Below, one piece after another: positions 1 to 64,000 of a DNA stretch of 64,000 nt (the first letter of the stretch is position 1; every line of letters begins with the position of its first letter). The position numbers were made by a program, and so were the translations under genes. Source of the DNA: Streptomyces sp. P3 (lineage in GTDB: Bacteria > Actinomycetota > Actinomycetes > Streptomycetales > Streptomycetaceae); the NCBI GenBank assembly GCA_016893485.2, contig JAFEKX020000001.1, forward strand, positions 1,240,001 to 1,304,000, read 5' to 3'. The notes under the pieces are model-generated. The model ran no database searches and was not told where the DNA came from. It saw nothing but the letters and a program-made list of their open reading frames with translations.

Positions 1-126
1 GTCGCCGGCGACGGCCTCACGGGCGTAGAGCTCGATGGTCTCGCCCGCGGGGTCCTCGTGGTCGAGGGGCACGGTGAAGTGGCGGTCGGTGAGGACGACG
101 CCGGGCTGGCGATAGCTGACGGACAA
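1..126 (-). CDS. alpha/beta hydrolase, proline iminopeptidase-like (N-terminal fragment)
   Basis: Only the first 42 codons are in the window; the gene runs off the left edge. The reading frame gives a start of the form LSVSYRQPG..., then LTDRHFTVPLDHEDP, which is the typical N-terminus of actinobacterial alpha/beta-fold proline iminopeptidases and related hydrolases. The start is a TTG at 126, preceded by AGGAG five bases upstream. Catalytic residues lie outside the window, so the peptidase function is by family resemblance only. It reads leftward, in the same direction as the rhamnose operon that ends at 227, but nothing ties it to rhamnose. Confidence 0.6.
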   Translation of the reverse strand, partial: MSVSYRQPGVVLTDRHFTVPLDHEDPAGETIELYAREAVAGD

Positions 127-226
127 CGGTGCTCCTGGGACGGACGGTGTGCGGGCCGCGACACAGTTCAGCACATGTGCGTCCGATATCCGACCCCGGG
201 ATCATGAAATCCTACTGACCGGCGGA

Positions 227-1261
227 TCAGCGAGCAGCAAGACTCGAGCGCCGCACGACCAGTTCCGGCTGAAGCACGACCCGTCGGTGCTGGTGCGGAC
301 GGGCCGCCGTGTCCGCCTCCGCCTCGGTCTCCTCCAGGAGCAGTTCGGCGGCCAACGCGCCCATGGTGACGGCTGGTTGGCGCACCGAGGTGAGCGGTAC
401 GGCCGCCGCCGCCGCGGCGAACTCGATGTCGTCGTAGCCGACGATCGCGAGGTCGTCGGGGACGCCGACGCCGGCCGCGTACATGGCTTGAAGCACACCC
501 AACGCGAGGAGATCGTTGGCGCAGAAGACGGCCGTGGGCCGGTCGGCGAGACCGAGCAGCCGGGCCCCGGCGTCGCGTCCCGCGGCCACGTCGAGCCGGT
601 CGGTGGGCAGCTCGCGCAGCGCGTCGGGGTCGAGACCGGCCTCGGCGAGCGCGTTCTTCGCGCCGGTACGACGGTCCCGCACCTGGTTGAAGCCGGGCGG
701 ACCGCTGACGTACGCGATCGAGCGGTGCCCCGCGTCGATGAGGTGCCGCACCGCGAGCGCGCCGCCGGCGACGTCGTCGACGGAGACCGAGCACTCGGTG
801 GTGCCCTCGGCGACACGGTCGACGAGCACGAAGGGAATGCCGTGCCTGCGGAACGACTCGATGTTGCGCCCGGTCGCGTCGGCCGGGGTCAACAGCACGC
901 CCCGCACCCGCTGTTCGGCGAAGAGCGAGAGGTAGTCGGCCTCCTCGACGGGACTCTGCGCGCTGTTGCAGACCATCACCCCGAGCCCGGACTCCCGCGC
1001 GGCCCGCTCGGCGCCGCGGGCCACGTCCACGAAGAACGGGTTGCCCATGTCGAGGACGAGCAGCCCCATGATCCGGCTGCGCCCGGCGCGCAGCTGCCGC
1101 GCGGACTCGCTGCGGACGTAGCCGAGGCGGTCGATCGCGGACAGCACCCGGGCCCGGGTCTCCGTGGCGACGGTGTCCGGGCGGTTGATGACGTTCGAGA
1201 CCGTGCCGACGGAGACTCCGGCGGCGCGGGCGACGTCCTTGATACCCACCGGCTGGGCCAT
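227..1261 (-). CDS. LacI-family repressor of the rhamnose genes
   Basis: An intact 344-residue LacI/GalR-type regulator. The helix-turn-helix is at residues 7-26 (IKDVARAAG then VSVGTVSNVIN) with the hinge helix SARQLRAGRS following at about 53-62. The remainder is a periplasmic-binding-protein-like effector domain. It is the last gene of the leftward rha operon, 88 bp after the BNR gene, so it is probably co-transcribed with the genes it controls. The VSVGTVSNVIN recognition helix belongs to the group that binds TGAAACG-type palindromes, and two such sites occur at 7930-7941 and 8096-8107 in the divergent rha promoter region. I infer rhamnose or a phosphorylated intermediate as inducer; the sequence does not show which. 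Confidence 0.88.
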   Translation of the reverse strand: MAQPVGIKDVARAAGVSVGTVSNVINRPDTVATETRARVLSAIDRLGYVRSESARQLRAGRSRIMGLLVLDMGNPFFVDVARGAERAARESGLGVMVCNSAQSPVEEADYLSLFAEQRVRGVLLTPADATGRNIESFRRHGIPFVLVDRVAEGTTECSVSVDDVAGGALAVRHLIDAGHRSIAYVSGPPGFNQVRDRRTGAKNALAEAGLDPDALRELPTDRLDVAAGRDAGARLLGLADRPTAVFCANDLLALGVLQAMYAAGVGVPDDLAIVGYDDIEFAAAAAAVPLTSVRQPAVTMGALAAELLLEETEAEADTAARPHQHRRVVLQPELVVRRSSLAAR

Positions 1262-1349
1262 CAGGCGGAGACCTCCAGGGTGACGTGGGGCGGCGGGAAG
1301 GTCTTCACATTACCGCCATGACCTGTGCCGACTCCTCCGGCCGTGCCCC

Positions 1350-2761
1350 TCACGCGGGCAGGGCGAAGTCGACGACGTGGAGTGCCGAGGGGGTCGTGCC
1401 GCTCGACTTCTCCTGGTACATGAACGACAGCACGTTGTCGGCCTTCACCCGAAGCTCGTCGACGACGACCTCGCCGAACGCGTTCAGACCGCCGCCGTCG
1501 TACAGCAGCGCCCAGTCGGCGTACCCGGAGGCCTTCGAGGCGCCCGCGATACGGCCGTAGGGCAGCACGGCGTAGGCGTTGTCGTACTTGTCCAGGACCA
1601 GCTTGGTGCGCTGGCTGGAGCCGAGCGCGATGGGGATCTCGGTCTTCTGCCAGCTGCCCGACGCGTTCCTGCGGACGTGGAAGGCGCGCCCGTTGGCGGT
1701 GCGGTCGGTCACGTAGTCGGTGGTGCACTGGCCGAAGCGGCCGGGGACGTAGCTGATGATCGCGTGCGGGAGCCCGGCCGAGTCGGTGGACTGGCTCTCC
1801 TGGTTCATCAGGGAGTGGTCCGGGCCGAGCGGATCGACCACAAGCCCCGCGTCCGTGACGGCCACGGTGTTCGAACTCCCCGTCGTCCCTACGACGGTTC
1901 CGGCGTCGTTGCGCCAACTGCGGCCCCGGTCGGTCGAGTAGACGTAGCCGGTGTCGTGGTTGGTGATGCCGCCGCCGCTGCACATCACCGCGGCGGACTG
2001 CTCGCGCCAGGTGAAGAAGGAGTGCAGGCGGCCGTTGACGTCGTAGTCGATGCCGTGCAGGTACATGTTGCGGGCGGTGCTGGAGCCGTGCGTGCTGGTG
2101 TAGGTGCCGGCCGAGCCGCTCCACTCCCCAGCGCCGTCCAGGCCGAACCGTCGTACTCCGCAAGGGCGTTGCGGCCGTTGCCGGAGATCCCGACGCGGTA
2201 GCTGAGCTGCAGCTTGCCGTCGGGGGTGGCGATGAACTGGGGGTACGTGAACTGAGAGGTGAGGACGACACCGTCCAGCGATGTCTGTACGGCACCCAGG
2301 ACGGCCGAAGTCCACGCCGTGGACGCCGGGTTGTCGAGGAGACCGGCGACCGACTTGACGTAGAAGAAGCCGTCGCTGTGGGAGTCCAGGTTGAGATGGA
2401 GCCTGCCGTCGACCTTGGAGACCCCCATGGAGATGACGTTGTGGGAGTCGTCGCTCTTGAGGGTGTGGGAGAGCGTGATCGTGGACCAGGTGGTCGCGCC
2501 CGGAGCCCGGCGGGCTACGACAGCACGCTTGTCGGCGGTGTACCAGGCCGCGTACTGGTAGCCCTTGTGGGTCAACAGGCCGTTCTTCTGGAACGAGTTG
2601 TTGTTGACCAGGCCGTCGTACGAGACGAAGTAGACGGCCTGGGCGTCGAGTTGGGTGGTGCTCTTCTTGGTGACGGAGGGGCCGGGGTCGGCCGCCCGTG
2701 CGATGCCCGGCGTTGCCACGGCCGCAAGTATGGCGGTGGTGAGCACGGCGCGTCTTCTCAT
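1350..2761 (-). CDS. secreted BNR-4-type beta-propeller protein, putative rhamnoside hydrolase or lyase (frame break)
   Basis: About 470 residues. An N-terminal export signal is clear: MRRRAVLTTAILAAVATPG then ARA|AD as the likely cleavage site, with a paired or tripled Arg that could serve Tat. The mature part has the repeating W/Y-rich blades of BNR-4 (PF15892) propellers. Families with this fold include PL24/PL25 ulvan lyases and GH145 rhamnosidases that act on rhamnose-glucuronate linkages. The gene lies between rhaM and the rhamnose repressor, 18 bp after rhaM, so an extracellular rhamnose-releasing role is a reasonable inference, but substrate and even hydrolase versus lyase are unproven. 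The frame breaks near 2130 where a GGGG run needs one more G; on both sides the same family continues. Confidence 0.65.
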
Positions 2762-2779
2762 GACGGCTCCTGTGGGGGA

Positions 2780-3100
2780 TCACGCGAGGTGGAAGACCTC
2801 GGTGAGGGGCTTCATCGCCTCGTCGGGACGGGCGCCGTCCAGGGACTCGAAGAACGGCGCCATCTCCGCCTGCCAGCGGGAGTTGACGTCGGTGGCTTCC
2901 ATGCCGGCCTGGGCGGCGGCGAAGTCCTCGGTCTCCAAGTAGCCGACCAGCAGGCCGTCTGCGCGGAGGAAGAGCGAGTAGTTGTGCCAGCCGGTGGCCG
3001 AGAGTGCGTCGAGCATCCCGGGCCACACGGCGGCGTGCCGCTCGCGGTACTCGTCGAGGCGGTCCGCCCTGACCTTCAGCAGAAAGCACACTCGTTGCAT
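2780..3100 (-). CDS. rhaM: L-rhamnose mutarotase
   Basis: A 106-residue ferredoxin-like-fold protein that interconverts the alpha and beta anomers of L-rhamnose so that the isomerase receives its preferred anomer. It contains the family motif YRERHAAVWPGM, equivalent to YxRRHxxIWPE of E. coli RhaM with the catalytic His and Tyr, and the TDVNSRWQAEM segment that matches TDVCQRWWKYM. I prefer the ATG at 3100, because AAGGGG lies five bases upstream; a GTG at 3106 is in frame but abuts that ribosome-binding site. It follows rhaS by 33 bp and precedes the BNR gene by 18 bp, so it is a middle gene of the leftward operon. Confidence 0.92.
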   Translation of the reverse strand: MQRVCFLLKVRADRLDEYRERHAAVWPGMLDALSATGWHNYSLFLRADGLLVGYLETEDFAAAQAGMEATDVNSRWQAEMAPFFESLDGARPDEAMKPLTEVFHLA

Positions 3101-3133
3101 CAACACCCCTTGAAATGAAGGGACTTCGGGGGA

Positions 3134-4215
3134 TCAGAAGTTGAACTGGTCGATGTTCTTCGCGTCGAACACGGTCGGCTTGCCGAGGTTGATCACGCCG
3201 TCCTTGCCGATGGTGTACGACGTCCCGCCGGCCTTGAAGGTCTCGCCCTCCTTGCCGGTGATCTGTCCCGACGACAGCGCCACCGCGGTCTGTGCGGCCA
3301 GGGCGCCGAGCTTCGCCGGGTCCCACAGCTCGAAGCCGTCGACGGTGCCGTTCTTGACGTACTTGCGCATGTCGTTGGGGTGCCGAGGCCGGTCAGCTTG
3401 ACCTTGCCCTTGTACTTGGAACCGGAGAGGTACTGGGCGGCGGCCTTGATGCCCACGGTGGTCGGGGAGATGATCCCCTTCAGGTTCGGGTGCTCCTGGA
3501 GGAGGCCCTGAGTCTGCTGGAAGGACTGCTGGGCGTCGTCGTTGCCGTAGGCGACCTTGACCAGCTTGATGTTCTTGTACTTCGGGTCCTTCAGCTCGTC
3601 CTTCATGAAGCCGATCCAGGTGTTCTGGTTCGTCGCGGTCTGCGCGGCGGACAGGATCGCGATCTCGCCCTTGTAGCCGATCTGCTGGGCGAGCAGCTGC
3701 ACCTGGGTACGGCCGAGGTCCTCGGCGCTGGCCTGCGACACGAAGGCGTTGCGGCACTCGGGGTTGGTGTCGGAGTCGTAGGTGACGACCTTGATCTTGT
3801 TGCTCATGGCCTGCTTGAGCGCGGTGCACAGCGCGCCCGGGTCCTGCGCGGACACGGCGATCGCGTTCACCTGCTGCTGGGTGAGCGTGTTGACGTAGGA
3901 GACCTGCCCGGCGGTGTCGGTGGCGTTGGTCGTACCGACCTCCTTGTACTTCTCGCCGAGTTCGGTCAGCGCCTTCTCGCCACCCTTGTCGGAGGTGGTG
4001 AAGTACGGGTTGTTGACCGCCTTCGGCAGGAAGGCGACGGTCAGCCCCTTCTTGAGCGCTGCGTTGGGATCCGCCTTACCGCCGGAGACAGCCGCCCCGG
4101 TGTTCTCGTCCTTGACGTCCTTCTTGGTGGTACCACCGCAAGCGGTGGCAGCGAGGGTGAGCGAAGTGACGACGGCAAGCGCCGCACCGGCACGACGAAG
4201 GGAGGATTTGCGCAT
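3134..4215 (-). CDS. rhaS: rhamnose ABC transporter substrate-binding lipoprotein (frame break)
   Basis: About 360 residues of the Peripla_BP_4 (ribose/autoinducer-2-like) solute-binding family. The N-terminus has positive charges, a hydrophobic stretch and a lipobox ending LAATAC|GG, so it is a membrane-anchored lipoprotein on the outer face. Sugar-binding features typical of the family are present, e.g. VAFLPKAVNNPYF, TYDSDT and AQDPGAL. The frame breaks near 3378: GLGTP must be followed by NDMRKYVKNG, which needs one more C in a CCCC run. Start ATG at 4215 has AAAGGAAA upstream. It lies 103 bp downstream of rhaQ, separated by a Streptomyces repeat with a hairpin. Rhamnose specificity is inferred from the operon. 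Confidence 0.88.
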
Positions 4216-4248
4216 GACAGGGTTTCCTTTGATACGAGGTTGAGTGAA

Positions 4249-4308
4249 ACGCGCGCCCTAAAGGGGCGCGAGGAACGGCGCGACCAGCACAACGGCCCCG
4301 CAACCGCC
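4249..4308. repeat. Streptomyces intergenic repeat with hairpin, copy 1
   Basis: The stretch begins with a hairpin (CGCGCCC, loop TAAAG, GGGCGCG) and continues with a degenerate copy of the AAGGGGCGCGGGGAACTGCGCGACCAGC family that is scattered between Streptomyces genes. It lies between rhaQ and rhaS. A stem-loop here could stabilise or attenuate the operon transcript and so set different levels of permease and binding protein; that is inference. Related copies are at 9321-9410 and 25735-25778. Confidence 0.6.
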
Positions 4309-4318
4309 AACCGACTGA

Positions 4319-5290
4319 CTAGGTGGATCGTGCCGCGGCCCGAGAGACAGCCACTTGCCGAGCGACCCGAGGCCCAAGCACCGAAACAACGAGCAGCACA
4401 CCGGTGACGACGATCTGCGACTGCGCGGAGACGTTCAGCAGACTCATCACGTTCTGCAACGCCCCGAGCAGAAAGACACCGGCGACCGCGCCTCCCAACG
4501 TCCCTTTCCACCGTCGAAGTCGATACCACCGAGCAACACCGCGGCCACGACGGACAGTTCAAGCCCGGTGGCATTGTCATAGCGCGCACTGGCGTAGTGC
4601 AGCGCCCAGAACACACCGGTCAGCGAGGCCATCAGCCCCGTCACCGTGAACAGGATCAGCTTCTGCCGCCGCACCCGGATGCCGGCAAACCGCGCCGCTT
4701 CCACATTCGCCCCGGTGGCGAACAACGACCGCCCGAACGGCGTCGCATGCAACACGACCACAGCGATGGCGAGCAGCACGAGGAAGGGCAGAAACGCCTG
4801 CGGCAGGAACGTGCCCCGAGCCGCCCGGACGCGAAGTCCAGATACTGCGAAGGGAAGTCGGTCACGGCATCGGACCCGAGGACGATCTGCGCGATCCCCG
4901 GTACGCGGCGAGCGTACCGATCGTGACGGCCAGCGACGGCAGCCCCAGCCGGGTGACGAGCAGCCCGTTGACGAGCCCGCAGACCACGCCCAGCAGCAGG
5001 CAGATCGGGATGATCGTCTCGATGGTCATGCCGTCGTTCCACAGCTTGCCCATCACCGCACCCGAAAGACCCGCCGTGGACGCGACCGACAGATCGATCT
5101 CGCCGGAGACGACGAGCAGTGTCATCGGCAGGGCGATCAGCGCGATGGGAAGCGTGTTGCCGATCAGGAACGACAGGTTCAGCGCGTTCCCGAAGCCGTC
5201 CACGAAGGAGAAGGAGAACAGCAGCAGGACGATCAGCAGGGCGCCGACGACCGTGTCCCAGCGGATCGCACGCGTCAACGACTCAGGCAT
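4319..5290 (-). CDS. rhaQ: rhamnose ABC transporter permease 2 (three frame breaks)
   Basis: About 324 residues of the BPD_transp_2 (ribose/rhamnose importer) permease family, with eight or so hydrophobic helices. It starts MPESLTRAIRWDTVV and carries the conserved segments VVSGEIDLSVAS and NVEAARFAGIRVRRQK (the EAA-like loop that contacts the ATPase). It overlaps the end of rhaP by 8 bp, so the two permeases are translationally coupled. Frame breaks fall near 4905, 4815 and 4500; the family sequence resumes each time and ends ...AVSRAAARST with a TAG at 4319-4321. The name rhaQ follows the rhizobial rhaSTPQ system; the order of the two permeases is arbitrary. Confidence 0.83.
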
Positions 5291-6323
5291 GGCGGGCGTT
5301 CCTCTTCTTCAGCGCGGTGGCCACACGCAGGGCGACGATCCGGTCGACGGCGATGGCGAGGATGAGCAGGATGCCGTTGATGGCCAGCACCCAGACGGAG
5401 CTGACGCCGAGGGCGGGCAGCACACTGTTGATCGAGGTCAGCAGGAGCGCGCCGAGGGCCGCGCCGTAGACGCTGCCGGAGCCGCCGGTGAAGACGACAC
5501 CGCCGACGACCACCGCGCTGACCACGGTGAGTTCGTACCCGGTGCCGGTGCCGGAGTCGACGTTGCCGAAGCGGGCGAGGTACATCGCGCCGGCGAGTCC
5601 GGCGAGCCCGCCGCAGAAGGTGTACGCGGCGAGGATCCGCTTGCGGACGGGGATGCCGGCGAGCCGCGCGGCCTCGGGGTTGGAGCCCAGCGCGTACAAC
5701 TCCCGCCCGCTGCCGAAGTGTTTGAGGTAGTAGGCGGTGGCGATCAGCACGGCGAGCGCGATGAGCGCCAGCCAGGGCACGGCCGACAGGCCGCCGGAGC
5801 CGAAGTCCACGAAGCCGCCCGGGAGATCGGCGGCGGTGATCTGCCGTGAGCCGACCCAGATGGAGTCGACGCCCCGGATGATGTAGAGCGTGCCGAGCGT
5901 GACGACCAGCGCGGGCACCTGGCCGAGACTGACCAACAGCCCGTTGACGAGGCCGAGTCCGATGCCGAGCAGCACCGCGAGCACGATCGCGATGACAGCG
6001 TTGCCGCCGCCCTGGAGGTACGTGCCGGTGGCGAAGGCGGTGATGCCGAGCGTGGAGCCGACGGACAGGTCGACGTTGCGGGTGATGACGACCAGCGACT
6101 GACCGGTGGCGACCAGCACGAGGATGGTCGCGTTGAGGAGCAGGTCCTTGATGCCCTGCTCGGACAGGAACTCGCTGTTGCCGGCCTGGGTGATGCCGAT
6201 CATCACCAGGAAGACGACCAGGATGGCGAGTTCACGCATCTTGAACACCCGGTCGACGAGCCGTGTGCTGCTCGACTCAGGCACCTCGGCGGCGGGCGCG
6301 GGATTGGGCGCGGTGACCGTCAT
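5283..6323 (-). CDS. rhaP: rhamnose ABC transporter permease 1
   Basis: An intact 346-residue BPD_transp_2 permease, one half of the membrane pore for sugar import. After a Pro/Ala-rich cytoplasmic tail it has the family signature VVITRNVDLSVGSTLG, GLVNGLLVSLGQVPALVV, and the coupling loop SNPEAARLAGIPVRKR. Predicted helices cover most of residues 30-330. It begins 43 bp after rhaT ends and overlaps rhaQ by 8 bp. The paralogue rhaQ next door shows the usual heterodimeric permease arrangement of rhamnose importers. Confidence 0.9.
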   Translation of the reverse strand: MTVTAPNPAPAAEVPESSSTRLVDRVFKMRELAILVVFLVMIGITQAGNSEFLSEQGIKDLLLNATILVLVATGQSLVVITRNVDLSVGSTLGITAFATGTYLQGGGNAVIAIVLAVLLGIGLGLVNGLLVSLGQVPALVVTLGTLYIIRGVDSIWVGSRQITAADLPGGFVDFGSGGLSAVPWLALIALAVLIATAYYLKHFGSGRELYALGSNPEAARLAGIPVRKRILAAYTFCGGLAGLAGAMYLARFGNVDSGTGTGYELTVVSAVVVGGVVFTGGSGSVYGAALGALLLTSINSVLPALGVSSVWVLAINGILLILAIAVDRIVALRVATALKKRNARHA

Positions 6324-6366
6324 ACGGCGGCCCTCCCGAAAGCTGCGGTCGTCATGAAGGCCTTGT

Positions 6367-7884
6367 TCATGCGGCGGCCCTCCCGGTGGCTGCGGCCATC
6401 ACGGTTTCCTCGGTGGCTTCGGAGCGGGGAATCTCGGCGGTGAGGCGGCCCTCGTGCATCACCAGCACGCGGTCGGCCATGCCGAGGATCTCGGGCAGAT
6501 CGGAGGAGATCATCAGGACGGCCACGCCGTCGGCGGCCAACTCGCTGAGCAGCCGGTGCACTTCGGCCTTGGTGCCGACGTCGATGCCGCGGGTCGGCTC
6601 GTCGACGATCAGCACCTTGGGGCCGGTGGCCAGCCACTTGGCGAGGACGACCTTCTGCTGGTTGCCGCCGGAGAGGGTGTTGACGGTGTCGGCGATCCGC
6701 GCGTACTTGACGTGCAGCTTCACCGCCCAGTCGAGGGAACGGCTGCGCTCGGCGGCCCGGTCGACGAAGCCCGCCCTGACGGTCGTACGCAGCCCGGTCA
6801 GGCCGATGTTGCGCTCGATGGACATGTCCATCACCAGGCCCTGCGCCCGCCGGTCCTCGGGGACCAGGGCGAGGCCCGCGGCCATCGCGGTCGACGGGGC
6901 GCCGTTCGTCAGCGACCTGCCGTCGACCTCGACCCCGCCGGCGTCCCACCGGTCGATGCCGAAGACGGCCCGCGCGACCTCGGTGCGGCCGGCGCCGACG
7001 AGCCCGGCGAGTCCGACGATCTCTCCGCGCCGTACGTCGAAGGAGACGTCGGTGAAGACGCCCTCGCGGGTCAACCGCTTGACGCTCAGGGCGACTTCAC
7101 CGGGTTCGACGTCCTGCTTGGGGTAGAGCTCGTCGAGATCGCGGCCGACCATGCGCCGTACGAGATCGTCCTCGGTCATGCCGTCGAGCGGCTCGCTGGA
7201 GATCAGGGCGCCGTCGCGCAGGGTGGTGACCCGTTGGCAGATCTGGAAGATCTCCTCCAGGCGGTGCGAGATGAACAGGACGGCGGCGCCCTGTTCACGC
7301 AGGGTGCGGACGACACCGAAGAGACGGGCGACCTCGCTGCCGGTGAGGGCTGCGGTCGGCTCGTCCATGATCAGGACGCGGGCGTCGAAGGAGAGCGCCT
7401 TGGCGATCTCCACGATCTGCTGGTCGGCGATGGACAGTCCGCGTGCCGGCCGGTCCGGGTCGAGTTCGACCCCGAGCCGCTTCATCAGGTCGGCGGTCGC
7501 CGCGTACGTGGCCCTGTGGTCGATACGGCCCAGCGCGCGGCGGGGCTGGCGGCCCATGAAGATGTTCTCGGTGATCGACAGGTCCGGGAAGAGCGTGGGC
7601 TCCTGGTAGATCACGGCGATCCCCGCGTCGCGGGCGTCACCGGGGCCGTGGAAGAGGACGGGCGCGCCGTCGAGCAGCACCTGGCCGGCGTCGGGCCGGT
7701 GCACACCGGCGAGGGTCTTGATGAGAGTGGACTTGCCCGCGCCGTTCTCACCGGCGAGTGCGTGCACCTCACCGGGGAACAGTTCGAGGGACACGTCCCG
7801 CAGGGCGCGCACCGCGCCGAAGGACTTGGAGATGCCCTTGAGCGCGAGCACCGGGGCCGGACCCGCGTCTGACGGGTGGGTCAT
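6367..7884 (-). CDS. rhaT: rhamnose ABC transporter ATP-binding protein, double ABC
   Basis: An intact 505-residue ATPase with two fused nucleotide-binding domains, as in RbsA/XylG/RhaT. Domain 1 has Walker [10 protein letters not shown] at residues 45-53, a degenerate signature ([15 protein letters not shown]) and Walker [12 protein letters not shown]. Domain 2 has the degenerate P-loop LVGAGRTE that lacks Lys, [15 protein letters not shown] and [13 protein letters not shown] degenerate second P-loop is normal for carbohydrate importers of this class. It is the first gene of the leftward rha operon, 45 bp downstream of operator 7930-7941. It energises transport by RhaP/RhaQ/RhaS. Confidence 0.92.
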
Positions 7885-7929
7885 GAGGGGCTCCTCGACG
7901 ACGCCGGCGGGTGGGCCCTCACGGCGTCG

Positions 7930-7941
7930 TGAAAGGTTTCA
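7930..7941. promoter_or_regulatory. LacI-type operator for the rhaT operon
   Basis: A perfect 12-bp palindrome, TGAAAGGTTTCA is symmetric in its TGAAA/TTTCA arms around a GG/CC centre. It lies immediately downstream of the -10 box (7961-7956) of the leftward promoter, where a bound repressor would block transcription. Its arms match those of the site at 8096-8107. Confidence 0.75.
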
Positions 7942-7955
7942 ACTTGGTTGCCGGG

Positions 7956-7985
7956 ACGTTAGGCGCGCCAGCCTTGTCACGTCAA
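7956..7985 (-). promoter_or_regulatory. promoter of the rhaT-P-Q-S-M operon
   Basis: Reading leftward, TTGACG (7985-7980) and TAACGT (7961-7956) are separated by 18 bp. These are good -35 and -10 matches for the housekeeping sigma factor. The expected start of transcription is near 7949, so operator 7930-7941 would cover about +8 to +19. Confidence 0.65.
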
Positions 7986-7995
7986 TGGGTCCGCG

Positions 7996-8010
7996 TCGAA
8001 AAACTTTCGA
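7996..8010. promoter_or_regulatory. inverted repeat between the divergent rha promoters
   Basis: TCGAAA, three-base spacer AAC, TTTCGA: a perfect 6-3-6 inverted repeat midway between the two rha promoters. It differs from the two TGAAA/TTTCA sites in half-site and spacing, so it may bind another regulator or be an auxiliary site. No regulator can be assigned. Confidence 0.35.
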
Positions 8011-8059
8011 TAGCCAAAGGTCACATTGGAGTCACGGGACACAGGCTTCGCCGTAGGGC

Positions 8060-8088
8060 TTGACACCCCTACGGGAGGCTCATAACTT
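8060..8088 (+). promoter_or_regulatory. promoter of rhaI-D-B
   Basis: A near-consensus promoter: TTGACA at 8060-8065, 17-bp spacer, TAACTT at 8083-8088. The predicted start, about 8095, is directly followed by operator 8096-8107. Confidence 0.75.
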
Positions 8089-8095
8089 CGCTCTC

Positions 8096-8107
8096 TGAAT
8101 CGTTTCA
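8096..8107. promoter_or_regulatory. LacI-type operator for rhaI
   Basis: TGAATCGTTTCA, a TGAA(A/T)CG(A/T)TTCA palindrome with the central CG typical of LacI/GalR operators. It overlaps the predicted transcription start of the rhaI promoter. It mirrors the placement of 7930-7941 in the opposite arm. Confidence 0.75.
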
Positions 8108-8146
8108 TACACACGTCGTTCCTTCGCACGTCACAGGAGCCCTCAA

Positions 8147-9308
8147 GTGACCGATCTCGCCGCGGTGAAGGCCGCTCTCAGGACCCAGGCAGTCGAGACG
8201 CCTTCGTGGGCGTACGGGAACCCGGGACCCGGTTCAAGGTCTTCGCCCAGGAGGGCGTACCGCGCACCCCGCAGGAGAAGCTGGAGGACGCGGCGAAGGT
8301 CCACGAGTTCACCGGCGTGGCTCCTACGGTCGCCCTGCACATCCCCTGGGACCGGGTCGACGACTTCGGGGCGCTGGGCAAGTTCGCGGAGGACCACGGG
8401 CTGAAGCTCGGCGCGATCAACTCGAACACGTTCCAGGACGACGACTACCGGCTCGGGAGTGTCTGTCATCCCGACGCGGCGGTGCGGCGCAAGGCGCTCG
8501 ATCATCTGCTGGAGTGCGTCGACATCATGGACGCGACGGGCTCCGCCGATCTGAAGCTGTGGTTTGCCGACGGGACGAACTATCCGGGACAGGATGATCT
8601 CTCCGCGCGGCAGGACCGGTTGGCCGAGGCGCTCGCGGCGGTGTACGAGCGGCTCGGGGACGGGCAGCGGATGCTGCTGGAGTACAAGTTCTTCGAGCCC
8701 GCGTTCTACTCGACGGATGTGCCGGACTGGGGTACCGCGTACGCGCACTGCCCTGAAGCTCGGGCCGAAGGCTCAGGTCGTCGTCGACACCGGTCATCAC
8801 GCGCCGGGCACCAATATCGAGTTCATCGTCGCGACGCTGCTCCGGGAGGGGAAGCTCGGGGCGTTCGACTTCAACTCGCGGTTCTACGCCGACGACGACC
8901 TGATGGTGGGGGCGGCCGATCCCTTCCAGTTGTTCCGGATCATGTACGAGGTGATCCGGGGCGGCGGGTTCACCGCCGATGTCGCCTTCATGCTCGACCA
9001 GTGCCACAACATCGAGGCGAAGATTCCGGCGATCATCCGGTCGGTGATGAACGTGCAGGAAGCGACGGCCAAGGCGCTGCTGGTGGACCGGGACGCGTTG
9101 GGCGTGGCGCAGCGGGACGGGGACGTGCTGGGGGCCAACGCTGTGATCATGGACGCGTACAACACCGACGTGCGGCCGTTGTTGTTGGGAGGTGCGGGAG
9201 GAGCAGGGGGCTTGATCCTGACCCGATCGCGGCGTATCGCTCCAGCGGGTGGCAGGAGCGGATTGTCGTTGAGCGGGTCGGGGGCAGCAGGCCGGGTGGG
9301 GCGCCTGA
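8147..9308 (+). CDS. rhaI: L-rhamnose isomerase (several frame breaks)
   Basis: About 387 residues, the length of actinobacterial/rhizobial-type RhaI. The TIM-barrel enzyme converts L-rhamnose to L-rhamnulose. Characteristic segments are [56 protein letters not shown] and [14 protein letters not shown], which contain metal-binding Glu/Asp/His residues of the family. The GTG start at 8147 has AGGAG seven bases upstream. The frame slips near 8222, 8752, 9189, 9212 and 9285, each time in a G or C run. After the last slip the protein ends GWGA with a TGA at 9306-9308, the usual C-terminus. First gene of the rightward rha operon. Confidence 0.88.
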
Positions 9309-9320
9309 GCGTCTGCCGGG

Positions 9321-9410
9321 TAGTTGTCCGTTTGCGGGTGCGGGCCATATGTGGCTGGTCGCGCCCACGCGGCGGAGCCGCAGATTGATGCGGCCCCGCG
9401 CCCCTGAAGG
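9321..9410 (-). repeat. Streptomyces intergenic repeat, copy 2
   Basis: On the minus strand this reads AGGGGCGCGGGGCCGCAT..., then CGGCTCCGCCGCGTGGGCGC, then GACCAGCCACATATGG and a Gly/Pro-coding-like tail. It is the long form of a repeat found between many Streptomyces genes. It fills the gap between rhaI and rhaD, where no ORF is needed. The self-complementary part CGGCGGAGCCG could form a transcript hairpin. Confidence 0.6.
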
Positions 9411-9448
9411 TAATGCGCTCGCCCTCTCTCGAAAAGGACTGGAAGTTC

Positions 9449-11485
9449 ATGGCTCCGCACCCCGAAGCTGATGCTCTGCTCTCTCGATCCAATCGGCTTG
9501 GTTCTGATCCTCGTAACACCAACTACGCCGGCGGGAACACGTCCGCGAAGGGCACCGACACTGATCCCGTCACCGGCGGGGATGTCGAGTTGATGTGGGT
9601 CAAGGGGTCCGGAGGGGACCTGGGGACGCTCACCGAGGGTGGGCTGGCCGTGTTGCGGCTGGATCGGATGCGGGCGTTGGCCGACGTGTATCCGGGGTTG
9701 ACCGCGAGGACGAGATGGTCGCCGCGCTCGACTACTGCCTGCACGGCAGGGGGGGTGCGGCGCCTTCCATCGACACCGCCATGCACGGGCTGGTGGACGC
9801 TGCTCATGTCGATCACCTGCACCCGGACTCCGGGATCGCGCTCGCCTGTGCGGCCGACGGGGAGAAGCTGACCGCCGAGTGTTTCGGGGACAGCGTGGTG
9901 TGGGTGCCGTGGCGGCGGCCCGGGTTTCAGTTGGGGCTCGACATCGCCGCCGTCAAGGCCGCCAATCCGCAGGCCATCGGCTGTGTGCTCGGGGACATGG
10001 GATCACCGCGTGGGGTGACAGCTCCGAGGAGTGCGAGCGGAACTCGCTGCACATCATCCGCACCGCCGAGGCGTTCCTCGTCGAGCGCGGGAAGCCGGAG
10101 CCCTTCGGGCCCGTCGTCGAGGGGTACGGTGCGCTGCCCGAGGCCGAGCGGCGGGAGCGGGGGCCGCGCTCGCGCCGTACGTCCGCGCTGTCGCGTCCCA
10201 GGACCGGCCGCAGGTGGGGCACTTCACCGATTCCGACGTCGTCCTCGATTTCCTTGCGCGGGCCGAGCATCCCCGGCTCGCCGCGCTCGGTACGTCGTGC
10301 CCCGACCACTTTCTACGGACCAAGGTCAGGCCGCTCGTCCTCGATCTGCCGCCGACCGCACCGCTCGACGAAGCCATCGCGCGGCTGAAGGAGCTGCACT
10401 CCGCCTACCGCGAGGAGTACGCCGCCTACTACCAGCGGCACGCGCTGCCCGACTCCCCCGCCATGCGTGGCGCCGATCCGGCGATCGTGCTGATCCCGGG
10501 TGTGGGGATGTTCTCCTTCGGCAAGGACAAGCAGACGGCGCGCGTGGCCGGCGAGTTCTACGTCAACGCCATCAACGTGATGCGCGGCGCCGAGGCCGTC
10601 TCCACGTACGCGCCGATCGAGGAGTCGGAGAAGTTCCGTATCGAGTACTGGGCGTTGGAGGAGGCCAAGCTCCAGCGGATGCCGAAGCCCAAGCCGCTGG
10701 CCACTCGGGTCGCGCTCGTCACCGGTGCGGGGAGCGGGATCGGTAAGGCCATCGCCCGGCGGTTGGTCGACGAGGGCGCCTGTGTCGTTGTCGCGGATCT
10801 CGACTCCGAGAGCGCGCAGGCCGTTTCGGAGGAACTGGGCGGGCCCGACAAGGCCGTCGCCGTCACCGTCGACGTGACCGACGAAGCGCAGATCGCCGCC
10901 GCCTTCAAGGCCGCCCTGCTCGCCTTCGGCGGGGTCGACCTCGTCGTCAACAACGCCGGGATCTCCATCTCCAAGCCCCTGCTGGAGACTTCGGCCCAGG
11001 ACTGGGACCTTCAGCACGACATCATGGCCCGCGGTTCCTTCCTGGTCTCGCGTGAGGCCGCCCGGGCGATGATCGCGCAGGGGCTCGGCGGCGACATCCT
11101 CTACATCGCGTCCAAGAACGCCGTGTTCGCCGGCCCCAACAACATCGCGTACTCCGCGACCAAGGCCGACCAGGCCCATCAAGTACGGCTGCTGGCCGCC
11201 GAGTTGGGTGAGCACGGCATCCGGGTCAACGGGATCAACCCGGACGGGGTCGTGCGGGGCTCGGGCATCTTCGCGGGCGGCTGGGGTGCGCAGCGGGCGG
11301 CGACCTACGGGATCGAGGAGGAGAAGCTCGGCGAGTTCTACGCCCAGCGGACCATCCTCAAGCGTGAGGTGCTGCCGGAGCATGTCGCCAACGCCGTCTT
11401 CGCCCTCACCGGCGGCGACTTGACGCACACCACCGGGCTGCACGTCCCGGTCGACGCCGGTGTCGCGGCGGCCTTCCTTCGGTGA
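9449..11485 (+). CDS. rhaD: bifunctional rhamnulose-1-phosphate aldolase / lactaldehyde dehydrogenase (frame breaks)
   Basis: About 679 residues. The N-terminal half is a class II aldolase/adducin-type domain with the zinc-binding [10 protein letters not shown], cleaving rhamnulose-1-phosphate to DHAP and L-lactaldehyde. The C-terminal half, from about residue 415, is a short-chain dehydrogenase with [12 protein letters not shown] and the YSATK catalytic pair, as in RhaEW of Bacillus, which oxidises lactaldehyde to lactate. Frame breaks occur near 9697, 10004 (ATGGGA needs a fourth G) and 10165. Start ATG at 9449 lies nine bases after AAAGGA. It overlaps rhaB by 4 bp. The lactate product explains the lutABC genes downstream. 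Confidence 0.88.
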
Positions 11486-12933
11486 GCGCTGACGTGAAGG
11501 TGTACGCCGCGGTCGACCTCGGCGCGTCCAGTGGGCGCGTCATGGTCGGCCGGGTCGGCCCCGGCTCCCTGGAGTTGACGGAGGCCCACCGCTTCCCCAA
11601 CCGGCCCGTCCGCACTCCCGAGGGGCTGCGCTGGGACATCCTCGCGCTGTACGCGGGGGTCCTGGACGGGCTCCGGGCGGCGGGACCCGCTCTCGACTCC
11701 GTCGGCATCGACAGCTGGGCCGTGGACTACGGCCTGCTGGACGCGGACGGGGCCCTGCTGGGCAACCCCGTGCACTACCGGGACGCCCGCACGGAAGGGG
11801 TCGCCGAGAAGGTGTGGGCGACGGTCCCAGCGGGTGAGCTGTACGCCTCGACCGGGTTGCAGTACGCGCCGTTCAACACCCTGTACCAGCTGACGGCGGC
11901 CCGGGATTCGGCTCAACTGGCGTCCGCCGAGCGCCTGTTGCTCATCCCGGACCTGCTGTCCTACTGGCTCACCGGCGAGCAGGGCACCGAGCTGACCAAC
12001 GCCTCCACCACCCAACTCGTCGATCCCCGGACGCGCGCGTGGTCGTACGACATCGCCTCGCGGCTCGGCATCGACCTCGGACTGTTCGCGCCCCTGCGTC
12101 GACCGGGCGATCCCGCTGGGATGTTGCGGGCCGAGGTGCTGGAGGAGACGGGGCTTCGGGGGCCGGTGCCGGTGACGGTGGTCGGGTCGCATGACACGGC
12201 GTCAGCTGTAGCCGCTGTTCCCGCGGTTGAGGAGCGGTTCGGCTATATCTGCACGGGGACCTGGTCCCTGGCCGGACTTGAACTGGACGCGCCGGTGCTC
12301 ACCGAGGCGAGCCGGGCCGCGAACTTCAGCAATGAGCTGGGGCTCGACGGCACCGTCCGCTATCTGCGCAACATCATGGGGCTGTGGCTGCTTCAGGAGT
12401 GTGTACGGGCCTGGGGTGAGCCGGAGTTGGGCGAGCTGCTGCGTGCGGCGGCCCGGGTGCCGACGCTGGGGTCGGTGGTGGACGCCGGGGACGCGGGGTT
12501 CCTCGCGCCGGGGCGGATGCCGGAGCGGATCGCCGACGCGTGCCGCGCCTCCGGGCAGCCCGTGCCGGAGTCCCGGGGCGAGATCACGCGCTGCATTCTC
12601 GACTCGCTCGCGCTCGCCCATCGGCGCGCGGTCGGCGAGGCCCAGGAACTCGCCGGGCATCCGGTGGACGTCGTGCACATCGTCGGCGGCGGCACGCGGA
12701 ACGCGCTGCTGTGCCAACTGACCGCCGATGCCTGTGGGTTGCCGGTGGTGGCGGGTCCTACGGAGGCCGCGGCGCTCGGCAACGTGCTCGTGCAGGCGCG
12801 GGCCCATGGGCTAGTCGGCGACCTGGCCGGGATGCGGCGGCTGCTCGCCCGTACGCAGCCGTCGACCCGCTACGAGCCGCGCGGCGACACCGCCCGCTGG
12901 CGAGCTGCGGAGGCCCGGCTCGCCGCGCGGTGA
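11482..12933 (+). CDS. rhaB: L-rhamnulokinase
   Basis: An intact 483-residue FGGY-family sugar kinase that phosphorylates L-rhamnulose. It has the N-terminal phosphate loop AAVDLGASSGRVM, the substrate-domain segment GIDSWAVDYGLL, and in the C-terminal actin-like domain GTWSLAGLEL and the adenosine motif VGGGTRNALLCQLTADA. The length and the DLGASSGRV variant distinguish rhamnulokinases from gluconate or xylulose kinases. The GTG start overlaps the TGA of rhaD (GTGA), so translation is coupled. Confidence 0.94.
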   Translation: MSADVKVYAAVDLGASSGRVMVGRVGPGSLELTEAHRFPNRPVRTPEGLRWDILALYAGVLDGLRAAGPALDSVGIDSWAVDYGLLDADGALLGNPVHYRDARTEGVAEKVWATVPAGELYASTGLQYAPFNTLYQLTAARDSAQLASAERLLLIPDLLSYWLTGEQGTELTNASTTQLVDPRTRAWSYDIASRLGIDLGLFAPLRRPGDPAGMLRAEVLEETGLRGPVPVTVVGSHDTASAVAAVPAVEERFGYICTGTWSLAGLELDAPVLTEASRAANFSNELGLDGTVRYLRNIMGLWLLQECVRAWGEPELGELLRAAARVPTLGSVVDAGDAGFLAPGRMPERIADACRASGQPVPESRGEITRCILDSLALAHRRAVGEAQELAGHPVDVVHIVGGGTRNALLCQLTADACGLPVVAGPTEAAALGNVLVQARAHGLVGDLAGMRRLLARTQPSTRYEPRGDTARWRAAEARLAAR

Positions 12934-13005
12934 ACTGGGGACTCCCGAGACGGTGGTCGCCGACTACGCTGCATCCATCCGATGACCGATCACTAAGGAG
13001 CCGCG

Positions 13006-13809
13006 ATGCGTGTCGCCCTGTTCCTGACTTGCGTCAACGACACGCTGTATCCGGATACCGGGCGCGCCGTGGTGAAACTGCTGACCAGGCTGGGCGTCGA
13101 GGTCGACTTCCTGATGGCGCAGACGTGCTGCGGGCAGGCGCACTACAACACCGGGTACCGCCATGAGGCCGAGCCGCTCGCCCGGCATTTCTCCGATGTC
13201 TTCGGGGAGTACGAGGCGATCGTCACTCCGTCCGGGTCGTGCGGGGCGATGGTGCGGGAGCTGTATCCGCGCATGGGTGAGCGGGCCCGGGCCGAGGGGC
13301 GCGGGGACACCCTCGCGGCCACGCTGGCGCCGGTCGTGCCGAAGACGTACGAGCTGACGGAGTTCCTCGTGGACGTGCTCGGGGTGACGGACGTCGGGGC
13401 CTTCTACCCGCACAAGGTGACCTACCACCCGACCTGCCACGGGCTGCGCAGCCTCGGGCTCGGTGACCGGCCCCGGAAGCTCCTCCAGGCCGTCAAGGGG
13501 CTGGAGTTGGTCGAGCTGCCGGGTGCGGACGAGTGCTGCGGGTTCGGCGGGACGTTCGCCGTGAAGAACGCCGATGTCTCGGCGGCGATGGGTGCCGACA
13601 AGGTCCGCAACGCCGAGTCGACGGGCGCCGAGGTGCTGTGCGCGGCGGACAACTCCTGTCTGATGCACATCGGCGGCACGATGGCACGGCTGCACACCGA
13701 CATGCGGCCGGTGCACATCGCGGAGATCCTGGCCGCGACCGAGGACATCACCGAAGGCGCCACGGAAGTCGGCGCCGAGGTCCTCACGGAAGAGGAGACG
13801 GGCGCATGA
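13006..13809 (+). CDS. lutA: L-lactate utilisation protein A (Fe-S oxidoreductase)
   Basis: An intact 267-residue protein with two CCG (DUF224) cysteine-rich domains: CVNDTLYPDTG...CCGQAHYN and CHGLRSLG...CCGFGGTF, which bind iron-sulfur clusters in this family. LutA works with LutB and LutC to oxidise L-lactate to pyruvate at the cytoplasmic membrane side. AAGGAG lies six bases before the ATG. It overlaps lutB by 4 bp (ATGA). It follows rhaB by 72 bp; whether it is read through from the rhaI promoter or has its own is not clear from sequence. Confidence 0.92.
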   Translation: MRVALFLTCVNDTLYPDTGRAVVKLLTRLGVEVDFLMAQTCCGQAHYNTGYRHEAEPLARHFSDVFGEYEAIVTPSGSCGAMVRELYPRMGERARAEGRGDTLAATLAPVVPKTYELTEFLVDVLGVTDVGAFYPHKVTYHPTCHGLRSLGLGDRPRKLLQAVKGLELVELPGADECCGFGGTFAVKNADVSAAMGADKVRNAESTGAEVLCAADNSCLMHIGGTMARLHTDMRPVHIAEILAATEDITEGATEVGAEVLTEEETGA

Positions 13810-15293
13810 GCGGCACCTTCGTCGGAATGCCCGCGTTCCCGGCCTTCCCCGTCGCCGCGCACGCGGCCGTCAACAACCAGACCCTGCGCGGAAATCTGCG
13901 CCACGCCACCCACACGATCCGCGCCAAACGGGCCAAGGCCGTGGCGGAGCTGTCCGACTGGGACGCACTGCGCGAGGCCGGCAAGCAGATCAAGGACCAC
14001 ACCCTCCGTCATCTCGACCGCTATCTCGTCCAGTTGGAGGAGTCGGTGACGGCCGCCGGTGGCACCGTCCACTGGGCCGCCGACGCCGACGAGGCCAACC
14101 GGATCGTGACGCGACTCGTCAAGGAGACGGGTGAGTCGGAGGTCGTGAAGGTCAAGTCGATGGCCACGCAGGAGATCGGGCTCAACGAGGCGCTGGAGGA
14201 GGCGGGCATCCGCGCCTACGAGACCGATCTCGCCGAGCTGATCGTGCAGTTGGGCAAGGACCGCCCCTCGCACATCCTGGTCCCCGCGATCCACCGCAAC
14301 CGGGGTGAGATCCGGGAGATCTTCGCGCGGGAGATGAGCGAGTGGGGCCGCCCGGCCCCGGACGGGCTGACCGACACCCCCGCCGAACTCGCCGAGGCCG
14401 CCCGTCTCCACCTCCGGGAGAAGTTCCTGCGGGCCAAAGTCGGCGTCTCCGGCGCCAACTTCATGGTCGCCGAGACCGGCACGCTCGTCGTCGTCGAGTC
14501 CGAGGGCAACGGCCGGATGTGCCTCACCCTGCCCGAGACGCTGATCTCGGTCGTCGGCATCGAGAAGATCGTGCCGACCTGGCAGGACCTGGAGGTGTTC
14601 CTCCAGACGCTCCCCCGCTCCTCCACGGCCGAGCGCATGAACCCGTACACCAGCACCTGGACCGGCACGACCGACGGCGACGGCCCGCGCACCTTCCACT
14701 TGGTCCTGCTCGACAACGGCCGCACTGACACCCTCGCCGACGAGGTCGGCCGCCAGGCCCTGCGCTGCATCCGCTGCTCGGCCTGCCTGAACGTCTGCCC
14801 GGTGTACGAGCGGGCCGGCGGTCACGCCTACGGCTCGGTCTACCCGGGCCCGATCGGCGCGATCCTCAGCCCCCAACTCCGGGGCACCGCAAGCGAGATC
14901 GACGCATCGCTGCCGTACGCCTCCTCCCTCTGCGGTGCCTGCTACGAGGTGTGCCCGGTCGCCATCGACATCCCCGAGGTGCTGGTGCATCTGCGCGAAC
15001 GGGTCGTGGAGGGCGGGCCGGTGACCCGTGAGGGCAACAGGGTGGTCCTACAACCCGCCAAGGGGCATGCCGCCGAGCGCGCGGCGATGCGGGCGGCGCG
15101 CTGGACGTTCACCCACCCCGGCGCCCTGCGCACCGGCCAGCGGCTCGCGTCCCGCACCCGCCGCTTCCATCCGCGGACCCTGCCGGGACCCGGCAGGGCA
15201 TGGACCGGCACCCGCGATCTGCCCGCCGTACCGGCGGAGCCGTTCCGTGACTGGTGGCAGCGCACGAACGGTGGAAAGGGCGAGACCAAGTGA
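13806..15293 (+). CDS. lutB: L-lactate utilisation protein B
   Basis: An intact 495-residue LutB. The first part is a LUD domain (from VNNQTLRGNLRHATHTIR to about residue 310). Two ferredoxin-type clusters follow: CIRCSACLNVCPVY near residue 320 and CGACYEVCPVAIDIP near residue 376. This is the electron-transfer core of the LutABC lactate dehydrogenase. Although an open frame extends upstream, the start at 13806 is fixed by the ATGA overlap with lutA and the family N-terminus. It ends overlapping lutC by 4 bp. Confidence 0.93.
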   Translation: MSGTFVGMPAFPAFPVAAHAAVNNQTLRGNLRHATHTIRAKRAKAVAELSDWDALREAGKQIKDHTLRHLDRYLVQLEESVTAAGGTVHWAADADEANRIVTRLVKETGESEVVKVKSMATQEIGLNEALEEAGIRAYETDLAELIVQLGKDRPSHILVPAIHRNRGEIREIFAREMSEWGRPAPDGLTDTPAELAEAARLHLREKFLRAKVGVSGANFMVAETGTLVVVESEGNGRMCLTLPETLISVVGIEKIVPTWQDLEVFLQTLPRSSTAERMNPYTSTWTGTTDGDGPRTFHLVLLDNGRTDTLADEVGRQALRCIRCSACLNVCPVYERAGGHAYGSVYPGPIGAILSPQLRGTASEIDASLPYASSLCGACYEVCPVAIDIPEVLVHLRERVVEGGPVTREGNRVVLQPAKGHAAERAAMRAARWTFTHPGALRTGQRLASRTRRFHPRTLPGPGRAWTGTRDLPAVPAEPFRDWWQRTNGGKGETK

Positions 15294-15955
15294 GCAGCAG
15301 GGAAAGGATTCTGGGCCGTGGGAGCGCGCTCGCGGACGTGCCACGGGACGACACGCCCTACGAGGAGGCCTTCGAGCGCGGCTATCTGCGCGAGCACGGG
15401 GACCGGAGTGCCGAGCAGACGGTGGCGCTGCTGGCCGAGAATCTGGCCGACTACCGGGCGGTCGTGCACCGGTGCGCGGAGGCCGAACTGCCCGCCGTGA
15501 TCGGCGGGTTGCTCGCCGGGCGGGGGTCCAGGACGGTCGTCGTACCGCCGGGTCTGGAGCCGTCCTGGCTCGCTGCGGCCGATGCCGAACAGGTCGCGGA
15601 CCGGAGTGAGAACACCCCGGCCGAGCTGGACCGGGTCGACAGCGTCGTCACGGCGTGCGCGGTGGCCGTCGCCGAGACCGGCACCATCGTCCTGGACGCC
15701 GGCCCGGACCAGGGCCGTCGTCGGATCACGCTCGTCCCCGACCATCACATCTGTGTCGTACGGGTGCCGGACCAGGTGGTGTCCTCGGTCCCGCAGGCGC
15801 TCCAACGCCTGGACCCCGCCCGCCCGTTGACGTGGATCTCGGGTCCCTCGGCGACCAGTGACATCGAGCTGGACCGGGTCGAGGGGGTGCACGGTCCGCG
15901 CACCCTTGAGGTGGTGCTGGTGGGCGGTCAGGCGAGCGTGGAGGTCAACTCGTAG
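15290..15955 (+). CDS. lutC: L-lactate utilisation protein C
   Basis: A 221-residue LUD-domain protein, third subunit of the lactate-oxidising complex. The GTG start (VSSRERILGR) overlaps the lutB stop as GTGA. Typical LutC segments are ACAVAVAETGTIVLDAG and TLVPDHHICVV and SGPSATSDIE. The 3' end overlaps the convergent rhamnosidase gene by 28 bp. In this context it completes rhamnose to pyruvate by consuming lactate made by RhaD. Confidence 0.92.
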   Translation: MSSRERILGRGSALADVPRDDTPYEEAFERGYLREHGDRSAEQTVALLAENLADYRAVVHRCAEAELPAVIGGLLAGRGSRTVVVPPGLEPSWLAAADAEQVADRSENTPAELDRVDSVVTACAVAVAETGTIVLDAGPDQGRRRITLVPDHHICVVRVPDQVVSSVPQALQRLDPARPLTWISGPSATSDIELDRVEGVHGPRTLEVVLVGGQASVEVNS

Positions 15956-18900
15956 CGCCCTGAGGGGAGTCGGTAGTCTGCGGTGCCGTCCGTGAAGCCG
16001 AGGAACTGCACGCCCGGTGCCTCGGCCAACGGTCTGCCGCCCTCGTGGACGGTCGACGGGTCGGTGGTGGGGAGGTACAGGGTGGCCGTGGTGTTCGCGG
16101 GGACGACCGCCCGGTACGTCAACTGCCCTTTCCGCACGGCCCATTCGCTGACGATTTCGCCGTAGGGAGAGACGTGTGATCCGCTCGCCCTCGTGATCCT
16201 GCCGGTCGGGTCGGGGTGCGGGCGGAGCTGGAAGTGCTGGAAGCCCGGGTGTTCGGGGTCCCTGGCGATGCCGGCCATGGTCTCGTACAGCCACTCCACG
16301 ATCGCGCCGTAGGAGTAGTGGTTGAAGGAGTTCATGTCGACGGGACCGAAGCCGTCGTCCTTCGAGTACGAGTTCCAGCGCTCCCAGACCGTGGTGGCGC
16401 CGTTGGCCACCGAGTAGAGCCAGGACGGCATCGCGTTCTGGTGGAGGAGGCGGTACGCGAGGTCGACGTGGCCTTCGGCGGTGAGGACGGGGGCGAGGAC
16501 GTTCACGCCGAGGAAGCCGACGGCGAGGGTGTTCTCCGGGTAGTCGACGCGGGTGCTGTCGGGGTGAGTTGCCTTGTAGGCGGGGCTGTTGCGGATGTTG
16601 TCGGTGAGCAGGGTGACGAGTTGGCGGTGCTGCGACTCGGTGTCGTAGAGGCCGAGTTTGAGGATCCAGAGCAGGGCGGTCTGGGTGTCGTCCTCGGTCG
16701 TGCCCGCGCTGTTGCCGGGAGTGTGGGGCGGTGGGTCGCCGAGGCTGGAGCGGACGGTCAGCTGTCCGGTGAGGGCGTCGGTGACGAGGTACTTGGCGAT
16801 GAAGGCCTGTTTGATGTGGGTGAACAGCCGCTCGTAGGAGGCGGTTTCATCGGTGCGGCCGGTGGCGCGGGCCATGTCCGCGCCATGAGGCGGGCGCTGT
16901 AGCCGTAGTAGACGTCGCTGATGAGCTGGGTGCTGGTGATCTGGAAGGCGAGCCAGTCGCCGAAGATCGCGCCCTGGCCGGCGTAGGTGTCGCCGGTGCG
17001 ACTCCGGATCCAGTCCAGGTACTTGGTCATCGCCGCCCAGCTCCGGTCGATGATCGTGGTGTCGCCGGACATCTGCCACACCGTCCACGGCACGACCACC
17101 CCGCAGTCCGCCCAACCGCTGGCCGGGAGCGCCTGGCTGAAGCGGTGGCCGGGGGCGACCCAGGGGAACTGGGCTTTCTCCGCGCCGTAGGTGCGCTGCG
17201 AGTCGATCAGGGTGTCCTGGAAGTGGCTGAGGAAGGGGACGGCGTCGGTGTTGTACAGGCCTGTGGCGGCGAAGAGTTGGGTGTCGCCGGTCCAGCCGAG
17301 GCGTTCGTCGCGTTGCGGGCAGTCGGTCGGGATCCAGAGGTAGTTGCCGCGCTGGCCCCAACGGACGTTGCTGATCAGCTGGTTGACGTCGGCGTCGTCG
17401 GTGGTGACCGTGCCGATGTCGTGGAGGGCGGAGGTGGCGACCTTGCCCGTGAACTCGACGAGGGTGACGGTCTCGGTCGTGGTGACGGAGACGTACCGGA
17501 AGCCGTAGAACGTCAGCGAGTCCTGGTGGGTCTCCCCGCCGGGTCGCCCTTCAGGATGTAGCCGCTGGTGGCCTCGGCGCCGCGCAGGTTCGCGCGGTAC
17601 ACCGAGCCCGCAGGGCCGTCGGCGCCCGCGCTGTCGTCGTTGAGCATCTCCCCGGTTTGAAGGCGACTTGGGCGCCCGCCGGGCCGCGCAGGGTGTAGCG
17701 GGGCACGCCGACGAGGTTCTGGCCGAGGTCGATGACGGCGGTGTCGCCGGGGTGCAGGGTGACGGAGACGGTGGACGCACGCGTGGGGTCGGTGACCGTA
17801 CGGGCGGGGTCGACGACGATACGGCCCTTGCCGTTCGCGCTGCTCTCCTGGTCCGCGACGCCCGTGTAGACGGTGACGGACTCCGGCTTGAGGTCCCACT
17901 CGGGCATCAGGCGGGCGCTGTCGCCGGGGTAGGCGATCAACTGGGCTTCGGGCAAGGGGTCTTGGGCCTCGACGGGCGACCAGGCCGAGGTGTCGAAGCC
18001 GTTCGCCGTCCAGCCCGGGAGTTCCTCGCGGGCGTCGTAGGACTGGCCGTCGTAGAGGTCGTCGGTGCGGTAGGGGCCGGTGTCGGTGGCCCGCCACTCG
18101 GTGTCCGGGGCGGTGACGATGGTCGGGTGGAGCCGTCGGCGTACCGGACGAGGAGTTTCGCCTTGAGGGCAAGGGATGTGCCGTCGGCCGAGTAGTAGGT
18201 GCTGTTCTCGGAGATGCGGCCGTTGTACCAGCCGTTGCCGAGCACGGCGGCGAGGGTGACCTGGGACGGGTCCGTGAGCAGGTCCCTGACGTCGTAGGTG
18301 AAGTAGTTGACGGTGGTGTCGTAGTTGGTCCAGCCCGGGGCAGGAACTCGTAGGTGGTGCCGTCGCCCTGGGGACGGACACGCGCCGGCCGTTGACGTAG
18401 ACGTCGTACACGCCGAGTGCGGAGACGTACAGCCGGGCCTCGGTCACCCGCTCGCCCGTCAGCCGCGTCTGGCTGCGCAGGAGGGGTGCGCCGGGGTGTT
18501 CGGGCGCTTGCCCGCCATGCCGATCCACTGCGCGCCGTCCCAGCCGGTGACGCCGTCGGTGCTGAGCAGGCCGGTCTCGAAGCGGGCTGCGGGGGCGGTG
18601 GTGGCGCGGCCGTGTTCGTCCCACACCGTCACCGTCCAGTGGTAGCGGGTCGAGGCATGCAGCTCGGGGCCGGAGTAGCGGACGGCGACCGAGTCCGCCG
18701 CGTCGACGCGGCCGCTGTCCCAGACATCGGGGTGGCCGTCGGACAGGTGCCAGGGAGAGGTGGCGACCCTGATCCGGTACGCCGTCTGGCGGCGGCCCCG
18801 CGCGTCGGATGCCATGCGCCAGCCGAACCGAGGGTGCGGCGCGTCCACGCCGAGCGGGTCGGTGCGGTGTTCCACGGTCAGGCCCGACACCGTGGTGCCG

Positions 18901-18995
18901 GACGAGGCGGTGCCGCCGCCGCTGCCGCCCGCCGTCGCCGCGGGGACGACGCTCAGGGCGGCCGTCGTGGCCGGCAGCGTGCGGCGGCGCAGCAT
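15928..18995 (-). CDS. secreted GH78 alpha-L-rhamnosidase (multiple frame breaks)
   Basis: About 1020 residues. It opens with an export signal (MLRRRTLPATTAALSVVPA), then the Ig-like N-domain (VEHRTDPLGVDAPHPRFGW), a carbohydrate-binding-like beta-domain (GNGWYNGRI), and the (alpha/alpha)6 catalytic barrel with the GH78 hallmark PTDCPQRDERLGWTGD, whose Asp residues include the catalytic acid, and NHYSYGAIVEWLYE near the end. It releases terminal rhamnose outside the cell, feeding the rha importer. Frame breaks are near 18490, 18370, 18340, 18130, 17660, 17540 and 16885, always in C/G runs. A start at 19039 is possible if one more indel lies in the signal region. It is convergent with lutC. 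Confidence 0.85.
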
Positions 18996-19171
18996 TCCGT
19001 CCCGGGGGCCGATGCGTCGACTCCGTCGACTCCGTCGTTCATGCCGCTGTCCCTTCGGCCCGCCGGGAGATGGAGGTGCTCCGGATCATTCCAGGGTCGG
19101 CAGGTCCGCGTCACCAGCCGGTGGGACGCCGTTGAAGGGCGGTGCGAGACCGGCGCCGTTAGCGTGAGGAC

Positions 19172-20337
19172 ATGATCCGGTTCGAGCAGGTCAGCAAGCG
19201 GTACCCGGACGGTACGACGGCCGTGGACGGGCTGTCCTTCGAGGTGAACGAGGGTGAACTCGTCACGCTCGTGGGCCCGTCCGGCTGCGGCAAGACGACG
19301 ACCATGATGATGGTCAACCGGCTCATCGAGCCCACGTCCGGCCGGATCTTCGTCAACGGCGAGGACATCGCCACCGTCGACCCGGTGCGGCTGCGCCGCC
19401 GTATCGGCTACGTCATCCAGCAGGTCGGCCTCTTCCCGCACCGCACGGTCCTCGACAACACGGCGACCGTGCCGTCCCTGGTCGGCTGGAAGCGCGCGAA
19501 GGCCCGGGCCCGGGCCGCCGAACTGCTCGATCTGGTGGGCCTGGACCCGAAGACGTACGGCCCGCGCTACCCGGAGCAGTTGTCGGGCGGGCAGCGGCAG
19601 CGCGTCGGGGTGGCGCGGGCGCTGGCCGCCGATCCGCCGGTGCTGCTGATGGACGAGCCGTTCGGCGCGGTCGACCCGGTGGTCCGGGAGCAGTTGCAGG
19701 ACGAGTTCCTGCGGATGCAGGCCGCCGTGCGCAAGACGGTGCTGCTGGTCACCCACGACATCGAGGAGGCGGTACGGCTCGGGGACCGGATCGCCGTGTA
19801 CGGGCAGGGCCGGATCGAGCAGTACGACACCCCCGGCGCGGTGCTCGGCACTCCGGCGACGCCGTACGTCGCCGAGTTCGTGGGCGTGGACCGGGGTCTG
19901 AAGCGGCTGTCGGTCACCGAGATCGAGCCCGACGACCTGGAGCAGCCGCCGGTCGCCCGGGTGGAGGAGCCCGCGCAGCTCAGCGCTGCCGAGCGGCTGC
20001 GGGTGGAGGGCGCGCGGTGGGCGGTGGTCCTCGACGAGCAGGGTGAACTGCAGGGCTGGGTCAAGGCCGACGAACTCGACGAACTCACCGCGGGCGGCAC
20101 GGTCGGTGCCCTCGCGCACCGGATGAACGCGTGGGTGCCGGTGGGCGCCCCTTGAAGCAGGCGTTCGGCGTGATGCTCCAGCACGACGCGGGGTGGGTCG
20201 CCGTGCTGGACGGAGCGCGCTTCCTGGGGGTGCTGACTCCGGCGAAGCTGCACGAGGCGTTGCGGCGATCCGTGGACGCGGACGCGCTGGGGGTGCCGCG
20301 GGGGCAGGTGGACTTCGATTCGGTGGCGGATGCGTGA
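19172..20337 (+). CDS. quaternary amine ABC transporter ATP-binding protein with CBS domains (frame break)
   Basis: About 388 residues of the ProV/OpuA-type ATPase family that energises glycine betaine, carnitine or choline import. Walker A is GPSGCGKTT, signature LSGGQRQR and Walker B VLLMDEPFGAVDP; the C-terminal 130 residues resemble paired CBS domains (AVVLDEQGELQGWV and GWVAVLDGARFLGVL) that in OpuA sense ionic strength. The frame breaks near 20152 between the two CBS repeats. ATG at 19172 follows GAGGA. Its permeases and binding protein lie 0.7-4 kb downstream on the opposite strand, an unusual split for this operon type. Confidence 0.85.
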
Positions 20338-20340
20338 GGG

Positions 20341-20396
20341 GAGCGCTCCGGCTCAGCTCAAGGTGAGGGAGCGCTCCGGCTCAGCTGAAGGTGAGG
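20341..20396. repeat. 28-bp tandem duplication
   Basis: Two head-to-tail copies of a 28-bp unit (GAGCGCTCCGGCTCAGCT...AAGGTGAGG) at 20341-20368 and 20369-20396 differ at one position (C/G in the middle). They span the 3' end of the leftward gene and each copy contains a stop-forming AGCTGA on that strand, so the duplication has created two possible ends for the protein. Confidence 0.8.
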
Positions 20397-20955
20397 GGCA
20401 GCCCCGGCGTAGCGCGTGCTGGGCCGCGCGCAGGTAGAGGGCAACGTAGAAGGCCCTGTCCAGGTCCTCGGCCCAGGGGCCGGGGCGGACGGTCGCCAGC
20501 TCCTCCGCCTCGCCCTCCAGGAACCAGAAGGTGAGGGCGAGGTTCTCCGTCACCTCGGGTATCTCGGCGGGCAGTTCGAGGGCTGCCGCCAACCGCTCGG
20601 CGAGGGCGAGGACTTGGGGTGCGCCGACGATCACCGTCTCGTCCGTGTACGCGGAGCCGACCGGCAGCCGTATCTCCTCGTCGAGCGAGAACGGCACCAG
20701 CACCGACCAGTCGCCGAGCAACTCTCTTTCCTCAGGCGCCAGTTGGGCACGGCACAGCGCGTCGAACCCCGCATGGACGGGCTCAGCTTCTCCTCGAAGC
20801 CCGGGCCCGTGTCCCGTGCGGGCACGGCCGTGTACGGCGGCAGCCCGCGCCGGGCCAGCTCCGCGTCGAGCCCCTTCGCGATCGCCCCCATGCCCCCTTC
20901 CCCGTGTCCTCACCGAACCACTCCTGCGCGTCGACATCGACGAGATAGACACCCA
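20353..20955 (-). CDS. conserved hypothetical protein (frame breaks)
   Basis: About 200 residues, no function recognised. Reconstructed across breaks near 20895 and 20772 it begins MGVYLVDVDAQEWFGED, continues IAKGLDAELARRGLPPY, and ends FWFLEGEAEELA...AFYVALYLRAAQHALRRGC. It is acidic, without signal or membrane segments, and looks like a cytoplasmic alpha/beta protein. There is no clear ribosome-binding site before the ATG at 20955. If one C is missing near 20397 the protein would end at the second duplicate (about 20378), otherwise at 20353. It sits between convergent parts of the osmoprotectant transporter but shows no evident link. Confidence 0.55.
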   Translation of the reverse strand, partial: WVSISSMSTRRSGSVRTRGRGHGGDREGARRGAGPARAAAVHGRARTGHGPGLRGEAEPVHAGFDALCRAQLAPEERELLGDWSVLVPFSLDEEIRLPVGSAYTDETVIVGAPQVLALAERLAAALELPAEIPEVTENLALTFWFLEGEAEELATVRPGPWAEDLDRAFYVALYLRAAQHALRRGCPSPSAEPERSLTLS

Positions 20956-20996
20956 TGCCCGCAAGGTACAAGCCGCCACTGACAACGGCCCCGCCC

Positions 20997-21935
20997 TCAC
21001 TTCAGCAGGCCCTTGTCCTTCAGATACGTCCGTGCCACGTCCTGTGCCAACCGCCGCCAGCTGTCGACCTGTTGGTTCATGGAGGCGAGGTCGGCCGTAG
21101 TGAGAACGTCATTGAGTTTCCCCAGCGCCTTGGTCACGCCGGGGCTGCCCGCCCGGGCGCGGTTGACGACCGGGACGACGTAGTCGGCGTTCTGGAGGTG
21201 CTTGTCGTCGGTGAGGAGGACCAGGCCGAACTGGTCGAGGGTGGCGTCGGTGGTGGTGGTCAGCACCATCTGGTCCTGGCCGTTCCGCACGGCGCTCTTG
21301 GCCTGGGTCGTGCCGACGCCCTTGGGGTCGACGGCGGTGATGTCGATGCCGTAGACCTTCTTCAACCCCGGTTCGCAGTACGGCCGTTGCATCGCACTCG
21401 TCGCCCGCCGCGAGCCGTACCCTCAGTCCTGAGGCGCCGAGGTCGCTGAGGGTCTTGAGGTGGTGTTTCCCGGCGTACGAGCGGGCCACGGCGAAGGCGT
21501 TCTGGTCGACAGCCTTGCCGGGGGCGAGGACGGTGAGGCCGCGGGGCGTGGCCAGTCGGCGCAGGGCCTTCATCGTGGCGGCGAGGTCGGTGAGCCGACG
21601 GCCGGTGCGTCCGGGCCGTTGGTCTTGGCGTTGAGCCAGTCGGCGAAGGTGGCCGCGTACTCGGGGACGACGTCGATCTGCCCTGATTCCAGGGCGGGTT
21701 CGTAGAGTTCGCGGTTGGCGACGGTGAGCAGGGACGTCTTGTAGCCGGCCTGCTTGAGCAGGAGCGCGTACATCTGGGCCAGCAGGTCGCTCTCGGTGAA
21801 GCCGGCCGAGCCGATGGTGAGGTGGTGGCTGTCGCCCGGTGGTGCGGTGACGGCGCCCTTGGTCTCCAGCGACGGGCCGGTCGAGCACCCGGTGACCAGG
21901 AGCAGCAGACCGGCCAGGGCCGTGCGGCGCTTCAT
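20997..21935 (-). CDS. quaternary amine ABC transporter substrate-binding lipoprotein (frame breaks)
   Basis: About 312 residues of the OpuAC/OsmF (PF04069) family that captures glycine betaine-like compounds. The N-terminus MKRRTALAGLLLLVTGC gives a lipobox with Cys17 as the lipid anchor. Typical features are GSAGFTESDLLAQMYALLL and GQIDVVPEYAATFADWL. Frame breaks are near 21590 and 21393. Its start overlaps the end of the upstream permease by 4 bp (ATGA), so permease and binding protein are translationally coupled. Confidence 0.83.
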
Positions 21936-22602
21936 CGCGCTCCCCTCACCCAGCGGGGCGAGAGCCGTTCGGCGACCTCGAAGACGCCCTCGACGAGCAG
22001 CGCGAACACCGCGACGAGCACCGCTCCGGCGACCACCTGGGCGGTGTTGGCGAGGTTGAATCCGGCGGTGATGATGCGGCCGAGTCCGCCGCCGCCGGCG
22101 AGTGCGGCGATGGTCGCGGTGGCGACGAGCTGGACGGCCGCGATGCGGACGCCGTTCATCAACAGTGGGAGGAGAGCGGCAGTTCGACGCGGAACAGCAT
22201 CTGCGACCCGGTCATCCCCATGCCGCGCGCGGCCCGCACCACGTCGCGGTCGACCTCACGCATGCCGACATAGGCGTTGGTGAGCAGGGGCGGTACGGCG
22301 AACAGGACGAGGGCGACGACCGTGGGTCCCTCGCCCCACTTGCCGACCGGGGTCAGGAGCAGCAGGACCAGGACGGCGAAGGTGGGCACCGCGCGGCCGA
22401 TGTTGGAGATGTTCACGGCGAGTGCGCCGCCTTTGCCGAGGTGGCCGAGGACGAGGGCGATCGGCAGCGCGATCACACAGCTGATGACCAGGCAGACGAC
22501 CGTGAGGACGAGGTGCTGGGCGAGCCGGTGCCAGATGCCGTCGTCGCCGGACCAGTGGGCGGAGTCGGTGAGCCAGTGCCAGGCGTCGGTGAGGGTGTTC
22601 AT
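21932..22602 (-). CDS. quaternary amine ABC transporter permease 2 (frame break)
   Basis: About 223 residues of the ProW/OpuAB-type permease family with six hydrophobic helices. The conserved loop is RAARGMGMTGSQMLFRVELPL, the contact site for the ATPase, and NISNIGRAVPTFAVL is family typical. The frame breaks near 22165 just after the coupling loop, continuing as MNGVRIAAVQLVATATIAAL. Coupled on both sides by ATGA overlaps. Confidence 0.85.
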
Positions 22603-23291
22603 CCGCGTACCGCCCTCGTCCAGGGGGTGATCAGGCGTTGTACGAGCAGCAGGAGTACGTCGGCCAGGATCGCGATGACCACGCAGAGCACGGACGCGGT
22701 GAGCACCTGTGCCTTGAAGTAGGTGTTCATGCCCGCGTAGATCAGGTTGCCGAGTCCCCCGAAGCCGACGATCGCGCCGACCGTGACCAGCGACACCGCC
22801 GAGACGGTCGCGATGCGTAGGCCGGCCATGGCGGCGGGGAGGGCGAGGGGCAGTTCCACGGTGAGGAGGAGGCGGATCGGGCCGTAGCCCATGCCGCGTG
22901 CGGCCTGTCGGGTCTCCTCGGGGACGGCGCGCAGGCCCGCGAGGATGTTGCGGACGAGCAGGGTGAGTGAGTAGAGGACGAGCCCGGCGACGACGAGGGT
23001 GGCCGAGAGGCCGTAGACGGGCAGGAGCAGCGAGAACATCGCGAGGGACGGGATCGTGTAGAGGATCGTCGTCACTCCGAGCACCGGGCCCGCGGCCCAG
23101 CCCCAGCGGCGGGCCACCACCGCGAGCGGCAGGGCGATGGCGAGGCCGATGAGCACGGAGATCGCGGTCAGTTGCAGATGCTGGACGACCGCGTCGACGA
23201 GGATGTGGCGGCGGGTGCTCAGGTACTCGCCGCAGATCCACTCGTTGCGGGCGAGGCAGTCGTCCGGGGCGCGGTCACAGGTCCATTGCAT
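22599..23291 (-). CDS. quaternary amine ABC transporter permease 1
   Basis: An intact permease of about 230 residues, paralogous to the next gene. It begins MQWTCDRAPDDCLARNEWIC, a short Cys-containing extracytoplasmic segment, followed by six helices and the coupling loop AARGMGYGPIRLLLTVELPL. An in-frame GTG at 23300 has GGAG four bases upstream and may be the true start. It is the first gene of the leftward three-gene operon (permease, permease, binding protein). Confidence 0.85.
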   Translation of the reverse strand: MQWTCDRAPDDCLARNEWICGEYLSTRRHILVDAVVQHLQLTAISVLIGLAIALPLAVVARRWGWAAGPVLGVTTILYTIPSLAMFSLLLPVYGLSATLVVAGLVLYSLTLLVRNILAGLRAVPEETRQAARGMGYGPIRLLLTVELPLALPAAMAGLRIATVSAVSLVTVGAIVGFGGLGNLIYAGMNTYFKAQVLTASVLCVVIAILADVLLLLVQRLITPWTRAVRG

Positions 23292-23427
23292 CGGGCGCAC
23301 CCAGCTCCGGCGCGTTCTGGTGACCCGTACGGGCGGTCCCTCAGGGGTTCCGGTGGGTGGGGAGGGACGCGACGGAGGCCGCTCCTCCGATCGCGGCCCT
23401 GTCACGGGCTCCTCCGAGAACCCGACG

Positions 23428-23454
23428 CCGGGGGTGTCGCTGAGTACACCCCGG
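23428..23454. promoter_or_regulatory. inverted repeat upstream of the exporter genes
   Basis: CCGGGGGTGT, eight-base spacer, ACACCCCGG: arms match except for one extra G. It lies in the 250-bp region between the divergent osmoprotectant permease and exporter ATPase genes, about 90 bp before the exporter start. It could be an operator for either; no adjacent regulator gene is present. Confidence 0.35.
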
Positions 23455-23543
23455 ATACGGGTTCTGCGCCCAATGTGCGCAACCGGCGTTCTCCGTAGCG
23501 TCGTTGACGAGGCACAGGGCGTGCCGCACGGAGGGTGAGAGCG

Positions 23544-24324
<781 letters not shown>

Positions 24325-24326
24325 CG

Positions 24327-25636
24327 ATGTTCGTCCTCGCGATGCGCTCGATCCGGCAACGCCCCGGCCGCTTCCTGGCCACCCTGCTGGCCGCGTTCCT
24401 CGGCGCGGCGATCATCATGACCTTCAACTCCCTTCAGGACACGGCGAATCAGCACGGCATCGACTCGGTCAGCGCCGACACCCTGTCCACGTCGGCGAGC
24501 GTCGTCGGCGGCTACGGCACCCTGCTCGTCTTCTTCGCCGTCGCGTCGACCCTGACCGTCAACGTCCGCCAGCGCTCGAGGGAGTTGGAGACCCTGCGCT
24601 GCTCGGGGGCGACCCCGGCCCAGCTGAGGCGGATGGTCGTGGGTGAGGCGGTGGCCGTCGCACTGCTGGGCGCGGTCCTCGCCGTAGGCCCCGCGATGCT
24701 CGGCGGACGGGCCCTGCTCGGCGCGTTCAAGGACAGCGGCCAGGTGACCCGTTCCGTGGACTACTCCTTCGGCCCCTTCGCCCTCCAATCGGGCCTGGGC
24801 ATCACGCTGTTGGCGTCAGCGGGCGCCGCGTTCCTGGCCGTACGACGAGCGACCCGCGGCCGGAGGCACCAGGGCCGGGCCCGCACCGTCCTGGCCTGCG
24901 GCGCGCTGGTCACGGGCGTGGTGTCGGTGACGGTGACGTTCGCCTTCTCGGCCACGGACGCGGCACTGATGGCGGCCCCGGCCTACGGCGCGATCCTGCT
25001 CTCGGTCGGCCTCGCACTCCTCGCACCCCGCCTGCTGAAGACCCTGCTCGACCACCTCCAACTCACCGGCTCGACCGGCTGGTTGGCCATCCGCAACCTC
25101 CGCGAGCGAACCGACCAGCTCGCCGGAATCCTGATGTCCCTGATCCTCTTCACCGCGGTGTCCACGGCGACCCTCTACATGCAGGCGGTGGAGAGCGACG
25201 AGGTAAAGGCCTCGGGCCTGACGAAGTCGGTCGACGCGAAGAACCTGGAGACCCTCAACTTCACGGTCGTCGGCATCATCGTCGTCTTCGTCTGCGTGAT
25301 GCTGGTCAACTCCCTCTACGCGGCGACCACTTACCGCGCCCGAGAGTTCGCCGGCCAACGCCTCGCAGGCGCGACACCGGGCCAGGTCCTCGGCACGGTG
25401 GCCACGGAAACAGCGATCGTCACGATCACCGGCGTCCTGTCGGGCACGGTGGCCGCACTGGCGGGAATAATCCCTTCACGATGGTCCGCACGACCGGGGT
25501 ACTCCCCATCAGGGCCTGGGCATCTGGCTGACGGTGACCGCGGTGGCAGCCACGGCAACCCTGGGAACGAGCCTTCCTGACAGCCCGCCGCGTGCTGCGC
25601 GCCCCGGCGGTGGAGGCGGTGACCCTGGCGGCGTGA
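24327..25636 (+). CDS. FtsX-family ABC exporter permease (frame breaks near 3' end)
   Basis: About 436 residues. The architecture is two repeats of a periplasmic loop plus FtsX core (VVFFAVASTLTVNVRQRSRE region and the C-terminal VGIIVVFVCVMLVNSLYAA region), giving eight or more helices. The QRSRELETLRCSGATPAQ and AGQRLAGATPGQVLG segments are the usual cytoplasmic couplers. The frame breaks near 25475 and 25575; the restored end reads LTARRVLRAPAVEAVTLAA with TGA at 25634-25636. Such pairs export peptides or antibiotics or respond to cell-envelope stress; the substrate is unknown. Confidence 0.8.
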
Positions 25637-25656
25637 GCATCAAGGACACCACGGTC

Positions 25657-25682
25657 GGGGCAGGCGCTACGGCACCTGCCCC
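25657..25682 (+). terminator. terminator of the exporter operon
   Basis: GGGGCAGG, ten-base loop, CCTGCCCC, then TTCCTCG: a perfect 8-bp GC stem 20 bp after the restored permease stop. Confidence 0.6.
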
Positions 25683-25734
25683 TTCCTCGCGTCTGCACAG
25701 GCCGCCCAAATACACCGCGGCCGGAGATCGCTCC

Positions 25735-25778
25735 AAAGGGGCGCGGGGAACTGCGCCCAGCCCCGACGCACCCGCGGA
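25735..25778 (+). repeat. Streptomyces intergenic repeat, copy 3
   Basis: AAAGGGGCGCGGGGAACTGC followed by GCCCAGCCCCGACGCACCCG, closest of the three copies to the common Streptomyces form. It lies in the 320-bp gap 25637-25958, which otherwise contains only the terminator, a partial TetR-like operator at 25842 and no supported gene. Confidence 0.65.
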
Positions 25779-25841
25779 CAGTGGAGGCGCTGTGCGAACT
25801 CGCGGCGCGACACCGTGAGGTCACCGCGCCAGGGACCAGCG

Positions 25842-25857
25842 GGAAACCGATCGGTGT
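25842..25857. promoter_or_regulatory. partial copy of the AAACCGATCGGTTT operator
   Basis: GGAAACCGATCGGTGT matches the perfect palindromes at 28918 and 28952 at all but one position of the 14-bp core. It lies about 100 bp upstream of the MoxR gene. It might put the MoxR/VWA pair under the same unknown TetR-type regulator, but a single near-match is weak evidence. Confidence 0.35.
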
Positions 25858-25958
25858 ACACGCTTGCGCGGGCCCCCGATCCCGGGTGACAGTGAAGGTG
25901 AACAAGCGCTTAGATAGTGCCGCGCACCGACGCACCACCCGCGATCCGCCGGAGGCCC

Positions 25959-26815
25959 GTGTTCCGTTCCGTCGACGAAGTCGCCGCCCGCCTCGCCGAG
26001 ACCGGCTATCTGGCCTCGCCGGCGGTCGCCACGACCGTGTTCCTCGCCGACCGCCTCGGCAAGCCGCTCCTCGTCGAGGGCCCGGCGGGCGTTGGCAAGA
26101 CGGAACTGGCCAAGGCCGTCGCCGAGGTCGCGGGCGCCCAGCTGGTCCGGCTCCAGTGCTACGAGGGCGTCGACGAGTCCCGCGCGCTGTACGAGTGGAA
26201 CCACGCCAAGCAGCTGCTCCGTATCAGCGCGGGGCGCGACGAGAGCTGGGACGAGACCCGCACCGACATCTTCAGCGAGGAGTTCCTGCTCCCCGCCCAC
26301 TGCTCACGGCGATCCGCGGGGACGACCCGAAGGTCCTGCTGATCGACGAGACCGACAAGGCCGACGTCGAGGTGGAGGGCCTGCTGCTGGAGATCCTCAG
26401 CGACTTCCAGGTCACCGTCCCGGAGCTGGGCACGATCACCGCGACCCGCCGCCCCTTCGTGGTCCTCACCTCGAACGCCAGCCGTGAACTCTCCGAGGCC
26501 CTGCGCCGCCGTTGTCTGTTCCTCCATATCGGCTTCCCAGACGAGGAGTTGGAGCGTCGGATCGTACGGCTGAAGGTGCCGGGGCTCAGCACGGCGCTGG
26601 CCGAGTCGGTGGTCCGGGTGGTCGGGGCGCTGCGCGAGATGGAGCTGCGCAAGGTGCCGTCGGTGGCCGAGACCATCGACTGGGCCCGTACCCTCCTCGC
26701 GCTCGGCGCGGACACCCTCGACGAGAAGGTCGTACGGGACACCCTCGGCGTTCTCCTCAAGCATCAGGACGACATCCTGCGGGCCGCCGCGAAGCTCGAC
26801 CTGGACGCCGTGTGA
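25959..26815 (+). CDS. MoxR-family AAA+ ATPase (frame break)
   Basis: About 286 residues. It starts MFRSVDEVAARLAETGYLAS, the usual actinobacterial start; an in-frame GTG at 25917 is possible. Walker A is EGPAGVGKTELAKA, Walker B VLLIDETDKAD, sensor 1 VVLTSNASRELS. MoxR ATPases act as chaperones that assemble or activate partner enzymes, usually with a VWA-domain protein. The frame breaks near 26300, where a CCC run needs one more C to restore PLLTAIRG. It overlaps the VWA gene by 4 bp. Confidence 0.85.
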
Positions 26816-28170
26816 CCGCCGCCGGTGTCACCGAGCGGCTGACGGGCCTGGTCGGGCGCTGCGCGCGCACGGTCTGCGCATCGGCACCGGCGAGACGGTG
26901 GACGCGGCGCTGGCCATGGAAGCGCTCGGATTCGCGGACCGTGAGCTGCTGCGCGAGGGGCTGGCCGCGACCCTGCTGCACGGCACCGGCCAACGCCCGG
27001 TGTTCGACCCGGTCTTCGACCTCTACTTCCCGCACGGCGTCGGCGCACCGCAGGGCGAGCCCGCCGCAGACCGCGAGGACCTCCGCGACCGGCTCGCGGC
27101 GGCCCTCGCCGCCAACGACCAGGCGATGATGGGGCAGTTGGCGGCCGAGGCCGTCGACGGTTTCGGCGGCTACGGCAACTCCCCTCGTCGGACGGCTGGT
27201 CGTCGTACCAGACGCTGGACCGGCTGCGTCCGCAGACGCTGCTCGCGCGGGTGCGGACGAGCATCCGGGAGCAGGGCGGGCAGTCCGGGTTCGCCGACCG
27301 GCTGCTCGACGACGAGATCAGGCAGCGTATCGAGGGGTTCCGGCGGCAGGTCGCCGTGGAGGCCCGGCGGCGGGTGGCCGAGCGGCGCGGGCGGGACGAG
27401 ATCGCCCGGCGGGCCATCGCGCCGACGGCCGACCGCGTCGACTTCCTGTTCGCCGGACGGACCCAACTGGCCGAACTGCGCAGGGCGGTTCAGCCGCTGG
27501 CCCGGAAGCTGGCCACCCGGCTCGCCGCGCGCCGCCGCCGGGCGTCCCGGGGCACGATCGACCTGCGGCGCACGGTCGCGGCGGCTCGCTGTCCACGGGT
27601 GGGGTGCCGATGCGGCCCGTGCTGCGCAGGCGTCGGCCGGTCCGGCCCGAACTGGTGCTGCTGTGCGATGTGTCGGGCTCGGTGTCGGGCTTCTCCGACT
27701 TCACGATGCTGCTGGTGCAGGCGCTGCACGACCAGTTCAGCAAGGTGCGCGTGTTCGCCTTCGTCAACCGGCTCGACGAGGTGACACCGCTCCTCGCGCA
27801 CGGCACCGCGGACCCCGAGGGACTCGGCACCCGCATCCGTGACGAGGCCACCCTCACCGGCTGGCACGGAAGCAGCGACTACGGCGTCGCCCTGGGCGAG
27901 TTCGCCGAGCGGTACGGCGACGCGGTGGGCCCGCGCACGACCGTGTTCGTGCTCGGTGACGCCCGCACCAACATGAGCGACCCGAATCTGCTGGCCGTCC
28001 GGCAGATCACCCAACGGGCCCGCCGTATCTACTGGTTGAACCCCGAGCAGCGTTCCCAGTGGGGTACCGGAGACTCGGCCGCGCCGGAGTACGCGGAGCT
28101 GGTCGAGATGCACGAGTGCCGGAACGTGCGGCAACTGAGCGCGCTGGTCGGCCGGTTGCTGCCGATCTGA
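26812..28170 (+). CDS. VWA-domain (CoxE-like) protein, MoxR partner (frame breaks)
   Basis: About 453 residues. The N-terminal 250 residues are helical and Arg-rich; the C-terminal part is a von Willebrand A domain of the CoxE type with the MIDAS start LVLLCDVSGSVSGFSDF (DxSxS) and the acidic VFVLGDARTNMSDP. Coupled to MoxR by a GTGA overlap, the pair forms a standard MoxR-VWA module for metal-dependent chaperone activity; the client is not visible because no CO-dehydrogenase or similar enzyme lies nearby. Frame breaks near 26860, 27180 and 27590 are in G/C runs. Confidence 0.82.
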
Positions 28171-28185
28171 GCAGCGCCGATCGGG

Positions 28186-28887
28186 TCAGGCCGCCAACTG
28201 CGGGTACAGGGCGGCCCCTTCGCCGGAGAGCCCGGCCTTGACCTGGCGGGTCAGGTCGTCGGCGAGCACCTCGAAGGCGCCGGCCTCGATGCCGTCGAGG
28301 GCCTGTGCGGCGACGCTCTCGGGAGTGGACTTGGGCGCGTCGACGTGTGCGGCCATGTCGGTGTCGACGTAGCCGACATGCAGTCCGGTGACGTCGATGC
28401 CGCGCGGCTTCAGGTCCAGGCGCAGGGAGTTGGTCTGCGACCAGAGGGCCGCCTTGGACGCGCTGTAGGAGCCGAGGACACCGAGCCACGACAGCACCGA
28501 ATGGACGTTCAGGAGGTGGCCGCCGCCGTTGCGCTCGATGATCGGCACGAAGGCGCGGGTGACGAGCAGGGGACCGTAGAAGTTGGTCTCGAACTCGCGG
28601 CGGACGTCCTCGACGGGCGAGTCGAGGAAGTTCGCGTTCACGGACGCGCCCGCGTTGTTGATCAGGATGGTGACGTCCTGCGCCTGCTCGGCCGCCGCCG
28701 CGACGGACGCCGGGTCGCTGACCTCCAGCGCCAGCGGCACCGCGTCCGGGTGCGTGACGGTCTTCGGGTCGCGCGCGGTGGCGTACACCTTCTTGGCGCC
28801 GCGCTCGTACAGGGCCGCGACCAGCGCCCGGCCGATGCCGCGGCTGCCGCCGGTGACCAGGACTACGGCGCCTTCGATGTTCGTCAT
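28186..28887 (-). CDS. short-chain dehydrogenase/reductase
   Basis: An intact 233-residue SDR. It has the NAD(P)-binding GGSRGIGRALV, the INNAGAS motif, Ser in NVHSVLSWLGV and the YSASK catalytic pair. The substrate is unknown. Two perfect TetR-type palindromes lie 31 and 65 bp upstream of its start (28918-28935 and 28952-28965), so it is probably repressed and induced by a small molecule. No TetR gene adjoins it. It is convergent with the VWA gene (16-bp gap). Confidence 0.88.
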   Translation of the reverse strand: MTNIEGAVVLVTGGSRGIGRALVAALYERGAKKVYATARDPKTVTHPDAVPLALEVSDPASVAAAAEQAQDVTILINNAGASVNANFLDSPVEDVRREFETNFYGPLLVTRAFVPIIERNGGGHLLNVHSVLSWLGVLGSYSASKAALWSQTNSLRLDLKPRGIDVTGLHVGYVDTDMAAHVDAPKSTPESVAAQALDGIEAGAFEVLADDLTRQVKAGLSGEGAALYPQLAA

Positions 28888-28917
28888 GGGGAACTCCGGG
28901 GTGAGACAGAGAGAGAA

Positions 28918-28935
28918 GGAAACCGATCGGTTTCC
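28918..28935. promoter_or_regulatory. TetR-type operator 1
   Basis: GGAAACCGATCGGTTTCC is an 18-bp perfect palindrome. Together with the copy at 28952 it occupies the promoter region of the SDR gene. The centre-to-centre distance of the two sites is 32 bp, about three helical turns. Confidence 0.75.
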
Positions 28936-28951
28936 GCATGTCGACCACAGT

Positions 28952-28965
28952 AAACCGATCGGTTT
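28952..28965. promoter_or_regulatory. TetR-type operator 2
   Basis: AAACCGATCGGTTT, a 14-bp perfect palindrome identical to the core of operator 1. It lies between the leftward SDR gene and the rightward PLP enzyme gene, so either or both could be controlled. Confidence 0.75.
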
Positions 28966-29054
28966 CCATAAGCAAGTCCGGGGCAGGCCCGGAGAGGACC
29001 CGTATGCCGAACGGGACGCGAGCCGACCGCCGAGGGCGCGCGATGGTGTACGTC

Positions 29055-30023
29055 ATGAGCGACCCGCACCGCGCCCCGCACGTGGAACTGGCCACCTTCC
29101 CCACCCCGTGGAACCGGCCCCGAGACTCGCCGCCGCGATCGGGCTCGGCCCGGACGACCTGTGGATCAAGCGCGACGACCTGACCGGCCTCGGAGGCGGC
29201 GGCAACAAGATCCGCAAGCTGGAGTGGACCGCGGGCGCGGCACTCGCCGACGGCGCGGACACCCTGGTCACGACCGGCGCCCCGCAGAGCAACCACGCCC
29301 GTCTGACGGCGGCGGCCGGAGCGCGGCTGGGCCTGGACGTGGTGCTGGTGCTGCGCGGCTCACCGGGCGCGTCGCGCTCCGGGAACCTCGCCCTCGACGG
29401 CCTCTTCGGCGCCCGGATCGCCTGGGCGGGCGAGGTCGACCAGGCCGGACTGGACCGGGCGGCGGCCGAGGTGTGCGAGCGGCTGCGCACGGCGGGCGCG
29501 CGGCCCGCGCTGATTCCGTTCGGCGGTTCCAGCGCGCTCGGCGCACGCGGCTACGCCCGCTGCGGCGAGGAGTTGCGCCGGCAGCTCCCGGTTTCCGTAC
29601 CGCCGTCGTCGCGCTCGGCTCGGGCGGCACGATGGCCGGGCTGGTGACCGCCCTCGGACCGGACGCGGTCCTCGGGGTCGACGTGGGCGCACTGCCCGAA
29701 CCGGCCCTGGCGGTAAGGGAGTTCGCGGGCCTGCCCGCCTCGGAGGTACTGCGCGTACGACACGATCAGATCGGCGGGGGCTACGGCACCTCACCGCCGC
29801 CACCGCCGAGGCCCTCACCCTGACCGCCCGCACCGCCGGGCTCGTCCTCGACCCGACGTATACGGGACGCGCGATGGCAGGGCTGATCGCGGCCGTCCGG
29901 GACGGCGACATCCGGCCCGGCGAACGGACCGTGTTCGTGCACACGGGCGGGCTGCCCGGGCTGTTCGGCCACGCGGACGCGATCGCGTACGCCGAGGGGC
30001 GGGTCGTCCCGTACGAGGCATGA
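29055..30023 (+). CDS. D-cysteine desulfhydrase / ACC deaminase-like PLP enzyme (frame breaks)
   Basis: About 322 residues of fold-type II PLP enzymes. The PLP lysine is in GGGNKIRKLEW, followed by the substrate-carboxylate loop APQSNHARLTAA and the phosphate-binding GSGGTMAGL; the end VFVHTGGLPGLFGHAD is diagnostic. These enzymes deaminate D-cysteine or 1-aminocyclopropane-1-carboxylate; a Tyr/Glu pair that separates the two could not be scored with confidence. Frame breaks are near 29115, 29597 and 29797. Start ATG 29055 (or 29043) lacks a clear ribosome-binding site. Confidence 0.78.
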
Positions 30024-30028
30024 CGTGG

Positions 30029-30058
30029 GCGCCCGGCGGGTGCGGTGCCGCCGGGCGC
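30029..30058. terminator. bidirectional terminator
   Basis: GCGCCCGGCGG, eight-base loop, CCGCCGGGCGC: a perfect 11-bp stem between two convergent genes (PLP enzyme and cupin). Confidence 0.75.
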
Positions 30059-30069
30059 TCAGGGGTCGA

Positions 30070-30429
30070 TCACTTGGCCTTCGCGTAGTCCGTGGCCATG
30101 GCACCGGCGAAGTCGTACACGATCACCTGCTCGTCGCCGACGACCCACGCGTCGTGTCCGGGCGGGCACACGAAGACGTCGCCGGGGCCGACCTCGCCCT
30201 CGCCGCCGTCGTCCATGCGGAGATGCATGCGCCCCTGCACCACGTAACCGTTGTGATGGATCTGGCAACTCTCGGTGCCCGCGATCGGAGCCACCGACTC
30301 GGACCAGCGCCAGCCCGGTTCGAAGGTGCCCACCGCGAAGTCGAGTCCGCTGAGGTGGACCGCTTCGAGGTGGCCGCGGGGGAAGTCCCGTCGCTCGTCC
30401 GGCTTGTCGACCGTCTTCACTTCCAGCAT
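30070..30429 (-). CDS. cupin-domain protein
   Basis: 119 residues, starting MLEVKTVDKPDERRDFPRG at an ATG with GGAGG nine bases upstream. It is a single small beta-barrel cupin with IHHNGYVVQGRMHLRMDDGG as the first metal-binding motif and PPGHDAWVVGDE as the second. The role is unknown; such proteins may be sugar or amine-binding enzymes or signal proteins. The 170 bp upstream (30430-30599) shows no gene and presumably holds its promoter and the end of the neighbouring gene. Confidence 0.75.
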   Translation of the reverse strand: MLEVKTVDKPDERRDFPRGHLEAVHLSGLDFAVGTFEPGWRWSESVAPIAGTESCQIHHNGYVVQGRMHLRMDDGGEGEVGPGDVFVCPPGHDAWVVGDEQVIVYDFAGAMATDYAKAK

Positions 30430-30599
30430 GACGGCTGCCTCCGTTCCTGCCGCGCACAGCACGGCCGGGGCCGGTCTCCGTCTCCCGGCGACCACGAACG
30501 GCACCGATGCTCCGGCGGGGGCCGTGCCCCACCACTCCATCGTCTTCCTGTCCACCCGGGAGCGCCATTCGGGGAACCGTCAGGCCCACCCGGGCAGGT

Positions 30600-31581
30600 T
30601 CAGGAGGGGCCGCCGCTCGCGCACAGCGCGGCGAACCGCCCGCTGTCGATGTTGCCGCCCGAGACGATCATCCCCACCCGGCCCTGGAGTTGGCCCGCGC
30701 GTTTGGCGAGGAGCGCGGCCAGCGGGGTGGCGCCGCTGGGCTCGATGACGATCTTCAGCCGCTCGAAGGCGAAGCGCATCGCGTCCTTGATCTCCTCGTC
30801 GCTGACCAGCGCGATCTCGTCGACCAGCCGTTGGTTGACGGAGAAGGTCAACTCCCCGGGATGTCGGCCGCTTGTCCGTCGGCGATGGTGCGCGGCACCG
30901 GGACGGACACGCGGTGGCCGGCCTCCAGGGACCGCTTGGTGTCGTCCCCGGCCTCCGGTTCGACGCCGATCACGCGGGTGCGCGGGTGGAGCCCCTTGAC
31001 CGCCGTGGCCGTACCGGCGATCAGTCCGCCGCCGCCCACGGGCACCACGATGGCGTCCAACTCCCCGCTTCCTCGACGAGTTCGAGCGCGGCCGTGCCCT
31101 GTCCCGCCATGACGTGCGGGTGTTCGTAGGGCGGGATGAGGGCGAGCCCCCGCTCGGCGGCCAGGGCCTCACCGATGGCCACCCGGTCGCCGCTGTAGCG
31201 GTCGTAGGTGACGACCTCGGCGCCGTATCCCTCGGTGGCGGCCCGCTTCGAGGCCGGGACGTCCTCGGGCATGAGGATCACCGCGGTGGTGCCGAGTTCA
31301 CGGGCGGCGAGGGCGACGGCCTGGGCGTGGTTGCCGGACGAGTAGGCGGCGATGCCGCGCGCGAGCTGCTCGGGCGTGAGCCGGGAGGCCGCGTTGTAGG
31401 CGCCGCGGAACTTGAAGGCGCCGATGCGCTGGAAGTTCTCGCACTTCAACAGGACCTCGGCGCCGACGAGTTGGTCGAGGGTGCGCGAGCGCAGCACCGG
31501 TGTGCGGTGGGCGACGCCCTTGATCCGCGCGGCGGCGTCGCGGACGTCGTCGAGGGTGATGGGCGGGGTGCCGGTCGTCAC
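30600..31581 (-). CDS. threonine/serine dehydratase, PLP-dependent (frame breaks)
   Basis: About 327 residues, fold-type II. The PLP lysine is in RIGAFKFRGAYNA, followed by SSGNHAQAVALAA and the glycine loop VPVGGGGLIAGTATA and SGGNIDSGRF. The lack of a C-terminal ACT domain indicates a catabolic-type threonine/serine deaminase or serine racemase-like enzyme rather than biosynthetic IlvA. Frame breaks fall near 31063 and 30860. The GTG start overlaps the stop of the upstream regulator (GTGA), so the regulator probably controls or senses this reaction. Confidence 0.83.
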
Positions 31582-32302
31582 GCGTGTCCTCCAGTGGAAG
31601 CGGAATCAGAAGCCGTGTCGGCTGCGGGTCCGGGGATGTGCCCGTCGCCGCGCGGGCCTGCGAGAGATAGCTGTAGGCGGAGGCCCGGGAGATGCCGAGC
31701 CGGGCCGCGACCTGTTCGATCGCCCGGCGCACGGCGAAGACCCCGTGCTCGTCGAGGCTGCGGAACAGCTCCAGCCGCTGCGCGCGGTCGAGTTGGACCC
31801 AGGTCAGACTCCGCCGCAGCAGATGGTCGTCGACGATGGCCTCGACGACGGAGTCGATGTCGTTGCCGAAGGTGGTGGTGGCCGGCGGCTGGGCTGCGGC
31901 GCTCCCGGCGATCCCTGCCAACAGGTCCTGCGCCTGCTGTACGGCGGTCACGTCGACGTTGACGCAGAGCGCGCCGAACACCGCGCCCGTGGAGTCCCGT
32001 AGGACCATCGTGGACGACGTGAGCCGCCGGCCGTTCCTGGTGCGGGTGAGGTAGTTCAGCTCGTCGGCGGCCTCGTCGCCGCGTGCCAGCATCCGTAGCC
32101 CGATCTCGCTCATCGCCCCGCCCACGGACCGCCCGGTGAGGGCTCCGGCGACGGCGACGACGGACCGCTCCGGGCGCCGGTAGTCGTGCAGCACCACCTC
32201 GCACACCGGGCCGAAGGTCGCCGCGATCCCGTCGACGACCGGCACCAACGCACCGATGATCGCGTCCCGTTCGGCGTCCAGGGCCGGACTGCCGTCCGCC
32301 AT
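31578..32302 (-). CDS. YheO-type regulator: PAS-like domain plus HTH (frame break)
   Basis: About 241 residues. The N-terminal part matches YheO-like PAS (PF08348: FGPVCEVVLHDYRRPERSV and FGALCVNVDVTAVQQAQ), and the C-terminal part is a helix-turn-helix (HGVFAVRRAIEQVAARLG then ISRASAYSYLSQ, PF13309). Regulators of this type often precede D-amino-acid or serine/threonine catabolic genes. The frame breaks near 31665; the restored frame ends by GTGA overlap with the dehydratase. ATG at 32302 has AGGGG five bases upstream. Upstream at 32312-32350 two direct TTGGAC repeats and a TATAGT -10-like box (minus strand) are likely promoter/operator elements. Confidence 0.75.
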
Positions 32303-32393
32303 TCCCACCCCTACCTTCAGACTGTACGTCCAAGCACTATACACACAGTCCAACTCCGCAGTGTTGTCAGTGGTGGGTGGCAGCATCGGGCGT

Positions 32394-34402
32394 ATGACGG
32401 ATTCCACGGCATTCGACTGGCGGTCCTTCCTGCGCAAGTGGAGCGGGGAATGGGCGGATTCCCTCCCGGAAAGCGACACGCGGAGCGAGGACGACGAGGC
32501 CGCGCGACAGGCGCGCCGGCTCGGGTTCGCGCCCGCCTCGGAGGAGCGGATAGCGGCCATGGAGGAGCGCCTCGGTCGCCAAATGCCTCCGTCCTACCGG
32601 GAGTTCCTCAAGGTCAGCGACGGCTGGCGGAACGCGGGCGGGTTCGTGCGGCTGCTGGCGGGCACCGAGGACGCGCACTGGCACAACAACGAGTCGGGCC
32701 TCGCGGACCTGTACGCCGAGCACCTGGACGAGGACTCCAAACCCGAGTCGCGGCGGGAGGCGGACGTGTGGCGGCGCGGGCTCCAGCTCGACGTCGAGTC
32801 CGACGTCACCTACGTCCTCATGGATCCCGAGGACGTGGACGACGACGGCGAGTGGGCCGTGTACACCTGGTCGAGCTGGCTGGCCGAGCCGCCCGCGCGA
32901 CACGCGAACTTCCTCGCGTTCATGCGGGACATGCACCGGCAGTTCCACAGCCTGGCGGCTCGGCAGAGCGACAGCGCACCGGAGTTCGTCAACGACACGA
33001 CGCGCGAGCTGGACGCGCAGGTGGAGGAGGCCCGGCTCGCGGCGCTGCGCGGCGGCTGGGAGCAGGCCGAGAAGGTGCTTGACAAGGCCAAGGGATACAG
33101 CAGACCGCGCGCGGCCGGGCTGGGTGACCAGATACGCCGGCTGCTCGGAAAGACGTACATGGTCTACTTCGAGGACCTCGTGACGGACCCGCGGTACACG
33201 CCCGAGCTGCTGCCCCCGCTGGTCGCCGAGCACGCGCTGCACTCGTACCGGGACGACTCCACCCTGAGGTTCCATCTGCGCGGTGCCGACGACGAGTTGA
33301 TGTCCCTGGCCTTCGCGACGCTGGACGAGGTGCGGAACGGCACGTACCGGTACGCGCCGGCCGGACCGTTCGGCGAAGCGGTCGACCGGGCACGGGAGTT
33401 GGCGCGGTGGGGCGACTCCGACAAGGCATGGCGGACGCTGATGGACGCGCTGCCCCTGTGGGAACCCCTGGGCCCGGATCACCTGGCACCGCTGGCATGG
33501 GTGGCCGACCCCGTGCTGGGTCACCTGCTGACCCCGGAGCGGGGCCGCGAGCTGTTGTCCACACCGAGGGCCGGCCAGACAGGCGAGCCGCCAAGCCCCG
33601 CGGCCGACCTCGACCCGGGCGACCTGGCATGGCTCGCGGAACCGGACCGGGGCAACAACCGCACGTCCTACCGCTTCGTCCTGGTGGAGGGCGCGCACCC
33701 CAAGGAGCTGCCCGGCCGTCTCACGGACAGGGACCCGGACGGAGACGGGAACGGTCACGGGGACAGGGACGGGGACAGGGACGACACCGTGCTGAACGCC
33801 CCTATGACCCTCTGGGACGCTCGCCACAGGACAACGGGCAACCAGCGGGAGTTCTCGTCCTACGACGACAAGGCTCTCGTGGCCGTCGGCCGGGCCGGCA
33901 CCGGCTGGAGTTTCGCCTTCGACGACCATCCCGCCTCCTTCCACCGACCACGCTTCGTCTCCCCGGCCGCGGCGGCCGGCGCGGGCACCCGCGCGGTGGT
34001 GGTGTGGAGCGGCTTGAGATCGGGACACGGGAAGCCGTTCTTCCATCTCTCGGTCGCCCAGGACGGCGTCGAGCGGTACGCGTTCACGTACGAGGGCGGA
34101 GAGATCCAGCGGAGCGGGAGATACCGGGGGCCCTGGAACCGACCCAGTTCTTCGGTGACTTGACGGAAGAAGCCGCCGCCGAGGCGGAACGACCGCTGCT
34201 GGAGGCGGTCACCCGGGAGTTCGGCGCGTCTCTGCCCCGTCACGCCCTCACGACCGGACGGCTGCACACCTTCACCACCCGCTCCTGGACACGCCCGCCG
34301 AAGAAAGGTGAGACGTACCTAATGGTCAGCGTGAACCGCCCACCCACCCACCCGACGACCGGCGGACGCCCAGGAGGCGACGCCGCGGAAAGCAGCCAGT
34401 GA
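32394..34402 (+). CDS. large SMI1/KNR4-family protein (frame break)
   Basis: About 669 residues. Residues 45-190 form an SMI1/KNR4 (SUKH) domain: EERIAAMEERLGRQMPPSYR, FLKVSDGWRN and WAVYTWSSWLAEPP. The remaining 480 residues match nothing I recognise; they are acidic, end with SWTRPPKKGETYLMVSV and include an Asp/Gly/Arg-rich linker near residue 445 (DPDGDGNGHGDRDGDRDD). No signal or membrane segment. SUKH domains occur in immunity proteins of polymorphic toxins, but no toxin gene adjoins. A frame break near 34135 separates off the last 90 residues. It is divergent from the YheO-type regulator. Confidence 0.7.
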
Positions 34403-34453
34403 CCGCCCCGCCCGTCGCGGGACGGCCATGCGCGCACTCCGCGGCGGCTCGGC

Positions 34454-36020
34454 TCAGCGCCGGTGCATCGTCCGCAGCGCCTCGACGAGCACCTTCGGGT
34501 CGTGCCCGCCCTTGTAGACGGGCGGCGGCTGCCGGTCCAGGCCGAGGAGCCGGGCCACGGCGGTCCAGGCGGTGCGTACGGAGTACTCGACGGTGAAGAC
34601 GACGTCGTCGGGGACCTCGGCGTACTGCCCGATGAAAGCCAGGTTGGTGGAGCCCTCCGGGACGACCTGCGGCCGGTCTCCGGCCCTGCGGACGAGGAAC
34701 TGACTGGTGATGTACGGCATCAGCGCCGGGATCACGATCGAGTGGTCGAGGATCTGCGGTCCCTCCTCGAAGCGCAGGTGGTGCAGGACCTCGTCCAGGA
34801 TCTCCCGCCCCGTGCACTGGCGCATGGGCTTGCGGACGAAGTCGCCTTCCCGGTCCGGGAAGAGGCCGTAGCCCCACCACACGAAGGTGTCCTCGGGCTG
34901 GTCGCGGAAGTGGGGCTGGTGGTTGAGGACGATGGTCAGCAGCCAGTTGGAGTCCTTGAACGTGATGAGGCCGCCCTTGCCGGCCTCGCTGCCGCTGAAC
35001 TTCTCCATCAGCTCGAAGAAGGTCGGGTCCTTGGTCGTCACGGTGAAGGACGCCCAAGTGGAGTCCGTGATCGAGGAGTTGAAGACGGAAGGGTCACCCA
35101 GCAGGCCCGGCCGTTTCGCGGCGAGCGTCTCCCACAGCTGCCAGGAGCCCGCGTCGCCGGAGGTGTCCAGCACGGGCGCGGTGTCGGTGGAGCCGAGTGT
35201 CGAGTCGGCGGTCATCGAGCCGTTGGTGACCAGCACCAGGTCATCGGGGCCGAGCACCGTCTCCTCGCTGCGGCCGTCCCGGGTCCAGGTGAGCGCCTCC
35301 ACGGTGAGGGCGTCGCCTTCGGCAAGCCTCAAGTCGGTTACCCGGGTGCCGAGTTGGACGGTCACCCCTTGCTCGGTCAGCCATTTCGACAGGGGGCGCA
35401 CGATGGAGTCGTACTGGTTGAAGCGGGTCCGGTAGATCCCCGACATGGAGTCGAAGGTCTTGAAGAGGTGGATGAAGCGGTTGAGGTAGCGGCGGAACTC
35501 GATGGCGCTGTGCCACGGTTCGAAGGCGAAGGTGGTGCACCACATCCACCAGAAGTCGGTGTGGAAGAAGCCCTCGCTGAAGCAGTCCGTGATGCGTTTG
35601 CCGTCGAGCAGCCGCTCGGGGTGCTCACGCACGTCACCAGTTCGAGCCGGTCGCGCTCGGAGAAGCCCATGGAGTGCGCGTCGACCACTGTGCCCGCCGC
35701 GTCGACGAGCCGGGCGTGGTCGTCCCAGGCGAAGTCCTCGTGGAAGGCGAAGGTGTCCTCGGTGACCGACTTCGACGGGTCGTCCAGGGAGGGGATCGAG
35801 CCCAGCAGGTCGTAGGTGCAGTCGAAGTGGATCTCGAACATCCGCCCGCCGCGCATGGTGTACCCGGTCTCGGGCGACCCGGCGGCGTCCAGGCTGCCCC
35901 CTCCCGGTCCTGCTCCTCGAGCAGGACGATGTCGGACCCCGCGAACCCGCCGTCACGGATCAGGAACGCCGCCGCCGACAGGGCCGCGACACCACTTCCC
36001 ACCAGGTAAGCCTTCGCCAT
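34454..36020 (-). CDS. ohyA: oleate hydratase (frame breaks)
   Basis: About 522 residues of the MCRA/oleate hydratase family, FAD-dependent enzymes that add water to the 9-double bond of oleate. The N-terminal dinucleotide fold is MAKAYLVGSGVAALSAAAFL; other family blocks are RGGRMFEIHFDCTYDLL, FFHTDFWWMWCTTFAFEPW, FNQYDSIVRPLSKWL and FIGQYAEVPDDVVFTVEYSV. Frame breaks near 35895 and 35640. GGAGG precedes the ATG at 36020. It is convergent with the SMI1 gene and follows pirin on the same strand by 175 bp. It may detoxify host or environmental unsaturated fatty acids. Confidence 0.88.
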
Positions 36021-36194
36021 GAACGCCGTCCCTCCTTCATCCCACGACCTCGGGCGGCCCGAGCGGAGGCACGGGCACATCACCGGCCCACGGCCGGCTC
36101 ACCCAGCGTCGGCCGCGGGTCCCCTCCCCGCAGCAGGACGGGCCCGAACGAGTGACCCTGAGGCGTCGTCGACCTCACTCCTCGGGCAGGGAGT

Positions 36195-37160
36195 TCAGCG
36201 CGTGCGCCCCCGCGGCTTCAGTCCGACGGGCGGCAGTTCCGGCGCCGGGAGCGGGTCGCCGTCGTAGCCCTTCACCTCGCCGAAGCGGGTGCCGGTCATC
36301 CAGTCGGTGCGGGCCTGCTGGATCTCCTCTTGCGTGCGGCCGATCCAGTTCCAGAACATGATGAGTTCCTCGTCGAACGGCTCGCCGCCGAGCAGCATCA
36401 GCCCCGCGTCCGACGCGGCGCGCAGCGGGAGTTCGGTGCGCCCGCAGCCGAGGTAGAGCATCGAGCCGGGGAGGACGGGGACGCCGTCGACGTGGGCCTC
36501 GCCGGACATGGCGAGGACGGCGTACTCGAAGTCCGGTTCCAGCGGCAGGCGTACGTCCGCCCCGGCGGCGAGGGCCAGGTCCGCGCCGACGATCGGGGTG
36601 TACGTCGTGCCGGGCGAGGTCGCGCCGTCGACGTCACCGAGGACGATCGTGGCGCGCAGGCCCGGCGCGGTGACGACGGGCAGTTCGGCGTGGTGCTCGA
36701 AGTGCGGGTCGACGTGCCGGTCGCTGTCGGGGAGCGCGACCCACAGCTGCGCGCCGTGCAGGAAGCGGGCGTGGGTCTTCGGGCTCTGCTCGGCGTGGCT
36801 GATCGCGCGGCCGGAGGTCATGAGGCCCAGTTCGCGCGGGCGGATCGTGGCGACGCTGCCGGTCGAGTCGCGGTGCAGCACCTCGCCCTCGTGCAGCCAG
36901 CTCACCGTCTGCAGGCCCATGTGGGGGTGCGGGGGCACCTGCATGCCGGGCTCGTCGGCGATGTCGTCGGGGCCGTAGTGATCGACGAAGCACCAGGCGC
37001 CGACCATCCGGCGTCCCAGGTTGGGCAGCAGGCGGCGGACTTCGGTGGACTCGCCGAGCTGTACCCGGCGCGGGCTGAGGAGTTCACGGACGGGCTCCGC
37101 CACCACGAAACCGCGGCCGCCGCACAGGGCCGGAACCGCTTCGCGATCAAGATTGCTCAT
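36195..37160 (-). CDS. pirin-family protein
   Basis: An intact 321-residue bicupin. The metal-binding histidine motif is PPHPHMGLQTVSWLHEGEVL and the second conserved block is HAEQSPKTHARFLHGAQLW. Bacterial pirins act as quercetin dioxygenases or bind metabolic enzymes to redirect pyruvate flux; which applies here is not evident. It is divergent from a MarR regulator, and the 15-bp repeats at 37259-37288 lie between the two starts, so MarR control of pirin is plausible. Confidence 0.88.
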   Translation of the reverse strand: MSNLDREAVPALCGGRGFVVAEPVRELLSPRRVQLGESTEVRRLLPNLGRRMVGAWCFVDHYGPDDIADEPGMQVPPHPHMGLQTVSWLHEGEVLHRDSTGSVATIRPRELGLMTSGRAISHAEQSPKTHARFLHGAQLWVALPDSDRHVDPHFEHHAELPVVTAPGLRATIVLGDVDGATSPGTTYTPIVGADLALAAGADVRLPLEPDFEYAVLAMSGEAHVDGVPVLPGSMLYLGCGRTELPLRAASDAGLMLLGGEPFDEELIMFWNWIGRTQEEIQQARTDWMTGTRFGEVKGYDGDPLPAPELPPVGLKPRGRTR

Positions 37161-37258
37161 GGCGACAACCTAGTCCCGCCGAGGCCGTTCCGTCAGTCCG
37201 TAAGTCCCTCGCCGGTTCCCCTGCGCCGTGCTCTCGGACGCCGTCCTTCCGTTCGAAA

Positions 37259-37288
37259 ATAGTAGCCATGGACATAGTAGCCATGTAC
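37259..37288. promoter_or_regulatory. two 15-bp direct repeats upstream of marR
   Basis: ATAGTAGCCATGGAC at 37259-37273 and ATAGTAGCCATGTAC at 37274-37288 are tandem and differ at one position. They overlap the expected -35/-10 region of marR; TACTGT at 37286-37291 would be a -10 box placing the transcript start at or next to the ATG at 37299, i.e. a leaderless mRNA. GTACT/AGTAC also forms an inverted repeat across the start codon. Confidence 0.55.
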
Positions 37289-37298
37289 TGTATCGAGC

Positions 37299-37779
37299 AT
37301 GAGTACGGCATCCGAGGGCGCGACGCCCGGTTTCCTGGTCTGGCGACTGTCGATGAAGTGGCGCGTGGCGGTCGACCGCGCGGTGGCACCCCTGGGACTG
37401 ACCCATGCGCAGTACTCCCTGGTGGCGTCGCTGTACGGCATGCAGCGCTCCGGACTGCGCCCCAGCCAGCGACACCTCGCCGACCACACCGGCCTCGAAG
37501 CGCTCTACGTCTCGAAGCTGGCCCGCGCCCTGGAGACGGCCGGCCTCGTCGAGCGCACCTGGGACCCCGCGACCCCCGCGCGATCCAACTGGCCCTCACC
37601 GAGCAGGGCCGCGAGGTGACCCGGCGGGCGATCAAGGTCGTCCACGGGCTCCTGGAGCAGTTGCTCGAACCCCTCGGCGGCCTCGACAGCGCGCGGGCCC
37701 GGGAGTTCGGCCGGGATCTGACGACCCTGCTCGACACCCTCTTGACCACACGAGTGAGCACGAGAAGGAGCAGCCATGA
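37299..37779 (+). CDS. MarR-family regulator (frame breaks)
   Basis: About 160 residues. The winged helix is recognisable from VAPLGLTHAQYSLVASLYG through SQRHLADHTGLEALYVSKLA to LETAGLVER and the wing. Frame breaks near 37577 and 37737 interrupt the second half (LALTEQGREVTRRAIKVVHG) and the tail, which ends EHEKEQP by ATGA overlap with the next gene. No ribosome-binding site is obvious, consistent with leaderless translation. It probably controls itself, its coupled partner and perhaps pirin through the 15-bp repeats just upstream. Confidence 0.8.
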
Positions 37780-38222
37780 CCACAACCACCACGGCCCCCG
37801 CGGACGCCCGCGCGCTCGGCCTGGCCCACTACGCCGCCCGCGCCGTCCTGGAGAGCGTCCTCGCCCGCCACGGCCTCGGCTTCCAGCAGCAGATCGTCCT
37901 GCGGCCGGTCGTTCTCGCGGACGGGCCCGTCGACCGTGCCCGGCTCGCCGCGGACACGGTCACGGCCCTGAAGGCCGACGAGGACTCCGTGCAGGGCACC
38001 ATCGACGAACTGATCGCGGCCGGGCTCGTCGCGGCGGACGCGTCCGACGTGCGGATCACGGATGCGGGCCGGGCCCTGTACGAACGGATCACCCAGGAGA
38101 CGAGCGGGGCCAGCGCCAGGATCTGGGGCGACATCCCCGAGGCGGATCTCCTCGCCGCGGGCCGCGTGCTCGCCCTGGTGACCGAGCGGGCGAACGCCGA
38201 ACTGGCCGCCGCGGCGAGGTGA
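37776..38222 (+). CDS. MarR-like winged-helix protein
   Basis: An intact 148-residue protein coupled to the MarR gene by ATGA. The pattern HYAARAVLESVLARHGLGFQ, DSVQGTIDELIAAGLV and ITDAGRALYERI resembles a MarR-type winged helix with a weak recognition helix. Two adjacent MarR-like genes may form a heterodimer or one may act as an anti-regulator; the sequence does not decide. Confidence 0.65.
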   Translation: MTTTTTAPADARALGLAHYAARAVLESVLARHGLGFQQQIVLRPVVLADGPVDRARLAADTVTALKADEDSVQGTIDELIAAGLVAADASDVRITDAGRALYERITQETSGASARIWGDIPEADLLAAGRVLALVTERANAELAAAAR

Positions 38223-38296
38223 TCGACGCGGCCAATAGGTAGTGGAATATTCAACCAACCCGGTCCGTTGTGCAGGTCGAAGGAGGTCAAGTGGAC

Positions 38297-38638
38297 ATGA
38301 CGTACTACGACCACGGAACACCGGCGGAGCGTTGGGAGCGTGCGCGGATGTTCTTCGACGCGAAGGACTACACCGCGGCGGCGCGGGTGCTGGGCGGGCT
38401 GGTCGAGGAGGTGCCCGAGCAGACCGGGCCGCGCCTGCTGCTGGCGCGTTCCTACTACCACTCGGCCCAACTCCGGCGCGCCGAAGCCGAGTTGCGCGTC
38501 CTCGTCGAGCGTGACCCGGTGGAGCACTACGCCCGGCTGATGCTCGGCCGCACGCTGGAGCGGCAGGGACGGCACGACGAGGCGGGCTCGCACCTGCGGA
38601 TCGCCTCGGCGCTCGCGGGTGACTTCGAGCAGGTCTGA
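38297..38638 (+). CDS. tetratricopeptide-repeat protein
   Basis: 113 residues, MTYYDHGTPAERWERARMFF. Three TPR-like helical hairpins are visible: DYTAAARVLGGLVEEVP, PRLLLARSYYHSAQLRRAE and EHYARLMLGRTLERQGRHDEA. It is a small cytoplasmic scaffold of the actinobacterial type often annotated as tetratricopeptide protein. GGAGG lies ten bases before this ATG and four bases before an in-frame GTG at 38291, which is an alternative start. It is followed by a strong terminator. Confidence 0.8.
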   Translation: MTYYDHGTPAERWERARMFFDAKDYTAAARVLGGLVEEVPEQTGPRLLLARSYYHSAQLRRAEAELRVLVERDPVEHYARLMLGRTLERQGRHDEAGSHLRIASALAGDFEQV

Positions 38639-38659
38639 GCGACGAAGAGCGCGGAGACA

Positions 38660-38691
38660 GGGGCCCGGTTCCGGGTCAGGAACCGGGCCCC
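38660..38691. terminator. bidirectional terminator
   Basis: GGGGCCCGGTTCC, six-base loop, GGAACCGGGCCCC, then TTCG: a perfect 13-bp stem between the convergent TPR and PepSY genes. Confidence 0.85.
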
Positions 38692-38704
38692 TTCGCGTGC
38701 CCCG

Positions 38705-40094
38705 CTACTTCGCGTACGTCCGACTCCCCGGCGGTGCGCGATCTCGCCCAGCACCACGTCCACGGCGATGAACCCGGCCAGTGGAATCCCCAACAGCGGT
38801 ATGAAATAGCCGAGTACGGCGATCGCCGCCAGGCACGGCACGAGGAGCAGCGGGGACATCTGGGCCCACGCGCCACGCGGTATCGGGCGGCCGAAGGACG
38901 AACCCCGGCCGCGCTGCCACCACATGCGGTAGCCCCACACGATCAGCAGGATCAGGGAACCCGCGAGCAGCATCAGGGCCAGCTGGTTGACGAGGCCGAA
39001 GAGGACGCCGGTGTGCAGGTCGATGCCCCAGCGGGTCAGTTTGGCGAGCAACGGGTAGTCCGCGAACCGGAGTTCGTCGGTGACCTTGCCGGTGGCCGGG
39101 TCGACGGCGACCGCGTCCTGCTTCTCCGGCCAGCTGCGCTGCACCTGCCGGACGACGTACGCGGAGTTCGCGTCGGCGGGCGGGACGATCTCGACGGGGT
39201 TGCCCGGGCCCCTGGCGCGCGCGGCGGCGAGGATCGTGTCGAGTCCCACGCCGTGTTGGGCGTCGCCGGTCGCGGTGGAACCGCCGTGCCCCCGCGTGCT
39301 CGCCGCCTGCCGCCGCCGACACCGAGGGGGTGGACTGGCCCAGGGAGGTGCGGAGTTGGTCGATGTTGGCGCCCGCGTAGGTCGACCACGTCAGTCCGGT
39401 CGCCGACAGGAAGATGAAGCCCACGGCGGCCCAGACACCCACCGTGCCGTGCAGGCCGAGGGTGCGGCGGCGACCGCTCGTGCCGCGCACCCTGCGCAGG
39501 GCGCGGCGCCGGGAGAACCACAGCACCAGTCCGCCGCCCGCGATGACCCACAGCCAGCTCGCGGCCAACTCGCTGTAGAGACGGCCGGTTTGACCGAGGT
39601 GGAGATCGCGGTGGAGTTCGTCGATCCAGGTGCGCAGCGGGAGGGCTCCGGTCGAACCGTACTGTTCGAGCGCGCCGCGGACCGTGCCGGTGTACGGGTC
39701 GACGAACACCGCGAGGGTGTGGTCCGCGGCTGTGCCCTTGACGCCGGAGAGCATCACGCGGGTGGTGGCACCGTCCTCGGGGACGGCCGTACCGCCGAGA
39801 CCGTGCCGTCGGGGTGCGCGGTGCGGGCGGCGGCGACCTGCTGCGAGATCGGCAGCTCACGGTCACCTACCGGGACGGTCAACGCATGGGCGTACACGAG
39901 CCGTTCGGCCTGGAAGGCACCGGCGTACAGGAAGCCGGTGGCCGCGGCGACGAGCAGGAACGGCGCGACCAGCACTCCGGCGTAGAAGTGCAGTCGCAGG
40001 ACCAGGGGGCGCAGCGGGGCCCAGCGGCTGGGGACGGTGCCGGGGTGGGCTCGTGCGGGGCCTCGGCCGTGGTGGTCGAGGGAGCGGTGGACAT
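38705..40094 (-). CDS. PepSY-associated TM (PiuB-like) membrane protein (frame breaks)
   Basis: About 463 residues. The pattern is one N-terminal helix (HFYAGVLVAPFLLVAAATGF with the conserved His of LRLHFYAG), an extracytoplasmic PepSY domain (VFVDPYTGTVRGAL), then three to four helices (GTVGVWAAVGFIFLSATGLTW and LMLLAGSLILLIVWGYRMWW). PepSY_TM proteins are linked to siderophore-iron or haem reduction and uptake. At least four frame breaks (near 40015, 39790, 39290, 38735). ATG at 40094 has only a distant GGAG. No iron box was recognised upstream. Confidence 0.78.
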
Positions 40095-40286
40095 GGTCGG
40101 GCGTCTCCGGGGGCGAGGAGGAGGGGACGGGGGCGGGTCGGAGGGGGATGGGGATGGGGAATCGGGCGGGGGATGTGTCGTGGCCGTAGTGGTCCAGTAG
40201 TCGGGGCGTGAAGGCCGCGGGTTCCCGTGACTTCGCGTGGCGTGGGTCACAGCGGGGCGCGCCGGAGGCCATGGCATCCTGGCGCG

Positions 40287-40931
40287 ATGGCACTTCCCAG
40301 TGATCGCGCACCCCTGGCCGAACGGGTCGAGGAACTCCTCGCCGTCGGTGGCCCGTTGCCCATCGTCTCGGCCGGAGACCCGGTGCTCAGGAGCGTCACC
40401 GAGCCGTTCGACGGCCAGTTGGAGCCGGCGCTGCTGGCCCGGTTCGTCGAGGCGCTGCGCGTGACCATGCATGCCGCGCCAGGGGTGGGCGTCGCGGCCC
40501 CGCAGGTCGGGGTCGGGCTGCGGATCGCGGTGATCGAGGATCCGGCGCCGGTGTCGGACGAGGTGCGGGTGGCGCGCGGGCGGGTGCCGCAGCCGTTCCG
40601 GGTGCTGGTCAATCCGCGGTACGAGGCCGTCGGCGAGGAGCGGGCCGCGTTCTTCGAGGGGTGCCTGAGCGTCCCGGGCTGGCAGGCGGTCGTCGCGCGG
40701 TACGAGTCGGTGCGGCTGACCGGGCTCGACGAGCACGGGCGGGCGGTGGACGAGGTGTTCACCGGGTGGCCCGCGCGGATCGTCCAGCACGAGACGGACC
40801 ATCTCGACGGGATGCTCTATCTGGACCGGGCCGAGTTGCGCTCGCTGTCCTCGAACGAGGCGATGGCGGAGCGCTGGGCGCAGCCGACCCCGGATGCGGC
40901 GTCGGCTGCGCTCGGCTTCGAGCTGCCGTAG
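40287..40931 (+). CDS. def: peptide deformylase
   Basis: An intact 214-residue deformylase that removes the formyl group from nascent N-terminal methionine. All three signature motifs are present: GVGVAAPQVG (motif 1), EGCLSVPGW (motif 2 with the metal Cys) and IVQHETDHLDG (motif 3 with the two metal His and the catalytic Glu). The N-terminal 25-residue extension ERVEELLAVGGPLPIV is typical of actinobacterial paralogues. It stands alone; Streptomyces genomes usually have several deformylases, so this may be an accessory copy. Confidence 0.93.
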   Translation: MALPSDRAPLAERVEELLAVGGPLPIVSAGDPVLRSVTEPFDGQLEPALLARFVEALRVTMHAAPGVGVAAPQVGVGLRIAVIEDPAPVSDEVRVARGRVPQPFRVLVNPRYEAVGEERAAFFEGCLSVPGWQAVVARYESVRLTGLDEHGRAVDEVFTGWPARIVQHETDHLDGMLYLDRAELRSLSSNEAMAERWAQPTPDAASAALGFELP

Positions 40932-40998
40932 GAGATCGGTCGGCTGTCAACCGGCCCGGGGATCAGGTGTGTTCCGCCCGGGCCGGCCGACGGTGGGT

Positions 40999-42432
40999 TC
41001 AGCCTCGGTACGCCTCCAGCAGGCGCAGCCATACCTCGCTGATCGTCGGGTAGGACGGGACCGCGTGCCACAGGCGGTTGATCGGGACCTGGCCGGCGAC
41101 GGCGATCGTGGCCGAGTGGATCAGTTCGCCCACGCCGGGGCCCACGAAGGTGACGCCTCGGAGGATCTCCTCGTCCAGGTCGACGATCATGCGGGCGCGG
41201 CCCCGGTAGCCGTCGGCGTAGAGGCCCGCGCCCGCCACCGAGGAGAACTCGACGTCGACCGCGCGGACGCGGTGGCCGGCCGCTTCCGCCTCCGCGAGGG
41301 AGAGGCCGACGGACGAGGCCTCCGGGTCGGTGAAGACGACCTGGGGGACGGCGTCGTGGTCGGCGGTGGCCGCGTGGGCGCCCCACGGGTCCGTCTCCAG
41401 GAGCGGAACGCCCTCGGCGCGGGCGGCGATCGCGGCGCCCGCGATACGGGCCTGGTACTTGCCCTGGTGGGTGAGGAGGGCGCGGTGGTTGACGTCGCCG
41501 ACCGCGTACAGCCAGTCGCTGTCCCGCACGCGCAGGGTGTCGTCCACCGTGAGCCAGGAGCCCGGTGCCAGGCCGATCGTGTCGAGGCCGATGTCGTCGG
41601 TCTGCGGGGCGCGTCCGGTGGCGAAGAGGATCTCGTCGCCCTCGATGCGGTCGCCACCGTCGGTGACGGCGACGACGGTGCCGTTCTCGCGGGTCACCGA
41701 GGTGACGGACGTGCCCGTGCGCAGGTCGACGCCCGCTTCGGTGAGCGCGTCGGCGACCAGTTCGCCGGCGAAGGGCTCCATGCGGGGCAGCAGGCCCTTG
41801 CCGCGGACGAGGAGGGTGACCTGGGAGCCCAGTGCCTGCCAGGCGGTGGCCATCTCCACGGCGACGACTCCGCCGCCGACCACGATCAGCCGGCCGGGCG
41901 CGGCCTTGGCGCTGGTGGCCTCGCGGCTGGTCCACGGCTTGACGTCGGCGAGTGCGGGCAGGTCGGGGAGGAGGGCGCGGGTGCCGGTGCAGACCGCGAC
42001 GGCGTGCCGTGCGGTGAGGACGTGCCGTACGCCGTCGGGGCCCGTGACCGTCACTTTTCGGGGGCCGTCGAGGCGGCCGTGGCCGCGGTAGAGGTCGGCG
42101 GCGATGCCGTCGAGCCACTGGACCTGGCCGTCGTCCTTCCAGCCCGAGGTTTCGTAGTCGCGGTGGGCGAGGACCGCGGCGGTGTCGAGGGGGCCTTGGA
42201 CGAGGTGGGTGGCCGAGGCCGGGCACGCGGCGGGCGTCGGCTCGGGCGATGACCGGGCGCAGCAGGGCCTTGCTGGGCATGCACGCCCAGTAGGAGCACT
42301 CGCCGCCGACCAGTTCGTTCTCCACGGTCGCGGTGGAGAGACCGGCCGCACGGGTGCGGTCGGCGACGTTCTCCCCACGGGCCCGGCCCCGAGCACCACG
42401 ACGTCGTACGCGATGGATTCCGTTTCCGTCAT
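40999..42432 (-). CDS. FAD/NAD(P) disulfide oxidoreductase, mercuric reductase/lipoamide dehydrogenase-like (frame breaks)
   Basis: About 478 residues. N-terminal FAD fold (YDVVVLGAGPVGENVA), redox-active pair in GGECSYWACMPSKALLRP (Cys-x4-Cys as in group I pyridine nucleotide-disulfide reductases), NAD-binding LIVVGGGVVAVEMA and the C-terminal dimer domain with VVFTDPEASSVGLSLAEAE. The SYW/M variant around the cysteines sets it apart from LpdA or MerA, so the substrate is not lipoamide or mercury with any certainty. Frame breaks near 42373 and 42240. It is divergent from trxA; the pair may belong to thiol redox homeostasis. Confidence 0.83.
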   Translation of the reverse strand: MTETESIAYDVVVLGAGPVGRTSPTAPVRPVSPPRPWRTNWSAASAPTGRACPARPCCARSSPEPTPAACPASATHLVQGPLDTAAVLAHRDYETSGWKDDGQVQWLDGIAADLYRGHGRLDGPRKVTVTGPDGVRHVLTARHAVAVCTGTRALLPDLPALADVKPWTSREATSAKAAPGRLIVVGGGVVAVEMATAWQALGSQVTLLVRGKGLLPRMEPFAGELVADALTEAGVDLRTGTSVTSVTRENGTVVAVTDGGDRIEGDEILFATGRAPQTDDIGLDTIGLAPGSWLTVDDTLRVRDSDWLYAVGDVNHRALLTHQGKYQARIAGAAIAARAEGVPLLETDPWGAHAATADHDAVPQVVFTDPEASSVGLSLAEAEAAGHRVRAVDVEFSSVAGAGLYADGYRGRARMIVDLDEEILRGVTFVGPGVGELIHSATIAVAGQVPINRLWHAVPSYPTISEVWLRLLEAYRG

Positions 42433-42554
42433 GGGGCCAGTCTGCTGGGTGGTGTGCGCTGAGGCCACACGGGTAGGGGCGCGGAATACGGGACCGGACG
42501 ACCGTGTTGTCCGGGACGGCTTCGCCCCCACACCGAGGAAGAGGGATGTACGTC

Positions 42555-42941
<387 letters not shown>

Positions 42942-42943
42942 TC

Positions 42944-42961
42944 CCCGGGAATTTTCCCGGG
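42944..42961 (+). terminator. terminator of trxA
   Basis: CCCGGGAA, TT loop, TTCCCGGG followed by TTT; it lies 3 bp after the stop codon and can serve both convergent genes. Confidence 0.75.
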
Positions 42962-42978
42962 TTTCCAGGCCCTCGTTG

Positions 42979-44414
42979 TCAGAACGGGTACGACGCCACG
43001 TCCCCGCGCACTGTCGTCCAGCGCACGTCGGTGAAGGCCTCCAGGTTGGCCTCACCGCCGAAGCGGGCGCCGGTGCCGGACGCGGCGACCCCGCCGAAGG
43101 GGGCCACGGCCTCGTCGTTGACGGTCTGGTCGTTGATGTGGACGATCCCCGTGGGGATGCGTTCCGCCAGGTCCAGACCGCGGGCGCTGTCGCGCGTGAC
43201 GATGCCGAGCGACAGTCCGTACGGCCCCGCCGCGGCCAGCGCCGCCGCCTCGTCGGCGGTCGCGAAGGACCGTACCGGCGCGACCGGGCCGAAGACCTCC
43301 TCCGCGTAGGCGGGGTTTCGTCGTCCACGCCCGCGAGGACGGTCGGCCGGTAGAAGAGGTCCTCGTGCGAGCCACCGGCCGCGAGCCGGGCTCCCCTTGC
43401 CGTGCTGGCCTCGACCAGGCCGTGGATCTTGGCCAGTTGGGCGCCGTCGATGATCGGGCCGAGGTGGACCTGCGCGCGGTGCGGGTCGCCGACGGCGAGG
43501 GAGTCGGCCTTGGCGGCGAGGCGTTCGACGTACTCGTCGTAGAGCGACGCGTGGACGAGGTGGCGGCCGGTCGTCATGCAGATCTGGCCCTGGTGGAAGA
43601 ACGAACCCCAGGCAGCCGTGGAGATCACCGCGTCCAGGTCCGCGTCCGCCAGCACGATCAGGGCCGAGTTCCCGCCCAACTCCAGGTGTGCGCGCTTGAG
43701 ATGACGTCCCGCCGCCTCACCGACCGCGCGCCCGGCGGCAGTTGACCCGGTGAAGGAGATCACGGGGACCTGCGGGTCGGCGACGAGGGCCGCGCCCACC
43801 TCCGCACCGCCGGGCAGCACTTGGAACAACTCCTCGGGCAGGCCCGCCTCCGCGAAGACCGCCGCGAGCGAGAGTCCTCCGCAGACCGCCGTGCGCGGGT
43901 CCGGCTTGAGGACGACTCCGTTGCCGAGCGCGAGTGCCGGGGCGACCGAGCGGATGGAGAGGATCAGCGGGGCGTTGAAGGGCGCGATCACGCCGACGAC
44001 CCCGACCGGGATGCGCCGGGTGTACGACAGCCGGGGCGCCTCGGTGGGGAGCACCTGGCCGGCGGGGCGGGAGGCGAGGGCGGCGGCCTCGTAGCACTCC
44101 TGGGCGGCGACGTGCAGTTCGAAGTCCGCCTTGCCGGGGATCGAGCCGGACTCGCGCACGATCCACTCGCGCAGTTCCTCGGCGTGCGCGGCGAAGAGGT
44201 CACCGGCCCTGCGCAGTACCCCGGCGCGGACGAAGTGTGGGACCCGCGCCCACTCTGCCTGTGCAGTGCGGGACGCCTCCACCGCGGGGCGTATGTCCTC
44301 GGCGGCGGCGAGCGTGACGGTACCGAGCGTGTCGCCGGTGGCGGGCTCGGTGACCGGGTACTCGGGGCCCGACAAAGGGCGGGACTGCCAGGTCTTGGGG
44401 TCGAGCAGCGTCAT
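42979..44414 (-). CDS. aldehyde dehydrogenase, benzaldehyde dehydrogenase-like (frame break)
   Basis: About 479 residues. The catalytic Cys is in FHQGQICMTTGRH, the general-base Glu in HLELGGNSALIV, and the NAD-binding GSTAAGRAVGEAAG is intact. Closest by pattern to NAD-dependent benzaldehyde/salicylaldehyde dehydrogenases of Streptomyces (start MTLLDPKTW, end GDVASYPF). The frame breaks near 43315. Upstream at 44563-44576 the sequence GTTGAGCGTGCAAC is an inverted repeat with GTTG/CAAC arms that could be an operator. The adjacent LacI-type gene may or may not regulate it. Confidence 0.83.
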
Positions 44415-44749
44415 GGCGGTTCTCCGATCCGTCACCGGCGGGACCCCACCCGGGCAGTGCAAGTCCCGTGTCCGCGCGGCCAGTTGGGCGACCGCGCCCA
44501 GGGAAGCGTTGCTCCGGCACAGCCGCGAGAGCCGCGTCCGGTGTCGCACGCATCCCCGTCTGGTTGAGCGTGCAACATCCTAGTCGCGTACGGGCTTTTT
44601 GCCCCGGGTGCGGTCGTCGGGGCCGGGGTGGGTGCGGTAGCCGGGCCCGGAGTGGGGGCGGTCGCCGATCCCGGGTGGGGCGGTCGCCGGACCCCGGAGG
44701 GTGTGCCCCCGGCCCGAGGCCGCTCACCGCCCCCTTCCCCCCGGTCCGG
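44415..44749. other. non-coding gap with short GC-rich repeats
   Basis: 335 bp between the aldehyde dehydrogenase start and the LacI gene stop. It contains the GTTG/CAAC inverted repeat (44563-44576), presumably the dehydrogenase promoter region, and two copies of GGGGCGGTCGCCG at 44655-44667 and 44677-44689 with a 22-bp period. No ORF here looks like a gene. Confidence 0.6.
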
Positions 44750-45783
44750 TCAGCTGGACTCGCGATGCACCACCGACGCGCCGAGCAGTTCATGCGTGCC
44801 CGGTGTACCGCCCGGGTCGCGTACCGCGTTGTCGACGAGTTCGGCGAGGTCTCGGCCGGAGGGGAGCTGGAGGCGGACGGTGCTCAGGCGGGGGCGCAGC
44901 AGGCGGCCGATCATGAGGTCGTCGGCGCCGATCACGGCCGTCTCGTCGGGGATGCGGATGTCCTCGTCCTGGAGCGCGCGCATCAGGAGCATCGCGTACT
45001 CGTCGTTGTACGTGAACACCGCGTCGAGGCCGAGCTCGCGCCAGCGCAGGGCGATCCGGGCGGCGCTCTCCTCGCTGTAGGCGAGCGGGAGTTCGGTGGT
45101 CGTCGCGTCCGTGCCGAGCAGTGCGCGCCGCACCCCTTCGAGGCGGGGGCGGGAGAACGCCTCCAGGCCGGATTCCTCGGGAACGACCACGCCGATCCGG
45201 CGCCGGCCGCGGCTGTACAGGTGCAGGCCGCCTGGTGGCCGACCGCTTCGTGGTCGAGGAGGAGGGCGTGGGCGCCCTCGACCTTCCCGGGGCCTAGGGT
45301 GAGGACGGCCCGTGCGCCGGAGCGCTTGAGGACGGCGACGCCCTCCGGGCCGAGTCCCGCGCCGGGCACCAGGACGGCCACCGGGCGGAGTTCGGCCCAG
45401 GCGCGGGCGGCCTCGTCGCCGTGCAGTCCGACCGAGCCGTGCTGGACGACCGTGTAGTCGAGGCGGCCGAGCGCCCACTGCAGTTCGCTGATGAACTGGC
45501 TGTAGAGCACGCCCACCGGCACGGTCGGCGCCGGCATCAGCACCATGCGGCTGTGTCCCGCGCGCAGACTGCGGGCCGCCGCGTGCGGGACGTAGCCGAG
45601 TTCCTTCGCGGCCTCGTGGACACGGCGGCGGGTGGGTTCGCTGATCCGTACGGCGCTGGTGTTGTTGAGGACGTAGGAGACGGTCGCGCGTGAGACGCCG
45701 GCCAGGCGGGCCACATCGGCGCTCGTGGGCACGGAGCGCGGTGCGGGCGACGGGGCTGCGGGCGTTTTCGGTATCTGCACCAT
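44750..45783 (-). CDS. LacI-family regulator (frame break)
   Basis: About 344 residues. The helix-turn-helix is SADVARLAGVSRATVSYVLN, near the N-terminus after a Pro-rich tail, followed by the hinge AARSLRAGHS. The effector domain includes RRRIGVVVPEES and DAVFTYNDEYAMLLMRAL. The frame breaks near 45235. Start could be 45783 (MVQIPKTP) or 45795 (MPYVMVQ); neither has a clear ribosome-binding site. Target unknown: no symmetric LacI-type site was recognised nearby, although the region to 45866 was examined. Divergent from the tetR/monooxygenase operon. Confidence 0.8.
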
Positions 45784-45866
45784 GACGTACGGCATCTTGG
45801 CAGAAGCCAGGGCCTCTGAGTGCGGCGGGGAACGGTCGTCACGAGGGCAACATGGTCCGGAATTTT

Positions 45867-45910
45867 ACGAACATGTTCGTCACGAACTTGTTCGGAGCGA
45901 ACATGTTCGT
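45867..45910. promoter_or_regulatory. three phased TetR-type operators
   Basis: GAACATGTTC at 45869-45878, GAACTTGTTC at 45884-45893 and GAACATGTTC at 45899-45908, spaced exactly 15 bp apart, with CG flanks. The third ends 14 bp before the tetR start codon. Their position argues for strong autoregulation of the tetR-monooxygenase operon and perhaps of the divergent lacI gene. Confidence 0.8.
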
Positions 45911-45922
45911 TACAGTGGTGGC

Positions 45923-46596
45923 ATGACAGCTCGACCCGACACCCCGCGCAGCCGCCGCGAACGGCCGGCGAAACCCGCCCTGAGCAGGAGGCCATCGTCG
46001 CCGCCGCGGTGGCGGTGCTCCGCGCCGACGGTCTGCGGAAGGTGACCATGCGGCGCCTGGCCCAGGAGCTCGACACCGGCCCGGCCTCGTTGTACGTGTA
46101 CGTCCGCAACACCGCGGAGCTGCACGCGGCGGTGCTGGACGAACTGCTCGGCACGATCGGGCCCGTTCCGGCGGAGGGTTCCTGGCGGGAGCGGCTGGAG
46201 CGGGTGCTCATGGCGTACACCGGGATGCTGTTCGAGCACCCGAGCCTCGCCCGTTCGGCACTGACCGCCTGGCCCAGCGGCCCGCACTACCTGAACCTGA
46301 TCGAGACCCTGCTGGCCCTGCTCGACGAGGGAGGCGTCCCGCCCGCGCAGGCCGCGTGGGGCGTGGACCTGCTGCTCCAGCAGGCCACGGCGACGGCCGC
46401 GGAGCATGCGGGCGAGGACACGTCCCAGGACGACTGGGACGCCCTGACCGGCGCCCTGCGCCGGGTGTCCGACCGGACCCACCCGCGCATCGCCGCGCTC
46501 GCCGACGACCTGCTCTCCGGGGCGCACGAGGCCCGCCTCTCCTGGCGGATCCAGGCGCTGATCACCGGCATCGAGCGGACCGCCGTACCGCAGTGA
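45923..46596 (+). CDS. TetR-family regulator with tetracycline-repressor-type C-terminus (frame break)
   Basis: About 224 residues. After MTARPDTPRSRRERP the DNA-binding domain reads EAIVAAAVAVLRADGLRKVT, MRRLAQELDTGPASLYVYV, with the GPASLYVYV recognition helix typical of the TetR/TetR_C (PF02909) subfamily. The C-terminal domain (LARSALTAWPSGPHYLNLIE, AAWGVDLLLQQATATAAEHA) fits PF02909. A frame break near 45987 separates the first 22 codons. It is preceded by three phased palindromes and followed 46 bp later by the monooxygenase it very likely regulates. Confidence 0.85.
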
Positions 46597-46642
46597 CCTC
46601 ACCTCTTCCCCTCATGTCCCGCCCCCTTCAAGGAGGTTCACC

Positions 46643-47799
46643 ATGACCACCCCCCACCACCCCATCGCGATCATCGGCGGCGGACTCGGCGGGCTCACGC
46701 TCGCCCGCGTCCTGCATGTGAACGGCATCGAGTCCGCCGTCTTCGAACTGGACGACTCCCCGCCGCACGCACCCAGGGCGGCATGCTCGACATCCACGAG
46801 GACTCCGGCCAGCCGGCACTGCACGCCGCGGGCCTGTACGAGGAGTTCCGCGCGCTGGTGCACCCGGGCGGCGAGGCCACGCGCGTCCTCGACCGGGCGG
46901 CCACGGTTCTGGTGGACAACCCCGACGACGGCACCGGCGGGCGCCCCGAGGTCGACCGCGGCCAGCTGCGCGATCTGCTGCTCGGCTCGCTGCCCGAGAA
47001 CACGGTCCGCTGGGGCGCGAAGGTCACCGGCGTCCGCCCGCTCGACGGCGGCCGGCACGAGGTGACGCTCTCGGACGGGGCGTCGTTCACGACCGATCTG
47101 CTGATCGGCGCGGACGGCGCCTGGTCCAGGGTGCGGCCCCTCCTCTCGGACGCGAAGCCCGCGTACGTCGGCATCTCGTTCGTCGAGGTGGACCTGCTGG
47201 ACGCCGACGTACGGCATCCCGTGAGCGCCGAGGTCGTCGGCGGCGGCATGATGATGGCGCTCGGCGCGGGCAAGGGGTTCCTCGCCCACCGGGAGACCGA
47301 CGGGAGCCTGCACATCTACGTGGCGCTCGCCGTCCCCGAGGACGCGTTCGACGGCGTCGACTTCACGGACACCGAGGCGGCCAAGGCGTACACCCTGGGG
47401 CACTTCTCCGACTGGGACAAGAGCCTGCGGGCGCTGCTCGCCGACGCGGACGGCCCGCTGACCCCGCGCCAGATCCACGCCCTCCCGATCGGACACCGCT
47501 GGGAACGACTGCCCGGCGTCACCCTCCTCGGCGACGCGGCCCACCTGATGTCCCCGTTCGCGGGCGTCGGCGCCAACCTCGCCATGCTCGACGGCGCCGA
47601 ACTGGGCCAGTCCCTGGCCGCCCACCCCGGAGACACCGAGGCCGCCCTGACTGCCTACGAGGCGAAGCTGTTCCCACGCAGCGAGCAGTCGGCGGCGGAA
47701 TCCGCAGCGAACGGCACCCTGATGTTCCGCGAGGACGCACCGCAAGGCATGCTCGACTTCTTCGCGAGCATGGGGCCTGAGGCGGGCGCGGCGGGGTGA
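46643..47799 (+). CDS. TetX-like FAD-dependent monooxygenase (frame break)
   Basis: About 386 residues. The FAD fold IAIIGGGLGGLTLARVL is followed by GGMLDIHEDSGQPALHAAGL, which resembles the GGxLDLHxxSGQ segment of TetX; other shared blocks are EVDRGQLRDLLLGSLPENTV, HFSDWD and LLGDAAHLMSPFAGVGANLA (the second FAD motif). The frame breaks near 46770. GGAGG precedes the ATG by seven bases. Such enzymes hydroxylate aromatic or polyketide substrates; tetracycline itself is only one possibility. Coupling to a TetR_C-type repressor suggests induction by its substrate. No export pump adjoins. Confidence 0.82.
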
Positions 47800-47942
47800 G
47801 CCGGACGCAGCCCAACTGGCATACCCGGAGAGGTGATTGAGCCGAGCCCACCATCCGACCTGGCCACAGCCATCGAGCCGGGCGCAGCCCAACCCGCCCA
47901 CTCAGCCGGACGGTTGAGCCCCACCCACCCCAACTAACCGCC
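47800..47942. other. C-rich gap with degenerate direct repeats
   Basis: Between two convergent genes. GAGCCGGACGCAGCCCAAC (near 47801) recurs as GAGCCGGGCGCAGCCCAAC (near 47875), with further GAGCC/CAGCC fragments. No clear terminator stem and no gene seen. Confidence 0.5.
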
Positions 47943-48605
47943 TCAGCCAGCCCCTTGAGCCCCCGTCACTCGGTCGACCAGGTCGATCCAGCCGGCCTCC
48001 AGTCGCTCCATGGGCATCCCGCACTGTCGTGTCAGATGGTTGATCAGGGCAGGGTCCAGATAGGCCATGAGCGTGTGGGACAGGAGCTCGCAGTCGGCGT
48101 CCGGGACGATCTGGCGGAGGAGCACCGTGACGTGTGTGCCCAGTGCGCGGAGGGCGGAGTGGGCGAACCGGCGGGTGGGTTCCGGCTGGGCGGCGAGTTG
48201 CAGGTCCAGCTGCTCGGCGTGGCGGTAGAGCACGGCCACGCCGAACGCCCGCAGCCGCTCGACCGGCGGGGCGCCGGGGCCCAGCGGGGGCGGGCCGCTC
48301 AGGAAGTCGGCCTGGAGGGTCTGCGCGGAGTGGTCCAGCAGCGCCATGAGCAGACCGGTGCGATCGCCGAAGCGGCGGAACACCGTGCCCTTGCCGACCT
48401 CCGCGGCGGTGGCCACGGCCTCCATGGTCACGCCGGCCACCCCGTGCTCGGCGATCAGCCGGCCGGCGGCCTCCAGCAGCTTGGCGCGGTTGCGGGCCGC
48501 GTCGGCGCGCAGGCAGGGTTCGTCGGCGAAGGAGCGGACCTCCAGCAACTGGGGTTCGCTTATGGACTCCTCGGGCTTCGGAAAGGGCGGAAGGGCGCTG
48601 GACAT
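47943..48605 (-). CDS. TetR-family regulator
   Basis: An intact 220-residue regulator with the N-terminal HTH AGRLIAEHGVAGVTMEAVAT and AAEVGKGTVFRRFGDRTGLL. The C-terminal ligand domain is not diagnostic. It is divergent from an NADPH-dependent FMN reductase, and two CGGACC/GGTCCG palindromes lie between them at 48637-48648 and 48672-48685, so it most likely represses both itself and the reductase. The ATG at 48605 (MSSALPPFPKPEES) is chosen; an upstream in-frame start at 48632 is possible. Confidence 0.88.
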   Translation of the reverse strand: MSSALPPFPKPEESISEPQLLEVRSFADEPCLRADAARNRAKLLEAAGRLIAEHGVAGVTMEAVATAAEVGKGTVFRRFGDRTGLLMALLDHSAQTLQADFLSGPPPLGPGAPPVERLRAFGVAVLYRHAEQLDLQLAAQPEPTRRFAHSALRALGTHVTVLLRQIVPDADCELLSHTLMAYLDPALINHLTRQCGMPMERLEAGWIDLVDRVTGAQGAG

Positions 48606-48636
48606 GAAGACAGCGTAAAGCACTGGGAACAAAACT

Positions 48637-48648
48637 GGACCGCGGTCC
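48637..48648. promoter_or_regulatory. TetR operator, site 1
   Basis: GGACCGCGGTCC, a perfect 12-bp palindrome 32 bp upstream of the tetR start. Confidence 0.75.
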
Positions 48649-48671
48649 GCTTAGCCTGATACAAATCTAAA

Positions 48672-48685
48672 CGGACCTCGGTCCG
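48672..48685. promoter_or_regulatory. TetR operator, site 2
   Basis: CGGACCTCGGTCCG, CGGACC/GGTCCG arms around TC; 40 bp upstream of the FMN reductase start. Shares the GGACC...GGTCC arms with site 1, centres 36 bp apart. Confidence 0.75.
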
Positions 48686-48725
48686 GATCGTAACGGCAGT
48701 GTTTCAGCCCCCTCTTGGAGTCCCC

Positions 48726-49290
48726 ATGTCTGTTCGTATCCTCGCGCTCGTCGGCAGCCTGCGCGCCGGCTCGCACAACCGCCAGCTCGCCGAGGCCGCG
48801 GTGAAGTTCGCGCCCGAGGGCGCCGACATCGAGATCTTCGAGGGTCTCGCCGACATCCCGTTCTACAACGAGGACATCGACGTCGAGGGCAACGTCCCGG
48901 CCCCCGCCGCCAAGCTGCGCGAGGCCGCCGGTGCCGCCGACGCGTTCCTCTTCTTCTCCCCCGAGTACAACGGCACCATCCCGGCCGTCCTGAAGAACGC
49001 CATCGACTGGCTGTCCCGCCCCTACGGCGCCAGCGGCTTCGGCGGCAAGCCGGTCGTCGTGGTCGGCACCGCGTACGGCCAGTACGGGCGGCGTGTGGGC
49101 GCAGGACGAGGCCCGCAAGGCTGTCGGCATCGCGGGTGGCAAGGTCATCGAGGAGATCAAGCTCTCGATCCCCGGTTCCGTGACCCGCTTCGCCGAGACC
49201 CACCCGTCCGAGGACGCCGAGGTCGTCGCGCAGCTGACCGAGGTCCTCTCCCAGCTGAAGGGCCACGCGGGCGAGGCCGTCGCCGCCTGA
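48726..49290 (+). CDS. NADPH-dependent FMN reductase (frame break)
   Basis: About 188 residues, flavodoxin-like fold. The FMN phosphate loop is VGSLRAGSHNRQLAEAA and the isoalloxazine loop FFSPEYNGTIPAVLKNAIDW. These enzymes reduce flavins, quinones, azo or nitro compounds and protect against electrophilic stress. The frame breaks near 49088 (GQYG then GVWAQDEARKAVG). GGAG lies six bases before the ATG. Probably repressed by the divergent TetR through the two CGGACC/GGTCCG sites. A bidirectional terminator follows. Confidence 0.88.
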
Positions 49291-49310
49291 TCCAGGTACC
49301 GCGTGTGAAG

Positions 49311-49338
49311 GGGCCGGAGTCCACATGGACTCCGGCCC
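49311..49338. terminator. bidirectional terminator
   Basis: GGGCCGGAGTCCA, CA loop, TGGACTCCGGCCC then TTTCG: a perfect 13-bp stem between the convergent FMN reductase and LLM genes. Confidence 0.85.
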
Positions 49339-49363
49339 TTTCGTGTCCCGACGACCGCTCCGG

Positions 49364-50245
49364 TCAGTCCAGTTCGGCCAGCCGCGGCACCGCGGGCGCC
49401 ACGAACCGCTCGATCCACTCGGTCGGTTCGCCCGTGCGCGGGCCGAGGATCACCGCGTCGACGCCGAGCTTGGTGAAGCCGTCGATCTCCCGCAGGAACG
49501 CGTCCAGGTCACCCGTGGTCACCGACTCGCCGGTGTGGACGATCGTCTTGCGGATACGGTCGTAGTCGCGCCCCAGCGTGTCGCAGTGCCCGCGCAGCAC
49601 GCTGAGCTTGTGCCGCAGCTCGTCCGGCGTCGACACGATCAGGTTGCACGCGTCGGCGTACTGGGCCACCAGCCGCAGGGTCTTCTTCTCCCCGCCGCCG
49701 CCGATCATGATCTCGGGGTGCGGGCTGCTGACCGGCGCGGGCACGCAGAGGGTCTCGGCGAGGCGGTAGTGCTTGCCCTCGAAGGGGCCGTTCGCCTCCG
49801 GGTCCCACATCTGCAAGCAGATCCGCAGGGTCTCCTCCAGCCGCTCGAAACGCTCCGCGAGCGGCGGGTAGTGCACGCCGAGACCGTGGTGCTCACGGTC
49901 GTACCAGGCCGCCCCGATGCCCAGCGTGGCCCGCCCGCCGGACAGCACGTCCAGCGTGGTGGCGATCTTCGCGAGGAGCCCCGGATTGCGGTACGTCACA
50001 CCGGTCACCAGCGCGCCGAGGCGGACCGTGGAGGTGTTCCCGGCCAGGAAGCCGAGCGTCGTGTACGCCTCCAGCATGGCGTCCTCGGCGCCGCCGTTGA
50101 ACTCCATCTGGAAGTAGTGGTCCATCACCGAGAGCCAGCTGACGCCCGCGGCCTCCGCCGCGACCGCCGACGCGGCCAGCTCGGGCCCGATCGCCGTCGG
50201 CCCTCCGGGATGGTTGAACCGGTTGATGTGTACGCCGACCCGCAT
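49364..50245 (-). CDS. LLM-class F420-dependent oxidoreductase
   Basis: An intact 293-residue luciferase-like (TIM-barrel) enzyme. It starts MRVGVHINRFNHPGGPTAIG and carries the class motifs RLGALVTGVTYRNPGLLAK and LGIGAAWYDREHHGLGV with PHPEIMIGGGGEKKTLRLV, typical of F420-dependent actinobacterial oxidoreductases. Substrate unknown. GGGAG lies seven bases before the ATG at 50245; the open frame upstream of it is not supported. Confidence 0.85.
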   Translation of the reverse strand: MRVGVHINRFNHPGGPTAIGPELAASAVAAEAAGVSWLSVMDHYFQMEFNGGAEDAMLEAYTTLGFLAGNTSTVRLGALVTGVTYRNPGLLAKIATTLDVLSGGRATLGIGAAWYDREHHGLGVHYPPLAERFERLEETLRICLQMWDPEANGPFEGKHYRLAETLCVPAPVSSPHPEIMIGGGGEKKTLRLVAQYADACNLIVSTPDELRHKLSVLRGHCDTLGRDYDRIRKTIVHTGESVTTGDLDAFLREIDGFTKLGVDAVILGPRTGEPTEWIERFVAPAVPRLAELD

Positions 50246-50344
50246 GACCCGACTCCCTTTCACGTCCGCTGCACGGTCCTCCCGGACCTTCACCGTCCCT
50301 CGTGACGGTAGGTCTTCGAGCGCTCTCGAAGTCAACCTCCACGC

Positions 50345-51310
50345 CTACGACTTGACGGTGGGTTCCGTCTCCTGGCCCCTCGTGGCGCGCAGGCTGGTGA
50401 ACGTCGTCACCGCGAGGACGAGCACGATGAAGCCGAGCGAGAAGGGGATGGAGATCTCCGGGACGTGCACGCCGGACTCGTGCAGGGCGTGCAGCACCAG
50501 CTTGACGCCGATGAAGCCCAGGATGATCGACAGGCCGTAGCTGAGGTGCACGAGTTTCTTGAGCAGGCCACCGATGAGGAAGTACAGCTGGCGCAGACCC
50601 ATCAGGGCGAAGGCGTTGGCGGTGAACACGATGTACGGGTCCTGGGTGAGGCCGTAGATCGCGGGGATGGAGTCGAGGGCGAAGAGCACGTCGGTGGAGC
50701 CGATGGCGAGCATCACGACCAGCATCGGGGTCATCACGCGCTTGCCGTTCTCCCTGATGAACAGCTTGGTGCCGTGGTAGCGGTCGGCGACCCCGAAGCG
50801 GCGTTCGGCGATCTTGAGGAGCTTGTTCTCCTCGTACTCCTCGTTCTCGTGACCCTTGCGGGCGTCCTGGACGAGCTTCCAGGCGGTCCAGATCAGGAAC
50901 GCGCCGAAGACATAGAAGACCCAGGAGAAGGTGGAGATGATCGCGGCACCGGCCGCGATGAACCCGGCGCGCAGCACGAGGGCGACGAGCACGCCGACCA
51001 TCAGCACCCGCTGCTGGTACTGGGAGGGCACCGCGAACTTGCCCATGATCAGGACGAAGACGAAGAGGTTGTCCACGCTCAGCGACTTCTCGGTGAGGTA
51101 CCCGGCGAAGAACTCCCCGGTGGGCCCGCTGCCGCCGTAGAAGAGCAGTCCCAGGCCGAACAGGCAGGCCAGGACGACCCAGACGACGGTCCAGATGCCG
51201 GCTTCCTTGACGGACACGTCGTGAGGTTTGCGGCCGATGAGGAAGTCGACGCCGACGAGCGCGCACAGGGCGGCGATCGTCAGCAGCCAGACGGTCAGGG
51301 AGATGTTCAC
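50345..51310 (-). CDS. TerC/Alx-family membrane protein
   Basis: An intact 321-residue protein with about eight or nine helices. The paired acidic motifs of the family, TEKSLSVDNLFVFVLIMG and GSTDVLFALDSIPAIYGL, are both present; their Asp residues are thought to move divalent metal. A charged cytoplasmic loop (DARKGHENEEYEENKLL) separates the halves. TerC/Alx members export manganese or confer tellurite resistance and assist metalation of exported proteins. The GTG start at 51310 has AGGAG eight bases upstream. The 240-bp leader region holds a strong hairpin. Confidence 0.88.
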   Translation of the reverse strand: MNISLTVWLLTIAALCALVGVDFLIGRKPHDVSVKEAGIWTVVWVVLACLFGLGLLFYGGSGPTGEFFAGYLTEKSLSVDNLFVFVLIMGKFAVPSQYQQRVLMVGVLVALVLRAGFIAAGAAIISTFSWVFYVFGAFLIWTAWKLVQDARKGHENEEYEENKLLKIAERRFGVADRYHGTKLFIRENGKRVMTPMLVVMLAIGSTDVLFALDSIPAIYGLTQDPYIVFTANAFALMGLRQLYFLIGGLLKKLVHLSYGLSIILGFIGVKLVLHALHESGVHVPEISIPFSLGFIVLVLAVTTFTSLRATRGQETEPTVKS

Positions 51311-51449
51311 GGGTGGTGCTCCTGGTGCGGGAATGGCGTGTGGGGCGCCACAGGGGGTGGTCCGTAGGGGTTGGGACATCGTTGTGGGCGTGAGGGATCC
51401 CTTCCACGCCCCGACGGTGAACAACAGGTCACATTCCGACAAGGCACCC

Positions 51450-51481
51450 GCCGGACGGCGGGGGAGGTTCCGCCGTCCGGC
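51450..51481. promoter_or_regulatory. strong hairpin in the terC / esterase divergent region
   Basis: GCCGGACGGCGG, eight-base loop, CCGCCGTCCGGC: a perfect 12-bp stem, 140 bp upstream of terC and 73 bp upstream of the esterase. It could be a terminator or attenuator in either transcript, or a long operator. I could not match the yybP-ykoY manganese riboswitch consensus that precedes many terC genes. Confidence 0.5.
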
Positions 51482-51553
51482 GGTGGTCGGGTCGGGGGTG
51501 GACGCGCGGACCATGGCTGTACGAGCCGCCGCGTCCAGCGTCAGGAGAAACCC

Positions 51554-52537
51554 ATGACCTCCGTCCCGCCTCCGCCCCCGTTCGACCCGGAACTCGCCGC
51601 GGCACTGGAACTGATCAAGGAGTTCATCTCGCCCGGGATGTCGTTGGAGGACATCGACGAGATCCGCCGGGGCCCGGCGATCACCCAGGCGCTGGAGCTG
51701 GACCTGACCCTGGACGGGGCCTTCGCCGTCGAGGACCGGGAGGTCGCCGGGCCGGTCGGCGAACCCGCCATCACACTGCTGATCTGCCGTCCGACCGCGC
51801 CCTCCACGGCGGGCGCGCTGCCCGTCATCTACCACGTGCACGGCGGCGGGATGGTCCTCGGCGACCGGCGGGTCGGGGTGAGCGGGGCGCTCGAGTACGC
51901 GCGGGAGCTGGACGCGGTGGTGGTGTCGGTGGAGTACCGGCTCGCGCCCGAGCACCCGCATCCGGCGCCGATCGAGGACGTGTACGCCGGACTGCTGTGG
52001 ACGGCGGAGCACGCGAAGGAGATCGGCGGCGACCCGGAACGGATCGTCATCATGGGCGCGAGCGCGGGCGGCGGCCTTTCGGCGGCGCTGGCCCTGCTGA
52101 CCCGGGACAGGGGCGGCCCGCGCCCGATCGGCCAGCTCCTCCTGTGCCCGATGCTCGACGACCGCAACGACACCCCGTCCGCGCACCAGATGGCGGGCGT
52201 CGGCATCTGGGACCGCACGGCCAACGAGACCGGCTGGACCGCCCTCCTCGGCGACCGCCGCGGCGGCCCCGACGTCTCCCCGTACGCGGCCCCGGCCCGG
52301 GGGCGGAGGACCTCACGAACCTCCCCCGGCCTTCCTGGACGTCGGCTCGGCCGAAACCTTCCGCGACGAGGTCGTCGCCTACGCGTCCCGCCTTTGGCAG
52401 GCGGGCGGAGTGGCCGAACTCCACGTCTGGCCAGGGGTTTCCACGGCTTCGACGGCTTCGCCCCGCAGGCGGCGGTGTCCCAGGCGGCGAGGGCGGCCCA
52501 CGTGAGCTGGCTGCGGAGGTTGCTGGCCACGGCGTGA
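51554..52537 (+). CDS. HSL-family alpha/beta hydrolase (esterase; frame breaks)
   Basis: About 328 residues. Oxyanion-hole motif YHVHGGGMVLGD, nucleophile in IMGASAGGGLSAAL (GxSxG) and catalytic His in GFHGFDGFAP mark a hormone-sensitive-lipase-like carboxylesterase. Frame breaks near 52305, 52330 and 52432 lie in the lid/C-terminal part (AFLDVGSAETFRDEVVAYAS). AGGAG precedes the ATG at 51554. Substrate not predictable. Confidence 0.83.
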   Translation: MTSVPPPPPFDPELAAALELIKEFISPGMSLEDIDEIRRGPAITQALELDLTLDGAFAVEDREVAGPVGEPAITLLICRPTAPSTAGALPVIYHVHGGGMVLGDRRVGVSGALEYARELDAVVVSVEYRLAPEHPHPAPIEDVYAGLLWTAEHAKEIGGDPERIVIMGASAGGGLSAALALLTRDRGGPRPIGQLLLCPMLDDRNDTPSAHQMAGVGIWDRTANETGWTALLGDRRGGPDVSPYAAPARGRRTSRTSPGLPGRRLGRNLPRRGRRLRVPPLAGGRSGRTPRLARGFHGFDGFAPQAAVSQAARAAHVSWLRRLLATA

Positions 52538-52675
52538 GAGGACCCCGGGGGTGCGGGGCGGCCTGCGGGACGAGGTGCGATGAAGATCGGCCCGCTCCGG
52601 ACCGCCCGCTCACCGGTACCGATCGAGGGCACCCTCGCCACGCGGACCCGCACGTGTCAAGTCACCTGCCTGGTG

Positions 52676-52735
52676 GGCCTGTTCAGACACGGAGCGGCCT
52701 GTTCGGACACGGAGCGGCCTGTTCAGATGGAGACC
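52676..52735. repeat. 20-bp tandem repeat
   Basis: GGCCTGTTCAGACACGGAGC at 52676-52695, the same with one change at 52696-52715, and a half copy (GGCCTGTTCAGA) at 52716-52727. The last copy supplies the stop codon of the leftward oxidoreductase gene. Confidence 0.8.
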
Positions 52736-53625
52736 ACGATCTTTCCTCGGGTGCGTCCGCGCTCGGCCTGCGCGTGGGCGTCGGCGATCCGCTCCAGGGG
52801 TAGGCCTCTTCGACACGGGGGTGTAGCGGCCCTCCCCGCCCAGTTCCGCCGCCGCGGCCAGGAGAGTGGAGTCGTTCTCCGCGTTGACCACATGCGTGCC
52901 CAGGCGCTGCCCGCCCGCGTGATCCGCGACCGTCGCGACACGCTTCGGGTCACCAGCGATCGCTACGAGGTCGTCCAGGGAGCCGGAGGCCGCGGTGTCG
53001 AGCACTAGGTCGACGCCGTGCGGAGCGAGGGAGGCGAGGCGCTGGGCGAGCCGGGGCCGTAGGTGGTGGGAACGGCGCCGAGCCCGGTGAGGAACTCGTG
53101 GTTGCGCTCACTGGCTGTCCCGATCACGGTGGCACCTCGCGCCACCGCGATCTCGACCGCCGCGCTGCCCACGCCGCCGGCGGCGCCCTCGACGAGGAGG
53201 GGCGCGCCCGCGAGGGGGCCGAGCGCGTCGAGCCCCCGCATCGCGGTCACCGACGCGAGCCCGGCACCGGCGGCCTGCTCGTCGTTCCACGTGGCGGGCG
53301 TGTGCGCCCAGGCCGAGAGGACGAACAGCTCCGCGGTCGCACCGGTGATGCCGCCCAGGCCGAAGACCCGGTCGCCGATGCTCACCCCCTGCACCCCGTC
53401 ACCGATCTCGTCGACCACACCGGCACCGTCGCGCCCGGGAATGGCGGGCAGCTCCACGGGAATCAGCTGGCGCAGGGCGCCGGCGCGCAGCTTCCAGTCG
53501 ATGGGATTGACGCTGGCCGCCGCGACGCGGACCCGGATCTCACCGGGTCCGGGGTGGGGGTCTGGAGCCTGCTCGATCACCAGGTTCTCCGCTCCGCCGT
53601 AATCGTGGAACCGGGCTGCGCGCAT
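52723..53625 (-). CDS. NADP-dependent zinc-type quinone oxidoreductase (frame breaks)
   Basis: About 300 residues of the MDR/quinone reductase family. GroES-like part: MRAARFHDYGGAENLVIEQA, VNPIDWKLRAGALRQLIP, PGRDGAGVVDEIGDGV; Rossmann part: VEGAAGGVGSAAVEIAVARG; the zinc-binding residues of alcohol dehydrogenases are absent, as usual for quinone reductases. Frame breaks near 53055 and 52805. Its promoter (53711-53680) has a 20-bp spacer carrying a MerR-type operator, so it is very likely activated by the MerR protein encoded divergently. Confidence 0.85.
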
Positions 53626-53679
53626 AGTGGTCTGCCTTACTTTGACGGGCCGGAATGACGTGTTCATCCGATGCTCGGC

Positions 53680-53711
53680 ACTCTAGAACCTGACGTTGAC
53701 GTGAGGTGCAA
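53680..53711 (-). promoter_or_regulatory. MerR-activated promoter of the quinone oxidoreductase
   Basis: Leftward -35 TTGCAC (53711-53706) and -10 TAGAGT (53685-53680) are 20 bp apart, too long for unaided sigma factor and typical of MerR-controlled promoters. The dyad ACCTGAC, GTTGAC, GTGAGGT (53688-53707) fills the spacer. Confidence 0.75.
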
Positions 53712-53830
53712 GCCACGACTGCCACCCGTCACGGACGACCCCATGGGCCCTCGGGGGCTCGGCGATCCCGGCAGGACGCACGGTGGACCGGCCCCCAGGG
53801 CGTGCCCCGGAGCCGGTATCGCTAGCCTGA

Positions 53831-53850
53831 ACCTCACATCAACGTGAGGT
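53831..53850. promoter_or_regulatory. MerR operator upstream of merR
   Basis: ACCTCAC, six-base centre ATCAAC, GTGAGGT: a perfect 7-6-7 dyad, nearly identical to the dyad at 53688-53707. It lies 28 bp before the merR start, consistent with autoregulation. Confidence 0.75.
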
Positions 53851-53877
53851 ACGAGCGGGAAGGGAGTCACCTGCGCC

Positions 53878-54233
53878 ATGCGCATCGGACAGCTCGCCAG
53901 GCGGTCGGGGGTCAGCGTGCGGGCCCTGCGCTACTACGAGGAACAGCGGCTTCTGGAATCGACGCGGACGCCCGGCGGGCACCGTGACTATCCCGACGAG
54001 GCCCTGGAGCGGGTCCAGCTCATCCAGGACCTCTTCGCGGCCGGTCTCTCCAGCCGTACCGTCGTCGAACTCCTGCCGTGCGTGAGCACCGGCGTCGCGA
54101 CCCCGCCATGCTCGACCAGCTCATCATCGAACGCGACCGCATCGCCGCCCGCATCCAGGACCTGACCCGGGCCCAGACCAAACTCGGCCGCGTGATCGAG
54201 AACGTGGCCGCGGCGAACGTGACCCAGGGCTGA
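53878..54233 (+). CDS. MerR-family regulator (frame break)
   Basis: About 118 residues. The N-terminal winged helix MRIGQLARRSGVSVRALRYY and EEQRLLESTRTPGGHRDYP is canonical, followed by the coiled-coil dimer helix IIERDRIAARIQDLTRAQ. There is no Cys-rich effector loop, so it is not a metal or SoxR sensor of the classical type. The frame breaks near 54105. AAGGGA precedes the ATG. Divergent quinone reductase and two matching dyads define a small two-gene regulon. Confidence 0.85.
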
Positions 54234-54666
54234 TCAACCCGGGCTGTGCGCTGCCGACTTCGCGCCACCGGCGTCGGTGCCACAGCCGGCTCGGGCCACG
54301 CGGGCGAGTCGACTACGGCGTGATCGTCGCGGGCGCACGGCTTCGCACCCGGTATTCCTCAGCGACGCATAGATGCCGATCTCTGCCGGCGGCAGGACCC
54401 CGGGCGTCAGGGGCACGCGCGTCAGCGCACGTCTGCCCTCGGCACGGTGTGCGGCCTCAACGTCTTCGCCCCGCAGGCCGCCCGAGCCGCGCGGCCCGGC
54501 CCGCAGCCGCGCGCACGCCGTAAGGCCTACGGCTGTGATCGCACCGGCACGCCCCGCCCCGCGCGAGCCGCACACCCCGGAACCTCGTCGCTCGCCCGGG
54601 CCGATCCGTTCGCGCTCCCCTGTCCCGTCCCTCCTCTCCGCCCCTTCCATGGCGCACCATGGACAC
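54234..54666. other. gap without a recognisable gene
   Basis: 433 bp between merR and the PucR-like gene. Open frames on both strands are low-complexity Ala/Arg/Gly translations of GC-rich DNA and none resembles a known family. No strong hairpin or repeat was seen. A small frame-broken gene cannot be ruled out. Confidence 0.4.
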
Positions 54667-55756
54667 ATGAAAGAGCTGGCCGGGCGCCTGACCGCGCTGG
54701 ATCCGACGCCGGTGCCGCCGTGCGGGTCATCGGGTACTTCGATCGGCTCGCCGAGTCGCGGGCCGGTCTTGAGGCGCTGGTGCGCGGGGCGGCGGTGCTC
54801 GCCGGGTGTGCCGCGCGGCTGGTGGACGCCGAGCGGCGGGTCCGGGTGCGGGTCGAGGCGGACGGTACGCGCCGGGACAGCGCGGAACCGCCGGACCCCG
54901 CCTGGCCCTCCGCCGCGCTGACGCCGGGCGGGGCCTCCGCGCTGTGGCTGGAGCGTACGGCGGGGTCGGCGCCCAGCGTCGTCGACGCGATGATCCTGGA
55001 GCGGGCCGCCGGTGCCGTACGAGTGGTGCTGGACCGCACCCGGGGTCGGGTGCCCGCCGACGACCCGGAGTTGATCGAGACCCTGCTCGACGCCACCGCT
55101 CCGGAAGCGGCCCGGCTGCACGCGGCCCGGCGTCTCGGCCTCGACCCGGCCGACCCGGCGACGAGGGCCAGGGTCGTCGCCCAGCTCGACGGGCCGCCCC
55201 GGGTCGTCGCCGTGCCCCGGGAGACAACGGGTACGTCCGGTCTACGGCTCGTTCCGGACGGCGATCCGCAAGCGCTCTCCGACGGCTTCGGCGCCCAATC
55301 CCCGCACCCGGACGCCGAGTTGCCGGCGGGCCGCCTGGGTATCGGCCCCGCCGTTCCCGTCCTGGACCTGCCCCGCTCCTGGTCCGCCGCCCGCACCGCC
55401 CTGCGCTTCACCTCCGACGGCACCGCTCAGGACCCCGGCCAACGCATCGTGCACGCCGACGAACTCGGCGGCATCGCCCTCCTCGCGGACCTGGTGGTAC
55501 CGGGCGCCGAACCACCCTCCGACGTCCAGGACTTGGAAGCCGCGGCGGCCAACGCGCCGTGGCTGCTGGCCACTCTGAACGCCGTCGCCACCACGACCAG
55601 CCTCCGCGCGGCGGCCACCGGGATCAACGTCCACCACTCCACACCCAGGACCGCCTCACCCACGCGGAGTCCCTGCTGGGCTGGCCGGTCCGCACGCCTC
55701 AGGGACGGCTCCGGCTCCAACTGGCGCTCACGATGCGGCACTTGGCACGGCCCTAG
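54667..55756 (+). CDS. PucR-like regulator with C-terminal HTH (frame breaks)
   Basis: About 363 residues. It begins MKELAGRLTALDP and, after a break near 54715, VIGYFDRLAESRAGLEALVR. The C-terminus has the PucR/CdaR-type helix-turn-helix (PF13556): AATGINVHHSTLQDRLTHAE then LLGWPVRTPQGRLRLQLALT. The central region has a GGDEF-like or GAF-like alpha/beta pattern (LEALVRGAAVLAGCAARLVD) common in these regulators. A second break lies near 55646. Target unknown; it stands alone between merR and a secreted phosphodiesterase gene. Confidence 0.72.
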
Positions 55757-56056
55757 CGCCGGTCCGCGCACATCCGGACACCCCTCGAAGATCCCCCACA
55801 GCCCTCGAAGACCCCGCCCGGTTCACGAACCCCGCTGCCCACCCGGAATGACGTGAATCCCCGTATCCCCACCTGTGGACCGTATCCCCCGCACCCACAA
55901 CAACCGGGCACACAGGGGGACTTGGCCATCTCCGCGCCACCGGGAATTCCTGATTCGGTGCGGCTGAAGGGGAGCCATAGCAAGCGCTTGTCGCTACATT
56001 TTGACATGCTCGCCGCATCAACCTCCCCTCTGTCACTCCGCAGGAGGCACTTCCCC
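55757..56056. other. 300-bp intergenic region upstream of the EEP gene
   Basis: No gene seen. It contains the palindrome CAAGCGCTTG at 55981-55990 in an AT-richer patch (ACATTTTGACAT follows), probably part of the promoter/operator of the secreted phosphodiesterase gene. A similar CAAGCGCTTA occurs at about 25903. Confidence 0.45.
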
Positions 56057-57396
56057 ATGCGCAGACTTCTCGCCTGTCTGGCGGCCGCTGCCGCGGCCCT
56101 GGGCGGGATCACGGTGGCCGCCGCGACACCGGCCGCCGCCGCCACGTCGGGCAGCTTCAACGTGCTCACCTACAACGTCGCCGGGCTCCCGGAGTCGTTG
56201 TCCAGCGCCTCGACGCCGCGCGACACGAGCACCACCGCGATTGGCACGCGCATCGCCCCGTACGACATCGTGAACGTGCAGGAGGACTTCAACTACCACG
56301 CCTACCTGTACTCCACCGACACCCACCCCTACCGCACCGCGACCAGCGGCGGCGCCGGCATCGGCAGCGGGCTCAACACCGTCTCCGACTACGCCTGGGA
56401 CGGCGACGACTTCGAGCGGGTCGGCTGGAACTCCTGCCAGATCGACTCGGGCGACTGCCTGACGCCCAAGGGCTTCACCTTCATGCGGGAGCGGCTGTCG
56501 GAGGGGTGTACGTCGACTTCTACAACCTGCACACCAACGCGGGCACGAACGACGGCGACGAGGCCTCCCGCGCGAGCAACCTCGCCCAGTTGACCACCTT
56601 CATCACGTCGCACTCCGCGGGCAACGCGGTCGTCGTGATGGGTGACACCAACACCCGCTACACCCGCACCGCCGACACCATCGCCGAGTTCGGCGCGGCC
56701 AACGGTCTCACCGACGCCTGGGTCAAGGTGATCCGCGGCGGGGTGGCACCGGCCAAGGGCAGCGACACCCTGCTGTGCGACCAGACCGGCGCCACCGTGC
56801 CCAACACCTGCGAGGTCGTGGACAAGGTCCTCTACCGCAGCAGCAAGCTGGTCACGCTCAACGCGACGTCGTACAACAACGAGCACGCCAAGTTCCTCAC
56901 CTCGGACGGGCTGATGCTCTCCGACCACGACCCGATCACGGTCGGCTTCACCTGGTCGCAGAACGCGGACTTCCAGCTCAGCGACCAGTTCGGCGGCCCG
57001 CACGGCGACTACTACCAGGACATCGACAACGTCCCGGCCGCCGCCCGCGCCACCCAGATCTCGCTGCGCTCCGGCTCCCGCGTCGACCAGGTCGGCGTCA
57101 CCCTCGCAGGCGGCACCACACTCACCCACGGCGGCACGGGCGGCACCGCGTCCTCGCTGGCCCTGGCCAGCGGGGAGTACGTGACGTCGGCCTACCTGTG
57201 CCAGGGCAAGTACAACAACACCACGCGGATCTTCTACGCCAAGTTCACCACCAACCTGGGGCACACCCTGGCCGGTGGCACCACCACCTCGGACTGCGTG
57301 ACCCGCACCGCCCCGTCCGGCTGGCAGATCGCCGGCTTCCACGGACGCTCCGGCGACGAGGTGGACAAGGTCGGCTTCATCTACACGAAGCGCTGA
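56057..57396 (+). CDS. secreted endonuclease/exonuclease/phosphatase-family protein with lectin-like C-terminus (frame break)
   Basis: About 446 residues. Export signal MRRLLACLAAAAAALGGITV ending ATPAAAA. EEP-fold motifs follow: FNVLTYNVAGLPESL, VNVQEDFNYH, FYNLHTNAG, VVVMGDTNTRY and LMLSDHDPITVGF, the pattern of sphingomyelinase/phospholipase-C-like phosphodiesterases. The C-terminal 130 residues (FGGPHGDYYQDIDN, VDQVGVTL, YVTSAYLC, DEVDKVGFIY) resemble a jacalin-like lectin, perhaps for substrate anchoring. The frame breaks near 56503. AGGAGG precedes the ATG at 56057. Confidence 0.83.
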
Positions 57397-57435
57397 CAGA
57401 CCGGCCAACTCGCAGGCACAGTAAGGAAGTTGTCC

Positions 57436-57467
57436 GCCGGACCATCCGTCATCGCGGGTGGTCCGGC
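57436..57467. terminator. bidirectional terminator
   Basis: GCCGGACCA, 14-base loop with further pairing, TGGTCCGGC: a 9-bp perfect stem between the convergent EEP and AsnC-type genes. Confidence 0.65.
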
Positions 57468-57486
57468 CCGGTGCGCTCCGCCCCTG

Positions 57487-58482
57487 TCATGCGAACGCCG
57501 GCGGCACAAGTCGCCCCCGCGAGATGAGCGAGGTGGCCTGCTTCAGGCGGTGGACGTGGATGCTCACGCCGTAGCCGTCGACGCCCGGGACGGCGGCGAC
57601 CTTGGTGGTCAGATAGCGGTACAGGTCCTCCGTGTCGCGGCAGATGACGACGACCATGATGTTGGAGTCACCGCTGATCGCGGCGGCGAAGGCGACCTCG
57701 TCGTGGGCCGCGAGTTCCTCGCCGACGCGTTCGAGGCGGGCCGGGGCGACGCGCAGCCACAGGGTGGCGTTGAGCGCGAACCCCAGGCGCGCGGAGAGCA
57801 GTTCGACGTCGTAGGCGAGCGCTCCCGAACTCTCCAGGGCGTCCAGTCGGCGGGCAACGCGAGCCGTGGACCAGCCGGTGACGTCGGCGAGCTGGGTGTG
57901 CGTGGCGCGGCCGTCGTCCGCGAGGGCGTCGAGCAGCGGGGTGTCCTCGTCGGTGAGGCGTACGGGCGGGCCTGTCGGCATAACGGGCCGATCGCCTACG
58001 AGTTGACGGATCTGAGCGGGCGTCAGATGGCCGCCGTACCCCGTCCAGTCACTCACTCCGGACGTGCCGAACGGATGGATGAGCAGGTCGATGCTGACGT
58101 CGAGGACCGAGGCGGACTTGGGGAGTTGGCGCAGCAGGACGTCGTCGCGCGGCACGTGGACCGGTGCGCTGATGACGCAGATGATCTCCGAACCGCCGGA
58201 CGCGAGGCCCGCGTAGGCGATGTCGGGGCGGCGGGCGAGCGCGTCGGCGAGCGGGCCGACCCGGTCGGGTCGGCAGCGGATGCGGGCCACCCAGCGCGCC
58301 TCGCCGTGGACGGAGGGGTCGATCAGGCCGACCACCCGCATCACCCCGGCCCGGCGCAGGGCGTGGAAGCGGCGGGCGGCGGTCTGCTCCGAGACCCCGG
58401 CGACCTCACCGATCACCCGGAACGAGGCGCGTGGCGCGCACTGCACGGCGCGGAGGATTTTCCCGTCGACTTCGTCTGTCAT
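57487..58482 (-). CDS. Lrp/AsnC regulator, duplicated architecture
   Basis: An intact 331-residue protein with two AsnC-type halves. Each half has a winged helix (DGKILRAVQCAPRASFRVIG near the N-terminus and DTPLLDALADDGRATHTQLA near residue 178) and a RAM-like ligand domain. Such double Lrp proteins usually control an adjacent transporter. It is divergent from the DHA2 exporter (148 bp between starts), which it probably regulates in response to an amino acid or other small molecule. Confidence 0.88.
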   Translation of the reverse strand: MTDEVDGKILRAVQCAPRASFRVIGEVAGVSEQTAARRFHALRRAGVMRVVGLIDPSVHGEARWVARIRCRPDRVGPLADALARRPDIAYAGLASGGSEIICVISAPVHVPRDDVLLRQLPKSASVLDVSIDLLIHPFGTSGVSDWTGYGGHLTPAQIRQLVGDRPVMPTGPPVRLTDEDTPLLDALADDGRATHTQLADVTGWSTARVARRLDALESSGALAYDVELLSARLGFALNATLWLRVAPARLERVGEELAAHDEVAFAAAISGDSNIMVVVICRDTEDLYRYLTTKVAAVPGVDGYGVSIHVHRLKQATSLISRGRLVPPAFA

Positions 58483-58630
58483 GAGGGAAGTCTGTCACCT
58501 GGGAGCAACTGGATGGAGGCTTTGGGCCGCTTCTCGGTCCTGCGTTGGTGATTGTGCATGGCGGAGCCGATCCTGAGGCGCGTGCCTGTTCGAGTTCGAG
58601 GGCACCGCGTTTCCAGAAGGAGAGTTCCCC

Positions 58631-60261
58631 GTGAACGTCACGACCCCGGCGAGCGGGCGGCCCGATCGACGGGCGGCCACCCTCGTGATGGCCTGCCTCG
58701 GCGTCTTCGTCGCCTACTTGCCGGTCACCACCGTCGCCGTGAGCCTGCCCGCCATCCAGTCGGCGCTGAACGCGTCGACCGCCCAACTGTCCTGGGTCCA
58801 GGACGCGTTCGTCCTTCCCATGGCCGCGTTCATCCTCACCGCCGGAGTCTTCGGCGATGTGCACGGACGCAAGAAGGTGTTCCAGGCGGGCCTGCTGTTC
58901 TCCGCGATCGGTGCCGCCGTGGCGCTGTCCGCGCAGTCGGTGCACGCGCTGTGGATCGGCCAGGCCTTCGCCGGTCTCGGCGCGGCGACCCTGCTGCCGA
59001 CCACGCTGGCGCTGATCAGCCACGCGGTGCCCGACCACCGGGAGCGCGGCAAGTTCATCGGCCTGTGGGCGACCGCCCTCATGGCCGCGCTCGCGATCGG
59101 CCCGCTGATCGCCGGCGTCATCCTCGACCACACCTCCTGGCGCTGGATCTACCTCATCTCGGTGCCGGTTCCGCTGATCGCGCTGGGCGTCGCCGCCCGC
59201 CTGCTCCCCGACTCCCGCGCCCCGCACGGCCGCAAGCTCGACTGGCCCGGCCAGCTCACCGCGACCCTCGCCATCACCGCGCTGGTCTACGGCGTGATCG
59301 AGGGCGGCGCCGGTTCGTTCACGGACGTCAAGGTCATGGTCGCGCTGTTCACGGCGGTCGTCGGCGGGGTCGCGTTCGTGCTCGCCGAGCGGCGCAGCGC
59401 CGGCCCGATGCTGGATCTGACGCTGTTCCGCAGCCCCGCGTTCACCGCCACCACCCTGGTCGCGATGATCACCTTCCTGGCGCTGATCGGCTTCTTCTTC
59501 CTACTCAGCCTGTACTTCGGCCTCGTCCAGCAGCTCGACACGCTCCAGGCGGCCTGGCGGCTGCTCATGGTCACCGCGGCGGCGATCGTGGTCGGCCAGC
59601 CCGTCGGCCGGCTCATGCACCGGGTCGCCCCGCGCGTCCTGATCACCGGGGTCTGCTCGTGATCTCCGGCGCGCTGTTCGCGCTGACCGGCGTCGACGTC
59701 GGCACGTCGTTCGCGTCGATCGCCTGGCGGCTGGCGCTGCTGGGCCTGGGCATCGGTACGGTCCTGACGCCGATGACCGCGACCGCCGTGGCCTCCGTGC
59801 CGTATCAGCAGGCGGGCATGGCCGCGGCCGGCAACAACGCGTTCCGCCAGGTCGGCGGCGCGCTCGGCCCGGCCGTCCTCGGCGCCCTGCTCTCCACGAA
59901 GGCGCTCGACACGCTGCCCGGCCACCTCACCGACGCCGGGGTGACCGGCGCGACCCAGCGCGGCATCGTCTCCACCGCCGACTCGAGCGGTCTCGGCGCC
60001 GTCGCCCACATGAATCTCGGCGCCGACACCGGCCGGGCCCTGGGCGCGCTGAGCGAGTCCTTCCTGGACGGCATGCGGCTGTGCCTGGTGGTCGCCGGAT
60101 CGCTGACGCTCCTCGCGGCCCTGGTGTGCGTGCTGTTGCTGCGCCGCCCGCGGCAGGACGCCGCTTCCCCGTCGGCTCCGGTGGCCGGTGGGAACACCGC
60201 CGGCACCGGGACTGCCACGCCGGTCGCGGCACCGGCAGTTGACCCGGCGCGGAACCGCTGA
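58631..60261 (+). CDS. DHA2-type MFS exporter, EmrB/QacA family (frame break)
   Basis: About 543 residues with 14 predicted helices. Family motifs: LPAIQSALNASTAQLSWVQD, GDVHGRKKVF (motif A), the motif C region ALAIGPLIAGVILDHTSWRW and DWPGQLTATLAITALVYGV. The Ala/Pro/Thr-rich tail is cytoplasmic. The frame breaks near 59655. The GTG start at 58631 follows GGAGAG. It exports drugs or toxic metabolites using the proton gradient; the divergent double Lrp regulator suggests ligand-induced expression. Confidence 0.87.
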
Positions 60262-60283
60262 GGCACGAAGTACCCACGGGCGG

Positions 60284-60308
60284 GGTCCTGTCGCACGTCG
60301 ACAGGACC
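60284..60308 (+). terminator. terminator of the MFS gene
   Basis: GGTCCTGTCG, five-base loop, CGACAGGACC: a perfect 10-bp stem 23 bp after the stop. The rest of 60309-60543 shows no gene; it presumably holds the promoter of the next gene. Confidence 0.75.
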
Positions 60309-60543
60309 GTCGGCCCGGACGTCCCGCGCGGGTGCGTCGTGAGCGCGGGGTGGGGCGGAGTTGCTGAGGACTTGGCCAAGCCGCAGGGTCCGCCCGCACT
60401 CCATAACCGGCTGTATCTGGTCAACGCCCGCTTCACCAGGGGTTCAAGCGCCGCAGGAGACGGGTGAGGCAATGGGCGGGATATGGCCGGCCCATGGGCA
60501 GGCGGCAATCGGTCGTTCAACCTCCGCTGCGAGCCTCCGGACC

Positions 60544-62145
60544 ATGAACACTCCTCGCATGGGCCTGCCGGACCGGCTCGCCGACACGCTGAGCATGCCC
60601 GAGCAACACGAATACCTCAGACGCGCCCTCTCCCGTCGCGGTCTGCTGCGCGGCGGCGCGGTCGCCGCGACCGGGGCCGCCCTCGCGGGCACCGCCGCCG
60701 GTGCCCGCGGCGGCGACGCCCACGCTCGTACCGGGTTCCGCCGCCGCCACCGTGCACGGCTCGCTGGTCGCGCCGTTCGGCCGGCACCTCGCCTACGGTG
60801 CCGATCCGCGGACGCAGATGCGGGTGTCGTGGCAGGTGCCGCTGCCGGTCCGCGAACCGTTCCTCCGCATCGGCCGAAGCCCCCTCGACCTGAGCCACCG
60901 CATACCGGCGGAGGTGCGTGACCTGTTCACCCCGGCCGGGATCGGCAAGAGCGCGGACATCGACCAGTACTACGTGCACGCGGCGCTGGACAACCTGAGC
61001 CCCGACACGACGTACTACTACGGTGTCGGCCACGACGGCTTCGACCCGGCCGACCCGGGCGCCGCGCACACCGTGTACTCCTTCAGGACCGCGCCCAGGA
61101 CGCACAGCACCCGGCCGTTCACGTTCACCGTCTTCGGTGACCAGAACCCGAGTTACACCTCGATCGGCCTCAACGCCCTTGTCCAGGCCCAGAATCCGGC
61201 GTTCCATCTGCACGCGGGCGACATCTGCTACGCGGAGGAGACCGGGCACGGGCTGCCGGGGACGCGAGCAACTACGACGCCCGCCAATGGGATTCGTTCC
61301 TCGCGCAGATCGAGCCGCTGTCGAGCCGGGTGCCGTGGATGGTGGCGTTCGGCAACCACGACATGGAGTCCTGGTACTCCCCCAACGGCTACGGCGGCAA
61401 CGAGGCCCGGTTCACCCTCCCCGCCAACGGTTTTGACGCCTCGTCAGCTCCCGGCGCCTACTCCTTCGTGCACGGCAACGTGGGTGTGGTGTCGGTCGAC
61501 GCGAACGACGTGTCGTACGAGATCCCCGCCAACAAGGGCTACACCGGCGGAAAGCAGACCGTCTGGCTCGACAAGCGGCTCACCGAGCTGCGCGCCCGTA
61601 CGGACGTCGACTTCATCGTGGTCTTCCACCACCACTGCGCGTTCTCGACGACCAGCTCGCACGCCTCCGAGGGCGGGGTCCGCGAACAGTGGGTGCCGCT
61701 GTACGAGAAGCACCAGGTGGACCTGGTGGTCAACGGCCACAACCACGTGTACGAGCGCACCGACCCGGTCGTCCAGGACAAGGCCGTCCGCACCCTGCCG
61801 ATCGGCGGCACCCATGAGCCGACCCGTGGCGGTGTCGTGTACGTGACGGCGGGCGCGGGCGGCGAGAGCGTGTACAGCTTCCCGGTGGCCGACAGTTACG
61901 AGGGGCACGAGGACGCGGTCGACTCGGTACCGACGTACTGGACGGGCGAGGACGGCAAGGTCACCGAGAACGTCGACTGGTCCCGGGTCCGCTACACCGG
62001 CTACTCGTTCATCCGCGTCGACGTCGCTCCCGCCGCGCCCGGCCGTACGACGACGTTGACGGTGCGGGCGCTGGCCGCGACTGGCGCCGAAGTCGACCGC
62101 TTCACGGTCTCCCGCAAGGTCAGGAAGGCCGGTCACAGCCACTAG
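60544..62145 (+). CDS. Tat-exported purple acid phosphatase-like metallophosphoesterase (frame breaks)
   Basis: About 533 residues. A twin-arginine signal is visible (LSRRGLLRGGAVAATGAALA). A fibronectin type III-like N-terminal domain (MRVSWQVPLPVREPFLRIG ... YYVHAALDNLSPDTTYYYGV) precedes the metallophosphoesterase core with the five metal blocks FGDQN, HAGDICYAEE, AFGNHDMES, VFHHHCAF and NGHNHVYERTDP. This is the purple acid phosphatase layout. Frame breaks near 60715 and 61258. It probably scavenges phosphate from organic esters outside the cell. No PHO box was identified with confidence. Confidence 0.87.
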
Positions 62146-62176
62146 TCCGGCACTGTCCGGCACCGGTCCGGCACCG
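62145..62176. repeat. three tandem GTCCGGCAC units
   Basis: GTCCGGCACT, GTCCGGCACCG, GTCCGGCACCG directly after the phosphatase stop, 120 bp before the lanthipeptide precursor. The period is 10-11 bp, i.e. one helical turn. Confidence 0.7.
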
Positions 62177-62250
62177 TTCCCGCGTGAGGAAATACCGGAT
62201 CCAAACCGCCGGTATGCCGTTTCCGAAGCGGTTCTCCCCAGTCTGGGAAA

Positions 62251-62281
62251 TGTCAGCGGATCTCACTGACATCACCTGAGA
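62251..62281. promoter_or_regulatory. inverted repeats before the lanthipeptide precursor
   Basis: TGTCAG (62251-62256) and CTGACA (62266-62271) form a perfect dyad with a 9-bp centre; TCTCA (62261) and TGAGA (62277) form a second, interleaved one. They end 12 bp before the precursor start, over the likely promoter or 5' leader. The pathway regulator is not in the window. Confidence 0.5.
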
Positions 62282-62293
62282 CTGGAGAGTTTC

Positions 62294-62416
62294 ATGACCC
62301 ACACCATCGAGCCCGTCGACGCGGAATTCGTGCTGTCCCTGCAGAGCATGGAGATCGAGACCCCGACCAGCTCCATCGTCTTCAGCTGCAGCTCCTGTGC
62401 CATCACGAGCTGCTGA
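62294..62416 (+). CDS. lanthipeptide precursor peptide, class III-like
   Basis: A 40-residue ORF not usually called because of its size. GGAGAG lies four bases before the ATG. The N-terminal half is an acidic leader with LSLQ at residues 14-17, resembling the LDLQ box of class III (AmfS/SapB/labyrinthopeptin) leaders, followed by SMEIE. The C-terminal 18 residues are the putative core: rich in Ser/Thr with Cys at 32, 35 and 40 and ending SCSSCAITSC. Ser31, Ser34 and Cys40 fit the S-x2-S-x5-C pattern that can form a labionin or lanthionine-dehydroalanine unit. It lies 108 bp before a LanKC gene and is separated from it by a strong hairpin. The peptide does not look like SapB, so the product may be new. 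Confidence 0.82.
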   Translation: MTHTIEPVDAEFVLSLQSMEIETPTSSIVFSCSSCAITSC

Positions 62417-62433
62417 CAGCACCTGAACACGGC

Positions 62434-62479
62434 GGTCCCGGACGGCATCGGCCACCTTGCGGTGGCGCCGTCCGGGACC
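62434..62479 (+). terminator. attenuator hairpin between precursor and synthetase genes
   Basis: GGTCCCGGACGGC pairs perfectly with GCCGTCCGGGACC, and inside it GCCACC pairs with GGTGGC around a TTGC loop, leaving a small ATCG bulge: about 19 bp of stem. It lies 18 bp after the precursor stop. A partial terminator here would give many precursor transcripts and few synthetase transcripts, as is usual in lantibiotic operons. Confidence 0.85.
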
Positions 62480-62523
62480 ACCTCCAGGTTTGAATTCACG
62501 AGGGTGAAAAGGGGCGGTCCGAG

Positions 62524-64000
62524 ATGCAGTTGCCGTGGGAGAACGTACTGCCGTACATGAACCACGATCCGCGGTGGTTCGAGGACTTCAGCCGGCGCGC
62601 GCCGAGCAGTGAGCATCTGCGCGAGTACCAGGCGGTCGTGCCGGACGCCTGGCGCACCTGGCGACGCGGTTACTGGATCATCGCCGAACCGCCGGGCGCG
62701 CCCGTGGTCGGCGAGGGCTGGAAACTGCATGTCTCGGCGACCTCGCGCACCAGTGCCGAGACCCTGCGGCGGTCGCTGCCGGTACTGCGCGACGCGGGGG
62801 TGCGCTTCAAGTTCCTGATGGATCCGATGGCGGTGCGCGAGGCCAACGGGAAGACGTTCCCGCGTGCCTCCAGCGGGAAGTTCATCACCGTCTATCCCGA
62901 GGACGACGTCCAATTCCACGCTGTAGCTGCCGAGTTGACGGACGTGTTGAAGGGCTTCGAGGGCCCGTACGTCCTGTCCGACCGCCGCTGTCCGGGCTCG
63001 CACGTGGTGTCCTACCGCTACGGCGGATTCGTCAGCCGTTTCGAGCTCAAGCCGCTCGGTCTGCGGGACCTGATGATCAAGACCCCGGACGGCTCGCTGG
63101 TCCGGGACCTGCGCACCCCTTCTGGTTCGCGCCGAGTTGGGCCCGCGACCCGTACGCTGACGCGGAGCGGGCGACGGGCACGTCCGCCTCTGCGTCCACT
63201 TCCACGGCCGCCTCTACGGCCACGAAAGGCACCGCCGGTACGAGCCAGGGCCTGCTGCACGACCGGTTCAAGGCCGAGAGCGCGCTGGCGTTCAGCAACC
63301 GCGGCGGCATCTACCGCGGCGTGGACACCGAGACGGGCGCGGATGTCGTCCTGCGGGAGGCCCGGCCCGGTGTCGAGGTGGGCCCCGAGGGCATCGACGC
63401 GGTCCAACTCCTGCGCCACGAATACGAGTTGCTGACGGAACTGGCGGACACCGGACTGTTTGTCCGCCCCGTCGCGTACTTCGAGCAGTGGGAGCACGCG
63501 TTCATCGCCGAGGAGTACATCGACGGCAGTCACCTCGGCCATCTCAGCGTCACCCACAACCCGTTGTACGGCCTGGACCTGACGCCGGCCGGACTGACCG
63601 ACTACTACGACCGGTTCAGGCTGCTGTGGCTCCAGGTCGCGGACGCGATCGCCGCCTGCCACGAACGCGGCATCGTGCTGGGCGACCTGTCCCCGACCAA
63701 CGTCATGGTCACAGCGGACGACCGTATCCGTGTCATCGACCTGGAGTCCGCCTTCCACGAAGGGCGGGGCGGGGGCGCCGGGTTGGGCACTCCCGGCGCG
63801 GTCACCCGGCGGGCGATGGCCACCGGCCAGGGCGACCGGCGTTCCGACTACTACGCGCTCGGCGGGATCATCCTGTGCTGTGTCCTGACCTGCCAGCAGA
63901 ACGACCTCGTCGACCACGCCGTACCCCTGCGCCTGCTCGACTCGGTGGCCGCCGACCTCGCGCTGCCCGCCGAACTGGTGGCGCTGATCCGGGATCTCTA
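62524..64000 (+). CDS. class III lanthionine synthetase LanKC (N-terminal part; frame break)
   Basis: The first 492 or so codons are present and the gene runs off the right edge. Residues 1-200 form the lyase domain (WKLHVSATSRTSAETLRRSL, KFITVYPEDDVQFHAVAAEL, YVLSDRRCPGSHVVSYRYGG). A Ser/Thr/Ala linker (near residue 222) leads to a Ser/Thr kinase-like domain: NRGGIYRGVD, VVLREARPG (Arg at the usual beta3 Lys position), HERGIVLGDLSPTNVMV with the catalytic Asp, and RVIDLESA. The cyclase domain, which would separate class III from class IV, is outside the window. The frame breaks near 63118 (CCCC needs one more C). The enzyme phosphorylates and dehydrates Ser/Thr of the precursor and closes thioether rings. 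Confidence 0.87.

Follow-up and report, generated by a model that had tools for sequence, protein, structure and literature searches.

Towards its end, the stretch of Streptomyces sp. P3 DNA analysed here (64,000 nucleotides, referred to as the window) holds a short open reading frame whose product is dense in serine and cysteine near its C-terminus, followed by a gene for a lanthipeptide synthetase of the LanKC type. The question raised by this arrangement is whether the two genes belong to a class III lanthipeptide locus and, if so, what such a locus would make and whether its core peptide is as unusual as originally predicted.

The precursor and its synthetase

The open reading frame at 62294..62416 (+), lanA, encodes a 40-residue precursor with a VLSLQ leader box (L14-S-L-Q17) and the C-terminus PTSSIVFSCSSCAITSC, and GGAGAG at 62285..62290 (+) is its likely ribosome-binding site. 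The original prediction of a 40-residue precursor with such a box, encoded ahead of a LanKC gene (start at 62524), is therefore borne out, as are the positions it gave for Ser31, Cys32, Ser34, Cys35 and Cys40. So is the labionin-type spacing S31-x2-S34-x5-C40, which satisfies the labionin motif S-x2-S-x(2-5)-C as it appears in the accessible text of PMC8960859. We found no cleavage site in the precursor that would mark the leader/core boundary, and the 18-residue core is a guess of the original prediction.

Searching a set of 5.8 billion proteins with the precursor returned six clusters (E 2.6e-16 to 5.7e-11, 80–98% identical), all 40 residues long. Given these six matches, lanA is not a chance open reading frame, and five of them are surely independent, the cluster of P0001 (98% identical) being one that may include the window's own protein. 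The last 17 residues are identical in seven of seven rows, that is, the window and the six clusters, and the leader varies. For three of the six clusters, the same strain has a LanKC relative on a contig of equal size (574594, 129966 and 208268). The NCBI model lanthi_III_c (NF038160) gives the window precursor 24.2 bits against a cut-off of 27, and its six homologues 18.9–23.7 bits; this shortfall may be why the four named clusters are called hypothetical proteins. Across 392 genomes of the genus, four had a precursor match at E ≤ 1, of which only that in the own genome was convincing. A profile scan of genome contigs with the precursor alignment yielded no confirmed relative, and a search of plasmids yielded no match.

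Read against P0007, an intact LanKC relative of 931 residues that served as the reference for frame reading, the synthetase gene is spread over three frames at 92–94% identity. Its first part (62524..63120, +, first frame) carries the N-terminal RamC_N lyase domain (PF25816, 177.7 bits) and is 94% identical to P0007 residues 1–199. The second part (63117..64000, +, second frame) carries the kinase domain (PF00069, 37 bits) and runs past the window end, continuing with a LanC-like cyclase domain (PF05147, 39.6 bits) to L005:5308; it is 92% identical to P0007 199–835. Here L005 denotes contig C1:1300001–1318000, the continuation past the window, such that a window coordinate equals the L005 coordinate plus 60000. 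The frame breaks lie near 63117–63120 (L005 3117–3120) and near L005 5000–5018.

All three domains (RamC_N, Pkinase and LANC_like) score over their cut-offs, in separate pieces of the protein. In each of the three pieces the class III model NF038151 outscores the class IV model NF038150 (202 versus 163, 440 versus 309 and 39.6 versus 20.9 bits), with no single piece reaching the whole-protein cut-off of 575 for NF038151. In an alignment to ThurKC (8sao), the zinc ligands C284/C330/H331 of NisC are Asp/Phe/His in this LanKC, such that two of the three are replaced, and the same columns in 34 selected relatives hold Asp in 33, Phe in 34 and His in 31. On these domains, scores and replaced ligands the original assignment to class III stands, and the cyclase-like domain, on whose presence downstream it had been made to depend, is there. 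A class IV synthetase is rejected on the lower NF038150 scores and on the zinc-ligand columns of the relatives. Our conclusion, as judged from sequence, is that the locus is real and class III. LanKC relatives at E ≤ 1e-60 were found in at least 5 of the 392 genomes of the genus, a count that is too low because only three candidates were scored per genome.

Between lanA and lanKC, stem search and folding identify a GC-rich hairpin (62434..62479, +) with a perfect stem of 13 bp and no T-run. The fold of 62417–62520 has a z-score of −4.30, and none of 200 shuffles reached a 13-bp stem; a terminator-like site was looked for between the two genes and none was found. In 12 of the 13 loci tested there is a perfect stem of 10 bp or longer, and in 10 of the 13 at most one of 200 mononucleotide shuffles reached it, the remaining loci being L021 (7 of 200), L026 (48) and L028 (2). 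The hairpin is a possible attenuator or mRNA stabiliser that would set the ratio of precursor to enzyme.

Relatives of the precursor and the genes behind lanKC

In order to place the core among its relatives, we chose 34 LanKC proteins of 902–983 residues from at least 120, some of those left unchosen being shorter, and a scan of named genomes with their alignment gave 79 loci (from the best 80 of 82). Ten loci, L017–L025 and L027, have a LanKC that is 61–70% identical in its best segment, and in one of them (L027) the LanKC reading ends at 663 codons. Their hosts are Actinacidiphila, Kibdelosporangium, Streptomyces, Fodinicola, an unclassified actinobacterium and a record titled Rhodococcus rhodnii (L018, JOAA01000026.1), a title that may be a mislabel.

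Precursor candidates in these loci were chosen by length and by their content of Ser, Thr, Cys and Arg, not by motif. Upstream of LanKC, all ten loci encode precursors (15 altogether) that have an LxLQ box and, towards the C-terminus, S-x-x-S-C-x(3-4)-x-C; two short open reading frames that have no LxLQ box, one in L019 and one in L020, were left out. In an alignment of 15 precursors, that of the window included, only Leu14, Leu16, Gln17, Ser31, Ser34, Cys35 and Cys40 are invariant, and Cys32 is present in eight of the aligned members (the window, P0006, L017–L020, L025 and L027). A motif scan of 85 loci found a match in 20 (L012 and L023 being the same locus), and the motif also occurs beside more distant LanKCs, in Stackebrandtia, Paenibacillus, a Chloroflexi bin and Calidithermus. 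One Paenibacillus class III locus (L029:5396–5845) encodes three precursors with SxSSCDxHSC cores. When NF038160 was run on 10 relative precursors, that of L026 scored over the cut-off, six scored under it and three gave no match; the L030 precursor passes the threshold of a different model, lanthi_III_a.

The original description of the core as unusual holds in part. Two core strings are absent from the open-access literature text that was searched, and six strings taken from relatives, together with the motif, returned only unrelated papers there, such that the core is uncharacterised as far as open-access text goes. It is not unique, however, since it belongs with many similar cores in a broad family.

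The gene that follows lanKC encodes an MFS protein (PF07690) and is present in 10 of the 10 relative loci; next comes a luciferase-like gene, which is found in seven of them. No luciferase-like gene turned up in L025 or L027, and the L024 locus ends about 180 bases past its MFS match, too short to show it. The genes overlap by 4 bases at both junctions (ATGA for lanKC/MFS, GTGA for MFS/luciferase-like), and the LanKC stop codon falls within ATGA or GTGA in 9 of the 10 relatives, as read from the LanKC side of each junction. Such junctions suggest a single transcript. A regulator further downstream, which we take to be SARP-like, was rejected as a mark of the gene set: it matches nine loci, among which only L017 and L025 belong to the ten.

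The luciferase-like protein belongs to TIGR03558, the MsnO8 family. In this genome it is read as two halves of 194.8 bits (N-half) and 55.2 bits against a cut-off of 166.95, the N-half also matching PF00296 at 112.7 bits, and in four relatives TIGR03558 scores 304–328 bits. TIGR03564 gives luciferase-like proteins of the set 26.5–33.9 bits, far from its cut-off of 234, and the best F420 model reaches 60.4 bits. With TIGR03558 best and F420 models far lower, an F420 cofactor is rejected at the level of the family. Among solved structures, 4us5 is the nearest in sequence. A flavin reductase gene adjoins the luciferase-like gene in L020, and in Streptomyces sp. SID8352 (L025) one follows the MFS gene (L025:10486–11001), no luciferase-like gene being detected there; a flavin reductase beside the gene set favours FMN as the cofactor.

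It is important to note that luciferase-like enzymes also occur elsewhere in the genus. At least 12 of the 392 genomes have a match at E ≤ 1e-60 (five candidates scored per genome), 11 of them only 42–45% identical, and the own genome falls below this threshold because its gene is in pieces. In a tree, a 100/100 branch separates the operon enzymes from 11 generic relatives from the genus. The row of the present locus, which is half a protein, is 51–67% identical to operon relatives and 50–54% to generic rows. Since these ranges overlap, the link of the luciferase-like gene to the operon rests on its position and on the tree.

Predicted pathway, ring pattern and state of the genes

Taken together, we give a probability of about 0.7 to the reading that precursor, LanKC, predicted MFS exporter and luciferase-like protein form a class III set that is predicted to make a small cross-linked peptide. 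From the genes, their order, their domains and their conservation, which are observed, we infer the chemical steps and product roles as follows. LanKC would bind the VLSLQ leader box, phosphorylate core Ser/Thr and then eliminate the phosphate, and would add the thiols of Cys to the dehydro residues in a zinc-independent step, as leader binding, phosphorylation, elimination and zinc-free cyclisation are described for ThurKC in the accessible text of PMC10604976. The peptide would next be the substrate of the MsnO8-type flavoenzyme, with oxidation (for example of a thioether) a more likely role than reduction of a spare dehydroalanine. The leader would be cut by a protease encoded elsewhere and the product exported by the MFS protein.

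How the core would be cross-linked, for which the original prediction inferred overlapping rings, is a matter on which our preferred answer is a guess, held at somewhat less than even odds: a labionin formed from Ser31, Ser34 and Cys40, plus a Cys32–Cys35 disulfide. Such a pattern uses all three Cys, and labyrinthopeptins (PMC10676316) and paenithopeptins (PMC8960859) are known to combine a labionin with a disulfide, as given in the accessible text of both sources. In L017 and L027, moreover, Cys32 has no nearby upstream Ser/Thr to join. Counting against the labionin with a disulfide are the 7 of 15 members that do not have Cys32, in which Cys35 would be left unpaired. Those members fit the main alternative, which we hold only slightly less likely: that the same class III set forms two overlapping lanthionines, Ser31–Cys35 and Ser34–Cys40, with Cys32 as a surplus thiol in the SCSSC branch. 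The core positions invariant in the 15 precursors are two Ser and two Cys and no others, the minimum that two lanthionines need. However, this pattern leaves Cys32 unused, with no nearby upstream Ser/Thr for it in L017 and L027, and it is not among the outcomes of the Sx2Sx3C motif given in the accessible text of PMC7268733, which are a labionin, or a lanthionine between the first Ser and the last Cys. Returning to the labionin with a disulfide, a more elaborate proposal, which we consider unlikely, is that this subgroup has its own MsnO8-type flavin oxygenase oxidising the SCSSC polycycle (for example to a sulfoxide), the CxxC disulfide lying inside the labionin ring.

The LanKC, MFS and luciferase-like genes are all frame-broken in this assembly, and this could have either of two causes. 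The first is decay, the set being a group of pseudogenes that have lost their intact frames in this strain, as two breaks in LanKC together with those in the MFS and luciferase-like genes might indicate; if the breaks are real, the locus is dead in this strain. The second is sequencing error. The neighbouring open reading frames 60701–61846 and 61330–62145 look like one gene split across two frames, presumably that of a phosphoesterase. Outside the window, the same genome carries a second class III LanKC (L006:2239–4740, contig C1:1126238–1128740), which is frame-split too, and downstream of it a precursor (L006:4840) with an MALLDLQ leader and an SLLSC/SVLLC core, which we take to be SapB-like. 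Since the split neighbours, the split second LanKC and a genome completeness of 74.69% (9.88-Mb contig) point to indel errors throughout, and since the LanKC pieces are still 92–94% identical to intact P0007, we consider decay improbable and sequencing errors the likely cause of the LanKC frame breaks.

Comparison with known systems

A SapB/AmfS-type morphogen locus, as a class III synthetase in a Streptomyces-like genome might suggest, is highly improbable, given that NF033212 gives no match to the window precursor up to E = 1 and finds one of its six homologues at 6.6 bits against a cut-off of 25, that the export gene here is an MFS gene, and that the genome has a separate class III locus with the precursor we take to be SapB-like (L006:4840). 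SapB and AmfS are described as class III peptides of Streptomyces in PMC13380574. Among synthetases, the best solved relatives of P0007 are those of ThurKC (PDB 8sam/8sao/8sap, 219 bits). The zinc ligands are lost in both enzymes: Ser726/Phe770/Asp771 of ThurKC correspond to those of NisC (PMC10604976), and the LanKC described here differs in keeping His where ThurKC has Asp771.

Among precursors, the lanthi_III_c family (NF038160) shares with the window precursor the LxLQ box and an SxxSCxxxSC-type core, and the L026 precursor of Stackebrandtia albiflava scores 34 bits against the cut-off of 27. The window precursor differs in its score of 24.2 bits, in its extra Cys32 (SCSSC) and in belonging with another synthetase clade, the L026 LanKC being 46% identical. 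Labyrinthopeptins have a core longer than that of the window precursor, with two labionin motifs. They are class III peptides with a labionin and a disulfide, as proposed here (PMC10676316). The paenithopeptins of Paenibacillus (Pre_24), which we compared by description, are class III with one S-x2-S-x(2-5)-C motif, as here; their leader is cut at a Q-A-(A/V)-(D/E) motif that is absent from the window precursor, and the ptt cluster has a methyltransferase, none having been noticed here (accessible text of PMC8960859). With its two invariant Ser, its two invariant Cys and a third Cys in one branch, the core pattern of the present group is left undecided by known ring rules. What determines labionin formation is stated as an open question in PMC10604976, and these short natural core variants could probe it; among class III products are peptides of antiviral, antinociceptive and morphogenetic activity (PMC13380574, PMC10676316).

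The pairing of LanKC with a luciferase-like enzyme has a precedent in the LanKC/LanJC pairs reported from daptide clusters, in which LanKC lies beside a luciferase-like protein (PF00296) and conversion of Ser to D-Ala is predicted (PMC10036551). The daptide reductase is listed in the accessible text as TIGR03564, an F420 family; what sets the present locus apart, with respect to open-access text, is the TIGR03558 family in its place together with a lanthipeptide precursor. A luciferase-like reductase is also described in a cluster that has neither LanKC nor known Lan synthetases (PMC7794033). Like LanJC of birimositide, a proposed dehydroalanine reductase of a class II system (PMC7268733), the luciferase-like protein of this locus is encoded in a lanthipeptide cluster, as its PF00296 match and the overlap of its gene with the MFS gene indicate. 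LxmJ of lexapeptide, also luciferase-like, is a reported dehydroalanine reductase of class V that uses F420H2 (PMC8498797). Set apart from these two by description and family, the enzyme of this locus belongs to a flavoenzyme family other than that listed for known luciferase-like RiPP reductases, in what appears to be a coherent and uncharacterised class III group.
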